Shown here piece by piece: positions 1 through 39,577 of a stretch of DNA of 39,577 bases. This DNA is from Rhodoferax ferrireducens. Lineage in GTDB: Bacteria; Pseudomonadota; Gammaproteobacteria; Burkholderiales; Burkholderiaceae_C. How positions within the stretch are numbered: position 1 is the stretch's first letter; each line of letters opens with the position of its first letter. The position numbers were made by a program, and so were the translations under genes. The notes beneath the pieces were generated by a model, which saw only the letters and a list, made by a program, of their open reading frames with translations, did not search any database and had not been told where the DNA came from. Location: NCBI RefSeq assembly GCF_003347515.1, contig NZ_QEII01000227.1, positions 1 to 39,577 of the forward strand, in the 5' to 3' direction.

Positions 1-74
1 TGGAGCGGGTGATGGGAATCGAACCCACGCTATTTGCTTGGGAAGCAAAAGTTCTGCCATTGAACTACACCCGC
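1..74 (-). tRNA. tRNA-Gly (anticodon CCC), prophage integration target
   Basis: Read on the minus strand this folds as a complete 74-nt tRNA. It has a 7-bp acceptor stem (GCGGGTG with CACCCGC), a D arm, an anticodon stem TTTGC/GCAAA closing the 7-nt loop TTCCCAA (anticodon CCC, plus-strand 40-42), a T arm with GGTTCGATTCC, discriminator T and an encoded CCA at 3-1. It decodes GGG. Its 5' 24 nt are repeated at 37536-37559, so this copy was rebuilt by phage integration. The 3' part is host DNA, and everything upstream of position 74 is phage DNA, including whatever promoter now drives it. Confidence 0.96.
51..74. repeat. attL core: 24-bp direct repeat with attR
   Basis: Positions 51-74 and 37536-37559 are identical over 24 bp, and the flanking bases differ on both sides. 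The repeat equals tRNA nucleotides 1-24 (acceptor 5' strand plus D arm), so crossover occurs in the 5' half of the tRNA instead of the more usual 3' end. Confidence 0.93.
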
Positions 75-202
75 TTATCGTAACCTGTTGATTTACAACA
101 TGTTTTTACTCTAAGTGGCTGAATTGTAAGCCTTTTTCCTGATTCTGCATTTTCTATGCACCCCAGAATAGCCCACATCAACCCCTATACACTTATGCTC
201 TA

Positions 203-227
203 GGCGTAGGTTCTGGCGTAGGTTTTT
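203..227. repeat. Tandem 12-bp repeats, candidate integrase arm-type or excisionase sites (left)
   Basis: Two head-to-tail copies of GGCGTAGGTTYT start at 203 and 215. A closely related pair (GGCGTAGCTTTT) with the same 12-bp period lies next to attR at 37479-37503. Position 255-261 holds the inverted 7-mer GGCGTAG. Paired short repeats near both att cores are typical of recombinase arm sites or Xis sites; the assignment is inference. Confidence 0.55.
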
Positions 228-287
228 GCTGTCCCTGCGCCGCCATGGTACTTTCTACGCCGTGGCAACAGCCGTGAGTATAGAGCC

Positions 288-1598
288 ATGTATTTTGACG
301 TGCGTGCAGCAAAGCTTTTAAAGGCCGGCGAACACCTGGTGATCGACGGGTGCCCGGGCCTGCGCCTGGTGGCATCCGTCAGCCGCAAGACCTGGACCTA
401 CCGCTACAAAGCCGTGGCCGACGGCCGCATGAAGCAAGTCGCCCTCGGGCAGTGGCCCACGACGAGTGTGCAGACGGCTGCAACCCAGTGGCAAACCCTG
501 CGCGAACAGCGCGGCGAGGGTGCCGACCCGGTGACCGAGCGCAAAGCACAGCGCCAGACCCAGCAGGGCGACGGCGCTGCAGCTGCTGTGTACACCGTGC
601 GCCGGCTGGTGGATGACTACATCAGCGGCCACATCGAGCCCGGTCGCAAGGCCGCCGGCGCCCTGGCCGCCACACGCTCACTGCGCGCCGTGCTGGATGC
701 CGACCCGGACTTTGCCGACAAGCCGGCCGCAGCCATCAACCGGGCCGCCGCCTTCACCGTTTTGGACGCCCGAAAAGCTACGCCGACGGCCGCCCAAAAG
801 CTACGCTCGCTGCTGGGCGGGGCCTGGGATTACGCGCTGGATTCGGGCCAGCTCGACGGCGACGTGCCCAACTGGTGGCGCCAGGTCATGCGAGGTCGCC
901 TGAAAAGCAAGGGCAAGATTGTGGGCGGTGAGCATGTCGGCCAGCAACGCCGCGTACTGCCGCCGGCCGAGGTGGCCACGCTGTTGGCCTGGCTGCCCAA
1001 CATGCACGCACTGGGCTGGGATACCACTGCGATGTACCTGTGGACCTGTGCCCGGGGTAGCGAGATTCTGGGCATGCGGCCCGAGCACGTCGCCACCGAG
1101 GCCGAGGTGCTGTGGTGGACCGTGCCCAAGGCCCAGACCAAGAATGACCGGCACGCGCTGGCCGTAGATCTGCGGGTGCCGCTGTTTGGCCAGGCGCGGG
1201 CGATCGTGCAGCGTCGGCTGGCCTCGGTGGGCGAATCTGGCTGGCTGTTTGAGGATGCCCGTGGCGAGCAGTACGAGCAAAAAGACTTTTCGACCTACAT
1301 CAACAGCCTGTTTGCTGGCTCGTCAAAGGACAAGCGCCGCCAGTCCGAGGGTTTGATCTTGCCCATGGCCCACTGGACGCCGCACAATCTGCGCCGCACC
1401 GGGCGCACGTTGCTGGCCCAGCTGGGTTGCCCCAATGAAATCGGTGAAGCCATCATCGGCCACATGCCAGAAAACATTGTGGGGACGTACAACGCCTACA
1501 CCTATGACGCCGAGCGCCTGCATTGGCTGGGCCAGCTCTCAACCTATTTGAGCGGGCTGGCACCGGCCGATCAATCCGGCTTGCCGGCTCTGCCGTAG
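288..1598 (+). CDS. int: Tyrosine-family site-specific integrase
   Basis: This 436-residue protein has the layout of prophage integrases with an N-terminal DUF4102-type arm-binding domain (about residues 1-90), a central SAM-like core-binding domain (about 100-220) and a C-terminal catalytic domain. Visible catalytic residues are R256 in CARGSEILGM, a lysine near 281-285, H366 and R369 in HNLRR, H392 in GHMPENIVGTY and the nucleophile Y401. It should catalyse recombination between attP and the tRNA-Gly gene that it abuts. The reading frame stays open upstream, but ATG 288 fits the family's usual start (MYFD). It is the only rightward gene of the left arm and converges on the excisionase-like gene, overlapping it by 28 bp. 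Confidence 0.95.
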   Translation: MYFDVRAAKLLKAGEHLVIDGCPGLRLVASVSRKTWTYRYKAVADGRMKQVALGQWPTTSVQTAATQWQTLREQRGEGADPVTERKAQRQTQQGDGAAAAVYTVRRLVDDYISGHIEPGRKAAGALAATRSLRAVLDADPDFADKPAAAINRAAAFTVLDARKATPTAAQKLRSLLGGAWDYALDSGQLDGDVPNWWRQVMRGRLKSKGKIVGGEHVGQQRRVLPPAEVATLLAWLPNMHALGWDTTAMYLWTCARGSEILGMRPEHVATEAEVLWWTVPKAQTKNDRHALAVDLRVPLFGQARAIVQRRLASVGESGWLFEDARGEQYEQKDFSTYINSLFAGSSKDKRRQSEGLILPMAHWTPHNLRRTGRTLLAQLGCPNEIGEAIIGHMPENIVGTYNAYTYDAERLHWLGQLSTYLSGLAPADQSGLPALP

Positions 1599-1822
1599 CC
1601 ACTGTTCGCCGGCGGCAACAGGTCGGACTCGGGCCGTGTCCGTCCGAAGGTCACCAGATCGTCGACCAGCCAGGCCGAGCGGCCTGGGCTCAGTTTTTTC
1701 GGTTTTGCAACCTCACCTCGCGCTACCAGTTGGTCGAGCATGGATTCCGAGACTGACAAGAATGCAGCGGCATTCGCCCTGGCCAGGAACATGGGGGGGA
1801 TTTGAACAATGGCTGGTTTCAT
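1571..1822 (-). CDS. AlpA/excisionase-like small DNA-binding protein
   Basis: An 83-residue protein whose residues 13-60 look like the winged helix-turn-helix of AlpA/MerR-type phage excisionases (AAAFLSVSESMLDQLVARG, then a short basic wing and AWLVDDL). It has a good ribosome site (GGAG) before ATG 1822, and its start overlaps the stop of the upstream gene as ATGA. It is the last gene of the leftward early operon and converges with int, the expected place for a directionality factor made on induction. Family membership is recognised by pattern; excisionase activity is inferred from position. Confidence 0.7.
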   Translation of the reverse strand: MKPAIVQIPPMFLARANAAAFLSVSESMLDQLVARGEVAKPKKLSPGRSAWLVDDLVTFGRTRPESDLLPPANSGYGRAGKPD

Positions 1823-2148
1823 TCCGGGTCTCCAATTCTTGGGTATTTATGTTTGGTGAATTCCGGAAACGCCATTTCGAGCAGGTGGTGCGCTGCGCTG
1901 CGATCAATGGAGTCCTTCACACGCCGCTGTGCCACGCGCACGAGGAGGTCCAGATCAAAGTGGAGACCACCCGGCAACTCGTGCAGCTCGAAGCGGGTAG
2001 TCAGCTCCCGGATATCGTTGCTGTCTGTCAGCCAGCGGGTGACGTCGAGCCGGGGTGGTTGATCGACCTGGCAGTGCAGGGTGAACTCGGTGACGTTGCG
2101 GCCGACCTGCAGCATTTCGCATAGTTTGCGATTGAGGTCTTTGCTCAT
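1819..2148 (-). CDS. Hypothetical phage protein, coupled to the DGR reverse transcriptase
   Basis: A 109-residue soluble protein with no recognised motif, rich in charged residues and ending with a basic segment. Its start overlaps the reverse-transcriptase stop and its stop overlaps the start of the excisionase-like gene, both as ATGA, so the three are almost certainly translationally coupled. Position suggests an early phage gene rather than a DGR component, but a role in retrohoming cannot be excluded. Confidence 0.75.
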   Translation of the reverse strand: MSKDLNRKLCEMLQVGRNVTEFTLHCQVDQPPRLDVTRWLTDSNDIRELTTRFELHELPGGLHFDLDLLVRVAQRRVKDSIDRSAAHHLLEMAFPEFTKHKYPRIGDPE

Positions 2149-3296
2149 TTGGATGTATTCCTATAAATCTTGGTGAAATCGCCCTTGACCGCATGCCCGC
2201 GCCAGCGCAATACGTTGGCAAGGTCGGCCCGGTCGGTGTGGCTGTGGCTGGCTTGCCGCAGCAGCCCTAAATAGCTATTGCCCGCGGTGAAAACCTCATC
2301 CGCCGGCATGGTGCGCAAGCGGCTCACGGCCGTGGCTACTGTCCGTTTTCGCGTAGTCCGGTTCCATGGCTTGATGACATGCCCGACAAAGTCAATGCCG
2401 CGCGCTATGGGCTGCAAAATAGTTTTTGTCGGGTTCAGGTGCGCGCCGAGGCGCTCAGGCAGCCAGGCTTCAAAGCGCTTCAGCGCCGCGTGCAGCCACT
2501 GGGGCGACTCGTGCAGCAACACAAAGTCATCGACGTAGCGCACGTAGTGCCGGGCCTTGATCTGGTGCTTCGCGAACTGGTCCAGCGCGTCCAGATGCAC
2601 ATTGGCGAAAAACTGGCTGCTCAGGTTGCCGATCGGCAGGCCGGTGTCCGGCGGCGCATTGAATAAACTCTTATGTGCGGGCACCTTGGCCAGCAGGTCG
2701 GCCCGGCCGCGCAGCTCGACATTGGTGCGCGGGTCGTGCATCAGGATGGTGTCGGCCAGATCCATCCACCAGCCCGCCGGCACTTTGCGGGCGATCTGTG
2801 CGCGAAGCACGTGCTTGTCGATCGCCACGAAGAAGTTTGACAAGTCGAGCTTGAGGTAAAAGGCCGGGCGGCTCCAGTTCTGCGTGATCGAGCGCACGTC
2901 GGCTTCCAGTCGCTGGGCCGCATACAAGGTGCCGCGCCCGGGAATGCAGGCGCTGCTGCCAGCGACAAATCCCGCGTGAAAGCGCGGTGCAATCTGGTTG
3001 TGCAGCAGGTGGTGCACGATGCGGTCTCTAAAATCCGCCGCCCACACCTCGCGCAGCTTGGGCCGGGTCACGACAAAGCAGGTGCTGCGTCCCGGGGTGT
3101 AGGTCTGGCTCAGAAGCTCGGCGCGAAGCGCGCACAGGTTTTGCTCGGCGTGCGCCTCAAATGCCTGCGCGCTGGCGCTTTGGCGCTTGTGGCGACGGCA
3201 GTCCAGCCAGGCTTGCACCAGGTCTGCCATGGTGAAGGGTGGGGCAACAGTCGGTGCTGGCGGCTCGTCGTGGGTGGGGAAGAGGTCAAGGGTCAT
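2145..3296 (-). CDS. DGR-type reverse transcriptase
   Basis: A 383-residue reverse transcriptase, the usual size for diversity-generating retroelements. Visible motifs in order are YLKLDLSNFF with catalytic D151, GLPIGNLSSQFFAN at about 219-232 (the SQ-bearing motif typical of DGR enzymes in place of the usual QG), RYVDD with catalytic D256-D257, and GIDFVGHVIKP. It should copy the TR transcript into cDNA with errors opposite adenines, together with Avd. Start ATG 3296 overlaps the stop of the upstream PAPS-reductase-like gene and has an AGGA site. A further in-frame start at 3338 lies inside that gene and is less likely. Its stop overlaps the next gene's start. Confidence 0.96.
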   Translation of the reverse strand: MTLDLFPTHDEPPAPTVAPPFTMADLVQAWLDCRRHKRQSASAQAFEAHAEQNLCALRAELLSQTYTPGRSTCFVVTRPKLREVWAADFRDRIVHHLLHNQIAPRFHAGFVAGSSACIPGRGTLYAAQRLEADVRSITQNWSRPAFYLKLDLSNFFVAIDKHVLRAQIARKVPAGWWMDLADTILMHDPRTNVELRGRADLLAKVPAHKSLFNAPPDTGLPIGNLSSQFFANVHLDALDQFAKHQIKARHYVRYVDDFVLLHESPQWLHAALKRFEAWLPERLGAHLNPTKTILQPIARGIDFVGHVIKPWNRTTRKRTVATAVSRLRTMPADEVFTAGNSYLGLLRQASHSHTDRADLANVLRWRGHAVKGDFTKIYRNTSK

Positions 3297-4057
3297 GCTG
3301 TGTATTCCTGCTCTGCCATTTCGCAGAAGAAGCTGCACGACGGGAGTGCCTCATTGCGAATAAGAGGGCCAGCCGGAAGATCGTGAAGCGGAAATCTTTG
3401 ATCTTTGAGTGGGCCTGAGCGATAGCGAAGGATGTAGGCCCCAGGCCCTATCTCCGCTTCAATATCGGCTAATTCTTTGAATTCGGCTGGGTAGTCCTCT
3501 CGGATGCCTCGGAAGTAGCCTTCTCCACCTTTGACGCATCCGATGCAATTAGCGTTCTCATAACCCTGCTCGTACATGAATGGCAATTTCAATCCGGCGC
3601 GCTGCACCATGGCTTTGCAATCTTCCTTGGTCAGCCCTTTGTCGATCAGCGGCGCAATGACTGGGCGGTCTGGATTGCGCTCGCGGAAGTCATCAAGGCG
3701 GTCCGATTCTTCGGCGGTGTAGCCAAAGACCATGACGTCGCCAGGCTGCTTCCATGCGTCCAACAGCTTGCGCTTCAACTCCATTGAACACGGCGCACCT
3801 CTTCTGCTCTTGATGAACTGCTTACGCCTGAAAACCTCGATCACATCAGCGCCATATTTCACGTCACGCAGCATAGTCATTGGGCGACCGAACCACGTTT
3901 CGCAGTCGGTAGCAAATCGCCGGTTGTCAGGATGTTCGTTCTTCAGAAAAGCATTGATGATCTGCACGTCGTGGCTTGCGCCGAACTCAGCAAGCGTCAA
4001 TTTGGTGGCAACCGCCGAAGCGGCGCCGCATGAAAATTGACAGACGATGCGTGTCAT
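3293..4057 (-). CDS. PAPS-reductase-like (PP-loop ATPase family) phage protein between TR and RT
   Basis: A 254-residue protein of the phosphoadenosine-phosphosulfate reductase / adenine nucleotide alpha-hydrolase-like family common in phages. The N-terminal CQFSCGAASAVATK is a PP-loop, though the canonical SGG reads SCG. A cysteine cluster NCIGCVKGGEGYF lies at about 170-182. The real substrate of such phage proteins is not known. It starts only 27 bp downstream of TR, with AAGGGG before ATG 4057, and its stop overlaps the reverse-transcriptase start. Any TR-RNA spacer needed for cDNA priming would therefore overlap this coding region. The VR-type reading frame through TR runs in frame into this ATG but has a stop just upstream of TR. 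Confidence 0.85.
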   Translation of the reverse strand: MTRIVCQFSCGAASAVATKLTLAEFGASHDVQIINAFLKNEHPDNRRFATDCETWFGRPMTMLRDVKYGADVIEVFRRKQFIKSRRGAPCSMELKRKLLDAWKQPGDVMVFGYTAEESDRLDDFRERNPDRPVIAPLIDKGLTKEDCKAMVQRAGLKLPFMYEQGYENANCIGCVKGGEGYFRGIREDYPAEFKELADIEAEIGPGAYILRYRSGPLKDQRFPLHDLPAGPLIRNEALPSCSFFCEMAEQEYTA

Positions 4058-4365
4058 ATGGCGGCCCCTTGAGGGAATGAATCCGCGGAAGGCACGAACC
4101 CGATGCCCGTTGTCCTTGTTGTTCCAGTTCGAGTTGCCGTTCTCAAAGTCCTGGACGAAGGCGTTGTTGCGCGAGTTCTGCGATTTTTCGAGCTATCTAC
4201 ATCGCCGGGCCGAAGGCTTTCGCCGATCAGCCCAGTAACTGCGCCGGACCATAGCGCGAGCTGTTGCGGCTCGCCGGTCTCCGTGTTGCGCATGGCGGTG
4301 GGCTTGTGGCCCAGCGGCTCGACCGGATTCATTAAACGCACGGGCATGATGGCCTTGACCGTCAT
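4054..4365 (-). CDS. Possible small ORF coupled to avd and running through TR
   Basis: A 103-codon frame whose ATG overlaps the avd stop as ATGA. The first 60 or so residues look protein-like (MTVKAIMPVRLMNPVEPLGH). It then reads through TR in a frame different from that of the VRs, giving a low-complexity Arg/Thr tail. It may be a real coupled gene, a translation-control device over the TR RNA, or chance. No homolog is recognised. Confidence 0.35.
   Translation of the reverse strand: MTVKAIMPVRLMNPVEPLGHKPTAMRNTETGEPQQLALWSGAVTGLIGESLRPGDVDSSKNRRTRATTPSSRTLRTATRTGTTRTTGIGFVPSADSFPQGAAI
4085..4182 (-). repeat. DGR template repeat (TR), 98 bp
   Basis: On the minus strand the repeat runs from CGCAG (4182) to CCTTCCGC (4085). 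It contains 26 adenines, 18 of them in nine AAC codons of the VR reading frame. AAC mutagenised at both adenines (NNC) gives 15 amino acids and never a stop. The last 24 nt (from GGGCATC) are identical in TR and all VRs. Homology to the VRs ends abruptly on both sides. Confidence 0.96.
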
Positions 4366-4736
4366 ACAGCAGGCGCTGCGGAAAGATTGCCCAGGGTCTG
4401 CTTGCGCCAGCCGCCGGCTTGGGCGCCGACAGCGTCCAGCAGCTCGACCGAGCGGGCCCAGAGCTTGGGTGAGATCAGCCGCTTGTCATGGCTGACGCGC
4501 AGCATGGCGGTGGTGGCGCGCAGGTGCTGCAGCAGGGTATCGAGCTGCTCAACCCGATCACCACCGCGCGAAGCATTCGCCATGGCCATCGACTCCAGCA
4601 TGTCCACGCACTTGACGTGGATTTTTTCGCCCAGGCTGCGCTTGAACATGCGCGGCATCTGGACCTGGACGTCCAGCGCCAGCGACAACAGGTCGCAGCC
4701 GTGTTTGTAAATAGGGAGTTCGGTGTAAATGGCCAT
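4362..4736 (-). CDS. avd: Avd, accessory variability determinant of the DGR
   Basis: A 124-residue, largely helical protein of the four-helix-bundle Avd / 23S rRNA intervening-sequence-protein type: YKHGCDLLSLALDVQVQMPR, then KIHVKCVDMLESMAMA, RVEQLDTLLQHLRATT and a basic C-terminal region (SHDKRLISPKLWARS). Avd proteins form pentamers that bind the reverse transcriptase and TR RNA and are required for mutagenic cDNA synthesis. Its place between the last target gene and TR is the classical one. ATG 4736 is chosen over an upstream in-frame TTG at 4742. No clear ribosome site is seen because the start directly follows the T-run of the VR1 hairpin. Confidence 0.88.
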   Translation of the reverse strand: MAIYTELPIYKHGCDLLSLALDVQVQMPRMFKRSLGEKIHVKCVDMLESMAMANASRGGDRVEQLDTLLQHLRATTAMLRVSHDKRLISPKLWARSVELLDAVGAQAGGWRKQTLGNLSAAPAV

Positions 4737-4740
4737 GGTC

Positions 4741-4769
4741 AAAAAAATTCGCGGACCGGCTTGCGCCGG
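4741..4769 (-). terminator. Hairpin + T-run downstream of target 1 (VR1)
   Basis: On the minus strand CCGGC-GCAA-GCCGG (4769-4756, a GNRA tetraloop) is followed 8 nt later by seven T (4747-4741). The stem lies about 46 bp beyond the VR1 end. It resembles a Rho-independent terminator, but equivalent hairpins follow all three VRs, as expected for the hairpin/cruciform that stimulates target recognition in phage DGRs. Confidence 0.65.
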
Positions 4770-4794
4770 CGGGTTGTCAAAAGTGTTTAAGTGC

Positions 4795-5325
4795 TCAAGG
4801 ATTCAAGTGAACCCAGCGGAAGGCACGAACCCGATGCCCGTTGCCCTTGCTGTACCAGCCCGAGACGCCGTACTCAAAGTCCTGGACGAAGGCGATGTTG
4901 CGCGAGTACTGCGTGCTGCTCCAGTACCAGCCCTCTTTGTTGAAGTGCTGCGGTGCGTAGATGTAGGCCATCAGCAGATCGTGCCGGCTGGGCAGGTGGA
5001 AATCGGTATGCCCATCAGCGGTGTGGGCGGCGGCCCAGGCGGCGGCCGGGTGGTCCTTCCCGGTAGCCAGCAGGGCAGCGGTATTGCTTGGGCCATCCAG
5101 TTGGCTGCAGGCGCCTGGCACGTCAAGGGAGGGGCCGAACAGCAAATCTTCAGCTTCGGTGTCGCTTGCAATCAGGTGGCGGGCAGCCAGTCCCAACGAG
5201 GCGGCAATCGTGCAGATGTAGCGTCCACCCTGGCCCGGCCAGTACTCGCCATGGGCTGGCGGGGTGTTGGTCTGTGTGATGATGGCCGGTGCGGTAGCGG
5301 TGGCAGTGGCAGTGGAAGTTGTCAT
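4795..5325 (-). CDS. DGR target protein 1 (variable DUF1566/C-type-lectin-fold protein)
   Basis: A 176-residue protein with no signal peptide. An N-terminal low-complexity Thr/Ala segment (residues 2-20) is followed by a DUF1566/formylglycine-enzyme-like domain: GEYWPGQGGRY, DGHTDFHLPSRHDLLMAY, GWYWSSTQ. The C-terminal variable repeat covers about residues 138-170. Variable positions relative to TR give Tyr, Ile, Val, Gly and Ser. It is closely related to target 3 in its constant region. Domains of this kind display the variable residues on a lectin-like ligand-binding face. A GAGG site precedes ATG 5325. The ligand and location (virion or lysogen) are unknown. Confidence 0.9.
   Translation of the reverse strand: MTTSTATATATAPAIITQTNTPPAHGEYWPGQGGRYICTIAASLGLAARHLIASDTEAEDLLFGPSLDVPGACSQLDGPSNTAALLATGKDHPAAAWAAAHTADGHTDFHLPSRHDLLMAYIYAPQHFNKEGWYWSSTQYSRNIAFVQDFEYGVSGWYSKGNGHRVRAFRWVHLNP
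4816..4913 (-). repeat. Variable repeat 1 (VR1)
   Basis: 98 bp aligned to TR without gaps. It shows 10 substitutions, all at TR adenines (for example AAC to TAC, ATC, GTC, GGC, AGC and GAC to GGC). All non-adenine positions are identical to TR. Confidence 0.96.
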
Positions 5326-5344
5326 AGGTGATCCTCGTAAAAAT

Positions 5345-5375
5345 AAAAAAATCGCGGACCGGCGCGCACGCCGGT
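5345..5375 (-). terminator. Hairpin + T-run downstream of target 2 (VR2)
   Basis: On the minus strand the perfect 7-bp stem ACCGGCG/CGCCGGT with loop TGCG (5375-5358) is followed after 6 nt by seven T (5351-5345). It is the second of three equivalent post-VR hairpins and sits just before the ribosome site of target 1. Confidence 0.65.
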
Positions 5376-5381
5376 GAAGGG

Positions 5382-5897
5382 TTAAGTGTTCAGGAGCTCA
5401 AGTGGAATCCGGCGGAAGGCACGAACCCGATGCCCGAGGTCCTTGATGTCCCAGCCCGAGAAGCCGTCCTCAAAGTCCTGGACGAAGGCGTTGTCGCGCG
5501 AGAGCTGCGTACTGGTCCAGTACCAGCCCTCTTTGCTGAAAAGCTCGGGCACGTTGGCGGCGGCAGAATTCAATTCGCCCAGCGCGGGCAGGTAGAAGTC
5601 GGTGTGGCCGTCGATGCTGACCTCGCGCACGCGCAGGGCGGCCGGGCCGTTGGCCAGCACCATGGCGGCGGTGTTGGCCTGGCCATCGGTGCGGCTGCTG
5701 GTTCCGGGCACGTCGACACCGTATTCGCCCCAGGTGACTGATTCAATTTCGCCGACGGCGGCATCGGATACCAGCAGGGCGTAAGGTGGCTGCTGCACGC
5801 CGTCAACGGTGGGGCCGCGCAGGATGGCGGCAAAGATGCCGCCCTGGCCGGCAATGACGGCGCCGAAGGCGGGCAGGGTGAAGCTGTTTTGGGTCAT
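5382..5897 (-). CDS. DGR target protein 2 (variable DUF1566-like protein)
   Basis: A 171-residue protein with the same domain plan as targets 1 and 3 but a more divergent body: GAVIAGQGGIFAAIL near the N-terminus, then DGHTDFYLPALGELN and GWYWTSTQ. Its variable repeat covers about residues 130-162, followed by the constant tail RRIPLELLNT. It lacks a signal peptide. ATG 5897 has an AGGA site 7 nt upstream; a TTG at 5903 is a less likely alternative. The divergence suggests that it is an older duplicate with a different fixed scaffold but the same diversifiable surface. Confidence 0.9.
   Translation of the reverse strand: MTQNSFTLPAFGAVIAGQGGIFAAILRGPTVDGVQQPPYALLVSDAAVGEIESVTWGEYGVDVPGTSSRTDGQANTAAMVLANGPAALRVREVSIDGHTDFYLPALGELNSAAANVPELFSKEGWYWTSTQLSRDNAFVQDFEDGFSGWDIKDLGHRVRAFRRIPLELLNT
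5412..5509 (-). repeat. Variable repeat 2 (VR2)
   Basis: 98 bp aligned to TR without gaps. It shows 12 substitutions, all at TR adenines (AAC to CTC, GAC, TTC, GGC, ATC). All other positions are identical. Confidence 0.96.
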
Positions 5898-5919
5898 GGA
5901 CAAGTCCTATTGGTGGGTG

Positions 5920-5948
5920 AAAAAATCTCGCGAACCGGCTGCGCCGGT
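5920..5948 (-). terminator. Hairpin + T-run downstream of target 3 (VR3)
   Basis: On the minus strand the 6-bp stem ACCGGC/GCCGGT with a 3-nt GCA loop (5948-5934) is followed by six T (5925-5920). It is the third of the equivalent post-VR hairpins, about 38 bp past the VR3 end. Confidence 0.65.
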
Positions 5949-5955
5949 CAAGGGT

Positions 5956-6567
5956 TTAAGTGTTCAAGGGCTCAAGTGGAATCACGCGGAAGGCACGAAC
6001 CCGATGCCCGCTGCCCTTGCTGTACCAGCCCGAGTAGCCGTCCTCAAAGTCCTGGACGAAGGCGCTGCTGCGCGAGCCCTGCGTGCTGGTCCAGTAATCG
6101 CTGCTTGTCTTGAAAATCTGCGGCGCGCAGATATGGCTCATCACCAAATCCAGCTTGGCGGGCAGGAAAAAATCAGTGTGGCCATCGGCGCGGTAGGCGC
6201 GGGCCCACTTTGCGGCTGGGTGGCTTTCGCTGCAGGCGCACAAGGCGTCGGTATTGGCGGCGCCGTCAATCTGGCTGGTGGCGCCTGGCACGTCGATGCT
6301 GGGCCCGAACTTCAAATCCTCGGCTTCGCCATCCCCGGCGATCAAATGGCGCGCTGGCATGCCAAGCAGTGCCGGCAGGGTGCAGAGGTAGCGCCCGCCC
6401 TGGCCGGGCCAGTACTCGCCCATGGCGGGCGGGGTGGGGGTGTCCGTGGGCTTGACGAGGGGCGCGGGCGTAGCGCCCGTCTCCTGTGTGCGCAGGAAAT
6501 CCAGCAGCGCTTTGGATTTGCTGCACAGCTCCAGGGTGACGGGCAGGGTGATAGGTGTGAGTAGCAT
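5956..6567 (-). CDS. DGR target protein 3 (variable DUF1566/C-type-lectin-fold protein)
   Basis: A 203-residue protein. Its N-terminal 50 residues (MLLTPITLPVTLELCSKSKA and a Pro/Thr-rich linker) are unique to it; the rest closely matches target 1 (GEYWPGQGGRY, DGHTDFFLPAKLDLVM, DYWTSTQ). The variable repeat spans about residues 162-194, followed by the constant tail RVIPLEPLNT shared with target 2. There is no signal peptide. It is the first and longest of the three tandem targets. No clear ribosome site is seen before ATG 6567. Confidence 0.9.
   Translation of the reverse strand: MLLTPITLPVTLELCSKSKALLDFLRTQETGATPAPLVKPTDTPTPPAMGEYWPGQGGRYLCTLPALLGMPARHLIAGDGEAEDLKFGPSIDVPGATSQIDGAANTDALCACSESHPAAKWARAYRADGHTDFFLPAKLDLVMSHICAPQIFKTSSDYWTSTQGSRSSAFVQDFEDGYSGWYSKGSGHRVRAFRVIPLEPLNT
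5986..6083 (-). repeat. Variable repeat 3 (VR3)
   Basis: 98 bp aligned to TR without gaps. It shows 12 substitutions, all at TR adenines (AAC to GGC, AGC, GAC, TAC and GAC to GGC). All other positions are identical. Confidence 0.96.
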
Positions 6568-6585
6568 GGTGGTTTGGGTGGTGGT

Positions 6586-6792
6586 TTAAGTGGTTGAATT
6601 TTTTTTGAGCTTGGCCAGTTCGTCGCGTTGCTGCAGCGCCAGCTTTTCGAGCGCCCGGGTGTAGCCCGCGTCGTGGCCTTGCTCGTCGTGGTGCGGATCG
6701 ATGCGGGCAATCTGTGCGGTCAGCCACTTTTCATCCGGTGTGACGTGGCGGATGACGTCGGCGCAGTCGGCCGGGTTGATGTAGTCGCTCAT
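6586..6792 (-). CDS. Hypothetical early phage protein
   Basis: A 68-residue protein starting MSDYINPADCADVIRHV, with an acidic/His-rich middle and a C-terminal Lys-rich helix (RDELAKLKKN) likely to form a short coiled coil. ATG 6792 overlaps the stop of the preceding gene as ATGA; a longer frame upstream lies inside that gene. It ends 18 bp before DGR target 3. Function not recognised. Confidence 0.75.
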   Translation of the reverse strand: MSDYINPADCADVIRHVTPDEKWLTAQIARIDPHHDEQGHDAGYTRALEKLALQQRDELAKLKKNSTT

Positions 6793-7268
6793 GCCGCGGC
6801 CCTCATTGCTTTGCCGCCCAGGGCCCGGATGCGGTCCATTTGCACCAGGCTCCAATAAGCAGCTTTTACGGCGATGCCATGGCGGTCAATGTCGATCAGG
6901 CCGTCCATGATGTGCGCCGCCGCCTTGGCCACGCACAGCTCCGGCCCACTGAAGCCGACGCGCCCGGTGGTGCGAAAGCGGGCGATCACGCTGGCGTAAA
7001 TGTCAAGCTGCTCGGACATGGCGGCCACCGCCTCGGGCGTGAACTCGGTGCCGTCCTCTGTCTGCAGGCGCATGATCTGGCTGTAGGTGTAGCCGGTCTC
7101 GATCCAGTCCCACAGGTCGCCGGTGGTGGCGCTGCCGTCGGTGAAGCGGCCGATCAGATCCCAGTGGATGATCTTGGCATCCAGGCATTGGGTCGCCGCC
7201 AGCTTGGGCCGCCAGAATTTGGGCGTTGGGCCGATGTAGGGACGTTTCGTCGGGATGCTGGTTCTCAT
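6789..7268 (-). CDS. Hypothetical early phage protein
   Basis: A 159-residue soluble protein beginning MRTSIPTKRPYIGPTPKFWR, a basic Pro-rich start followed by a mostly helical body (LWDWIETGYTYSQIMRL). The start overlaps the methyltransferase stop (ATGA). The pattern is familiar from Burkholderiales phages, where such a gene often neighbours methyltransferases, but no function is known to me. Confidence 0.78.
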   Translation of the reverse strand: MRTSIPTKRPYIGPTPKFWRPKLAATQCLDAKIIHWDLIGRFTDGSATTGDLWDWIETGYTYSQIMRLQTEDGTEFTPEAVAAMSEQLDIYASVIARFRTTGRVGFSGPELCVAKAAAHIMDGLIDIDRHGIAVKAAYWSLVQMDRIRALGGKAMRAAA

Positions 7269-8179
7269 GCTTGACTCCTGATGGCGTTGATGACGTCGCG
7301 CGCCACCGGCGGGCACACGGCGTTGCCCAGCATGTGCAAGGCATCTTTGTGTTTCTTTGGCAGTAGGTAGCTATCCGGGAAGCCCATTGCGCGGCGGCAT
7401 TCCTGGGTACTGAGCATGCGCATGCGGTCACCATCGACAAGGGCCCATCGGTCCCGCGTCGTCACAGTTCCAAGCGGCCGGCTCAGGCAGCGCCCGGTAA
7501 GTCCGGACCCGCTCCCGTAGTAGGGCATGACAAAGCGAGAGCCGTGCGCGATACGTCCACAGGCAACTCGCGCCCGGGTCGCACCAGACCGGCCCGGCTT
7601 GTCGATGGCCGACCAGCGCCCGGCGTCAAAGTCGATGATGCTGGCGCTTCCAACATGCTCGCGGCTTGGAAATACCAGCTCAATTGGGTGCTTGGTTTGC
7701 GTGCCAACAACAAACAGGCGGCGCCGGTGCTGCGCCACGCCATGGTCAGCGGCATCGAGAATCATCGGCTGCAGTGCGTAGCCCAAGGCGTTCATTGCTG
7801 CGCACCATGCCGGGTACAAGGTCCATGTTGCGAACTCGGGCACGTTTTCAATCAGTACCATGGCAGGCCGGTGGCACTCGGCCGCGCTCACAACAGCCCA
7901 TGCCGTTGAGCGCTGCGCGTCATGGTGCGCCCGGTCTTTACCTCGGGCCCGACTGTGGCCCTGACATGCCGGTGAGGCCATCAGCAGGTCGTGCGCCGGT
8001 ACTTGCGTCCAGTCGGCTTGCTGCAGGTCTTGGCAGGCATGCGCTGCGCCGGGGTGGTTGAGCAAGTGCACATCAACTGCGGCTTGCCAGTGGTTGGCCG
8101 CCCAGACCACATTGCAGCCCGCCATTTGCGCGCCCGTGCTGAAGCCGCCGGCACCGGCGAACAGATCGATCGCCTTCAC
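7265..8179 (-). CDS. DNA (cytosine-5) methyltransferase
   Basis: A 304-residue C5-cytosine methyltransferase. Motif I is DLFAGAGGFSTG (residues 5-16, SAM binding). Motif IV is SPACQGHS with catalytic C72; the usual PPC reads PAC. Motif VI is ENVPEF (111-116), motif VIII is QHRRRLFVVG (about 150-159), then a short target-recognition region and motif X GNAVCPPVA. It probably protects phage DNA from host restriction or modifies early DNA; no endonuclease partner is adjacent. GTG 8179 is chosen because motif I starts 4 residues later, GAGGTGG precedes it, and it overlaps the upstream stop as GTGA. Confidence 0.92.
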   Translation of the reverse strand: MKAIDLFAGAGGFSTGAQMAGCNVVWAANHWQAAVDVHLLNHPGAAHACQDLQQADWTQVPAHDLLMASPACQGHSRARGKDRAHHDAQRSTAWAVVSAAECHRPAMVLIENVPEFATWTLYPAWCAAMNALGYALQPMILDAADHGVAQHRRRLFVVGTQTKHPIELVFPSREHVGSASIIDFDAGRWSAIDKPGRSGATRARVACGRIAHGSRFVMPYYGSGSGLTGRCLSRPLGTVTTRDRWALVDGDRMRMLSTQECRRAMGFPDSYLLPKKHKDALHMLGNAVCPPVARDVINAIRSQA

Positions 8180-8445
8180 GCCGCCACCTCGCCCGCACTG
8201 CGGTAGATCAGTTGCTCGCCGATTCGGCTTGGCAGTGCCTGGTGGTTGTCGGCGCCGGGGCGCGTGGCTGGTGCGCCCAGTTCGTCGCCGCGGTAACTGT
8301 CTGGCGTGTTGGAGTTGCAAATCTTCACGCCGGTCGCCAGCGCGCTGCTGTGCTTGCGCGCATCTGCGATCTGCTCCCGGTTGAGCTTCTGCGTGCGGGC
8401 ATAGATGCGCCCGGGCAGGCCTTGCGTATTGTGGGTTTCGCTCAT
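8176..8445 (-). CDS. Hypothetical early phage protein
   Basis: An 89-residue protein starting MSETHNTQGLPGRIYARTQK, with a basic first half and a second half rich in polar residues. Start and stop both overlap their neighbours (ATGA with the membrane-protein gene, GTGA with the methyltransferase). Function not recognised. Confidence 0.72.
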   Translation of the reverse strand: MSETHNTQGLPGRIYARTQKLNREQIADARKHSSALATGVKICNSNTPDSYRGDELGAPATRPGADNHQALPSRIGEQLIYRSAGEVAA

Positions 8446-8687
8446 GCCGACTCCCCCACCAGCCGCTGCGCGGCCTTGTGGATGCGGGCGTTGAACCAGC
8501 GCCGCACCGTATAGCTGCGCGCCACGCTGATCAACGTGTACAGCACGCCGATGAACAGGTTTTGCACTAGGCTGATGCGAAAGCCGATCAGCGGCAGGAT
8601 CACAAAATTGGCCGCCATGTTGATGATGAAGCCAATCAGCACGTTGAGGCAGGCTTCCACGAGCGAGCCCAAGCGGGTTTGTGTCAT
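8442..8687 (-). CDS. Small phage membrane protein (DUF7220-like)
   Basis: An 81-residue protein with two hydrophobic segments (about 14-34 and 42-58) and a conserved-looking C-terminal motif ARSYTVRRWFNARI. I recognise this as a common small inner-membrane protein of proteobacterial phages, often upstream of replication or modification genes. Its role is unknown. Both ends overlap neighbours by 4 bp. Confidence 0.8.
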   Translation of the reverse strand: MTQTRLGSLVEACLNVLIGFIINMAANFVILPLIGFRISLVQNLFIGVLYTLISVARSYTVRRWFNARIHKAAQRLVGESA

Positions 8688-8860
8688 ACGGTGACGCCTT
8701 TCTGTTTTTCTTCGCGGGCAATAAAAAATTCTTGCTTGAACAACTTGCCGGCCTCGCTCTGAAACGAGTAGGGGCAGGCGTCATTCACGTTGGCGTACGT
8801 TTGCGCGTACTGCCGGGCCTCGCGCTTGATGCGCTCGACGCTGATGATTTCGTGGGCCAT
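8684..8860 (-). CDS. Small hypothetical phage protein
   Basis: A 58-residue frame starting MAHEIISVERIKREARQYAQ and ending EEKQKGVTV. It is charged and helical, without membrane segments. Its TGA overlaps the next ATG (8687), and it fills the gap in the operon exactly, which supports it as a real gene. Function unknown. Confidence 0.72.
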   Translation of the reverse strand: MAHEIISVERIKREARQYAQTYANVNDACPYSFQSEAGKLFKQEFFIAREEKQKGVTV

Positions 8861-8867
8861 GGGGTTC

Positions 8868-9269
8868 TCAGGCGGTTAAAAAAGGCCAAGCCGGCTTGGC
8901 TGGCTCTGTTTCTGATAGCTGCTCACGCACTACAGACGGGCGCTGCGCTCTGATTTCTTCAAGGTCTGGCCGCAGCGTGATGCGGGTCGCCGTGGCGTGC
9001 ATCTCGTGCTTGCCAAGCTGGGCATTGCCAAAGGGCCAAAGCCGCGTCGCCTCGATATCGATCACGCGCCCGGCCTTCATGGCGTGCTGGTTGATGTGCC
9101 AGAACAGCTTGGCGTTCAGCCCGCACCAGGTGATGCGCCACGGCACCGGCGGCAATAGTTCGTCCCGGTGGTCAAACGCCAGCAGCGCCAGCACAAACGT
9201 GCCATCGCTGGCGACTGTGGCCAGCAGCTCGCGCTCGGCCAGCGTCAGGGTGCCGGTGGCGCTCATCAT
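8868..9269 (-). CDS. Hypothetical early phage protein
   Basis: A 133-residue soluble protein starting MMSATGTLTLAERELLATVA with a C-terminal tail rich in Pro/Glu. ATG 9269 overlaps the previous stop as ATGA; a second ATG follows directly at 9266. Nothing in it identifies a function. Confidence 0.75.
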   Translation of the reverse strand: MMSATGTLTLAERELLATVASDGTFVLALLAFDHRDELLPPVPWRITWCGLNAKLFWHINQHAMKAGRVIDIEATRLWPFGNAQLGKHEMHATATRITLRPDLEEIRAQRPSVVREQLSETEPAKPAWPFLTA

Positions 9270-9517
9270 GCGAACAACCCCATGCTCTGCGCATAGCCAA
9301 ACACGCCGGCCGCAATCAACGCGCTCACCACGGTCAGCAGCACCACCGCGCCCCAGTAGGCCCACTGGGCGAAGGTGTCGGGCTTGGGCTCGTCGCCGGC
9401 GTACCAGATCGGCAGCGGATAGGCCTCGCCAGCGCAGGCGGCCTTGGACGCCCGCACCGGGCAGCCCGGGCCCTGCTTGCAGCCCGCGCCGGGGCCGGAT
9501 TGTTCGCAACAGTTCAC
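9266..9517 (-). CDS. Hypothetical single-span membrane protein
   Basis: An 83-residue protein with a cysteine-rich N-terminal part (CC at 3-4, C13, C19, C28) and one transmembrane helix near residues 53-73 (WGAVVLLTVVSALIAAGVF). It overlaps both neighbours by 4 bp. Probably an early phage membrane protein of unknown role. Confidence 0.72.
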   Translation of the reverse strand: MNCCEQSGPGAGCKQGPGCPVRASKAACAGEAYPLPIWYAGDEPKPDTFAQWAYWGAVVLLTVVSALIAAGVFGYAQSMGLFA

Positions 9518-9735
9518 GGCTGCACCTCCGTCAGCGCTGTTTTGTGGTCTTTTTGGCCTCTAGCCCTCGTGTAGTCTGCGCTGATAGCTACTGATTTAAT
9601 AGCGTCCTGCAGGTCGGCCGCAACGGCTTGGGTCGCCTCAATGTCGCTCGGGCCGTCCAGCAGCCAGGCGCTGGACAAGACCAGGGCAATCAGGCTGGCG
9701 GCGAGCCGGCGGATGGGGAGTGGATGGGTGTTCAT
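9514..9735 (-). CDS. Hypothetical small protein with N-terminal signal or anchor
   Basis: A 73-residue protein with a basic start and a hydrophobic stretch (RRLAASLIALVLSSAWLL, residues 9-26) that could be a signal peptide or membrane anchor, followed by a soluble acidic/Ala-rich part. Starts and stops overlap the neighbours. Function unknown. Confidence 0.68.
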   Translation of the reverse strand: MNTHPLPIRRLAASLIALVLSSAWLLDGPSDIEATQAVAADLQDAIKSVAISADYTRARGQKDHKTALTEVQP

Positions 9736-9878
9736 GTGGGGACGTACACCAAGTTGCCGAAGTCATCCTGAACGGCGGCGTAGGTGTAATTGAAGCGGGT
9801 TGTGATCAGCCACAGGCCGTGGTGCTGCGGGAAAAACGGGACGTGGAGCCGGGCCCAGGAGTAGGTGGGGGCGCTCAT
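9732..9878 (-). CDS. Small hypothetical phage protein
   Basis: A 48-residue protein, MSAPTYSWARLHVPFFPQHH followed by an aromatic-rich segment. ATG 9878 overlaps the upstream stop as ATGA and its own stop overlaps the next start. The compact coupling is the main support. Function unknown. Confidence 0.65.
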   Translation of the reverse strand: MSAPTYSWARLHVPFFPQHHGLWLITTRFNYTYAAVQDDFGNLVYVPT

Positions 9879-10330
9879 GCGGCACCGTCTGTCATCAGCC
9901 GCTTCATCGCCGTCAGGTGGTCCTGGGTCAGGACGAAGCTCGGGGTGTCGGTATTGGTGTGTGCCAGCATGCGCTCCAGCAATTCGCAAGCCTGGAGGTC
10001 AGTCATGTGGCCGTTGGTCTTGTCCAGGATATGGAGGGCGCCGTCTTTGGACAGCCCGATAGATATTTGGCAACCGGGCGCGCCGAGTACTTCATCCTGC
10101 AACGCCATTGCGTGATCGCGCCAATGGTCGGCGCATCGTTCGGCGTTGTGGGCGTGTCGTTCGGCGGTATCGGCCTGGGCAATGGCTTCTTCGAGTTGGC
10201 CGTGCAGGCTCGCCGCCAGCTCCCGGAGGTGCGTCAATTCCCAGCGCTCAAAGCGGCGCCGCATTTGCGTGATGCAGCGCTTGTTTTCACTCGGCGTTGC
10301 CTTGGGTGGGGTCTGCGTTGCTGTCTGCAC
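9875..10330 (-). CDS. Hypothetical coiled-coil early phage protein
   Basis: A 151-residue protein starting at GTG 10330 with an AAAGGAG site. Residues 20-80 are strongly helical with heptad-like spacing (LRELAASLHGQLEEAIAQAD), so a coiled coil is likely; the C-terminal half is globular. It is the first gene after the terminator-like hairpin at 10351-10374. Function unknown. Confidence 0.78.
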   Translation of the reverse strand: MQTATQTPPKATPSENKRCITQMRRRFERWELTHLRELAASLHGQLEEAIAQADTAERHAHNAERCADHWRDHAMALQDEVLGAPGCQISIGLSKDGALHILDKTNGHMTDLQACELLERMLAHTNTDTPSFVLTQDHLTAMKRLMTDGAA

Positions 10331-10350
10331 TTGTCACTCCTTTAAGACGT

Positions 10351-10374
10351 AAAAAAACCAGCTCTTGGGCTGGT
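10351..10374 (-). terminator. Rho-independent terminator between the first two genes of the leftward operon
   Basis: On the minus strand ACCAGC-CCAAGA-GCTGGT is followed immediately by seven T. It lies after the first early gene (stop at 10400) and before the rest of the operon. Full expression of the left arm would therefore need read-through or antitermination, or an additional promoter. Confidence 0.8.
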
Positions 10375-10399
10375 TGGGTGGGTGGGCCGTCGCAGGGCG

Positions 10400-10639
10400 C
10401 TAGTGCGTCAAGTCGCGCCCGATGACGTTACCGACAAGGTGCAGTACTTCGCTGCGCGCTGCTGATGTTTGCCCGCAAATGACAAGGTGCTCGATACGCT
10501 CGAAATCAGCACTGGTTATGGATTCATGTTCGCAAGATGCGCCCGTCTTGACGCACGAGAATCCTCGGGACTTCATTTCTTGAATTAACTCGCTTTCGCT
10601 GAATTCATCAAGCTCGACATGCACGTGTATGTAAGCCAT
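10400..10639 (-). CDS. First gene of the leftward early operon, hypothetical
   Basis: A 79-residue acidic protein starting MAYIHVHVELDEFSESELIQ, a pattern seen in small early proteins of many Burkholderiales phages. It has a strong ribosome site (AAGGAGAG) just before ATG 10639, preceded by a structured leader. Because it is the only gene between the leftward promoter and a terminator, an antitermination or regulatory role is conceivable, but the sequence does not show one. Confidence 0.78.
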   Translation of the reverse strand: MAYIHVHVELDEFSESELIQEMKSRGFSCVKTGASCEHESITSADFERIEHLVICGQTSAARSEVLHLVGNVIGRDLTH

Positions 10640-10656
10640 CACTCTCTCCTTGGGTA

Positions 10657-10707
10657 ATTCACAAGCCCTGCACGCAACGCTTGTGAATGGGCTCGCTGTG
10701 AGCCCAT
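10657..10707 (-). promoter_or_regulatory. Two consecutive hairpins in the leader of the leftward operon
   Basis: The first stem transcribed is a perfect 8-bp ATGGGCTC/GAGCCCAT with a 5-nt loop (10707-10687). It is followed by a perfect 10-bp ATTCACAAGC/GCTTGTGAAT with a 12-nt loop (10688-10657), ending about 8 nt before the ribosome site of the 10639 gene. Together they could control translation or act as an antitermination signal. Confidence 0.55.
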
Positions 10708-10895
10708 GGTTTTGAGTCAATTTTTTGTCTTGGCCGACTCGCGCCTCAACGCGGTATTTGGTAACGCCCCTTGTGTGGCGAGCCCTCATTTAGGAAAGTG
10801 GGTCGAGTCCTTGGGAGATCTCTCAGCTACCGGGTATCCCTCGCTGCCACCTGTTCCGCAAAGCCGTCTTACATTTGTTTCGCGGCTTGGGTGTA

Positions 10896-10937
10896 AATAT
10901 ACCTCAAGGTATTTATATTTACAATACCTAGGGGTAA
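10896..10937 (-). promoter_or_regulatory. Leftward early promoter with repressor operators (OL/PL-like)
   Basis: On the minus strand TTGTAA (10924-10919), a 17-bp spacer and TATATT (10901-10896) form a good sigma-70 promoter. The operator ATACCTCAAGGTAT (10899-10912) lies in the spacer and -10, so a bound repressor would block it. A second, imperfect copy ATACCTAGGGGTAA (10924-10937) overlaps the -35. The same operator type occurs at the repressor/cro junction. Confidence 0.75.
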
Positions 10938-10999
10938 TTATTTTGCAATAATCCATCACCCGGCACCGTGCCTGGCAAGGAACTAAAAAAGACAGACAA

Positions 11000-11023
11000 A
11001 AAAAAACCACCTCAATGGGTGGT
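11000..11023 (-). terminator. Rho-independent terminator of the lysogeny cluster
   Basis: On the minus strand ACCACC-(6-nt loop)-GGTGGT (11023-11006) runs straight into a long T-run (six or more T at 11005-11000 and beyond). It is 20 bp past the stop of the 333-residue gene, so transcription from the repressor side ends here, before the leftward promoter. Confidence 0.85.
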
Positions 11024-11042
11024 CTTCTGCGTGGTCGCTGTT

Positions 11043-12044
11043 CTATGGTTCCTTGGGCCACTCAACACCGACAATTGTTGCCGTCGTTATTTCGCCGCGC
11101 AGCCGTGTCGCATTGATGGAGAGGTGAAGCCGTTTTCGGTCCCACTCTGAGGCTTTGAGCTTTTCTTTATGCTCTGCCGACAAGTTCCCGGTATTCAGTG
11201 TTGCTGAAAATTCAAGCGATTCATCGGTACTGAACAGGGATAACCGTGCTTCATCCTGCTTTGACCAGTCAATCCTGTGGATCAGGTAATTCCCGTTGAC
11301 TTGGACATCTTCCGCCTTTGTGCGGGGCGTTGCGGCGATGGTTTTGGCTTCACTATTTGTCAGGGTGATGCCTTGCACGCTCAGTGTTTTGGCATCTGAA
11401 ACACTTTTGACGATGTCATGCCGGACGTCATCAAAGTCCTGTTTCGTTGCCGCGACCCGTGGTTGCTCTGCCATCGCCTGAGCCAATAGCGCCAGTCGTT
11501 TTGTTTCTTCCTGGCTCAATGCGATCCGCTCTTGCGTCGCGATATCGACCTTTTTATCTTCGGATCTATGCTGCAAGAAGGCTCTATAAGCGAGCACGCT
11601 ACTGCCCATGACGGCCATGGCAACCACTGTCATTACGATGTCTGTTCCGTCCATTTTTCCCGCCAAGGCTATTGCCAGTTTTTCCGCATAATCGCCCAAC
11701 TCTACCTTAATAATTGAACTTCCCTTCTCAACCTTGGCCTTGAATTGGATGGACTTTTTCTCCTCGGCCGTGAGGGTATTTGGATTCCCGGTCCCATGGG
11801 CCACCCTGGCATAGGTGCGGTTCATGGCATGCTGCAGCCCTACCAGAGCTTCGGCCAGGCGCGAGGTAATGGTGCTATCGTAACCATCCCCCTCCAGGGC
11901 GATTGTCAGAGTTGGCCAGTTGGCAAACTCAATATGAAACGTCCCGTCCCCTAGTTGTTTTGTAAGCGCCATCTCCAAGTAGAGAAAGGCATCATCTTCG
12001 CTTGCAATGGTGATTGTTTGTTGCTCTTTATTCGCGGTTGCCAT
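11043..12044 (-). CDS. Uncharacterised membrane-anchored phage protein of the lysogeny cluster
   Basis: A 333-residue protein starting MATANKEQQTITIASEDDAF at ATG 12044 (AGGG site 7 nt upstream). Residues about 1-125 form a soluble domain, one transmembrane helix follows near 132-155 (VMTVVAMAVMGSSVLAYRAF), then a charged coiled-coil-like stretch and a second soluble domain rich in beta-type sequence to the C-terminus (VGVEWPKEP). I do not recognise a family. It ends the repressor-side gene cluster just before a terminator, a place where temperate phages keep exclusion and anti-phage genes, so a superinfection-exclusion role is a reasonable guess. Confidence 0.8.
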   Translation of the reverse strand: MATANKEQQTITIASEDDAFLYLEMALTKQLGDGTFHIEFANWPTLTIALEGDGYDSTITSRLAEALVGLQHAMNRTYARVAHGTGNPNTLTAEEKKSIQFKAKVEKGSSIIKVELGDYAEKLAIALAGKMDGTDIVMTVVAMAVMGSSVLAYRAFLQHRSEDKKVDIATQERIALSQEETKRLALLAQAMAEQPRVAATKQDFDDVRHDIVKSVSDAKTLSVQGITLTNSEAKTIAATPRTKAEDVQVNGNYLIHRIDWSKQDEARLSLFSTDESLEFSATLNTGNLSAEHKEKLKASEWDRKRLHLSINATRLRGEITTATIVGVEWPKEP

Positions 12045-12099
12045 GTTGTCCCTGATTAAATTATTGGTTAGTTTTTTGAAATGCGGATTCCAGTCCGGT

Positions 12100-12366
12100 T
12101 CACCCGCACGCCTTGCGCTCCCATTTGTCCTTCGCCTTGGCGTCGGCTTTGGTCTGCCATTGCATATTGCCGGTTGCATCCGCACCGCCGCAGGCCAGCG
12201 CCTGGATGTGGTCGATCACGTAGCCTGGGCACGTCCCCCGGCGCTGCCCCGTGGCTGGGCACGGGTTGTGGCGCTGGAAGGCTCGGACCTCAATGGCGCT
12301 GCGTTCGATGCGAGCCATGGCGGGCATGGCGACAGCAAAGGCCATGCAGGCAAGCAGTCGCCTCAC
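12100..12366 (-). CDS. HNH endonuclease with signal-peptide-like N-terminus
   Basis: An 88-residue protein starting at GTG 12366, which overlaps the upstream stop as GTGA. Residues 1-16 (RRLLACMAFAVAMPAMA, ending in an Ala-x-Ala-like site) look like a Sec signal peptide. The rest is an HNH domain with HNPCPATGQRRGTCPGYVID, the catalytic-type DH pair in YVIDHIQALACGG, and NMQWQTKADAKAKDKWE. If exported, it would act in the periplasm. It is directly downstream of a membrane protein in the repressor-side cluster, consistent with a nuclease acting on incoming DNA; that role is inference. Confidence 0.78.
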   Translation of the reverse strand: MRRLLACMAFAVAMPAMARIERSAIEVRAFQRHNPCPATGQRRGTCPGYVIDHIQALACGGADATGNMQWQTKADAKAKDKWERKACG

Positions 12367-12680
12367 GCCTGAAGGCTTTTCCGATGGCTGACAGCTGCCG
12401 GTGATTCGATGGGCACCAATGTCGTGCCGCCGCAAGATGGGCAGGCTTTGTAGCGTGAGCTGAGACGCCAAATGGAGTAGATCAGCCCGGGAATAATGAA
12501 GCACAGCCAGAGGACTATTTCGATAAGTACGTTGCCTTTGGTAATCTGTTTTGGTTGCCCGCTTATGCCGCAAGTCATGCAGTGCCGCTGCGAATCCTTC
12601 TTTAGGTTTTCGGTGCTCCTGTAAAGCATGGCCGCCACGAATATACAGCCGACGATCATCAGGAAAATAGGGAAAGTCAT
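12363..12680 (-). CDS. Membrane protein with zinc-ribbon cysteines
   Basis: A 105-residue protein with an N-terminal transmembrane helix (about 2-19), then CMTCG, a second hydrophobic segment IVLWLCFIIPGLIYSIWRL (about 55-73) and CPSCGG. The paired CxxC motifs flanking a helix suggest a zinc ribbon close to the membrane. Small proteins of this type are common in proteobacteria and phages. It is translationally coupled to the HNH gene (GTGA overlap). Function unknown; exclusion is possible from context. Confidence 0.78.
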   Translation of the reverse strand: MTFPIFLMIVGCIFVAAMLYRSTENLKKDSQRHCMTCGISGQPKQITKGNVLIEIVLWLCFIIPGLIYSIWRLSSRYKACPSCGGTTLVPIESPAAVSHRKSLQA

Positions 12681-12788
12681 TCAAATCTCGCTTGGTTCAA
12701 TAATTCAAAGTTCACCAGCCATTACGACGGGTGAGGGCATTTCCCAACGACGGATTTGTTTGGCGCGTGGTCTTGTTTTTTGTATGAC

Positions 12789-13271
12789 TCACGCGGCTCC
12801 CTTTTTTTGATCGGCCACGGATAGAGCTTGGCCGTCGCGGGGTGGGCCAACTGCTGCTGCATATGCTCTTAGTTGGACTACACAGGCGGCCCGTTGTGCT
12901 TCATTCAGTTTTGACAAAATATCCATGGCCTCGGCAGTCCATCTGTCGACCCTTTGTGTTGGAAGTTGGATGACGCCAGATTCATTTGCGGGTTCGTGCC
13001 CATTTGAATGGCTGTCGCGGTCGATTTTGTAGTTGGCCGGCAAATCAACTGCGCCGTCCCAGTAGCCGGCGGGAAGGTCAAATGCCTTTGTGCAGGCGGT
13101 CATGATTTCCAAGCCAACGCCTTTCCCACCTTTTTTGCCGATTGGGTAAAAAAGACGGCTCACGTAGGTGGCGTCTTTTCCGATTTTTCGTGCCAATTCG
13201 GCGGCTTTTTTGTTACAGCGATCGTCACGCAAACGCATCAGTAGCAGTTGGTGATTGGTGAATTCAGGCAT
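12789..13271 (-). CDS. Phage repressor (CI-like) without a peptidase domain
   Basis: A 160-residue protein with an N-terminal helix-turn-helix: LLLMRLRDDRCNKKAAELAR and KIGKDATYVSRLFYP give the two helices and the turn. A short helical C-terminal part (MDILSKLNEAQRAACVVQLR) follows. It diverges from the Cro-like gene across operator repeats, the classical repressor position. No S24/LexA-type self-cleavage domain is present, so RecA-driven autocleavage is not expected. ATG 13271 has a GGAAG site; longer frames upstream would run across the operators. It probably represses both the rightward (13.3 kb) and leftward (10.9 kb) promoters. Confidence 0.86.
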   Translation of the reverse strand: MPEFTNHQLLLMRLRDDRCNKKAAELARKIGKDATYVSRLFYPIGKKGGKGVGLEIMTACTKAFDLPAGYWDGAVDLPANYKIDRDSHSNGHEPANESGVIQLPTQRVDRWTAEAMDILSKLNEAQRAACVVQLRAYAAAVGPPRDGQALSVADQKKGAA

Positions 13272-13292
13272 TCCCGGAATTTTCTTCCGTAA

Positions 13293-13349
13293 ATACCTAC
13301 GGGTAAACGCCCTGTGGGTATTGATTGAGTGTATACCTTGAGGTATATT
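13293..13349 (+). promoter_or_regulatory. Repressor/Cro operator region with rightward promoter (OR/PR-like)
   Basis: TTGATT (13321-13326), a 17-bp spacer and TATATT (13344-13349) form the rightward promoter. The operator ATACCTTGAGGTAT (13333-13346) occupies the spacer and -10, exactly as in the leftward promoter. A second site, ATACCTACGGGTAA, is at 13293-13306, a weaker half-site (GGGTAT) at 13316-13321, and another half-site (ATACCTCA) at 13374. The promoter lies so close to cro ATG 13357 that its mRNA would be nearly leaderless. Confidence 0.78.
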
Positions 13350-13356
13350 CAGGATC

Positions 13357-13791
13357 ATGGACAAATTACTCATATACCTCAACAGCCTGAATCACAAAGA
13401 TCGGGAGGCGTTTGCCAAGCGCTGCGGCACCACGGTTGGCTACCTTAGAAAAGCGATCTCGGTGAACCAGCGTATTGGTGAGGTGTTGTGCCTGCGCATT
13501 GGGTTGGAGTCCAACGGGGTCATCAAGCCGGAAGATATTCGCCCTGACCTTGATTGGGAGTATTTGCGAACAGCCCTCTCTGGAACAGTGCATGAAGCCC
13601 CCACCACCATTGCGCAGGCAGCTATTAAATCCGTAGCGCCCGTGGTCGTCATCCCCGATCAGCTCGGCGCCCTGCGCACCGGCGTCGCGCGTCGCCACAG
13701 TCCCCGCATGGAGAAGGGTGCTTTGGTGGATATTGATCGCCGCTCCAAGAAGATTCCGCCGTTTCAGGCGACAGAGACGGGGGTGGCTTGA
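13357..13791 (+). CDS. Cro-like/YdaS-type transcriptional regulator
   Basis: A 144-residue protein. Residues 1-65 form a YdaS/Cro-like helix-turn-helix: LNSLNHKDREAFAKRCGTTV, GYLRKAISVNQRIGEVLCLR, then the typical DLDWEYLR. The C-terminal 70 residues are Pro/Ala-rich and low in predicted structure. It is the first rightward early gene, divergent from the repressor, and its start carries an operator half-site. Expected role: antagonise the repressor and commit to lytic growth. Confidence 0.85.
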   Translation: MDKLLIYLNSLNHKDREAFAKRCGTTVGYLRKAISVNQRIGEVLCLRIGLESNGVIKPEDIRPDLDWEYLRTALSGTVHEAPTTIAQAAIKSVAPVVVIPDQLGALRTGVARRHSPRMEKGALVDIDRRSKKIPPFQATETGVA

Positions 13792-13792
13792 G

Positions 13793-14041
13793 ATGCGCAG
13801 CACTACCGCAAAGCGGCTGGCCACATGCTCTGAGGTGAGCAAGCCGATGCCCGTGGTGACATTCCACCTTATCGGATCGCCGACACCTGTCCTGGCTCCG
13901 ACGTCACTGCTTGATGTTGTTGGTGGTTTAACTGCGCAGCTGCAGCAAATGATTGTGGATGTTAAAGATATCCATAGCCGTATTTTTTCGCAAATTGATG
14001 CTTTGGCGTTAAAAGTCAGTCTGCCCGATTCATCGAAATGA
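13793..14041 (+). CDS. Hypothetical early phage protein
   Basis: An 82-residue frame starting 1 bp after the cro-like stop (MRSTTAKRLATCSEVSKPMP), with a helical second half (LTAQLQQMIVDVKDIHSRIF). Support comes from its tight spacing with cro. It converges with, and overlaps by 26 bp, a small leftward gene. Function not recognised. Confidence 0.6.
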   Translation: MRSTTAKRLATCSEVSKPMPVVTFHLIGSPTPVLAPTSLLDVVGGLTAQLQQMIVDVKDIHSRIFSQIDALALKVSLPDSSK

Positions 14042-14216
14042 TGGTTGCGAGACGACCAAGCTCCTCCAATACGTCCGCGATTAGGTCGTTGGCTGGCAGA
14101 TCCCTGTATGCAGCGGCTTCTTCCTTGGTCATGTTTATGGATTTGGCATTCTGCCGATTTCGAACCATTTCCCGGACGGTTGCTGCAAATTGCAGTTCTT
14201 CGATTGTGTGTTTCAT
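14016..14216 (-). CDS. Small hypothetical protein on the opposite strand of the early-right region
   Basis: A 66-residue charged helical protein starting MKHTIEELQFAATVREMVRN, with a clear AAGGGG ribosome site before ATG 14216. It is read against the rightward early genes and ends inside the 3' part of the 13793 gene. It may be a lysogeny-expressed protein or regulator; no family is recognised. Confidence 0.6.
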   Translation of the reverse strand: MKHTIEELQFAATVREMVRNRQNAKSINMTKEEAAAYRDLPANDLIADVLEELGRLATIISMNRAD

Positions 14217-14471
14217 GAGTAGCCCCTTGATGAAGTTGATGTGTGTGAGATCCATCAGTGTAGTCAGGCGGGCTGCTCGCCCATTTCCCGCCCGCCGCCA
14301 TCAATTCCGGCGCTCTACCCTTGGTGGCCCTCTCCCTGTTACCGGTACCGCACGCAGGCAAGTGCGCGGTGCTTGGGCGCTTGGGGCGGTGGGCGGTCTT
14401 TGTTCGTTTCATGCCCGCAGTGTCGGCGGGCCATGTGTATCTGTCTGTAACAACACTTTTGAGGTTTTGCA

Positions 14472-14960
14472 ATGATTGCAATGAGTTTGCGCGATGCGGC
14501 TTATCACGTGGTGCACGACTACCCGGGCGGGGCCAGCTCTCTGGCCCCGCGTCTGGGCAAGAGCAGCACTTATCTGAGTAGCGAGGTGGCAGGCACCGGC
14601 ACGGCCAAGCTGGGTCTGCTGGATGCCGAAACTATTACCTACCTGACCGGTGATCTGCGCATCCTGTCGGCCTTTGCCACCAACGCCGGCCAGATGCTGG
14701 TGCCGCTGCCGTTGGCTGGCGACTTGCCGAACGATGACTGCATGCTGCGCCTGGCCGACTCGGCCAAGGGTTTCGGGGACTTGTGCAAGGAAGTCGCCAG
14801 CGACCTGGCGGACGGCAATATCACGGACAACGAACTGACCCGCATCGACCGCGAGTGCGGCGCCCTGATTGCCAAACTGCATGCCCTGCGCGGCTCGCTG
14901 GCCAAGCGCAACCTGGCCGGCAAGGCGGCTTATTTGAACCGCGCAGAGCAGGGCGCGTGA
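14472..14960 (+). CDS. CII-like phage regulatory protein (CP76 family)
   Basis: A 162-residue protein of the Phage_CP76/CII regulatory family. It starts with MIAMSLRDAAYHVVHDYPGG and an early helix-turn-helix-like section (SLAPRLGKSSTYLSSEVAG), followed by long helices (LCKEVASDLADGNITDNELT). Such proteins regulate the lysis/lysogeny decision in beta- and gammaproteobacterial phages. ATG 14472 begins the rightward replication operon; two bases separate its stop from the next start. Confidence 0.85.
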   Translation: MIAMSLRDAAYHVVHDYPGGASSLAPRLGKSSTYLSSEVAGTGTAKLGLLDAETITYLTGDLRILSAFATNAGQMLVPLPLAGDLPNDDCMLRLADSAKGFGDLCKEVASDLADGNITDNELTRIDRECGALIAKLHALRGSLAKRNLAGKAAYLNRAEQGA

Positions 14961-14962
14961 CC

Positions 14963-15208
14963 ATGGCCAGCGACAAACCCGCCGCGCCTTACACCGGCTT
15001 CGACACCCCTTGCGTCTTCCATTGGCGCATCGCCCCGGCCGGCCGCATCAAGCCCGTCAAACCCCAGATCAACAACGGCCCCTGGCTGACCAAGCAGCAG
15101 CAGGCTGTGTGCGCACTGTCCACCCCGCAAGAGCGCCGCGATCTGCTGGCGGCACTGGCTGTGCAGGCCGCAGCCAAGCTCGATATCCCATCCTCCACCA
15201 AGGTGTAA
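14963..15208 (+). CDS. Hypothetical phage protein
   Basis: An 81-residue protein starting MASDKPAAPYTGFDTPCVFH, with basic Pro-rich sequence in the middle and an Ala-rich helix at the end. It lies 2 bp after the CII-like gene and 3 bp before the next, so it belongs to the replication operon. Function unknown. Confidence 0.75.
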   Translation: MASDKPAAPYTGFDTPCVFHWRIAPAGRIKPVKPQINNGPWLTKQQQAVCALSTPQERRDLLAALAVQAAAKLDIPSSTKV

Positions 15209-15211
15209 CCC

Positions 15212-15568
15212 ATGCATCACTCACCACAAACCACTTCTGCCCAGACCAGCGCCCAGGCGTTCGGCGCTGTTGGCCTGAGCAACCTCAAGAAGCTGCAGGA
15301 CAAGATTCTCGATATCTGTATTGCCGCGCAACGCAATGGGGCGAGAGACTTGAGCGGGCGCGAGATTCAGCAGCGCTACGAGCAGCATTTCAGCCTAGCC
15401 CAGGGTTATGCCGTGCGCATTGAGATGTCGAGCGTGAGCAGCCGTGTCAATGCCTTGGTGTCCGCTGGCCGGCTGGAGCGCGTGGAGGTGGCGCGGGCCT
15501 GTGCCGTGACGGGCAGCAATATCCTTCCCGTGCGGGTGCCGATGACGCAGGCGAGTTTGGTAGCTTAA
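15212..15568 (+). CDS. Hypothetical phage protein, possible winged helix
   Basis: A 118-residue protein. From residue 24 it reads like a small winged-helix DNA-binding fold (LKKLQDKILDICIAAQRNGA, GREIQQRYEQHF, SSRVNALVSAGRLERVEV, a helix followed by a beta wing). It sits directly upstream of the replication protein gene (2 bp gap), so a role in replication initiation or its control is plausible. Confidence 0.75.
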   Translation: MHHSPQTTSAQTSAQAFGAVGLSNLKKLQDKILDICIAAQRNGARDLSGREIQQRYEQHFSLAQGYAVRIEMSSVSSRVNALVSAGRLERVEVARACAVTGSNILPVRVPMTQASLVA

Positions 15569-15570
15569 AA

Positions 15571-16491
15571 ATGGCAACCATTCATCAGCGTCAACCCTGG
15601 CTGCGTTTGTGGACGGACATGCCCAATGATCCCAAGTGGCGCACCATAGCCAAGGTGTCCAAACAGAGCATCGCTTCCGTGATGGCGGTGTACCTGCACA
15701 TCATTGTGTCAGCATCGAACGCAACCGAACGCGGGCGAACGCACGACGTGTGCAACGAAGATGTGGCGAACGCACTCGACCTTGAATGTGAACAAGTCGA
15801 TGCCATCGTGAACGCCATGCAAGGCCGTGTGCTCGATGGTGACCAAGTGTCGGGCTGGGACAAACGCCAGCCCGGGCGTGAGGATGGGTCTGCTGAGCGT
15901 GCAAAAGAGTGGCGCGAGGCTAAAAAACAGGCCAATAAGGGTGATTTGCACGTTTCTGGTGCAGATTCCGTAAGCACCGAACGCACGCAAACGCAGCCGA
16001 ACGCAGCCGAACGCAATCGAACGCTAGAGGAGAGGAGAGGAGAGGAGATAAGAGAAGAGAAGAACACACAGACACCGCCAACGTTCGCGAACGAGCCGAG
16101 CACTTCGGTGACCAAGGCCGGGGCCGTGTGTGTGGTTTTGAAATCCGAGCGGATACCCTCGGTCAACCCGTCGCACCCGGAATTGCTGGCGTTGCTGGCG
16201 AAGGGAGCCGAAGTCGGTCAGTTCACGGCGGCGGCACAGATCGCCGTGAAAGCCGGTAAGCCCGAATTCGCCTACGTGCTGGGAATCGTCAAGCGGCAAA
16301 TGGAAAGTGCGGCTGCCATTGCGGCTACATCGATGACAGTGCCTGCGCCCATCGCCGTCACGGTGCCGGGTCGCCCGGGTGTTGATCCGACGCTGGCCCG
16401 GCTGGACGCGGAGGCGCTTGTCCCACGAAAGGGCCCGTCCGCAGAAGAGCGCGCCCGGATAGCCGAACTCTTGAAGCCGGTGGTGGCGTGA
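15571..16491 (+). CDS. Phage replication initiation protein (O-like)
   Basis: A 306-residue protein whose N-terminal domain (WLRLWTDMPNDPKWRTIAKV and following helices to about residue 105) resembles the DNA-binding domain of phage replication proteins that load DnaB. A low-complexity charged linker (about 115-165, including EERRGEEIREEKN) is encoded by iterons and a purine tract. The C-terminal half is Ala/Val/Pro-rich. As in lambda O, the probable origin lies inside the gene. No separate helicase or loader gene follows, so the protein may recruit host DnaB itself. Confidence 0.8.
   Translation: MATIHQRQPWLRLWTDMPNDPKWRTIAKVSKQSIASVMAVYLHIIVSASNATERGRTHDVCNEDVANALDLECEQVDAIVNAMQGRVLDGDQVSGWDKRQPGREDGSAERAKEWREAKKQANKGDLHVSGADSVSTERTQTQPNAAERNRTLEERRGEEIREEKNTQTPPTFANEPSTSVTKAGAVCVVLKSERIPSVNPSHPELLALLAKGAEVGQFTAAAQIAVKAGKPEFAYVLGIVKRQMESAAAIAATSMTVPAPIAVTVPGRPGVDPTLARLDAEALVPRKGPSAEERARIAELLKPVVA
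15715..16062 (+). other. Candidate replication origin: two iteron clusters and a purine tract
   Basis: Cluster 1 has CGAACGC units at 15716, 15726 and 15736. Cluster 2 has units at 15978, 15988 (AAACGC variant), 15998, 16008 and 16018. Both have an exact 10-bp period, one helical turn. Further single copies occur near 15767. Cluster 2 is followed by a homopurine GA-rich tract (about 16026-16062) that could be the unwinding element. All lie within the replication gene. Confidence 0.72.
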
Positions 16492-16778
16492 TATGCACAT
16501 GCTGCCAAGTCGCCAAAGGTTTCGCCGGGTGCCGGTTTTTCAATCCCGCCTGCCTGTGCTGTGGAGCGAGGCTGATTCAGCATCTGGGCGGTCTACCCGT
16601 CAGCCGGTCCGAGTGCAAGACGCGCCGCCAGGCCATGCTGGCGGTGTGGGTCGAGCATGGCCACGACGAGCAGCGGATACGCGCCCTGGTCAAGGGAAAG
16701 CTTTGCATTGGCCCGGACGAGGTCACGGCGTTAGAGCACCTGCCATCGGCGAAACCCCGCTCTCGTGGGGTGAAGTAA
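16488..16778 (+). CDS. Small cysteine-rich (zinc-finger-like) phage protein
   Basis: A 96-residue protein starting at GTG 16488, overlapping the replication-gene stop by 4 bp. The N-terminal part has C3, C5, C6, C15 and the CLCCGA cluster (about 22-26), typical of a small zinc-binding fold, followed by a basic helical segment. The recognised context is the replication operon; the precise role is unknown. Confidence 0.75.
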   Translation: MICTCCQVAKGFAGCRFFNPACLCCGARLIQHLGGLPVSRSECKTRRQAMLAVWVEHGHDEQRIRALVKGKLCIGPDEVTALEHLPSAKPRSRGVK

Positions 16779-16818
16779 TGTTCGGCGTGAGTGCTGGGTT
16801 GATTGGTGGGGTGCAAGC

Positions 16819-17610
16819 ATGAAGATCAAGATGGAAGTTGACTTCACCAAAGCCTTGAAGTTGATCCGTCAGCTCAGTGGCCCGCAGATCAAGACTGCCA
16901 CTGCTGCAGCGCTCAACGATGCAGCGTTTGAAGGCCGCAAGATCGTTCAGGCCGAGATGAGCGCGTCGTTCGATGGCGTCACGCCATACCTCAAGAAAAG
17001 CATTCAGGTCGAGAAGGCCACGCCCGAGAGTCTGGTGGCCACCGTGGCGCCGCGCTACATGGGCGGCAAGGGTGTGGACCCGCAAAACATCCTGCGTGCC
17101 AGCATCTACGGCGGCCAGCGCAAGCACAAGGCCAGTGAGGTGGCTTTTGCTCGGGCCGGCATCCTGCCTGCGGGTTACTCCATCGTTCCGGGTGAGCAGT
17201 GCCCGCTGGACCAATACGGCAACATCAAGGGCGGCTTCATGGTGCAGCTCATCAGCTACTTCCAGGCTTTCGGTGAGCAGGGCTACAAAGCCAACATGAC
17301 GGCCAGGCGCAAAGCCAATCTGGCCAAGGCCGGGCGCAGCGCGGCTGGCTTCAAGACCATCAACGGCGTCGCGTATTTCCTGGGTCACGGCAAGCTGCGC
17401 AGCGGGCGTGGTGGCAATCACCTGCACCCCGGCATCTGGTCCAAGACCGGTACCCACGGCGCGGACGTGAAGCCCATCATCATGTTCGTCAAGCGGCCGT
17501 TCTACAAGGCCCGGCTGGACTTCTTCGGCAAGCCTATCAAAGCCGCCATCGACAAGTTCAACCCAAGATTGCGCTACCGCATCCGCAACATCCTAGAAGG
17601 GAAGTCATGA
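16819..17610 (+). CDS. Phage protein upstream of terminase, probably structural
   Basis: A 263-residue basic protein starting MKIKMEVDFTKALKLIRQLS. The opening region (ALNDAAFEGRKIVQAEMSAS) resembles minor-tail/tail-completion proteins of the gpZ or HK97 gp10 kind, but the length is greater than usual and similarity is only suggestive. It lies between the replication module and the candidate cos site, an odd place for a tail gene. It is well expressed-looking, with codon use like the structural genes. Confidence 0.7.
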   Translation: MKIKMEVDFTKALKLIRQLSGPQIKTATAAALNDAAFEGRKIVQAEMSASFDGVTPYLKKSIQVEKATPESLVATVAPRYMGGKGVDPQNILRASIYGGQRKHKASEVAFARAGILPAGYSIVPGEQCPLDQYGNIKGGFMVQLISYFQAFGEQGYKANMTARRKANLAKAGRSAAGFKTINGVAYFLGHGKLRSGRGGNHLHPGIWSKTGTHGADVKPIIMFVKRPFYKARLDFFGKPIKAAIDKFNPRLRYRIRNILEGKS

Positions 17611-17675
17611 CCCCCCCCTGTCTTGGGTCCTCCCGGAGACCCTTCGTATGCGGGTAATTCGAACCGCGTTTTTTT
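17611..17675 (+). other. Candidate cos/packaging region upstream of terminase
   Basis: This gene-free stretch of about 100 bp between 17611 and 17709 starts with eight C, followed by the near-palindrome GGGTC-CTCCCGGA-GACCC (17625-17642) and a T-run (17669-17676). Nu1/GpA-type terminases recognise cos just upstream of the small-subunit gene. The cleavage position cannot be read from sequence alone. Confidence 0.45.
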
Positions 17676-17709
17676 TCTAGTTCACAAGTTTTATAGGAGG
17701 TAAGTAAGG

Positions 17710-18225
17710 ATGCGCATTAAGGGCCAGGAGCAAATCGCGGCACTGATTGGTGTTGCGCCAAAGACCATCACCGAGTGGCAGGTGTTTGGTTTCCCGGTAG
17801 CGGTGCAGGGAGGCCCTGGCGTGCCCAGTGAATATGAATCTCCGGCATGCATTGCCTGGCTGGTGCAGCGTGAGCTGAGCAAGATCAGGTCGGAAACTCC
17901 GAAGGATCGGTTGTCACGGTTGCAGGGCGACAAGATCGAGCAGGAAATGCAGCGCGAAAGCGGCAAGCTGATCCCAGCCGACGAGGTTGAACCCATGTGG
18001 GAGAGTGCGGTGATTGCCGCCCGCGAGTTCCTGATGGGTGAGCCTGCGCGGATTGCCTCGCTGTCGATCGGCCTGGACAAGCTGGCCGTCGAGGCCTTGC
18101 TGAATACCTGCTTTGAGGCCTACCTCGTCAAGCTGTCGAACTGGCGTGCCGCGATGCTCGAAGATGACGACGAGCAAAACGAAGCGTCAGGCGCAGACTC
18201 TGATGACATGGGGCCGGCCGCCTGA
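17710..18225 (+). CDS. Terminase small subunit (Nu1-like)
   Basis: A 171-residue protein with an N-terminal winged-helix/MerR-like DNA-binding domain (QEQIAALIGVAPKTITEWQV), a middle helical region (SRLQGDKIEQEMQRESGKLI) and a C-terminal helical domain ending in an acidic tail. It matches the Nu1/DUF1441 small-subunit plan: recognise cos and recruit the large subunit. It has a strong AGGAGG ribosome site and ends overlapping the large-subunit start (TGATG). Confidence 0.9.
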   Translation: MRIKGQEQIAALIGVAPKTITEWQVFGFPVAVQGGPGVPSEYESPACIAWLVQRELSKIRSETPKDRLSRLQGDKIEQEMQRESGKLIPADEVEPMWESAVIAAREFLMGEPARIASLSIGLDKLAVEALLNTCFEAYLVKLSNWRAAMLEDDDEQNEASGADSDDMGPAA

Positions 18226-20348
18226 TGGCCTACGGGATCGAAGGAAACAATGCAGCGGCGCAGGCCCGCGTCGCGCTGCGCGGGATGTTTGCCCGCGTCT
18301 GGCGCAAGCACCGGCCACCGCCAAAATTGAGTTACCCCAACTGGGCGACCAGTTTCCGGGTGATGAGCGAAGAGGAATCTTCGATCAAAGGACGCTTTAC
18401 CTGGGAAGTCTCGCCCGGGCTCAAAGGCATTGCCGAGGCGGCCAGCCAGCCGAACACGCGCAAGATCACCGTGCAGAAAAGCGCCCAGGTTGGCTACACC
18501 GCCGGCATCGTCTGCAACATCATTGGCTACAACGTGCACTACCGGCCCAGCGTCATCGTGGCGGCTTTCCCGCGCAGCATGGCGGCCAAGGATTTTGCTT
18601 CTGAAAAGCTGGATCCGATGATCATGGCCACGCCGGTGCTGAGCAAACGCATTGCCCTGCGCAGCCGCGCCCAGGGCAACAGCATGCTGCGCAAACGGTT
18701 CCCTGGCGGCCTGATCAAGCTGGTGGGCACCAACAGCCCGAGCGACGTCAAGTCCACCAGCGCCCGCATCGTCATCGTCGAAGAGCCCGACGATGCCAGC
18801 TCCAATGTCAAGGGGCAGGGCAACAGCCTGAAGCTGCTCGAAGAGCGGGCCAAGACCTACAACGACCACCTGATCCTGATCGGCGGAACGCCCACTGCCA
18901 CCGGTGCCAGCGCGATCGAGGACGAAATGAAAAAAAGCGACAAGCGCTATTTTCATGTGCCGTGCCACTCCTGTGGCGAGACGCACCCGCTGGCCTGGGA
19001 AAACGTCACCATCCCCGAAGACAAGACCGCCAAGCCGCGCGATGTGTATTGCCACCACCAATGGGAGCTGGCGTTTTATACCTGCCCGCATTGCGGCACG
19101 GTCTGGACCGATGAGGAGCGCATCGCCAACCTGCGCCGGGCTGAGGATGCTGGTGCCGGCTGGGTGGCTACGGCTGACAGCACCGTGCCGGGCTTTTATC
19201 TCAATGAGCTGATGAGCACCTTTGACGGTTCACGCGTGCCCGTGCTGGCGCGCAAATACCTCGAAGCCAAAGACAACATGGACCGGGGCGACGTCAACGA
19301 CATGATTGCGTTCTGGAACAGCACGCTGGGCCTGACCTGGGAATACAAGGGCGAGCTGCCCGAAGAAGACGAGCTGCGTGTCCGTGCGGAAAAGTATGTT
19401 GAATGGTCCTGCCCGGCCGGCGCCGTGGAAGCCTTGATGACGGTCGACGTGCAGCACGACCGCGTGGCCGTGACCGTCTGGGTGTTTGGCCGGGGGGAGG
19501 AAATGTGGCTGGCGTACTGGGGCGAGCACTACGGACAGACCGTGGTGGCGCATGAGGGGGCATGGATCGAGCTGGAGCAGCTCATGCGCCGGGCTGTCAA
19601 CCATGCAACCGGCGCTTCCCTGGGCATCCGCATCGTCGGCATTGACTCGGGCGACGGACAAACCAGCGAGGCGGTGTATTCCTTTTGCCGCAAACACAGC
19701 CGCACCGACCGGCCGGTGCTGGCGCTCAAGGGGGCATCCGACGATGTCGGGCGCGTCGAGATCTGGACGCCGCCCAAAGCGATTGACCCCAATGCTCGCG
19801 CCACCAAGGCGTCCCGCGCCGGCGTGAAGGTCCACCTGGTCGGCACCGCCAAGGCCAAGGATTTGATTCTGGGCTGGTCAGAGCAGGGCGGTCGCATCCG
19901 GCTGGAGGGCTCCGGCCCGGGCCGCATGCACTGGTATGAAGGCGTTCGCGATGACTTCTTTGAGCAGATCCTGGGCGAGATCAAGATACCCAGTCGGAAT
20001 GATCCGCGCAAGCGTGTCTGGAAAGAGCGCAAGGACCGTGCGCACGAGGTGCTCGATTGCACGGTGTACGCCGTGTACCTGTATCGCCACCTTAAGCTGC
20101 ACCTGCGCAAGCCGGCGCATTGGGATGTCGCCGAGCGGCGCCTGCGCCAGGCGGAACTGCTGTTGCCCGACGACGAGGGTGTATTTGTTCCGCCAACCCC
20201 GGCGCCAGCGCCCGCAATAAACACGCCAGCGCCACAGCCCGCGATGCAAAGGCCAATAGTTGTAACGCCGCCTCCAGCCAAATTTCGGCCACGCCGCCCC
20301 CAGCCCTCCAATTCTTTTTCAAGCCCTGAATGGGGTGACCGTCTATGA
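18225..20348 (+). CDS. Terminase large subunit (lambda GpA family)
   Basis: A 707-residue packaging ATPase/nuclease of the GpA family, usual length for the family. Walker A-like KSAQVGYT is at 85-92 and Walker B RIVIVEEPDD at about 181-190. Zinc-binding CHSCGE and CPHCGT pairs lie at about 247 and 286. The nuclease domain follows with VDVQHDRV and GIDSGDG. The C-terminal 60 residues are Pro-rich, which may contact the small subunit or the portal. It translocates and cuts concatemeric DNA at cos. Confidence 0.95.
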   Translation: MAYGIEGNNAAAQARVALRGMFARVWRKHRPPPKLSYPNWATSFRVMSEEESSIKGRFTWEVSPGLKGIAEAASQPNTRKITVQKSAQVGYTAGIVCNIIGYNVHYRPSVIVAAFPRSMAAKDFASEKLDPMIMATPVLSKRIALRSRAQGNSMLRKRFPGGLIKLVGTNSPSDVKSTSARIVIVEEPDDASSNVKGQGNSLKLLEERAKTYNDHLILIGGTPTATGASAIEDEMKKSDKRYFHVPCHSCGETHPLAWENVTIPEDKTAKPRDVYCHHQWELAFYTCPHCGTVWTDEERIANLRRAEDAGAGWVATADSTVPGFYLNELMSTFDGSRVPVLARKYLEAKDNMDRGDVNDMIAFWNSTLGLTWEYKGELPEEDELRVRAEKYVEWSCPAGAVEALMTVDVQHDRVAVTVWVFGRGEEMWLAYWGEHYGQTVVAHEGAWIELEQLMRRAVNHATGASLGIRIVGIDSGDGQTSEAVYSFCRKHSRTDRPVLALKGASDDVGRVEIWTPPKAIDPNARATKASRAGVKVHLVGTAKAKDLILGWSEQGGRIRLEGSGPGRMHWYEGVRDDFFEQILGEIKIPSRNDPRKRVWKERKDRAHEVLDCTVYAVYLYRHLKLHLRKPAHWDVAERRLRQAELLLPDDEGVFVPPTPAPAPAINTPAPQPAMQRPIVVTPPPAKFRPRRPQPSNSFSSPEWGDRL

Positions 20349-20731
20349 CACCTATAAAACGAAAAGCACTTACCACCGGACAAGCCGAAGACGCTGCCGT
20401 GCAACTCCAGCACGACATGGTTGCCATCGTGCGCGAGGAAATCGGCATGCACGAATCCATTGCCGCCGTGTTTGCCAGCGCCTTGGTGCGCGGCTTGCGG
20501 CGCAGCATGGGCGGGGAGGAGCTTTACATCCCTGCACCCGACCGCACCGAGCGCGACGCCGCCATACGCCGGGAATTCGACGGCACCAATCTGGAAAAAA
20601 TCATGGCTAAATTCAACGTCAAGCGGACACGGGTCTATGAGATTTGCGACCGCCGCGACCCGAAGCATTTGCGGATCGGCACCAACAGTGCAAAAAATCC
20701 GCTTATGCCCCTAGAAACCGGACGGCCGTAA
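20345..20731 (+). CDS. Mor-family transcription regulator inside the late operon
   Basis: A 128-residue protein of the Mor (Mu middle-operon regulator) family. A helical dimerisation part (VAIVREEIGMHESIAAVFAS) and the C-terminal helix-turn-helix (IRREFDGTNLEKIMAKFNVK, TRVYEICDRRD) are visible. It overlaps the terminase stop as ATGA and precedes gpW. Mor activates Mu middle transcription; here it may act as a late-gene activator. Its 3' end carries a 16-bp sequence (20708-20723) that recurs in the hairpin at 22574-22604. Confidence 0.85.
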   Translation: MTPIKRKALTTGQAEDAAVQLQHDMVAIVREEIGMHESIAAVFASALVRGLRRSMGGEELYIPAPDRTERDAAIRREFDGTNLEKIMAKFNVKRTRVYEICDRRDPKHLRIGTNSAKNPLMPLETGRP

Positions 20732-20738
20732 GGGCAGC

Positions 20739-20972
20739 ATGTCGACCATGACTACTGCCACCACCATGCTCCAGCAATACCTGGACGCCGAAACAGCCAT
20801 CCTCGCCGGCAAGACCGTCCAGTTTGCGGGGCGCACCCACACCATGGAGAGCCTGGACATGATCCAGAAGGGCCGGCGTGAATGGGAGGTGCGCGTCAAT
20901 GCCGAGGCCGCCAAGGCCGCACGCACGCCCACCATTGGTGGCCTGGGCTACAAAGTCGCCCGTTTTGATTGA
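20739..20972 (+). CDS. Head-tail joining protein (gpW-like)
   Basis: A 77-residue protein matching the gpW plan: an N-terminal helix (MLQQYLDAETAILAGKTVQF), a short beta hairpin (QFAGRTHTMESL), a second helix and a flexible C-terminal tail. gpW seals the portal after packaging and allows gpFII/tail attachment. It lies between the terminase/Mor genes and the portal, as W does in lambda. Confidence 0.88.
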   Translation: MSTMTTATTMLQQYLDAETAILAGKTVQFAGRTHTMESLDMIQKGRREWEVRVNAEAAKAARTPTIGGLGYKVARFD

Positions 20973-20983
20973 GGTAAACCCCT

Positions 20984-22567
20984 GTGAAATTTCTGCAAAC
21001 CCTTGGTGATTCCTTAGACCGTCTGGTGGCCGTCACCAACCCTGTCAAGGCCGTTCAACGCGCCCAAGCCCGGCGCGTGTTCGCGGTGTACGAGGCGGCC
21101 AAACCGAACAAGCAGCGCAAGCAGCGCAACACCAACGCCAGCCCGAACACACTTGTCAGCACGTCTGCCGCCTCCATTCGCGCCCAAGCCCGCTACCTTG
21201 ATCGCAATCATGACCTGTCGCGCGGCGCGCTTCGCACCCTGGTCAACAACACCGTGGGCCCCAATGGCATCGGCGTCGAGCCGCAACCACGGCGCAAGGA
21301 TGGAACGATCCACGCCGAGTACGCCGCGCAGCTGCTCGAAGCCCGGCGTGACTGGGTGCGCTGCCCCGAGGTGACACACCGTCACAACGATGCCCGCATG
21401 CAGCGCATGATGGCCAAGACCTGGTTTCGCGACGGCGAATCGCTAGCGCAGATGATCACCGGCCTGGTGCCCTCGCTGGACCATGGCACGCGGGTGCCGT
21501 TTTCCATCGAGATGTTCGAGCCCGATATGGTGCCGCTGGACTTTGATGATCCCAGCCGCTTCATCCGCCAGGGTATGGAGTTCAATGGCTGGGGCCGCTG
21601 CCGCGCCTATTGGGTCTACAAGAGCGACCCGCGCGAGCAGCTGGGCTGGGGCAACAGCGAGGGCCTGCTCAAGCGGATTTCCGCAGACAACATCCTGCAC
21701 GTAGCCCAGATGGATCGCATCGGCCAAGCCCGGGGCGTCTCCGAATTCGCCAGCGTCATTACCCGCGGTGAAGACTTGAAGGACTACGAGGAGTCCGAGC
21801 GAATCGCCGCCAAAGTGGCGGCCTCCATGACGGCGTACGTCAAGCGCTTGGCGCCGGCCGATACCGGCTACTCAGCCGAAGACGGCGAGCAGGATGCGCA
21901 AGGCAACCCGGTGGCGCGCGATTTGCGCATGCAGCCCGGCATGATCATCGACAGCCTGGTCGCCGGCGAAGAGATCGGCATGATTGATAGCAACCGGCCC
22001 AATCCGAATCTGGTCTCCTGGCGCTCCGGCCAGCTGCGCGCCTTTGCTGCTGGCATTGGCACCAGCTACTCCAGCCTGAGCCGCGACTACAACGGCACCT
22101 ACAGCGCCCAGCGCCAGGAGCTGGTCGAACAGTGGGTGAACTACGCAGTGCTGGCCGACGATTTCGCGTCGATGTTTGTGCAGCCGGTGTATGAGCAGTT
22201 TGTGATTGCCGCCCACCTCAGCGGTGTGGCGCGCATGCCAGAAGACCTGATGCCCGGAACCGCCGACGACTGCCTGTTTGTGGGCCAGTCCATGCCGTGG
22301 ATTAACCCCATGCACGAAGCCACCGCGTGGGAAAAGCTGGTGCAGTCCGGCTTTGCCAGCGAGGTCGAGGTCATTCGCAGCCGCGGCGGCAACCCGAACG
22401 ATGTGCTGACGCAGATTGAAAATTTTCGCAAGCAGGCCAAGGCCCGGGGCCTGATCTTCAGCACCGACGTGGCCAACAACCAAGGGGGCGGTCCCGTCAC
22501 CACTACTGCGGAACAGCAGGCCACGGCCGACAACGCCGCCGGCAAAAACGACAAAACAGAGGATTGA
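20984..22567 (+). CDS. Portal protein (lambda gpB family)
   Basis: A 527-residue portal protein, family-typical length. It starts at GTG 20984 with GAGGTAAA upstream. Recognisable features are RARYLDRNHDLSRGALRTLV near residue 66, NTVGPNGIGVEPQP, FRDGESLAQMITG, and SWRSGQLRAFAAGIGTSYSS near 350, followed by the acidic/Gln-rich C-terminus. It forms the dodecameric DNA channel at one capsid vertex. Followed by an intergenic hairpin before the protease-capsid gene. Confidence 0.94.
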   Translation: MKFLQTLGDSLDRLVAVTNPVKAVQRAQARRVFAVYEAAKPNKQRKQRNTNASPNTLVSTSAASIRAQARYLDRNHDLSRGALRTLVNNTVGPNGIGVEPQPRRKDGTIHAEYAAQLLEARRDWVRCPEVTHRHNDARMQRMMAKTWFRDGESLAQMITGLVPSLDHGTRVPFSIEMFEPDMVPLDFDDPSRFIRQGMEFNGWGRCRAYWVYKSDPREQLGWGNSEGLLKRISADNILHVAQMDRIGQARGVSEFASVITRGEDLKDYEESERIAAKVAASMTAYVKRLAPADTGYSAEDGEQDAQGNPVARDLRMQPGMIIDSLVAGEEIGMIDSNRPNPNLVSWRSGQLRAFAAGIGTSYSSLSRDYNGTYSAQRQELVEQWVNYAVLADDFASMFVQPVYEQFVIAAHLSGVARMPEDLMPGTADDCLFVGQSMPWINPMHEATAWEKLVQSGFASEVEVIRSRGGNPNDVLTQIENFRKQAKARGLIFSTDVANNQGGGPVTTTAEQQATADNAAGKNDKTED

Positions 22568-22573
22568 CAAAAA

Positions 22574-22604
22574 CAGTCCGGTTTCTCCCCTAGAAACCGG
22601 ACTG
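22574..22604 (+). promoter_or_regulatory. Perfect 13-bp stem-loop between portal and capsid genes
   Basis: CAGTCCGGTTTCT-(CCCCT)-AGAAACCGGACTG forms a perfect 13-bp stem with a 5-nt loop. No T-run follows, so it is not a standard terminator. Its right half plus loop (CCCCTAGAAACCGGAC) is repeated exactly at 20708-20723. Possible roles are mRNA stabilisation or processing upstream of the capsid gene, or a binding site for the Mor-like dimer. Confidence 0.7.
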
Positions 22605-22662
22605 ACTTCATTTCACACTCGTGCATCTGTTGCAGATGCGACTCCCTCAAGAGGCTTGTGAA

Positions 22663-24696
22663 ATGAGTAAAAAATCTTCCCCCTGGTACGCCATTCGCCG
22701 CCGTACCGCCATGGCCGCCGCCGCCATGGGTGTTGCTGCCGCCGCCGAGATTTATATCTACGGTGACATCGGCGAAAGCTGGTACGAAGAAACCGTTTCC
22801 GCTTCGGCATTCGTGCGTGAATTGAACGAGCTGGAGGCCGAGGCCATCACGGTTCGCATCAACAGCATCGGCGGCTCGGTGCCCGATGGCCTGGCCATCT
22901 TCAACGCTCTGCGCCGGCACAAGGCCAGCATCACCACCGAAGTCGATGGCATGGCGTTTTCCATTGCTAGCCTGATTGCGATGGCCGGCGACAAAGTCAA
23001 TATGTCAAGCAACGCCATGCTGATGATTCACGCGCCATGGACCTACGCCGCCGGCAACAGCGCCGAACTGCGCGAACTGGCCGACCAGCTCGACACCTGG
23101 GCCGCAGCCATGTCCACCAGCTACGCCTCCCGCACGGGCGACCAGCCCGCCATGCTGGCACTGCTCACCGACGGCAAAGACCACTACTACACCGCCGAGC
23201 AAGCGCTCGCCGAAAAGTTTATTGATGCGGTCACCGACCCCATGCCCGTAGCGGCATCGGCGGCGCGTGACTTGCCTCTGAATCGTTACCGCTCGCTGCC
23301 ATCTTCCTTGGCTGTGAGCATCCCCGCGGCAGCCGCCGTATTTCCCCAGGAGTCTTCCATGCCAACCCTCAATTCGGCGGCCAACCCCAACCCCGCCGTC
23401 ACTCCCGAAGCTGCTGCTGCAGCGCGCACCACTGCCCTGGCGCAGGACAAGAACCGCCGCACCGGCATCCGCGCCAGCTTTGCCAAGTTCTCCGCACGCG
23501 ATGGCGTCGGCGCCCTGCAATCCGCCTGCGAAGATGATCACGACTGCACCGTCGAAGCTGCTGGCACCAAGTTGCTCGCGCATCTGGCCCTGGGCGTCGA
23601 GTCGATCAACGGCAAAAACATCGTCACAGTCGAAGACGAAACCGACAAGGTCCGCAAGGGTGTCACCCAGGCTTTGCTGGTGCGCGCCAATGTGGAAAAG
23701 GTGGACGCCTCCAACCCATACCGTGGCTTCACCCTGAGCGAACTGGCCCGCGCCAGCCTGACCCGCGCCGGTTACCGCTCCGAAGGTCAGGACAAGATGA
23801 CCTTCATCGGCGCCGCCTTCACCCATGGCAACAGCGACTTCCCCGGCATTCTGGCCAATGTCGCCAACAAGGCCATGCTCAAGGGCTACCTCGAAGCCGA
23901 GGAAACATTCCAGAAGTGGACTAGCGCCGGCGAACTGTCGGATTTCAAAATTGGCAGCCGCGTGGATCTGAACGCCTTCCCCAGCCTGCGTCAGGTGCCT
24001 GCTGGCGCCGAGTACAAATACGTGACGGTCGGCGAGCGCGGCGAAAGCGTGGTGCTTGCCACCTATGGCGAACTGTTCTCCATCAACCGCCAGGCCATCA
24101 TCAATGACGACGTGATGGCCTTCACCCGCCTGCCGCGCGCCATGGGCAAAGCCGCCATCCGCACCGTTGGCGATCTGGTGTATGCCATCCTCACCGGCAA
24201 CCCGGTCATGAGCGACGGTGTAGCACTTTTCCATGCCACCCACGGCAATTTGCTGACCGGGGCTGCACTCAGCACTGCCAGCGTCGATGCCATGGGTACC
24301 GCCATGGCCGTGCAAAAGCAGGGCAGTGCCATCCTCAACATCGCGCACCAGTACGTCATCGTGCCGCGCGCCTTGCGTGGCACCGCCAATGTGGTGCGCA
24401 GCAGCGAGTTTGAGGTCGGCTCCGCCAAGACAGCCACCGTGCCCAACAGCGTGCGCGACACGTTCGAGGTCATCGCCGACGCCCGGCTCGATGCCAGTTC
24501 CGCCACGGCCTGGTACGGCTCGGCGAATCCGGCCGTCAACGACACCATCGAAGTCAGCTACCTCGACGGTAACCAGGCGCCCTACCTGGAGCAAAAGGAC
24601 GGCTGGAGCGTGGACGGCACATCGTTCAAGGTGCGTATCGATGCTGGCGTCTCGCCGCTCGATTTCCGCACCCTGGCCAAGAACCCCGGCGCCTAA
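22663..24696 (+). CDS. ClpP-like prohead protease fused to major capsid protein
   Basis: A 677-residue fusion. Residues about 28-215 are a ClpP/S14-type protease: YIYGDIGESW, INSIGGSVPDGLAIFNAL, catalytic S100 in DGMAFSIAS and H123 in MLMIHAPW. A linker/scaffold-like Ala-rich region follows (about 225-270). The C-terminal 400 residues are a Mu gpT-like major capsid domain with DLNAFPSLRQVPAGAEYKY and GELFSINRQAIINDD. Such fusions are known in phages. ATG 22663 (AGAGG upstream) is preferred over a GTG at 22621. An internal start at 23359 probably gives free capsid protein. Confidence 0.92.
   Translation: MSKKSSPWYAIRRRTAMAAAAMGVAAAAEIYIYGDIGESWYEETVSASAFVRELNELEAEAITVRINSIGGSVPDGLAIFNALRRHKASITTEVDGMAFSIASLIAMAGDKVNMSSNAMLMIHAPWTYAAGNSAELRELADQLDTWAAAMSTSYASRTGDQPAMLALLTDGKDHYYTAEQALAEKFIDAVTDPMPVAASAARDLPLNRYRSLPSSLAVSIPAAAAVFPQESSMPTLNSAANPNPAVTPEAAAAARTTALAQDKNRRTGIRASFAKFSARDGVGALQSACEDDHDCTVEAAGTKLLAHLALGVESINGKNIVTVEDETDKVRKGVTQALLVRANVEKVDASNPYRGFTLSELARASLTRAGYRSEGQDKMTFIGAAFTHGNSDFPGILANVANKAMLKGYLEAEETFQKWTSAGELSDFKIGSRVDLNAFPSLRQVPAGAEYKYVTVGERGESVVLATYGELFSINRQAIINDDVMAFTRLPRAMGKAAIRTVGDLVYAILTGNPVMSDGVALFHATHGNLLTGAALSTASVDAMGTAMAVQKQGSAILNIAHQYVIVPRALRGTANVVRSSEFEVGSAKTATVPNSVRDTFEVIADARLDASSATAWYGSANPAVNDTIEVSYLDGNQAPYLEQKDGWSVDGTSFKVRIDAGVSPLDFRTLAKNPGA
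23359..24696 (+). CDS. Nested in-frame product: scaffold + major capsid protein (internal start)
   Basis: ATG 23359 (residue 233 of the fusion) is preceded by CAGGAG six bases upstream, a strong internal ribosome site exactly at the border between protease and scaffold/capsid regions. Translation from it gives a 445-residue protein starting MPTLNSAANPNPAVTPEAAA. This parallels lambda C/Nu3, where an in-frame start separates protease from scaffold. It would supply the hundreds of capsid copies without equimolar protease. Confidence 0.68.
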   Translation: MPTLNSAANPNPAVTPEAAAAARTTALAQDKNRRTGIRASFAKFSARDGVGALQSACEDDHDCTVEAAGTKLLAHLALGVESINGKNIVTVEDETDKVRKGVTQALLVRANVEKVDASNPYRGFTLSELARASLTRAGYRSEGQDKMTFIGAAFTHGNSDFPGILANVANKAMLKGYLEAEETFQKWTSAGELSDFKIGSRVDLNAFPSLRQVPAGAEYKYVTVGERGESVVLATYGELFSINRQAIINDDVMAFTRLPRAMGKAAIRTVGDLVYAILTGNPVMSDGVALFHATHGNLLTGAALSTASVDAMGTAMAVQKQGSAILNIAHQYVIVPRALRGTANVVRSSEFEVGSAKTATVPNSVRDTFEVIADARLDASSATAWYGSANPAVNDTIEVSYLDGNQAPYLEQKDGWSVDGTSFKVRIDAGVSPLDFRTLAKNPGA

Positions 24697-24769
24697 ATGA
24701 CCGCACGCTACCGGGGCCTGTGCCCCGGTAGCCGCACTCCTATCCATTCAGCTTTCCAAGGAATTCACC

Positions 24770-25132
24770 ATGAAAAATTATGTACAGCCCGGCAAGGTCA
24801 TCGACTTTGTAGCGGCCGCTGATGTTGTGTCGGGCCAAGTGGTTCGTATCGGTCAAATCATCGGAGTCGCCAGCGCGGACGTCGCCAGCGGCGCGGTGGG
24901 CCAGGCCCATATCGAGGGCGTCTTCTCCGTTCCTAAAGTCACGGGCGCTGTCATCGCCAAAGGCGAATCCCTCACTTGGGATGCGTCCGCCGCAGCATTT
25001 GATGACAACGCAGCCGTTGCCGCCTCCGGTGATGTGCAAGGCCCGCCCGCCGTGGCCTTCGAGGCAGCTGGCAACGGCGTGTTGACGCTGGCCGTACGCC
25101 TGACCGGCGTGCCTGGCACCGTTACCGCGTAA
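24770..25132 (+). CDS. DUF2190 capsid decoration/head protein
   Basis: A 120-residue protein with the beta-rich DUF2190 pattern: MKNYVQPGKVIDFVAAADVV, SGQVVRIGQIIGVA, GAVGQAHIEGVFSVPK, KGESLTWDASAAAF. These proteins usually lie next to the major capsid gene and act as decoration or head-stabilising proteins (gpD-like role). 73 bp separate it from the capsid gene; it has an AAGGAA ribosome site. Confidence 0.88.
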   Translation: MKNYVQPGKVIDFVAAADVVSGQVVRIGQIIGVASADVASGAVGQAHIEGVFSVPKVTGAVIAKGESLTWDASAAAFDDNAAVAASGDVQGPPAVAFEAAGNGVLTLAVRLTGVPGTVTA

Positions 25133-25157
25133 CCGATTCAGCGTCCGCTCTCACGCC

Positions 25158-25472
25158 ATGGCCCTTCCATTTGCCGCCCTCGTAGCCCGCGTCAATGCAT
25201 CCGTGATGAGCAGGCTTGCTGACACCGAGGCAACCCTCTCCGGGGTTGCTGTCACCGGCATTCTGGAGTCCGGCTTTGAAGACGCCACGGTGGCGGGCTT
25301 CGGTGTCGCCGGCTCCTCGCCGCGCTTCACGCTGGCCAGCGCCAGCGTGCCCGCCAAACCCGAAGGCCTGCCCCTGGTCGTCACCAGCGGCCCCGCCGCC
25401 GGCAGCTACAAGGTCGCCAACGCCTACCCGGACGGCGCCGGCATGACAACCCTGCACCTTCTCCCAGCCTGA
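25158..25472 (+). CDS. Head-tail joining protein (gpFII-like)
   Basis: A 104-residue beta-rich protein starting MALPFAALVARVNASVMSRL, with a DATVAGFGVAGSSPRFTLA middle section and a TTLHLLPA end. Size, composition and place after the decoration protein fit the gpFII/head-tail stopper type; direct similarity is weak. Confidence 0.7.
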   Translation: MALPFAALVARVNASVMSRLADTEATLSGVAVTGILESGFEDATVAGFGVAGSSPRFTLASASVPAKPEGLPLVVTSGPAAGSYKVANAYPDGAGMTTLHLLPA

Positions 25473-25493
25473 TCGATTTTTAGGAACCTCATC

Positions 25494-26000
25494 ATGACAA
25501 TCTCCCTCACCGCCAGCGTCGGGCTGGCCCTCACCGCCGCTTATGCCAACTCGCTTGACATGGGCGCCGTCAGCTACCTTGCCAACTTCAAACCCAACTT
25601 CGTTTTCAGCGACGGCACCGGCGCCAACCAGGCCAAGTACCTTTTCACCGACACGCGCACCCTCGCGGCCTCGGCCACTGAAAACTTGGACCTCGCGGGC
25701 GTGTTGACAGATGCCTTCGGCAACACACTCACTTTCGACAAAATCAAGGCGCTGATCATCACCGCCGACGCCACCAACACCAACGATGTGCTGGTCGGTG
25801 GCGCTGCCACAGCCCAGGCCAGCGCCTTTTTTGGTGACGTCACCGATGTCGTCAAGGTCAGGCCGGGTGGCATGGTCGCCCTGGTCGCCCCGGACGCCAC
25901 TGGCTACGACGTCACTGCCACCACCGCCGACCTGCTCAAGCTGGCCAACAGCGGCGCCGGCACCGGCGTCACCTACACCATCGTGCTCATTGGCGTCTAA
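25494..26000 (+). CDS. Phage structural protein (head-tail region), unassigned
   Basis: A 168-residue protein rich in Ala/Thr/Val/Gly, mostly beta, starting MTISLTASVGLALTAAYANS and containing KALIITADATNTNDVLVGGA. It is flanked by the FII-like and tail-tube genes. The composition fits a virion protein; I do not recognise the exact family. Confidence 0.75.
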   Translation: MTISLTASVGLALTAAYANSLDMGAVSYLANFKPNFVFSDGTGANQAKYLFTDTRTLAASATENLDLAGVLTDAFGNTLTFDKIKALIITADATNTNDVLVGGAATAQASAFFGDVTDVVKVRPGGMVALVAPDATGYDVTATTADLLKLANSGAGTGVTYTIVLIGV

Positions 26001-26061
26001 GCCAAGGCCCGATCTCGCCACCCTTCATCTCCTCCTTTTTTAGTTTTTCAAGGACATCATC

Positions 26062-26505
26062 ATGACCACTGAAACCGTCGCCACCGCCACACTGTCGGTA
26101 TCCGCCACGCTGCCTGCCACCAATGACGCCGCCGGCTTTGCCGCGCTGATCTGGACGCCCATCGGCGAACTCACCGACATCGGCAGCGTCAAGGGCCGCT
26201 CGTACAACACCAGCACCCACGCCCCCATCGCCAGCGCCCAGCAGATCGAGAAAAAGGCCAGCTACAAGCTCGGCAATGCCGACATGACCGTCGGTTGGGA
26301 TAGTGCAGACGCCGGCCAGGTCATCATCGAAACCGGCGCCAACAGCAACACCGCCACCTACGCCTTCAAGCTGGTCAAGCAGGGCGGCGGCATCCGCTAC
26401 TTCACCGCCCAGGTCATGAGCTTTGTCGAAAACATGGGCAGCGTCGACAACGTCGTGCAAGGCCAGTTCACGCTCCTGCGCCAGACCGACACGATCTCGG
26501 TCTAA
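26062..26505 (+). CDS. Major tail tube protein
   Basis: A 147-residue protein with the tail-tube pattern: WTPIGELTDIGSVKGRSYNT near residue 29, KKASYKLGNADMTVGWDSAD, a central beta sandwich and FTLLRQTDTISV at the end. It lies just before the tail chaperone genes and tape measure, the usual position of gpV-like proteins. Polymerises as rings around the tape measure. Confidence 0.88.
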   Translation: MTTETVATATLSVSATLPATNDAAGFAALIWTPIGELTDIGSVKGRSYNTSTHAPIASAQQIEKKASYKLGNADMTVGWDSADAGQVIIETGANSNTATYAFKLVKQGGGIRYFTAQVMSFVENMGSVDNVVQGQFTLLRQTDTISV

Positions 26506-26631
26506 CCCTGTTTTCTGGCCGCAATGCCACCCCTTTGCACCGACCTGCCTCGTGTCGCCTTCGTAGGGCGCGCGGGGTGGGCACGGGCATAAGCCGCTTC
26601 CTTGTTTACCCACTCCCTACGTAAAATCACC

Positions 26632-27060
26632 ATGACCAAACTGTTCGACATCAAACTCCTGGCCATCGCCGCCCTCGCCACCATGGCTGTGCGTGATGCC
26701 AGTGGCGAAGCCCAGGTGGACGAAGCCGGCGAGCCGCTCACCATCACCCTCTACGGCCCCGGCTCCAAGCAGCACCAGAAGGCCAGACACGCCGCTGAAG
26801 AGCGCAACAGCACCCGTGTGCTTTCCCGCATGCAGGGCCGCGCTGGGGACAAGCAATCCGCTGCCGACAAAGCCGCTGAAAACGCCGAATTCCTCGCCGC
26901 CTGCACCGTCAGCTTCAACGGCTTCGGCTGCGGCGATCTGACCGGCCACGAACTGTTCAAGGCCGTCTACGCCGATCTGGAGATTGGCCACATCGCAGAC
27001 GACGCGATGAAGTTCCTGGCTGAGCGTGCCAATTTTTTGAAAGTGCCGGCGAAGAGCTGA
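26632..27060 (+). CDS. Tail assembly chaperone, short form (gpG-like)
   Basis: A 142-residue protein starting MTKLFDIKLLAIAALATMAV, followed by a helical charged body. It occupies the gpG position between tail tube and tape measure. Near its 3' end the slippery heptamer T-TTT-TTG lies at 27033-27039, so a fraction of ribosomes should shift -1 into the next frame. Both forms would chaperone the tape measure during tail assembly. ATG 26632 is chosen because it begins the conserved part; an upstream start would add ten unsupported residues. Confidence 0.85.
   Translation: MTKLFDIKLLAIAALATMAVRDASGEAQVDEAGEPLTITLYGPGSKQHQKARHAAEERNSTRVLSRMQGRAGDKQSAADKAAENAEFLAACTVSFNGFGCGDLTGHELFKAVYADLEIGHIADDAMKFLAERANFLKVPAKS
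27033..27039 (+). other. Programmed -1 frameshift site (TTTTTTG)
   Basis: In the frame of the gpG-like gene the codons are AAT TTT TTG, so the heptamer T TTT TTG fits X XXY YYZ. A -1 shift reads TTT GAA AGT GCC and continues without a stop into the 27482 frame. Lambda G/GT uses the same device. Confidence 0.82.
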
Positions 27061-27068
27061 GCCTCTAC

Positions 27069-27482
27069 GTGCGTCACGCGGCTTGGCTCAACGCCGCGCC
27101 GCGTGACAAGCGTGACAAAACAGACAAGCCCAAAGCCACAAGACTCAAAAAAATCCATGACGCCGGCGACACCCCCAGCTACCCGCCCAAGCCCTTGTGT
27201 GTCTACCTGGTCGGTTACCTGTTCGACGTGGGCCCCTCCATGCCCGGCGCCATGGGCAACGTGCCTTTGTCGCACAGCGAGATCAGGGACTGGCAGGAAA
27301 ACACCGGCATCGAGCTGTCCGCCTGGGAGTCGCGCACGCTGCGCCGGCTCTCGAACGACTACCTCGCGTCAGCCCAGGCCGCCGAAAGCCCGGACTGCCA
27401 GCCACCCTACACCGCGTCCGGCGACGCGCAGCGATTGCAGCAAGTTGAGCTCCAGCAAAAGCTCGATCTGTTTTTAAGTTGA
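27069..27482 (+). CDS. Tail assembly chaperone extension (gpT-like, expressed by -1 frameshift)
   Basis: This frame is open from before the slippery site, so the product is expected as a G-T fusion of about 283 residues instead of starting at GTG 27069, which has no ribosome site. The extension contains ESAGEELSLYVRHAAWLNA across the junction, a Lys/Asp-rich linker, PPKPLCVYLVGYLFDVGP and WQENTGIELSAWESRTLRRL. In lambda the T part binds the major tail protein while G binds the tape measure. Confidence 0.85.
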   Translation: MRHAAWLNAAPRDKRDKTDKPKATRLKKIHDAGDTPSYPPKPLCVYLVGYLFDVGPSMPGAMGNVPLSHSEIRDWQENTGIELSAWESRTLRRLSNDYLASAQAAESPDCQPPYTASGDAQRLQQVELQQKLDLFLS

Positions 27483-27500
27483 CAGGAACAAGGCAGACAC

Positions 27501-30500
27501 ATGAACCCCGGCGATATCAACTTCAAACTCATGGCCGACATTGCCGACCTGCAGGCCAAGATGCGTGCAGCTGAAAACAGTGTGGGCGGCGCCATGTCGG
27601 GCATTCAGAAGCACGTTGATACGGTCAAGACTGCGCTGGCGGGTCTGGGTGTTGGTTTGTCGGTCGGCGCCTTCGCCGGCATGATCCGTGGCTCGATCGA
27701 CGCCATGGACAGTCTCAACGACCTGAGCAAAACCACCGGCATTGCGGTCGGCGATCTTGCCGGCCTCAAGCTGGCCGCCAAGCAGTCGGGCGGCGATCTG
27801 GAGAGCATCGCAACCTCGGTCAGCAAGCTGTCGATTGCCATGGCCAAAGACCCTGACAAATTCGCCAAGCTCGGTGTCGATGCGAAAAAACCGCTGGAGG
27901 CCTTCAAGCAGTTTTCCGACATCACGTCCGTGATGACCGACGTGCAGTTACGCAATGCGCTGGCCCAGGACGTACTGGGTAAGTCGTACGCCGGCTCAAT
28001 TCCTTTGCTTTCCGAAGGCGGCCAGAAAATCGGCGAGATGGTCGACAAGGGCAAGGCCCTGGCCGGCGTCACCCAAGACATGGCCGATCGCGCCGACGAG
28101 TTCAACGACATGATGGCTGAGCTGGAAACTGCCACCAGCGGCGCCAAGATGAAGCTGGCCGGTGAAATGCTACCGGCCATGATCGACATCACCAAGGCCA
28201 TCACCACGGCCTACGAAGAGTCCGGAAAACTGGAGTCGATCTGGGTCGCGTTGGGTGCAATGGGGGCGTTTGTGTTTACCGACGAATTCTCAAGTGCCAC
28301 GGTGAAAATTAAGAACCTACGCGTCGAGTTGGAATTCTTTGAGGAACGAAAAAAGAACACAGGACTTATTGATTCGCTGCTATTCGGTTACGGCAGCACG
28401 AACGACATCACGGGGAAAGTCGAAGGCATCAAAGGCCAAATCAAAGCCCTGCAGGATCTCCAAAGCAAGCCCGCGCTCGATGCCGCCGCCAAGGCCGCGA
28501 AAGTCAGGGCCGATGCTGCCAAAGCCAAAGAAGCGCAAGAGGCCGAAGCCAAGGCGAGGGAGCACCTACGGCTCAATGAAGAGGCCCAGAAGAAGGCCGC
28601 CAGCGAAGCCGCCGCCGCCCTCAAGGCGCAAGACTCGTTTGTCAAGGGCTTGCAAAAAGAGCATGACACCCTGATCCTCGGCACCAAACAGAGCAAGCTG
28701 CACGAGGCCGCCACGCTGGGTATCACCGGCAAGAAACTGGAGCTAGTCAAGATCTTGCTCAAAGAGATAGACGCCTACACAGCACTGTCGAAATCAAGGC
28801 TGGCAGAGAACCAGGAATACCTTGACACGCAAAAAGAAATTAACGATGCGTTTGTCTCTGACAGTAAAGCCCGCGAGCAAGGGCGACAGGCCGTCAATGA
28901 CTACGCCCAGGCCATTGACGACCAGAACGCGCTGACCCAGCTTGAACTCGGCCTTTTCGGTCAAACGATAGAAGCTCGTAATGTCGCCCTCGGCCAGTAC
29001 CGGGTGGAGCTCGACCTGAAAAAGCAGATCGAGGCCATCAACTCAAATGCCGGTTACGACGAAGCGCAGCGGGTGGTGGAGCGCGCTCGCGCCAGTTCGG
29101 CCGCCGCCATCGCGGCCAACAACGTTGCAGTGCAGGCGCACCTTCAGGCGCAAAACGACATGTGGGCCAGCGTGGACAGCACCGCCCACGATGTATTTGT
29201 TGACGTGGCGAATGGCGGTATGGACGCCTTCGAGCGCATCGGCAAGACGCTGAAATCGGCTGTGCTGGACATGCTGTACCAGATGACGATCAGGAAATGG
29301 ATTTTCCAGATCGCCGGCAGCACGACGGGCGGAAGTGTAGCGGGGGCCGGCATGGATGCCATGAGCGGCGTAAGCGCGGCGAGCAGCGCCAGCAGCCTCT
29401 ACAGCACCGGATCCGCTGTAGGTGGCATGGCCAGCAGCGCATATGCAGGATACACAGCAGCGGCTTACGAGGCCACCATGGGCGCCGCCTTTGTCGGGCC
29501 AAGTGTGGCAGGTGCAGGTGGGGCAATGGGGGCCGGGTCGTCGTTGTACGGCGCTATGGCCGGCATGGGTCCGGTCGGCTGGATTGCGCTCGCAGCCATT
29601 GCCATCGCGGCACTGGCGCCAACCGGAGACGGCCACTCCCAAGTGTCATGGGCCGGGAGTGGCTACGGCATCACCGGCGCCAACAACACCAACGACGCCA
29701 GCAGCATCGCCATCGCCACCAGCATCAACGATCAGTACGGCTCCCTCGCTGACTCACTCGGCCTCAAGAATGACGAGCTCGTCTCCGGCACCTTCGCCTC
29801 ATTCCACACCGGCCTGCAAAGCCTGATTCAGGTGGCCGGGTCCGTCAACGGCCAGCAGGTTTACTCGGCGGTCGATGACAAGGGCGGCGCACTGCTCGCC
29901 CGCGACCAGGCCGACGCCTCGGTGTTCAACGCCGAATTCGGCTCCGAAGTCTCCATGCTTCTGATCAAGGCCATGGGCGCGCAAACCGACCTGCCCGAGA
30001 CGATCAAGAAAATCATCGAAGGCGCCACCATCAAGACCTCGACCGCCGTGCTGGCCATGGTCAACACGGTGGTGGGCGGCGTCGAAAACCTGCGCACGGC
30101 GCTGGACCACTTGCCCTTCGCCGAACTCGGCACGCTGTCATTCGACGCAGCCTCGGGCCTGATCGAACTCTCCGGCGGCCTGGACGCGCTGAAGACCAAC
30201 CTCGGCAGCTACCTGGACAACTTTTACTCAGTCGAAGAAAAGCGTGTCCAGACCGCCAAGAACATCGCGGAAGTCCTAAACGCCGCCGGCGGCGCCATCA
30301 CCGGCGATCAAGTCGGCAGCACCTCGCGCGAGCAGTTCCGGGCACTTGCCCAAGCGCAAGACCAGGAGACGGAGTCCGGCCGCAAGATGTACGCCGCACT
30401 GCTGTCAGTCAACGCCGCGTTTGCCAGCATCACGCCAGAAGCAAAAGACGCTGCAGCCGCGATTGCCGACGCGGCCGCCGCGCTGAAAACCCTGCTCGAC

Positions 30501-31676
30501 GCCGCCACCAGCAACGCCGACGCCGCCTACGCGGCCCTGGAACGCGCCGTCGCCGCCCAGCGTGTAGGGCTTGAATTGACGCGCGACCTGGCCAGCGAGC
30601 AGGTCGATGCTATCCAGTCAGTATTTGACACGCTAAAGACCAATGTGCAGGCGCTCTACGGCCAAGTCGCCAGCACCGCCGCCATGCAAACCGCCCAAGG
30701 CAATGCCTTCATTGAGCAAGCCCTGGCCGCCGCCCAAAGCACCGGCTACCTGCCCGACAGCTCGGCCCTGGGTGATGCCATCAGCGCCGCACGCTCAGGC
30801 GCCGACAGCGCAATCTACGCATCCCAGGTAGACGCCGACTTTGCCCGCCTGGTGCTGGCCGGCAAACTGAGCCAGCTGCAGGACATCAGCGGCGACCAGC
30901 TCACCGAAGCGCAGCGGGCGCTGCGGCTTGCAGAAAGCCAGCTGACGGCGCTGGATGACATCCTGACCCATGCGCAGGCCCAGCTTGACGCCGCCAACGG
31001 CATCAACACCTCGGTGCTGACGGTGACGCAGGCGCTCAACGCCTTCGCCGCCTCCATCACCGCCCTGGTGGCGGAGCGCACGGCGCAAGACCTGCCGACG
31101 TCGACCGTCGCCGCCGCGCAAGCCGGCTTGGCCGCCAGCTCATCAACCCTGATGGACAACGTGAGCAGCTACGGCGCAGCCCATGGACCTGATGCCTACT
31201 ACTTCACCAAGGGTGTCAACGACTTAGCCTCCACGCTGGCGATGGGCGACATGCTGGGTGAGCTGATGGGCAAGACGGCCGCTCAGGCGATCTTGGACAC
31301 GACCGGGCACACCGTGGCGTACTGGACAGAAGCAAACCGTCAGTTTGACGCAGGCCTCGCGCCCACCACCTCCTCGATCAAGGGCTTCGCCGCCGGTGGC
31401 GATCACGCGGGCGGCCTGCGCATCGTCGGCGAACGGGGTATCGAGCTGGAGGCCACCGGCCCATCGCGCATCTGGAACGCCGATCAAACCCGCTCCATGC
31501 TGCAAAGCGGCGGCTCGGACAACAGCGAGTTTGTGGCTGAAATGCGCCTGCTGCGTGAATCCAATGAGGCCATGCGACGTGAGCTGGAAAAGATTGCAAG
31601 AAGCACCGGCAGCACCGACAGCACCCTGCGAAACGTGACCCAAAACGGCACATCACTGAATGCCACCCTCGTATGA
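27501..31676 (+). CDS. Tape measure protein
   Basis: A 1391-residue protein, the largest gene here. The N-terminus (NFKLMADIADLQAKMRAAEN, then GLGVGLSVGAFAGMIRGSID) matches tape-measure starts. Long helical and coiled-coil regions lie at about 300-550. A Gly/Ala/Ser/Met-rich hydrophobic segment lies at about 600-705. Further Ala-rich helices follow, and near 1290 comes the common tail-end motif GFAAGGDHAGGLRIVGERG. Tape length sets tail length, so a tail clearly longer than that of lambda (853 residues) is expected. Its stop overlaps the next start as ATGA. Confidence 0.95.
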   Translation: MNPGDINFKLMADIADLQAKMRAAENSVGGAMSGIQKHVDTVKTALAGLGVGLSVGAFAGMIRGSIDAMDSLNDLSKTTGIAVGDLAGLKLAAKQSGGDLESIATSVSKLSIAMAKDPDKFAKLGVDAKKPLEAFKQFSDITSVMTDVQLRNALAQDVLGKSYAGSIPLLSEGGQKIGEMVDKGKALAGVTQDMADRADEFNDMMAELETATSGAKMKLAGEMLPAMIDITKAITTAYEESGKLESIWVALGAMGAFVFTDEFSSATVKIKNLRVELEFFEERKKNTGLIDSLLFGYGSTNDITGKVEGIKGQIKALQDLQSKPALDAAAKAAKVRADAAKAKEAQEAEAKAREHLRLNEEAQKKAASEAAAALKAQDSFVKGLQKEHDTLILGTKQSKLHEAATLGITGKKLELVKILLKEIDAYTALSKSRLAENQEYLDTQKEINDAFVSDSKAREQGRQAVNDYAQAIDDQNALTQLELGLFGQTIEARNVALGQYRVELDLKKQIEAINSNAGYDEAQRVVERARASSAAAIAANNVAVQAHLQAQNDMWASVDSTAHDVFVDVANGGMDAFERIGKTLKSAVLDMLYQMTIRKWIFQIAGSTTGGSVAGAGMDAMSGVSAASSASSLYSTGSAVGGMASSAYAGYTAAAYEATMGAAFVGPSVAGAGGAMGAGSSLYGAMAGMGPVGWIALAAIAIAALAPTGDGHSQVSWAGSGYGITGANNTNDASSIAIATSINDQYGSLADSLGLKNDELVSGTFASFHTGLQSLIQVAGSVNGQQVYSAVDDKGGALLARDQADASVFNAEFGSEVSMLLIKAMGAQTDLPETIKKIIEGATIKTSTAVLAMVNTVVGGVENLRTALDHLPFAELGTLSFDAASGLIELSGGLDALKTNLGSYLDNFYSVEEKRVQTAKNIAEVLNAAGGAITGDQVGSTSREQFRALAQAQDQETESGRKMYAALLSVNAAFASITPEAKDAAAAIADAAAALKTLLDAATSNADAAYAALERAVAAQRVGLELTRDLASEQVDAIQSVFDTLKTNVQALYGQVASTAAMQTAQGNAFIEQALAAAQSTGYLPDSSALGDAISAARSGADSAIYASQVDADFARLVLAGKLSQLQDISGDQLTEAQRALRLAESQLTALDDILTHAQAQLDAANGINTSVLTVTQALNAFAASITALVAERTAQDLPTSTVAAAQAGLAASSSTLMDNVSSYGAAHGPDAYYFTKGVNDLASTLAMGDMLGELMGKTAAQAILDTTGHTVAYWTEANRQFDAGLAPTTSSIKGFAAGGDHAGGLRIVGERGIELEATGPSRIWNADQTRSMLQSGGSDNSEFVAEMRLLRESNEAMRRELEKIARSTGSTDSTLRNVTQNGTSLNATLV

Positions 31677-32731
31677 ACGTCATCCCACCTCTTGCCATCA
31701 CCGATGCCCGGCTGACCTCCAGCACCGTCGTGGAGGTGGCGCCCGCAGCCTATGCTGGCGGCACCACCTATGCCCTCAACGCCACCGCCAGCGTGGCCGG
31801 CGCGGCCGGGTTGATCACCGTTTACAAATCGCTGCAAGCCGGCAACATCGGCCACGCCCCGGCCAGCTCGCCCACCTGGTGGGTGAGCATCGGCGACACC
31901 TACCAGGTCTACGCCGGTGCCACAACCTACGCCCTGGCGGACTACGTGCTCGACGCGACGGCGCATCTGGTTTACCGCTCGGTGGTGGCGGGCAATGTCG
32001 GCCAGGCGCTGACCGACACCACCAAATGGCAGTTGATCGGCCCCAGCAACCGGCACGCCATGTTTGACCTCAAGCGCAACACCGCCACCATCGTGCCGGG
32101 CTCGCTCACCGTGGTGCTCACCACTGGCGTGCGCGTCAACTCGTTCATGGTGAGTGGCATGGTGGCCAATGCCGCCGTGGTGACGGTGAGCAGCGGCGGC
32201 GTCACCGTCTACACCCGCACTTACGACCTCAACACCCGAGAAGTGCTGGACTGGTATGACTACTACTTTGCGCCGTTTTCGACCCAGCCCAGCCTGATCG
32301 AATTCGACTTGCCGCCGTACACCAACGCCGTCATCACCGTGACGCTATCGGCCACGTCGGGCAACGTCGAGTGCGGCGCCTGCTCCATCGGCACCTATGA
32401 ATTCATCGGCGATGTGGAGTACGACGCCGAATCCGACGTGCTCAACTTTTCCACCGTCACGCGCGATTTTGACGGTGGCACCAGCGTCATGGTGCCCCGG
32501 CGCAATGTGCCGCGCACCGTGCAGAGCATCTTTGTCGACAAGACCCGCGTCAACCGTGTGCGTGCGCTGCGTGATGCGCTCGGCGGTGAGCCAGCCATCT
32601 ATGCCGGGCTGATCGACAGCGGCGACGGCTATTTCGAGTCGCTGCTGATCGTCGGTTTTTACAAGCGCTTTTCGATCAGTCTCAAACACCCCACCAAAGC
32701 AATCATCAGCCTCGAGCTGGAGGAAGTCTAA
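31673..32731 (+). CDS. Distal tail protein with two carbohydrate-binding-like repeats
   Basis: A 352-residue protein. Two tandem copies of a small beta module (about 25-75 and 78-125) each run from a VYxxGTTYA-like start through YKSLQAGNIGHAP or YRSVVAGNVGQAL to WWVSIG or WQLIG, resembling chitin-binding CBM5/12 modules. The remaining part is a beta-rich tail protein with GDVEYDAESDVLNFSTVTRD and a domain ending ISLELEEV. Its place after the tape measure suggests the tail tip. The modules may bind surface glycans. Confidence 0.8.
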   Translation: MNVIPPLAITDARLTSSTVVEVAPAAYAGGTTYALNATASVAGAAGLITVYKSLQAGNIGHAPASSPTWWVSIGDTYQVYAGATTYALADYVLDATAHLVYRSVVAGNVGQALTDTTKWQLIGPSNRHAMFDLKRNTATIVPGSLTVVLTTGVRVNSFMVSGMVANAAVVTVSSGGVTVYTRTYDLNTREVLDWYDYYFAPFSTQPSLIEFDLPPYTNAVITVTLSATSGNVECGACSIGTYEFIGDVEYDAESDVLNFSTVTRDFDGGTSVMVPRRNVPRTVQSIFVDKTRVNRVRALRDALGGEPAIYAGLIDSGDGYFESLLIVGFYKRFSISLKHPTKAIISLELEEV

Positions 32732-32733
32732 CC

Positions 32734-33978
32734 ATGGCCCTGACCCCACCCCCGACCGCGCCCACCACGGCGGACCCGACCACCTTTGCTGCGCGTGCCG
32801 ATGCGCGCATTGCCTGGGAGTCGGTCAATGTGGCTGAGCTGGAGGCGTTTCAAGCCGCACTAACATCCATCGCCGCCGGTACCGCGTTCGCGATCCCCTA
32901 CACGTTCAGCACGACCACAACGGATGCCGACCCCGGCGCGGGGTATCTGCGCCTCGATAACGCAACGCAGAATCTGGCGACCACGATCCGCGCAGATTTG
33001 GCTGGCGCGGACGGTTCGACATGGACCGACGTGCTCAATCTGATTGACGATAGTACGAGTGCCATCAAAGGATTCGTCATGCTGCAAAAGCTTGGCGATG
33101 CGACCAAATGGCTACTATTCAGCGTGTCGGCCCTTGCGTTGCCGTCCGGCTACAAAAACATCATGGTTGCCGTCGTCGCGTCCAGTGCTGCAAGTCCGTT
33201 CGCCAATGGCGATTCGCTGATTTTCAAGTTTACGCGGAATGGCGACAAGGGCGACGCGGGTGCGGCGGCGACGCTACCGATTGTGGCGGCGGGCGGAACT
33301 GTGGACGCAATTACCGCCGACTTCAGTCCCAATTTGACGCTGACTGATAAAACGCTTTGCTTCGTGGTCTGCGCGGGAGCTAACACCCTGACGAATCCGA
33401 CGTTTGCGCCGGACGGATTGACGGCGCAAACGATTACTGCGCGGGGCGGCGCTGCGTTAAATGTCGGCGATATTCCGGCTGGCGGCTTTGTCGCGATATT
33501 TGAATATAACTTGGCGGGTACGTGCTGGGAGCTTCTGAACCCATCCGCTTCCAGCGCGGGTGATCATCGGATAATACTTGCTACCGGAAACGGCTTCGGC
33601 TCGACGAATACAAAAATACGTAGATTTACCACGACGGTGACTAGCACAGGCACCGCTATATCGTATGCCGATAGCGCGGCCAATGGCGCGACTTTCACGA
33701 TTAATGCAGCCGGGCTTTATGCGATCACCTCGGTGGAGGAATCGGCGGGCGACAACCCTTTCGGCATATCGGCAAACTCCGCAGAGTTGACCACCAACAT
33801 TCAATCCGCAACAACCGTAAGTCGATTGATTGCGTCAACGACCCGTGCGTCCAGTATCCCATCGGCAGTTAGTGTCACCGCTCGACTTGCGGTTAATGAT
33901 GTCATTCGCGCTCATAGCAACGGAAACCTAACTAACGGCAACACCTGCCGTTTTTCAATCGTGAAGGTTGGATCATGA
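32734..33978 (+). CDS. Tail fibre / receptor-binding protein candidate
   Basis: A 414-residue protein. The N-terminal 70 residues are Pro/Ala/Thr-rich and would attach to the tail. A short collagen-like GDKGDAG occurs near 170. The C-terminal 150 residues resemble a C1q/TNF-like trimerising head (TVTSTGTAISYADSAANGAT, TINAAGLYAI, VNDVIRAHSNGNL). The 3' third is visibly poorer in GC than its neighbours, with rare codons such as ATA, as expected for exchanged receptor-binding tips. No variable repeat matching the DGR template is present. Confidence 0.8.
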   Translation: MALTPPPTAPTTADPTTFAARADARIAWESVNVAELEAFQAALTSIAAGTAFAIPYTFSTTTTDADPGAGYLRLDNATQNLATTIRADLAGADGSTWTDVLNLIDDSTSAIKGFVMLQKLGDATKWLLFSVSALALPSGYKNIMVAVVASSAASPFANGDSLIFKFTRNGDKGDAGAAATLPIVAAGGTVDAITADFSPNLTLTDKTLCFVVCAGANTLTNPTFAPDGLTAQTITARGGAALNVGDIPAGGFVAIFEYNLAGTCWELLNPSASSAGDHRIILATGNGFGSTNTKIRRFTTTVTSTGTAISYADSAANGATFTINAAGLYAITSVEESAGDNPFGISANSAELTTNIQSATTVSRLIASTTRASSIPSAVSVTARLAVNDVIRAHSNGNLTNGNTCRFSIVKVGS

Positions 33979-34544
33979 AACTCTTGGTAAATGCGCCATT
34001 CGGCAGGCAGGAGCTGATTGAAGTGGGCGAGGGCGGCGGTTACTTCGACCCGGCCCGCGTCTTGTGGGACGAGCGCGTCGACGGCCCGCTGCCGGAAACC
34101 ACGATGGGCGGAATGGTGCGGGTGGGCGGCGCTTTGGTGCTTGATGCTGCGATTCTGGCAGCGTCGGTCGCCATAGTGAGAGACGCCGCCAAGGCTGACA
34201 AATGGGAAGCCATCAAAGCCGAGCGCGACCGTCGCACCCAAACGGGCGGCTACTACGTCGCGCCGCACTGGTACCACTCAGACACTTTCTCGCGCACGCA
34301 ACAACTCGGGCTGGTCATGCTGGGCGTCAACATCCCATCGGGCACGCTCTGGAAAACGCTGGACAACGGCCTGATTGCGATGACGCAGACGCTTGCCGGC
34401 CAGATTTTCGGCGCGGCGGCGGCCAGTGACATTGCCATTTTCGCGGCGGCACAAACGCACAAGGCGGCTATGGAAGCCAGTGCGGACCCGACGGCCTACG
34501 ACTTCTCGGGCGGATGGCCGGTGATGTATGAGGCGGCACCGTGA
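33975..34544 (+). CDS. DUF4376-type tail protein (tail fibre assembly-like)
   Basis: A 189-residue protein overlapping the fibre stop as ATGA. After a short beta-rich start comes a typical DUF4376 sequence: KWEAIKAERDRRTQTGGYYV, WYHSDTFSRTQQLGLVMLG, and a C-terminal helical part. Such proteins follow tail fibre genes and are thought to assist fibre assembly or form the fibre tip. It is coupled to the next gene (GTGA). Confidence 0.82.
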   Translation: MKLLVNAPFGRQELIEVGEGGGYFDPARVLWDERVDGPLPETTMGGMVRVGGALVLDAAILAASVAIVRDAAKADKWEAIKAERDRRTQTGGYYVAPHWYHSDTFSRTQQLGLVMLGVNIPSGTLWKTLDNGLIAMTQTLAGQIFGAAAASDIAIFAAAQTHKAAMEASADPTAYDFSGGWPVMYEAAP

Positions 34545-34999
34545 AGGTTGCCTTCTACAAATCCACCCGCCCCGGCATTGCGGGCATCTACAACCGGTTA
34601 GTGCGCTGGTGGACGCGCAGCCCGTACAGCCATGCCGAATTGATTTTCAGCGACGGATGGGCCGCGTCGTCCTCCTTTGCGGATGGCGGCGTTCGCTTCA
34701 AGCGCATCGACTTCGACCCGGCGCATTGGGATTTTGTTGAGATTGACGGGAATGAGGCGGCTCCGCGCCAGTGGTTCCATGCCCATGATGGCGACCTTTA
34801 CGACCTGTGGGGCAATGTCGGCTTTGTTGTCGGCCCCGTGCCTGACGACCCCGACAAGAGATCCTGCGCCGAAAGCATCGCGGCGGCGCTGGGTTATGCC
34901 GAAAGCTGGCGCTACAGCCCGGCCATTTTGCACAGCGCGCTATCCAACCTAAACCACAGTGCAGCCTTTGAGCTTTTGGCCATAAAAGGAGCCGCGTAA
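34541..34999 (+). CDS. NlpC/P60-like (YiiX/permuted papain-fold) peptidase-type protein
   Basis: A 152-residue protein starting at GTG 34541: VAFYKSTRPGIAGIYNRLVR, then SPYSHAELIFSDG with the likely catalytic His, and RSCAESIAAAL with the likely catalytic Cys in the second half, the permuted order of YiiX/YaeF-like NlpC/P60 enzymes. It may cleave peptidoglycan peptides or amide bonds during entry, or add to lysis. It lies between fibre and holin genes. Confidence 0.78.
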   Translation: MKVAFYKSTRPGIAGIYNRLVRWWTRSPYSHAELIFSDGWAASSSFADGGVRFKRIDFDPAHWDFVEIDGNEAAPRQWFHAHDGDLYDLWGNVGFVVGPVPDDPDKRSCAESIAAALGYAESWRYSPAILHSALSNLNHSAAFELLAIKGAA

Positions 35000-35002
35000 A
35001 AC

Positions 35003-35392
35003 ATGAACAACAACGCCTCAGACTTCATCTCGCTGTCGATATTTATCGCGGCGCTGATTTTCAGCCAGGAGGCAGCGGCCATCGTCGGACCCTACGTGGC
35101 GATCATCGCGGCCGCATCCATCGGCGCATCGTTTGCCTTGGCCCGGCGCGATAAAGCGACCCGCACCGGCGCGGCCGTGTTTTTTGCCCGGGTCGTGGGT
35201 CTGGCGGTGCTGCTGACCGTGGTGCTGGCGCAAATCGCCAGTGCCTATTACCCGGCGATCCATGAGCGCTTGATGCTGATCCCGATCGCGCTGCTGGTCG
35301 GCTTTATCGGCGACGAGTGGCCGCGCCTGCTGGACAAGGTCTTGGCAAAGTTGCTGGGCCTGATTGACTTTTTCCGCAAGGGCCAGCCATGA
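35003..35392 (+). CDS. Holin-like membrane protein
   Basis: A 129-residue protein with hydrophobic segments at about 9-25, 26-46 and 60-82, and a weaker one near 93-105, then a basic C-terminus (DFFRKGQP). Its position before a second small membrane protein and the muramidase supports a holin role. It is coupled to the next gene (ATGA). Confidence 0.78.
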   Translation: MNNNASDFISLSIFIAALIFSQEAAAIVGPYVAIIAAASIGASFALARRDKATRTGAAVFFARVVGLAVLLTVVLAQIASAYYPAIHERLMLIPIALLVGFIGDEWPRLLDKVLAKLLGLIDFFRKGQP

Positions 35393-35709
35393 ACGAGCTC
35401 TATCTTTTCGCCCTGGCCAATGCGGCCTTGTGTGCCTGTGTGCTGATGATTTCAGTGTGTCGACTCAACGGGATGCACGGCAGCGTGCTGCTGCGGGTGC
35501 GCAGCGAATACGCCGGGTATATCGGCGCGGCGGTGCTGTCAGCGCTGCAGCCGTGGTGGGGCGAGTGGCCGCAGTGGGGCAGCGTCGGCATGGCCAGCGC
35601 CTTGCTGCTGGGCCTGCTGTGCAGCAGCCACGCCTGGCACGGCGACCGGGCGCCGGCAGTGGCAACGGACCGGGGTGATTTACGCAACATGGACGGGAGC
35701 GCGATATGA
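35389..35709 (+). CDS. Second holin/antiholin-like membrane protein
   Basis: A 106-residue protein with hydrophobic segments at 3-23, about 44-57 and 66-80. It overlaps both the preceding holin-like gene and the muramidase gene by 4 bp. It is likely to be a partner holin or antiholin. Confidence 0.75.
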   Translation: MNELYLFALANAALCACVLMISVCRLNGMHGSVLLRVRSEYAGYIGAAVLSALQPWWGEWPQWGSVGMASALLLGLLCSSHAWHGDRAPAVATDRGDLRNMDGSAI

Positions 35710-36281
35710 AACCAACCCTCACAGACCAAGACTTCACAGACGCCGCCGCCGAGCTGGTGTGCGAAGTGGCGGCGATCCGCGCAGTGTGCCAAGTGGAGGC
35801 GCCCAAGGGTGGCTTCAATCCGGACGACTCTCCAGCCACGCTGTTCGAGGGCCACAAGTTCTACAAATACACGGCGGGCCGGTTCGCGGTGCAGGCGCCG
35901 GATCTGTGCTTCAAGGTCTTGACGCGTGCGCACTACGGCAAGACCTGGCAGCAGGAGCAGGCCCGGCTGCAGCGCGCCATGGAGTTGGACCGCGAGGCAG
36001 CGCTGAAATCGGCGAGCTGGGGTAAGTTCCAGATCATGGGTTTTAACCATGCGATGGTCGGCTTTGCGTCGGTGCAGGCGTTTGTCAACGCGATGTATGT
36101 CGGCGAGCGCGAACAGCTGCTGGCCTTTGTGCGCTATGTGCAGACGGCTGGGCTGGCCCCCGCTTTGCGCCGGCGTGACTGGGCCGCGTTTGCCCACGGC
36201 TACAACGGGCCGGCGTATGCGGACAACGACTACGACGGCAAGATGGCGAAGGCGTTCGCCGGGTTTGAGGTGCTGGCGTGA
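35706..36281 (+). CDS. Endolysin: N-acetylmuramidase
   Basis: A 191-residue protein of the N-acetylmuramidase (DUF3380) family. Catalytic Glu is E31 in CQVEAPKGGF. Family landmarks are LFEGHKFYKYTAGRF, SWGKFQIMGFNHAMVGF, FAHGYNGPAYADNDYDGKMA. It hydrolyses glycan strands after holin opening. No signal peptide is visible, so export depends on the holin. Confidence 0.92.
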   Translation: MKPTLTDQDFTDAAAELVCEVAAIRAVCQVEAPKGGFNPDDSPATLFEGHKFYKYTAGRFAVQAPDLCFKVLTRAHYGKTWQQEQARLQRAMELDREAALKSASWGKFQIMGFNHAMVGFASVQAFVNAMYVGEREQLLAFVRYVQTAGLAPALRRRDWAAFAHGYNGPAYADNDYDGKMAKAFAGFEVLA

Positions 36282-36475
36282 GTCTCGATAAAGCAATCCA
36301 GCACGGAAAAGAGCATCGTAAAGGCTACCGCACGCGCGGAAAGGCGGGAGAGAACGACAAGACCTGCCGGCCGCACGGGTCGTGCACGCACTGCGAGCGA
36401 AATCGAAAGTTTGGCTTTCGTCGGCTGGTCGCGCTGTCAGCTGGGCGCGATTTACTCAGTGAGGTGCTTGCGTGA
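36278..36475 (+). CDS. Small basic cysteine-containing phage protein
   Basis: A 65-residue protein starting at GTG 36278 (GTGA overlap with the muramidase). It is very basic (HGKEHRKGYRTRGKAGEND), and CRPHGSCTHCERNR could bind zinc. Proteins of this kind recur between endolysin and spanin genes in Burkholderiales phages; the role is unknown. Confidence 0.75.
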   Translation: MSLDKAIQHGKEHRKGYRTRGKAGENDKTCRPHGSCTHCERNRKFGFRRLVALSAGRDLLSEVLA

Positions 36476-37020
36476 GCGCGCTAGCCTGGCTCAATCCGGC
36501 GCGCTGGCTGATGCTGCTCGCGGCCGTGGGGGCGCTGACGCTGGGTTACTACGCCTGGGCGGATCATCAGCAAGGCATCGGTGATGCTCGCGCCACCGTG
36601 CGCTGGACTGCAGCCCTTGAAAAACAGAAGGGTGAAGCGGCCCGTGTGCTGGCGGTCGAGCGGGCCAAGGTGGCGGCCGTCGAGCTGGCGCTGCAGGACA
36701 TCAAAAACACTCAGGAGTTGCAAGATGCGGGACATCAAAAAACAGTGGCGGGCCTGTCTGCTCGTCTGCGTGACCTCGCTGGCCCTGCTGGGCGGCTGCG
36801 CGACCCTCACGCCGCCGGATGTGGGGGCGGTGGTGGTGGCACCCCGGGTGCAGTTGCCAGCGCCACCGGTGATCGTGCAGACGACGCAGGCGAAGCCTTC
36901 GGGTTACTTTCAGCGCAGCTTTCTGGACTACTTCGAGAGCGGCTCCGAGAGGCCGATGACATCAACAACGCCTACGCCAGCTGCAGGGCTGACGCCTTCG
37001 CGGTGAGAGTAGCTCCATGA
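36472..37020 (+). CDS. Inner-membrane spanin (Rz-like)
   Basis: A 182-residue protein with an N-terminal membrane anchor (residues 12-30, WLMLLAAVGALTLGYYAWA) and a long charged periplasmic helix (KQKGEAARVLAVERAKVAAV). A Gly-rich stretch (about 115-128) coincides with the overlapping lipoprotein gene. The C-terminal part is helical. It fits the i-spanin plan and is coupled to the preceding gene (GTGA). Confidence 0.86.
   Translation: MSALAWLNPARWLMLLAAVGALTLGYYAWADHQQGIGDARATVRWTAALEKQKGEAARVLAVERAKVAAVELALQDIKNTQELQDAGHQKTVAGLSARLRDLAGPAGRLRDPHAAGCGGGGGGTPGAVASATGDRADDAGEAFGLLSAQLSGLLRERLREADDINNAYASCRADAFAVRVAP
36725..37006 (+). CDS. Outer-membrane spanin lipoprotein (Rz1-like), nested in Rz
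   Basis: A 93-residue frame fully embedded in the Rz gene in another reading frame. It has a basic start, a hydrophobic signal and the lipobox LALLGGC (MRDIKKQWRACLLVCVTSLA leads into it), followed by a Pro/Val-rich mature part (PRVQLPAPPVIVQ). This is the classical Rz1 arrangement: an o-spanin that joins Rz to fuse inner and outer membranes. Confidence 0.86.
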   Translation: MRDIKKQWRACLLVCVTSLALLGGCATLTPPDVGAVVVAPRVQLPAPPVIVQTTQAKPSGYFQRSFLDYFESGSERPMTSTTPTPAAGLTPSR

Positions 37021-37026
37021 TGGACA

Positions 37027-37164
37027 ATGCAAAACATGATCGATGCAACCGAACTGCTTGAGGCCCTGACCGTCTACCGAAAGAAGCTGGTGAGCGCTGG
37101 CCACCCTCTAAAAGCCGCTGCCGTCGAGCACTGCATCAAGATCGTGCGCCGCTTGTCCAAATAG
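37027..37164 (+). CDS. Small hypothetical protein at the end of the late operon
   Basis: A 45-residue frame, MQNMIDATELLEALTVYRKK followed by a helical basic end (CIKIVRRLSK). It begins just after the spanin stop and its stop touches the terminator stem. A second ATG at 37036 could be the start. Function unknown. Confidence 0.55.
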   Translation: MQNMIDATELLEALTVYRKKLVSAGHPLKAAAVEHCIKIVRRLSK

Positions 37165-37205
37165 AAAAAGCCCGTCGGGCCGCATTGCGCGGTTCGGCGG
37201 ACTTT
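37163..37205. terminator. Bidirectional terminator at the end of the late operon
   Basis: A long stem (16 positions with one mismatch and a few G-T pairs, from AAGCCCGTC to GGCGGACTT, with an ATTG loop) is flanked by an A-run on the left and seven T on the right. It can end rightward late transcription and leftward transcription from attR. Confidence 0.88.
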
Positions 37206-37221
37206 TTTTCGTTTGTGCCGC

Positions 37222-37365
37222 TCAGGATCCAGCAGGAGCCGCGTCACCAGACTGACCGAAGTAGTCAAGATAGCGCGGTGCTTTAATTGCAGATTGACCC
37301 TTGACGTGGGTGGTCCACTTGCCACACCATTGAATTCTCCACTTCCAACGTTCTTCCAGTTTCAC
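37222..37365 (-). CDS. Small leftward protein just inside attR
   Basis: A 47-residue frame starting at GTG 37365 with a perfect AAGGAG five bases upstream: VKLEERWKWRIQWCGKWTTH, a Trp-rich basic start, then a polar tail. An ATG in the spacer (37370) meets a stop at once. It is the only leftward gene at the right end and stops just before the bidirectional terminator. Function unknown. Confidence 0.6.
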   Translation of the reverse strand: MKLEERWKWRIQWCGKWTTHVKGQSAIKAPRYLDYFGQSGDAAPAGS

Positions 37366-37478
37366 GGCATCTCCTTAAATCACTGTGATTGCAAACAGTA
37401 GTTTAGGCATTTGTCGTCAAGGTGGTCGAGCTGGCGGCCGGACTGAGGTGTGGAGGCTTTGAGTCTTGCAGCCGTTCC

Positions 37479-37503
37479 GGCGTAGCTTTTGGCGTAGCTT
37501 TTT
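37479..37503. repeat. Tandem 12-bp repeats, candidate integrase arm-type or excisionase sites (right)
   Basis: Two head-to-tail copies of GGCGTAGCTTTT start at 37479 and 37491 and lie 33 bp from the attR core. They match the left pair at 203-227 in sequence, period and orientation. Confidence 0.55.
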
Positions 37504-37535
37504 GTAAAAAACATAGCTCTTCATTGGGGCGGTAT

Positions 37536-37559
37536 GTTCTGCCATTGAACTACACCCGC
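37536..37559. repeat. attR core with 5' fragment of tRNA-Gly
   Basis: The 24 bp are identical to 51-74. On the minus strand they equal the first 24 nt of the tRNA, cut off from the rest. The host DNA to the right (37560 on) should still hold the tRNA gene's original promoter. Confidence 0.93.
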
Positions 37560-37641
37560 GAGCCCTGTAGTTTACTTCAGGATGTCCCCAAAGTAGCGGA
37601 ACTTGGCCAGATGTTGGTTTTCAGTGGCTGCCCCGCTTTCA

Positions 37642-39276
37642 TCACGACTCCAGCGATTTTGCGCCGTTCGGGAGTTGCATTGCGTTGGCGTCAGTGGCGG
37701 GACTCCAGTTGAGCCGAAAGACGCTGACCACCTTCGCCAGCCTCGCCGCTTGCGCATTGAGACTTTCCGCAGCGGCGCTGCTTTCCTCTACCAAGGCTGC
37801 ATTTTGGAGCGTGACCTGATCAATGCGGGAGACAGCGTCGCTGATCAGGCTGATGTCACGGTATTGCACTGAAGTGGCACTGTGAATTTCGCCAATGAGT
37901 TCGTTGACGCGTTGAACCTGTTTGACGATTTCATGCATTGACAGACCGGCATCGTTCACTTGGCGAGCGCCAGCTTCGACTTTTCCCACGTTATCGCCAA
38001 TCAGTTTCTTGATTTCCTTGGCGGCATCGGCCGAGCGATGGGCGAGTGATCGAACTTCACTGGCCACAACGGCAAATCCGCGTCCCTGTTCGCCGGCGCG
38101 GGCTGCTTCCACGGCCGCATTGAGCGCCAGGATATTCGTCTGGAACGCAATGCCGTCGATGACGCCTGTGATGTCGCTGATCGTCCTGGAGGATGTGGCG
38201 ATCCCCTGCATGGTGGCGACCACTTCGGCCACCGCGTTGCCTCCTGCAGTTGCCGAGGTCGAAGCGCTCGCGGCTAATCGGTTGGCCTTGTCTGCGATGT
38301 CCGCATTGTGTTTGACGGTACCGGTCAGTTGCTCCATCGACACCACGGTTTGCTGCAAATCGCTGGCTTGCTCTTCAGTCCGATGGCTCAGATCCGAATT
38401 GCCCGTGGCGATCTCTGCAGACCCGGTCGCGATGCTGTCGCTGCTCTGGCGTACTTCCCCCACCAATCTGGCCAGACGTTCACGCATGGTTGCCATGGCG
38501 GCCATGACACTGCCGCTGTCATCTGCTTTGGTGTGAACCGTCATGCTCAGGTCGCCTTCCGCAATGGCCAGCGCGATGCGTGCCACCTCGGCAGGTTCAC
38601 CGCCCATTTGGCGCGCAATAGAACGAACGACGATGATGGCGGCACCGATACCCACCACCAGGGCCACGCCGCAGGCAATGGCCAGCAACAGGAGAGAAAG
38701 GTGGAAGATGGTTGTCCCATTTTGGGTGAGCTGGCTGGCAATGGCCGACTTGAATTCCCATTCCTTGTCGATGGCGAGGGCGGTGGCCTTGAACAATCTT
38801 TCGGATTTTCCGGTGAAAAGTCTGCGTGCTTCTTCTGTCCTGGACGGATCGGCCAATGACTCACGTGAAATGACTTTGAGTTTGTCCCAGTTGGCCATGG
38901 CCAGGCTGGCCGTTGACATCACGTTCTTCCAAAGCTCCCGGTCTTCCTCGCCCGTCAGCAGCTTCTCGTGTTCTGCGAGGGCCGCATTGAGTTGGGTGCC
39001 CGCTTCTGCGATTGCGGTCTCCAGCGTGGTCATTTCGTCACCGGAGACGGTCATGAGGTGTTGGGCCTGCAGCATCCGGATCGCAGCCACCTTAGCTTGC
39101 CATGACCTGACGGCCTGCAAAGAGGGCGTCGTATTGGCCGTGTAATAGTCCAGCGCGCCATGGATGGCACTGATTTGTTTGGCCGCCATGCCGGCGATGC
39201 CCATCAGCATGACCAGCAGCAGACCAAAGGCCCAAGCAAGCCTCGTACTTAGCTTCATTTTCGCTAAAAAATTCAT
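37642..39276 (-). CDS. Methyl-accepting chemotaxis protein (host)
   Basis: A 544-residue chemoreceptor. Two membrane segments are visible: TM1 at about 13-33 ([20 protein letters not shown]) and TM2 at about 188-215 ([20 protein letters not shown]). Between them lies a helical periplasmic four-helix-bundle-type sensor. A HAMP domain follows (about 215-270), then the coiled-coil signalling domain with the conserved tip [20 protein letters not shown] and [20 protein letters not shown], which contacts CheA/CheW. No NWETF-type CheR/CheB tether is seen at the C-terminus. The ligand is not readable. ATG 39276 has AAGGAA upstream; an earlier ATG adds 26 atypical residues. It lies 53 bp downstream of the dehydrogenase gene on the same strand. 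Confidence 0.94.
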
Positions 39277-39329
39277 GTTCCTTGCTCCATGCGCATATTT
39301 CAGGCGATGCTGATTTGCACCGGATGCTG

Positions 39330-39577
39330 TTACTTCAAGATATCGCCCACGCACAGGTATTTGATCTCCACATAGTCATCGATGCCATGATGCGAGCCTT
39401 CGCGGCCGAGTCCCGACTGCTTGACGCCGCCAAACGGCACGTGCTCGCTGGCCAGGATGCCGACGTTGATGCCGACCATGCCGTATTCCAGCGCCTCGCT
39501 GACGCGGAAGATGCGCCCAACGTCGCGGCTGTAGAAATAGCTGGCCAGGCCGAACTCGGTGTTGTTGGCCGCATCAA
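39330..39577 (-). CDS. gabD: Succinate-semialdehyde dehydrogenase-type aldehyde dehydrogenase, C-terminal end (partial, host)
   Basis: The frame enters from the right edge and ends at TAA 39332-39330, giving the last 81 residues. [40 protein letters not shown] and [20 protein letters not shown] are the C-terminal signature of NAD(P)-dependent succinate-semialdehyde/glutarate-semialdehyde dehydrogenases (GabD type). The N-terminus and catalytic Cys/Glu lie outside the window. The symbol is given by similarity; a related aldehyde dehydrogenase cannot be ruled out. Confidence 0.85.

Follow-up and report, generated by a model that had tools for sequence, protein, structure and literature searches.

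The window, i.e., the entire 39,577-nt stretch of Rhodoferax ferrireducens DNA analysed here, starts with a tRNA-Gly gene (1-74) located beside a tyrosine integrase gene on the plus strand (288..1598). The other genes, the repeats, the hairpins and the RNA described below are on the minus strand. The reverse transcriptase (RT; 2145..3296, 383 aa) matches RVT_1 and phrog_1423 and contains the motifs IGNLSSQ, at 222, and YVDD, at 254; the RTs of diversity-generating retroelements (DGRs) are characterized by the motif [IVL]GxxxSQ alongside YxDD. Assignment to the defense-system RTs was considered and rejected: the protein matches many RT models, the best of which is a general one, and no equivalog scores above its cut-off. 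The avd gene (4362..4742; TTG start, with an ATG at 4736) belongs to phrog_3206 (Avd) and is recognized by the Pfam bAvd model (42.4 bits, cut-off 40), and its score against the NCBIfam Avd model is 45.1, below the cut-off of 80. The element is a DGR in a tailed prophage, in agreement with the sequence-only reading, in which a DGR had been placed in a prophage; it has the RT, Avd and repeats that differ from their template only at adenines, and this pattern of substitutions suggests that it is active.

Among 88 other genomes of the host genus, no close cassette was found, the best-scoring RT match being 44%, so that turnover of the variable repeats could not be seen in the host lineage. The RTs of Pseudomonas phage Cruim01 and Burkholderia phage Magia are 63.5% and 61.5% identical to that of the window, respectively, whereas brt of BPP-1 is 33% identical. 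The BPP-1 system (brt, avd, mtd) follows the same logic of RT, Avd, template and variable repeat, with adenine-only changes, according to the available part of PMC12875486.

One template and three paralogous targets

The template repeat (TR; 4085..4182) and the variable repeats (VRs) VR1 (4816..4913), VR2 (5412..5509) and VR3 (5986..6083), each 98 nt long and aligned without gaps, were recovered exactly where the sequence-only reading had placed them, and its counts of mismatches to TR hold as well, namely 10, 12 and 12, with all 34 located at TR adenines. The minus, i.e., coding, strand of TR contains 26 adenines; at the 72 non-adenine positions there are no mismatches, so that 0 of the 216 corresponding sites in the three VRs are changed. 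If changes were placed uniformly, such a pattern would be expected with a probability of about 5e-23. The 34 changes spare the third codon position throughout, being confined to positions 1 and 2, and each altered codon encodes an altered amino acid (8, 8 and 10 residues in VR1, VR2 and VR3, respectively). Searched at the DNA level with TR, the host genome (6.87 Mb in 324 contigs) yields these four copies only. The same bias is apparent in related elements, where 3634 of 8960 TR-adenine sites are changed compared with 136 of 20616 other sites (pooled from 135 distinct locus sets, with 285 VRs whose alignments span 85 nt or more and with duplicated loci dropped).

The VRs are located in three tandem genes: target 1 (4795..5325, 176 aa, phrog_4245), target 2 (5382..5897, 171 aa from the ATG, with an alternative TTG start at 5903) and target 3 (5956..6567, 203 aa). 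These had been described as distinct DUF1566-like proteins with C-terminal VRs. The family assignment stands in the sense of similarity to DUF1566/Lcl_C, the Pfam Lcl_C scores of the targets being below the curated cut-off (E = 1.7e-6 for target 1); the proteins are, however, paralogs rather than distinct, targets 2 and 3 being 46% and 63% identical to target 1. The VRs occupy residues 138-170 of 176, 130-162 of 171 and 162-194 of 203, i.e., they are near the C-termini, but 6 to 9 residues still follow. The structure model of target 1 (pLDDT 94.3) has the C-terminal domain of Legionella Lcl as its best PDB match (E = 8.2e-6, TM 0.49/0.63); with the VR near its C-terminus, the predicted C-type-lectin-like fold is of the kind seen in DGR targets. 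Because the VRs differ from TR only at TR adenines, the RT likely rewrites these C-terminal, predicted lectin-like domains.

In targets of the BPP-1 type, a stem-loop directly follows the VR. In the window, GC hairpins are located 46 nt past VR1 (4756..4769, 5-bp stem), 36 nt past VR2 (5358..5375, 7-bp stem) and 37 nt past VR3 (5934..5948, 6-bp stem). Overall, hairpins follow 231 of 498 VRs compared with 35 expected in shuffles, under a 6-bp stem rule below which the VR1 hairpin falls. No terminators were called after the targets; two terminator-like sites are present on the other strand, with a shuffle mean of 6.2.

The multi-target arrangement, which had been considered uncommon, is not: at least two VRs are present in 212 of 234 distinct related loci (duplicated loci were dropped, and 16 loci gave no TR). 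For BPP-1 a single TR/VR pair is described, but in the available parts of two surveys (PMC3521204, PMC6642488) a single TR serves several paralogous targets, with DUF1566 among the families, as in the window; several VRs are reported in 271 of 948 DGRs in the latter, and parallel diversification of a protein family has already been proposed in the former. One template with three targets is an arrangement already described. What is less usual in the window is an RNA that abuts TR and a gene that separates TR from the RT.

A conserved RNA before the template and a gene after it

The RT-15 RNA (RF03018), a predicted structured RNA, is matched over its full length at 4181..4378 (183.9 bits, cut-off 82) and adjoins the 5' edge of TR, ending where TR begins. 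It scores above the cut-off in 19 of the 20 other loci tested, and 32 of 50 predicted pairs show two-sided changes across 20 loci (a raw count, with no shuffle control). When viral contigs were scanned for the RNA first, at least 120 RT-15 loci were obtained; among the 120 listed, 112 have a related RT downstream, and the other 8 have less than 400 nt of downstream sequence. Some of these contigs also belong to the RT-first set. Of the 112 listed loci with an RT, 12 showed no TR/VR pair, 8 of these with less than 1.2 kb of upstream sequence. Among 369 genomes of the class, RT-15 was detected in the window's own genome only, under strict filters and with few candidates scored per genome. In Cruim01, RT-15 is annotated beside the RT, and in Magia, an Avd-like gene lies 67 nt from the RT start; unlike in the window, no gene is annotated in these phages between the RT and the RT-15/avd side.

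In the window, this position is occupied by a PP-loop, PAPS-reductase-like gene (3293..4057; phrog_424, E = 1.4e-51). Its ATG is 27 nt from the end of TR, and it puts the RT about 0.8 kb away from TR; in 229 of the 234 loci, the distance from the end of TR to the RT core is 8-79 nt. The protein matches a PDB chain named PptA (21fy_C, E = 3.3e-60), on which a literature search found no paper, and has no Pfam or NCBIfam match; its model is similar to those of TtuA/NcsA thiolases, PAPS reductases and LarE, with a best E of 2.0e-5 and TM values of about 0.4-0.5. CysH-type PAPS reductases have the PP-loop motif SGGxDS. The window gene has SCGAAS, compared with SGGKDS in the L085 insert, and, with no family match and a resemblance confined to the fold, identification as a CysH-type PAPS reductase was rejected. 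A gene between TR and the RT core is present in 5 of the 234 loci, the window and four others: three inserts are PP-loop genes (PAPS-reductase-like; phrog_424), one matches a queuine tRNA-ribosyltransferase family and one is a small ORF. In the RNA-first set, an insert was found in 1 of the 112 listed loci with an RT, namely the window's own phage. The window's PP-loop gene is matched in 7 of 399 genomes of the host family, its own included. The placement inside a DGR sets it apart from other phrog_424 proteins and PptA; the accessible text of PMC11318856 describes some Clostridium prophages that carry phrog_424 and an RT as separate ORFs.

The sequence-only reading mentioned neither the RNA nor the gene. 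A literature search, including the part of PMC4424553 that is available, found neither RT-15 as a DGR RNA nor a gene between TR and RT, and a prior report of either is possible; both features, present in the window, also go unmentioned for the DGRs in the available parts of PMC3521204 and PMC6642488, where DGRs whose TR overlaps the RT ORF form a recognized class (group 3).

Probable translation through the template

A leader ORF (4054..4365) runs through RT-15 and TR. It shares an ATGA with each of its neighbors, at its start with the avd stop and at its end with the ATG of the PP-loop gene, and the RT ATG overlaps the PP-loop gene stop in the same manner. Given these overlaps, avd, the leader, the PP-loop gene and the RT are probably translationally coupled in the window. 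A functional protein product of the leader was considered and is unsupported: the substitutions by codon position (95/104/131, compared with 140/91/590 in the RT) are unlike those of a protein.

It is possible, albeit doubtful, that the leader arose by chance from base composition and the conservation of the RNA and that the RT starts independently. The slight third-position excess of substitutions is compatible with this possibility, as is the closure of the leader before the RT in 117 of 227 insert-free loci (64 of 64 among those from the Pseudomonas-RT query), with an in-frame ATG inside TR in 104 of the 117; two loci without a nearby Avd match were dropped, and these counts ignore relatedness. 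However, between the avd stop and the RT core, no stop codon interrupts the RT frame in the other 110 of the 227 loci, compared with 0 and 6 for the other two frames, and an in-frame ATG, GTG or TTG between TR and the RT core is absent in 121 of 227. Because such a codon is present in the remaining 106, coupling is not the sole way to start the RT. Furthermore, in none of the five insert loci is the leader frame interrupted between the avd stop and the end of TR, and an ATG is present at -3, -3, 0, -13 and -13 relative to the final base of the avd stop; the leader ends on the ATG of the insert in the window, L085/L008 and L031, and enters the insert in frame in L256 and L319.

A model of the cassette and its implications

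Taken together, we consider it highly probable that this is a prophage DGR that rewrites three paralogs; RT-15 lies 5' of TR, and the model further includes coupled re-initiation and a PP-loop passenger gene. Under this model, the RT and Avd would copy the RT-15/TR RNA into adenine-mutated cDNA that would replace each VR, with display of the targets on either the virion or the cell. Ribosomes would proceed from avd via the template region to the RT by coupled re-initiation, which would let a gene enter the TR-RT junction without silencing the RT. The copying signals would lie in RT-15, TR and at most 27 nt after TR, with no long 3' spacer like that of BPP-1. The PP-loop gene would most likely be passenger cargo, perhaps for nucleic-acid modification.

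An unlikely alternative is that the cassette is now a relic, in which the insertion disrupted the TR-RT RNA and the VRs preserve the outcome of past rounds unchanged. The displacement of the RT by about 0.8 kb, when the core is within 79 nt of TR in nearly all relatives, is in line with such a scenario, and a very recent insertion would escape the tests of drift and of descent from the current TR. Nevertheless, none of the 216 non-adenine VR sites has drifted; at the non-adenine sites that distinguish the window's TR from that of the related locus L006, each of the three VRs has the base of the window's TR (7 of 7); the RT and avd genes have open reading frames, and RT-15 is matched over its entire length. 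The insert-bearing loci L256 and L319 were also updated from their own TRs, with own-TR bases at 7 of 7 diagnostic sites in 4 of 4 VRs.

We regard it as quite improbable that the PP-loop gene is not a passenger but a working DGR accessory that alters the template, cDNA or nucleotide chemistry. The location of the gene within the RT operon, with overlapping codons, is suggestive of such a role, as is the recurrence of phrog_424 matches in three of the five junction inserts, with a queuine tRNA-ribosyltransferase-family match in a fourth. However, inserts are rare both among the related loci and in the RNA-first set, L256 came from a PP-loop query, nine other loci carry PP-loop genes outside the junction, and relatives without a PP-loop gene show the same adenine pattern. 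We also consider it unlikely that genes for nucleic-acid-modifying enzymes are exchanged at the TR-RT junction of these DGRs, where the translated template leader would feed ribosomes to the next gene and sulfur- or queuine-transferase-like inserts made with the RT would tune or protect mutagenic copying.

VR1 and VR3 have five changes in common (TR positions 54, 55, 60, 64 and 70), and GG at positions 54-55 is common to all three VRs, but a single round of mutagenesis followed by gene conversion or duplication, instead of separate rewriting, is a very improbable source of this sharing: the same GG is found in VRs of the loci L007, L008, L009, L010 and L160, the window VR pairs agree at 5/9, 3/8 and 4/9 co-changed sites, inside the range seen, and within-cassette VR pairs, when pooled, show the same outcome at 592 of 1441 such sites (0.411) compared with 0.398 expected from the base spectrum. 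Sharing this close to the expectation makes gene conversion unnecessary as an explanation and fits separate rewriting of each target.

The marking of the template and the priming and ending of cDNA synthesis have been described for BPP-1, where, according to the available part of PMC12875486, the key structure is 3' of the template: a spacer that folds, recruits bRT-Avd and primes cDNA. The window differs from BPP-1 in that the next gene starts 27 nt past TR, with no long structured spacer of this type before the RT, and in that a conserved RNA family is found 5' of TR. RT-15, a family from Rfam, is now tied to DGR templates. Given the conserved RNA 5' of TR and genes just 3' of it in five phages, this RNA is an immediate candidate for the element that recruits RT/Avd or terminates the cDNA, and the short distance places a bound, open to testing, on the sequence required 3' of the template. 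Furthermore, with three paralogous targets under one template, the element remains a useful setting in which to study whether the targets diversify in parallel.

Template, variable repeats and phage context

The template repeat (TR, 98 nt, 4085-4182) aligns without gaps to the three variable repeats, VR1 (4816-4913), VR2 (5412-5509) and VR3 (5986-6083), all on the minus strand, which reproduces the coordinates and alignment proposed in the sequence-only reading. The VRs carry 10, 12 and 12 changes, respectively, and all 34 of the 34 lie at adenines of the TR, which has 26, as that reading also claimed; the multi-target phage diversity-generating retroelement (DGR) is real. Only first and second codon positions are affected, and every altered codon encodes a different residue. 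When the TR was used as a DNA query against the 6.87-Mb assembly, the only hits were the TR itself and VR1-3. GC hairpins are located 36-46 nt past the VRs (4756-4769, 5358-5375 and 5934-5948), each followed within a few bases by a T run; a terminator scan did not call them as terminators. In related loci, hairpins of at least 6 bp are enriched after VRs (231/498 vs 35 expected).

Read 5' to 3' along the minus strand, the cassette consists of target 3, target 2, target 1, avd, RT-15 (an RNA family), TR, a PP-loop gene and the reverse transcriptase (RT). The RT is assigned by RVT_1, phrog_1423 and the motifs IGNLSSQ and YVDD, and the accessory protein Avd by a bAvd match above the Pfam cut-off. 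The targets match phrog_4245 and score under the cut-off for Lcl_C, the family formerly called DUF1566. For target 1, the AlphaFold2 model (pLDDT 94.3, alignment of 40 rows) best matches the Legionella Lcl C-terminal domain in Foldseek (E 8.2e-6, TM 0.49/0.63), and among viral models it matches several phage DUF1566 proteins.

Phage genes in the window include those for terminase, portal, head protease, tape measure, tail proteins and endolysin. Since a tRNA-Gly gene (1-74) adjoins the integrase at the left end, these positions suggest a candidate attachment site; with 20-nt seeds, a search for repeats gave no copy at the right end of the window that matches the tRNA-Gly end. A C5-cytosine DNA methyltransferase (7265-8320) is encoded upstream of the targets in the same direction, and a 570-aa protein of unknown function (phrog_8572; 37642-39354, minus strand) at the right end.

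Several targets probably written from one template

RT-based searches recovered at least 160 related loci, and among the loci listed, adenine-biased TR/VR pairs were found in 153 of 161 sources, window included. With two more RT queries and seven loci obtained via PP-loop queries, the set was widened to 321 loci, 234 of them distinct and with a TR. These 234, some with incomplete upstream DNA, have one VR in 22 cases, two in 163, three in 44, four in 4 and five in 1; when the first set is restricted to its 112 distinct loci with 3 kb or more of upstream sequence, 4 have a single VR. Contrary to what the sequence-only reading supposed, the arrangement is not uncommon: several targets per template are ordinary in this lineage. 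Passages of PMC6642488 report multiple VRs in 271/948 DGRs, and passages of PMC10743442 record phages with two targets. In some relatives of the window cassette, adenine-biased VRs also occur about 6.8 to 9.6 kb from their TR (L009:1085-1194, L113:329-420 and L133:527-620).

Pooled over 135 distinct locus sets (285 VRs), TR-adenine sites are changed in 3634/8960 cases vs 136/20616 for other sites. VRs of the same cassette agree at 592/1441 co-changed sites (0.411), close to the 0.398 predicted by the base spectrum; the window pairs agree at 5/9, 3/8 and 4/9. Where the TRs of relatives differ, VRs track their own TR (window vs related locus L006, 7/7 sites in 3/3 VRs). We propose that RT and Avd copy the RT-15/TR RNA and that the cDNA would then replace each VR.

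RNA and reading frames 5' of the RT

The RT-15 match (4181-4378, 183.9 bits, cut-off 82) ends at the TR start. RT-15 is above the cut-off in 9/10 and 10/10 other loci tested, the only one below being L164, from a cyanobacterial MAG. Applied to 20 sequences, close relatives among them, RNAalifold gives a predicted structure of 50 pairs, of which 32 show two-sided changes (raw counts). A scan seeded by the RT-15 core motif instead of the RT yielded at least 120 viral loci; 112 have a relative of the window RT downstream, within 450 nt in 111 (the one farther is the window's own phage), and each of the 8 loci without a visible RT has <400 nt of downstream sequence. Among the loci listed, 100 of these 112 contain a TR/VR pair. 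RT-15 is therefore most readily interpreted as the 5' portion of the DGR RNA in this lineage. In Bordetella phage BPP-1, according to passages of PMC12875486, the structure responsible for recruitment and priming is formed by the spacer on the 3' side of the TR. The host genome has a second, weak RT-15-like match (C324:231944-232081, 29.1 bits, under the 82-bit cut-off).

A leader ORF of 103 aa (4054-4365, minus strand) runs through RT-15 and TR, with ATGA overlaps at avd stop/leader start, leader stop/PP-loop start and PP-loop stop/RT start. In 110 of 227 insert-free loci, the reading frame of the RT extends uninterrupted back across TR and RT-15 to the avd stop (0 and 6 for the other frames), and 121 of the 227 have no in-frame ATG, GTG or TTG from TR to RT core. 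Of the 117 loci with a closed RT frame, 104 have an in-frame ATG within the TR. Among the RTs recovered with the Pseudomonas query (L119), the frame is open back to avd in 0/64; among the loci listed, the first in-frame ATG codons of L119 and L392-L470 sit inside the TR. Overlap of TR and RT ORF is a class already described in passages of PMC3521204. All 5 loci with an insert between TR and RT have a leader whose frame is open starting at the avd stop, with an ATG at positions -13 to 0 relative to that stop; this leader either terminates on the ATG of the insert or continues in frame into it. RT translation is probably coupled via the leader. A protein role of the leader is opposed by substitutions across codon positions in 24 disjoint pairs (95/104/131 vs 140/91/590 for RT).

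Genes inserted between TR and RT

The TR end lies 8-79 nt from the RT core in 229 of 234 loci, and the other 5 carry an insert: in the window, a PP-loop gene (254 aa; 3293-4057, minus strand); in a Polaromonas jejuensis phage (L085/L008), a different PP-loop gene (at least 356 aa); in L256, a PP-loop gene 62.5% identical to the latter; in L319, a queuine tRNA-ribosyltransferase-like gene (phrog_887) plus a small ORF; and in L031, a small ORF. The RTs of L256 and L319 are 98% identical at the protein level, yet their inserts differ, and judging from these sequences the content of the site changes. The PP-loop share is biased upward because L256 was first recovered by a PP-loop query; in the RNA-first set, 1/112 has an insert (the window's phage only, among the loci listed). 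Both types of PP-loop gene also occur in other phages downstream of the DGR RT, outside the TR-RT gap (L027:4534-4938, L073:9514-10491, L403:5157-6092 and L440:5173-5916).

The window PP-loop protein resembles PDB PptA; its model is similar, with moderate scores, to tRNA thiolases, PAPS reductases and LarE, and the PADLOC SspD model matches it weakly (29.5 bits). We hypothesize that the insert is cargo and that the RNA required 3' of the TR in the window phage would be at most 27 nt; the 27-nt limit would be less secure if the insert were very recent. The insert is the unusual feature of the window DGR, and its 5' RNA is an informative one.
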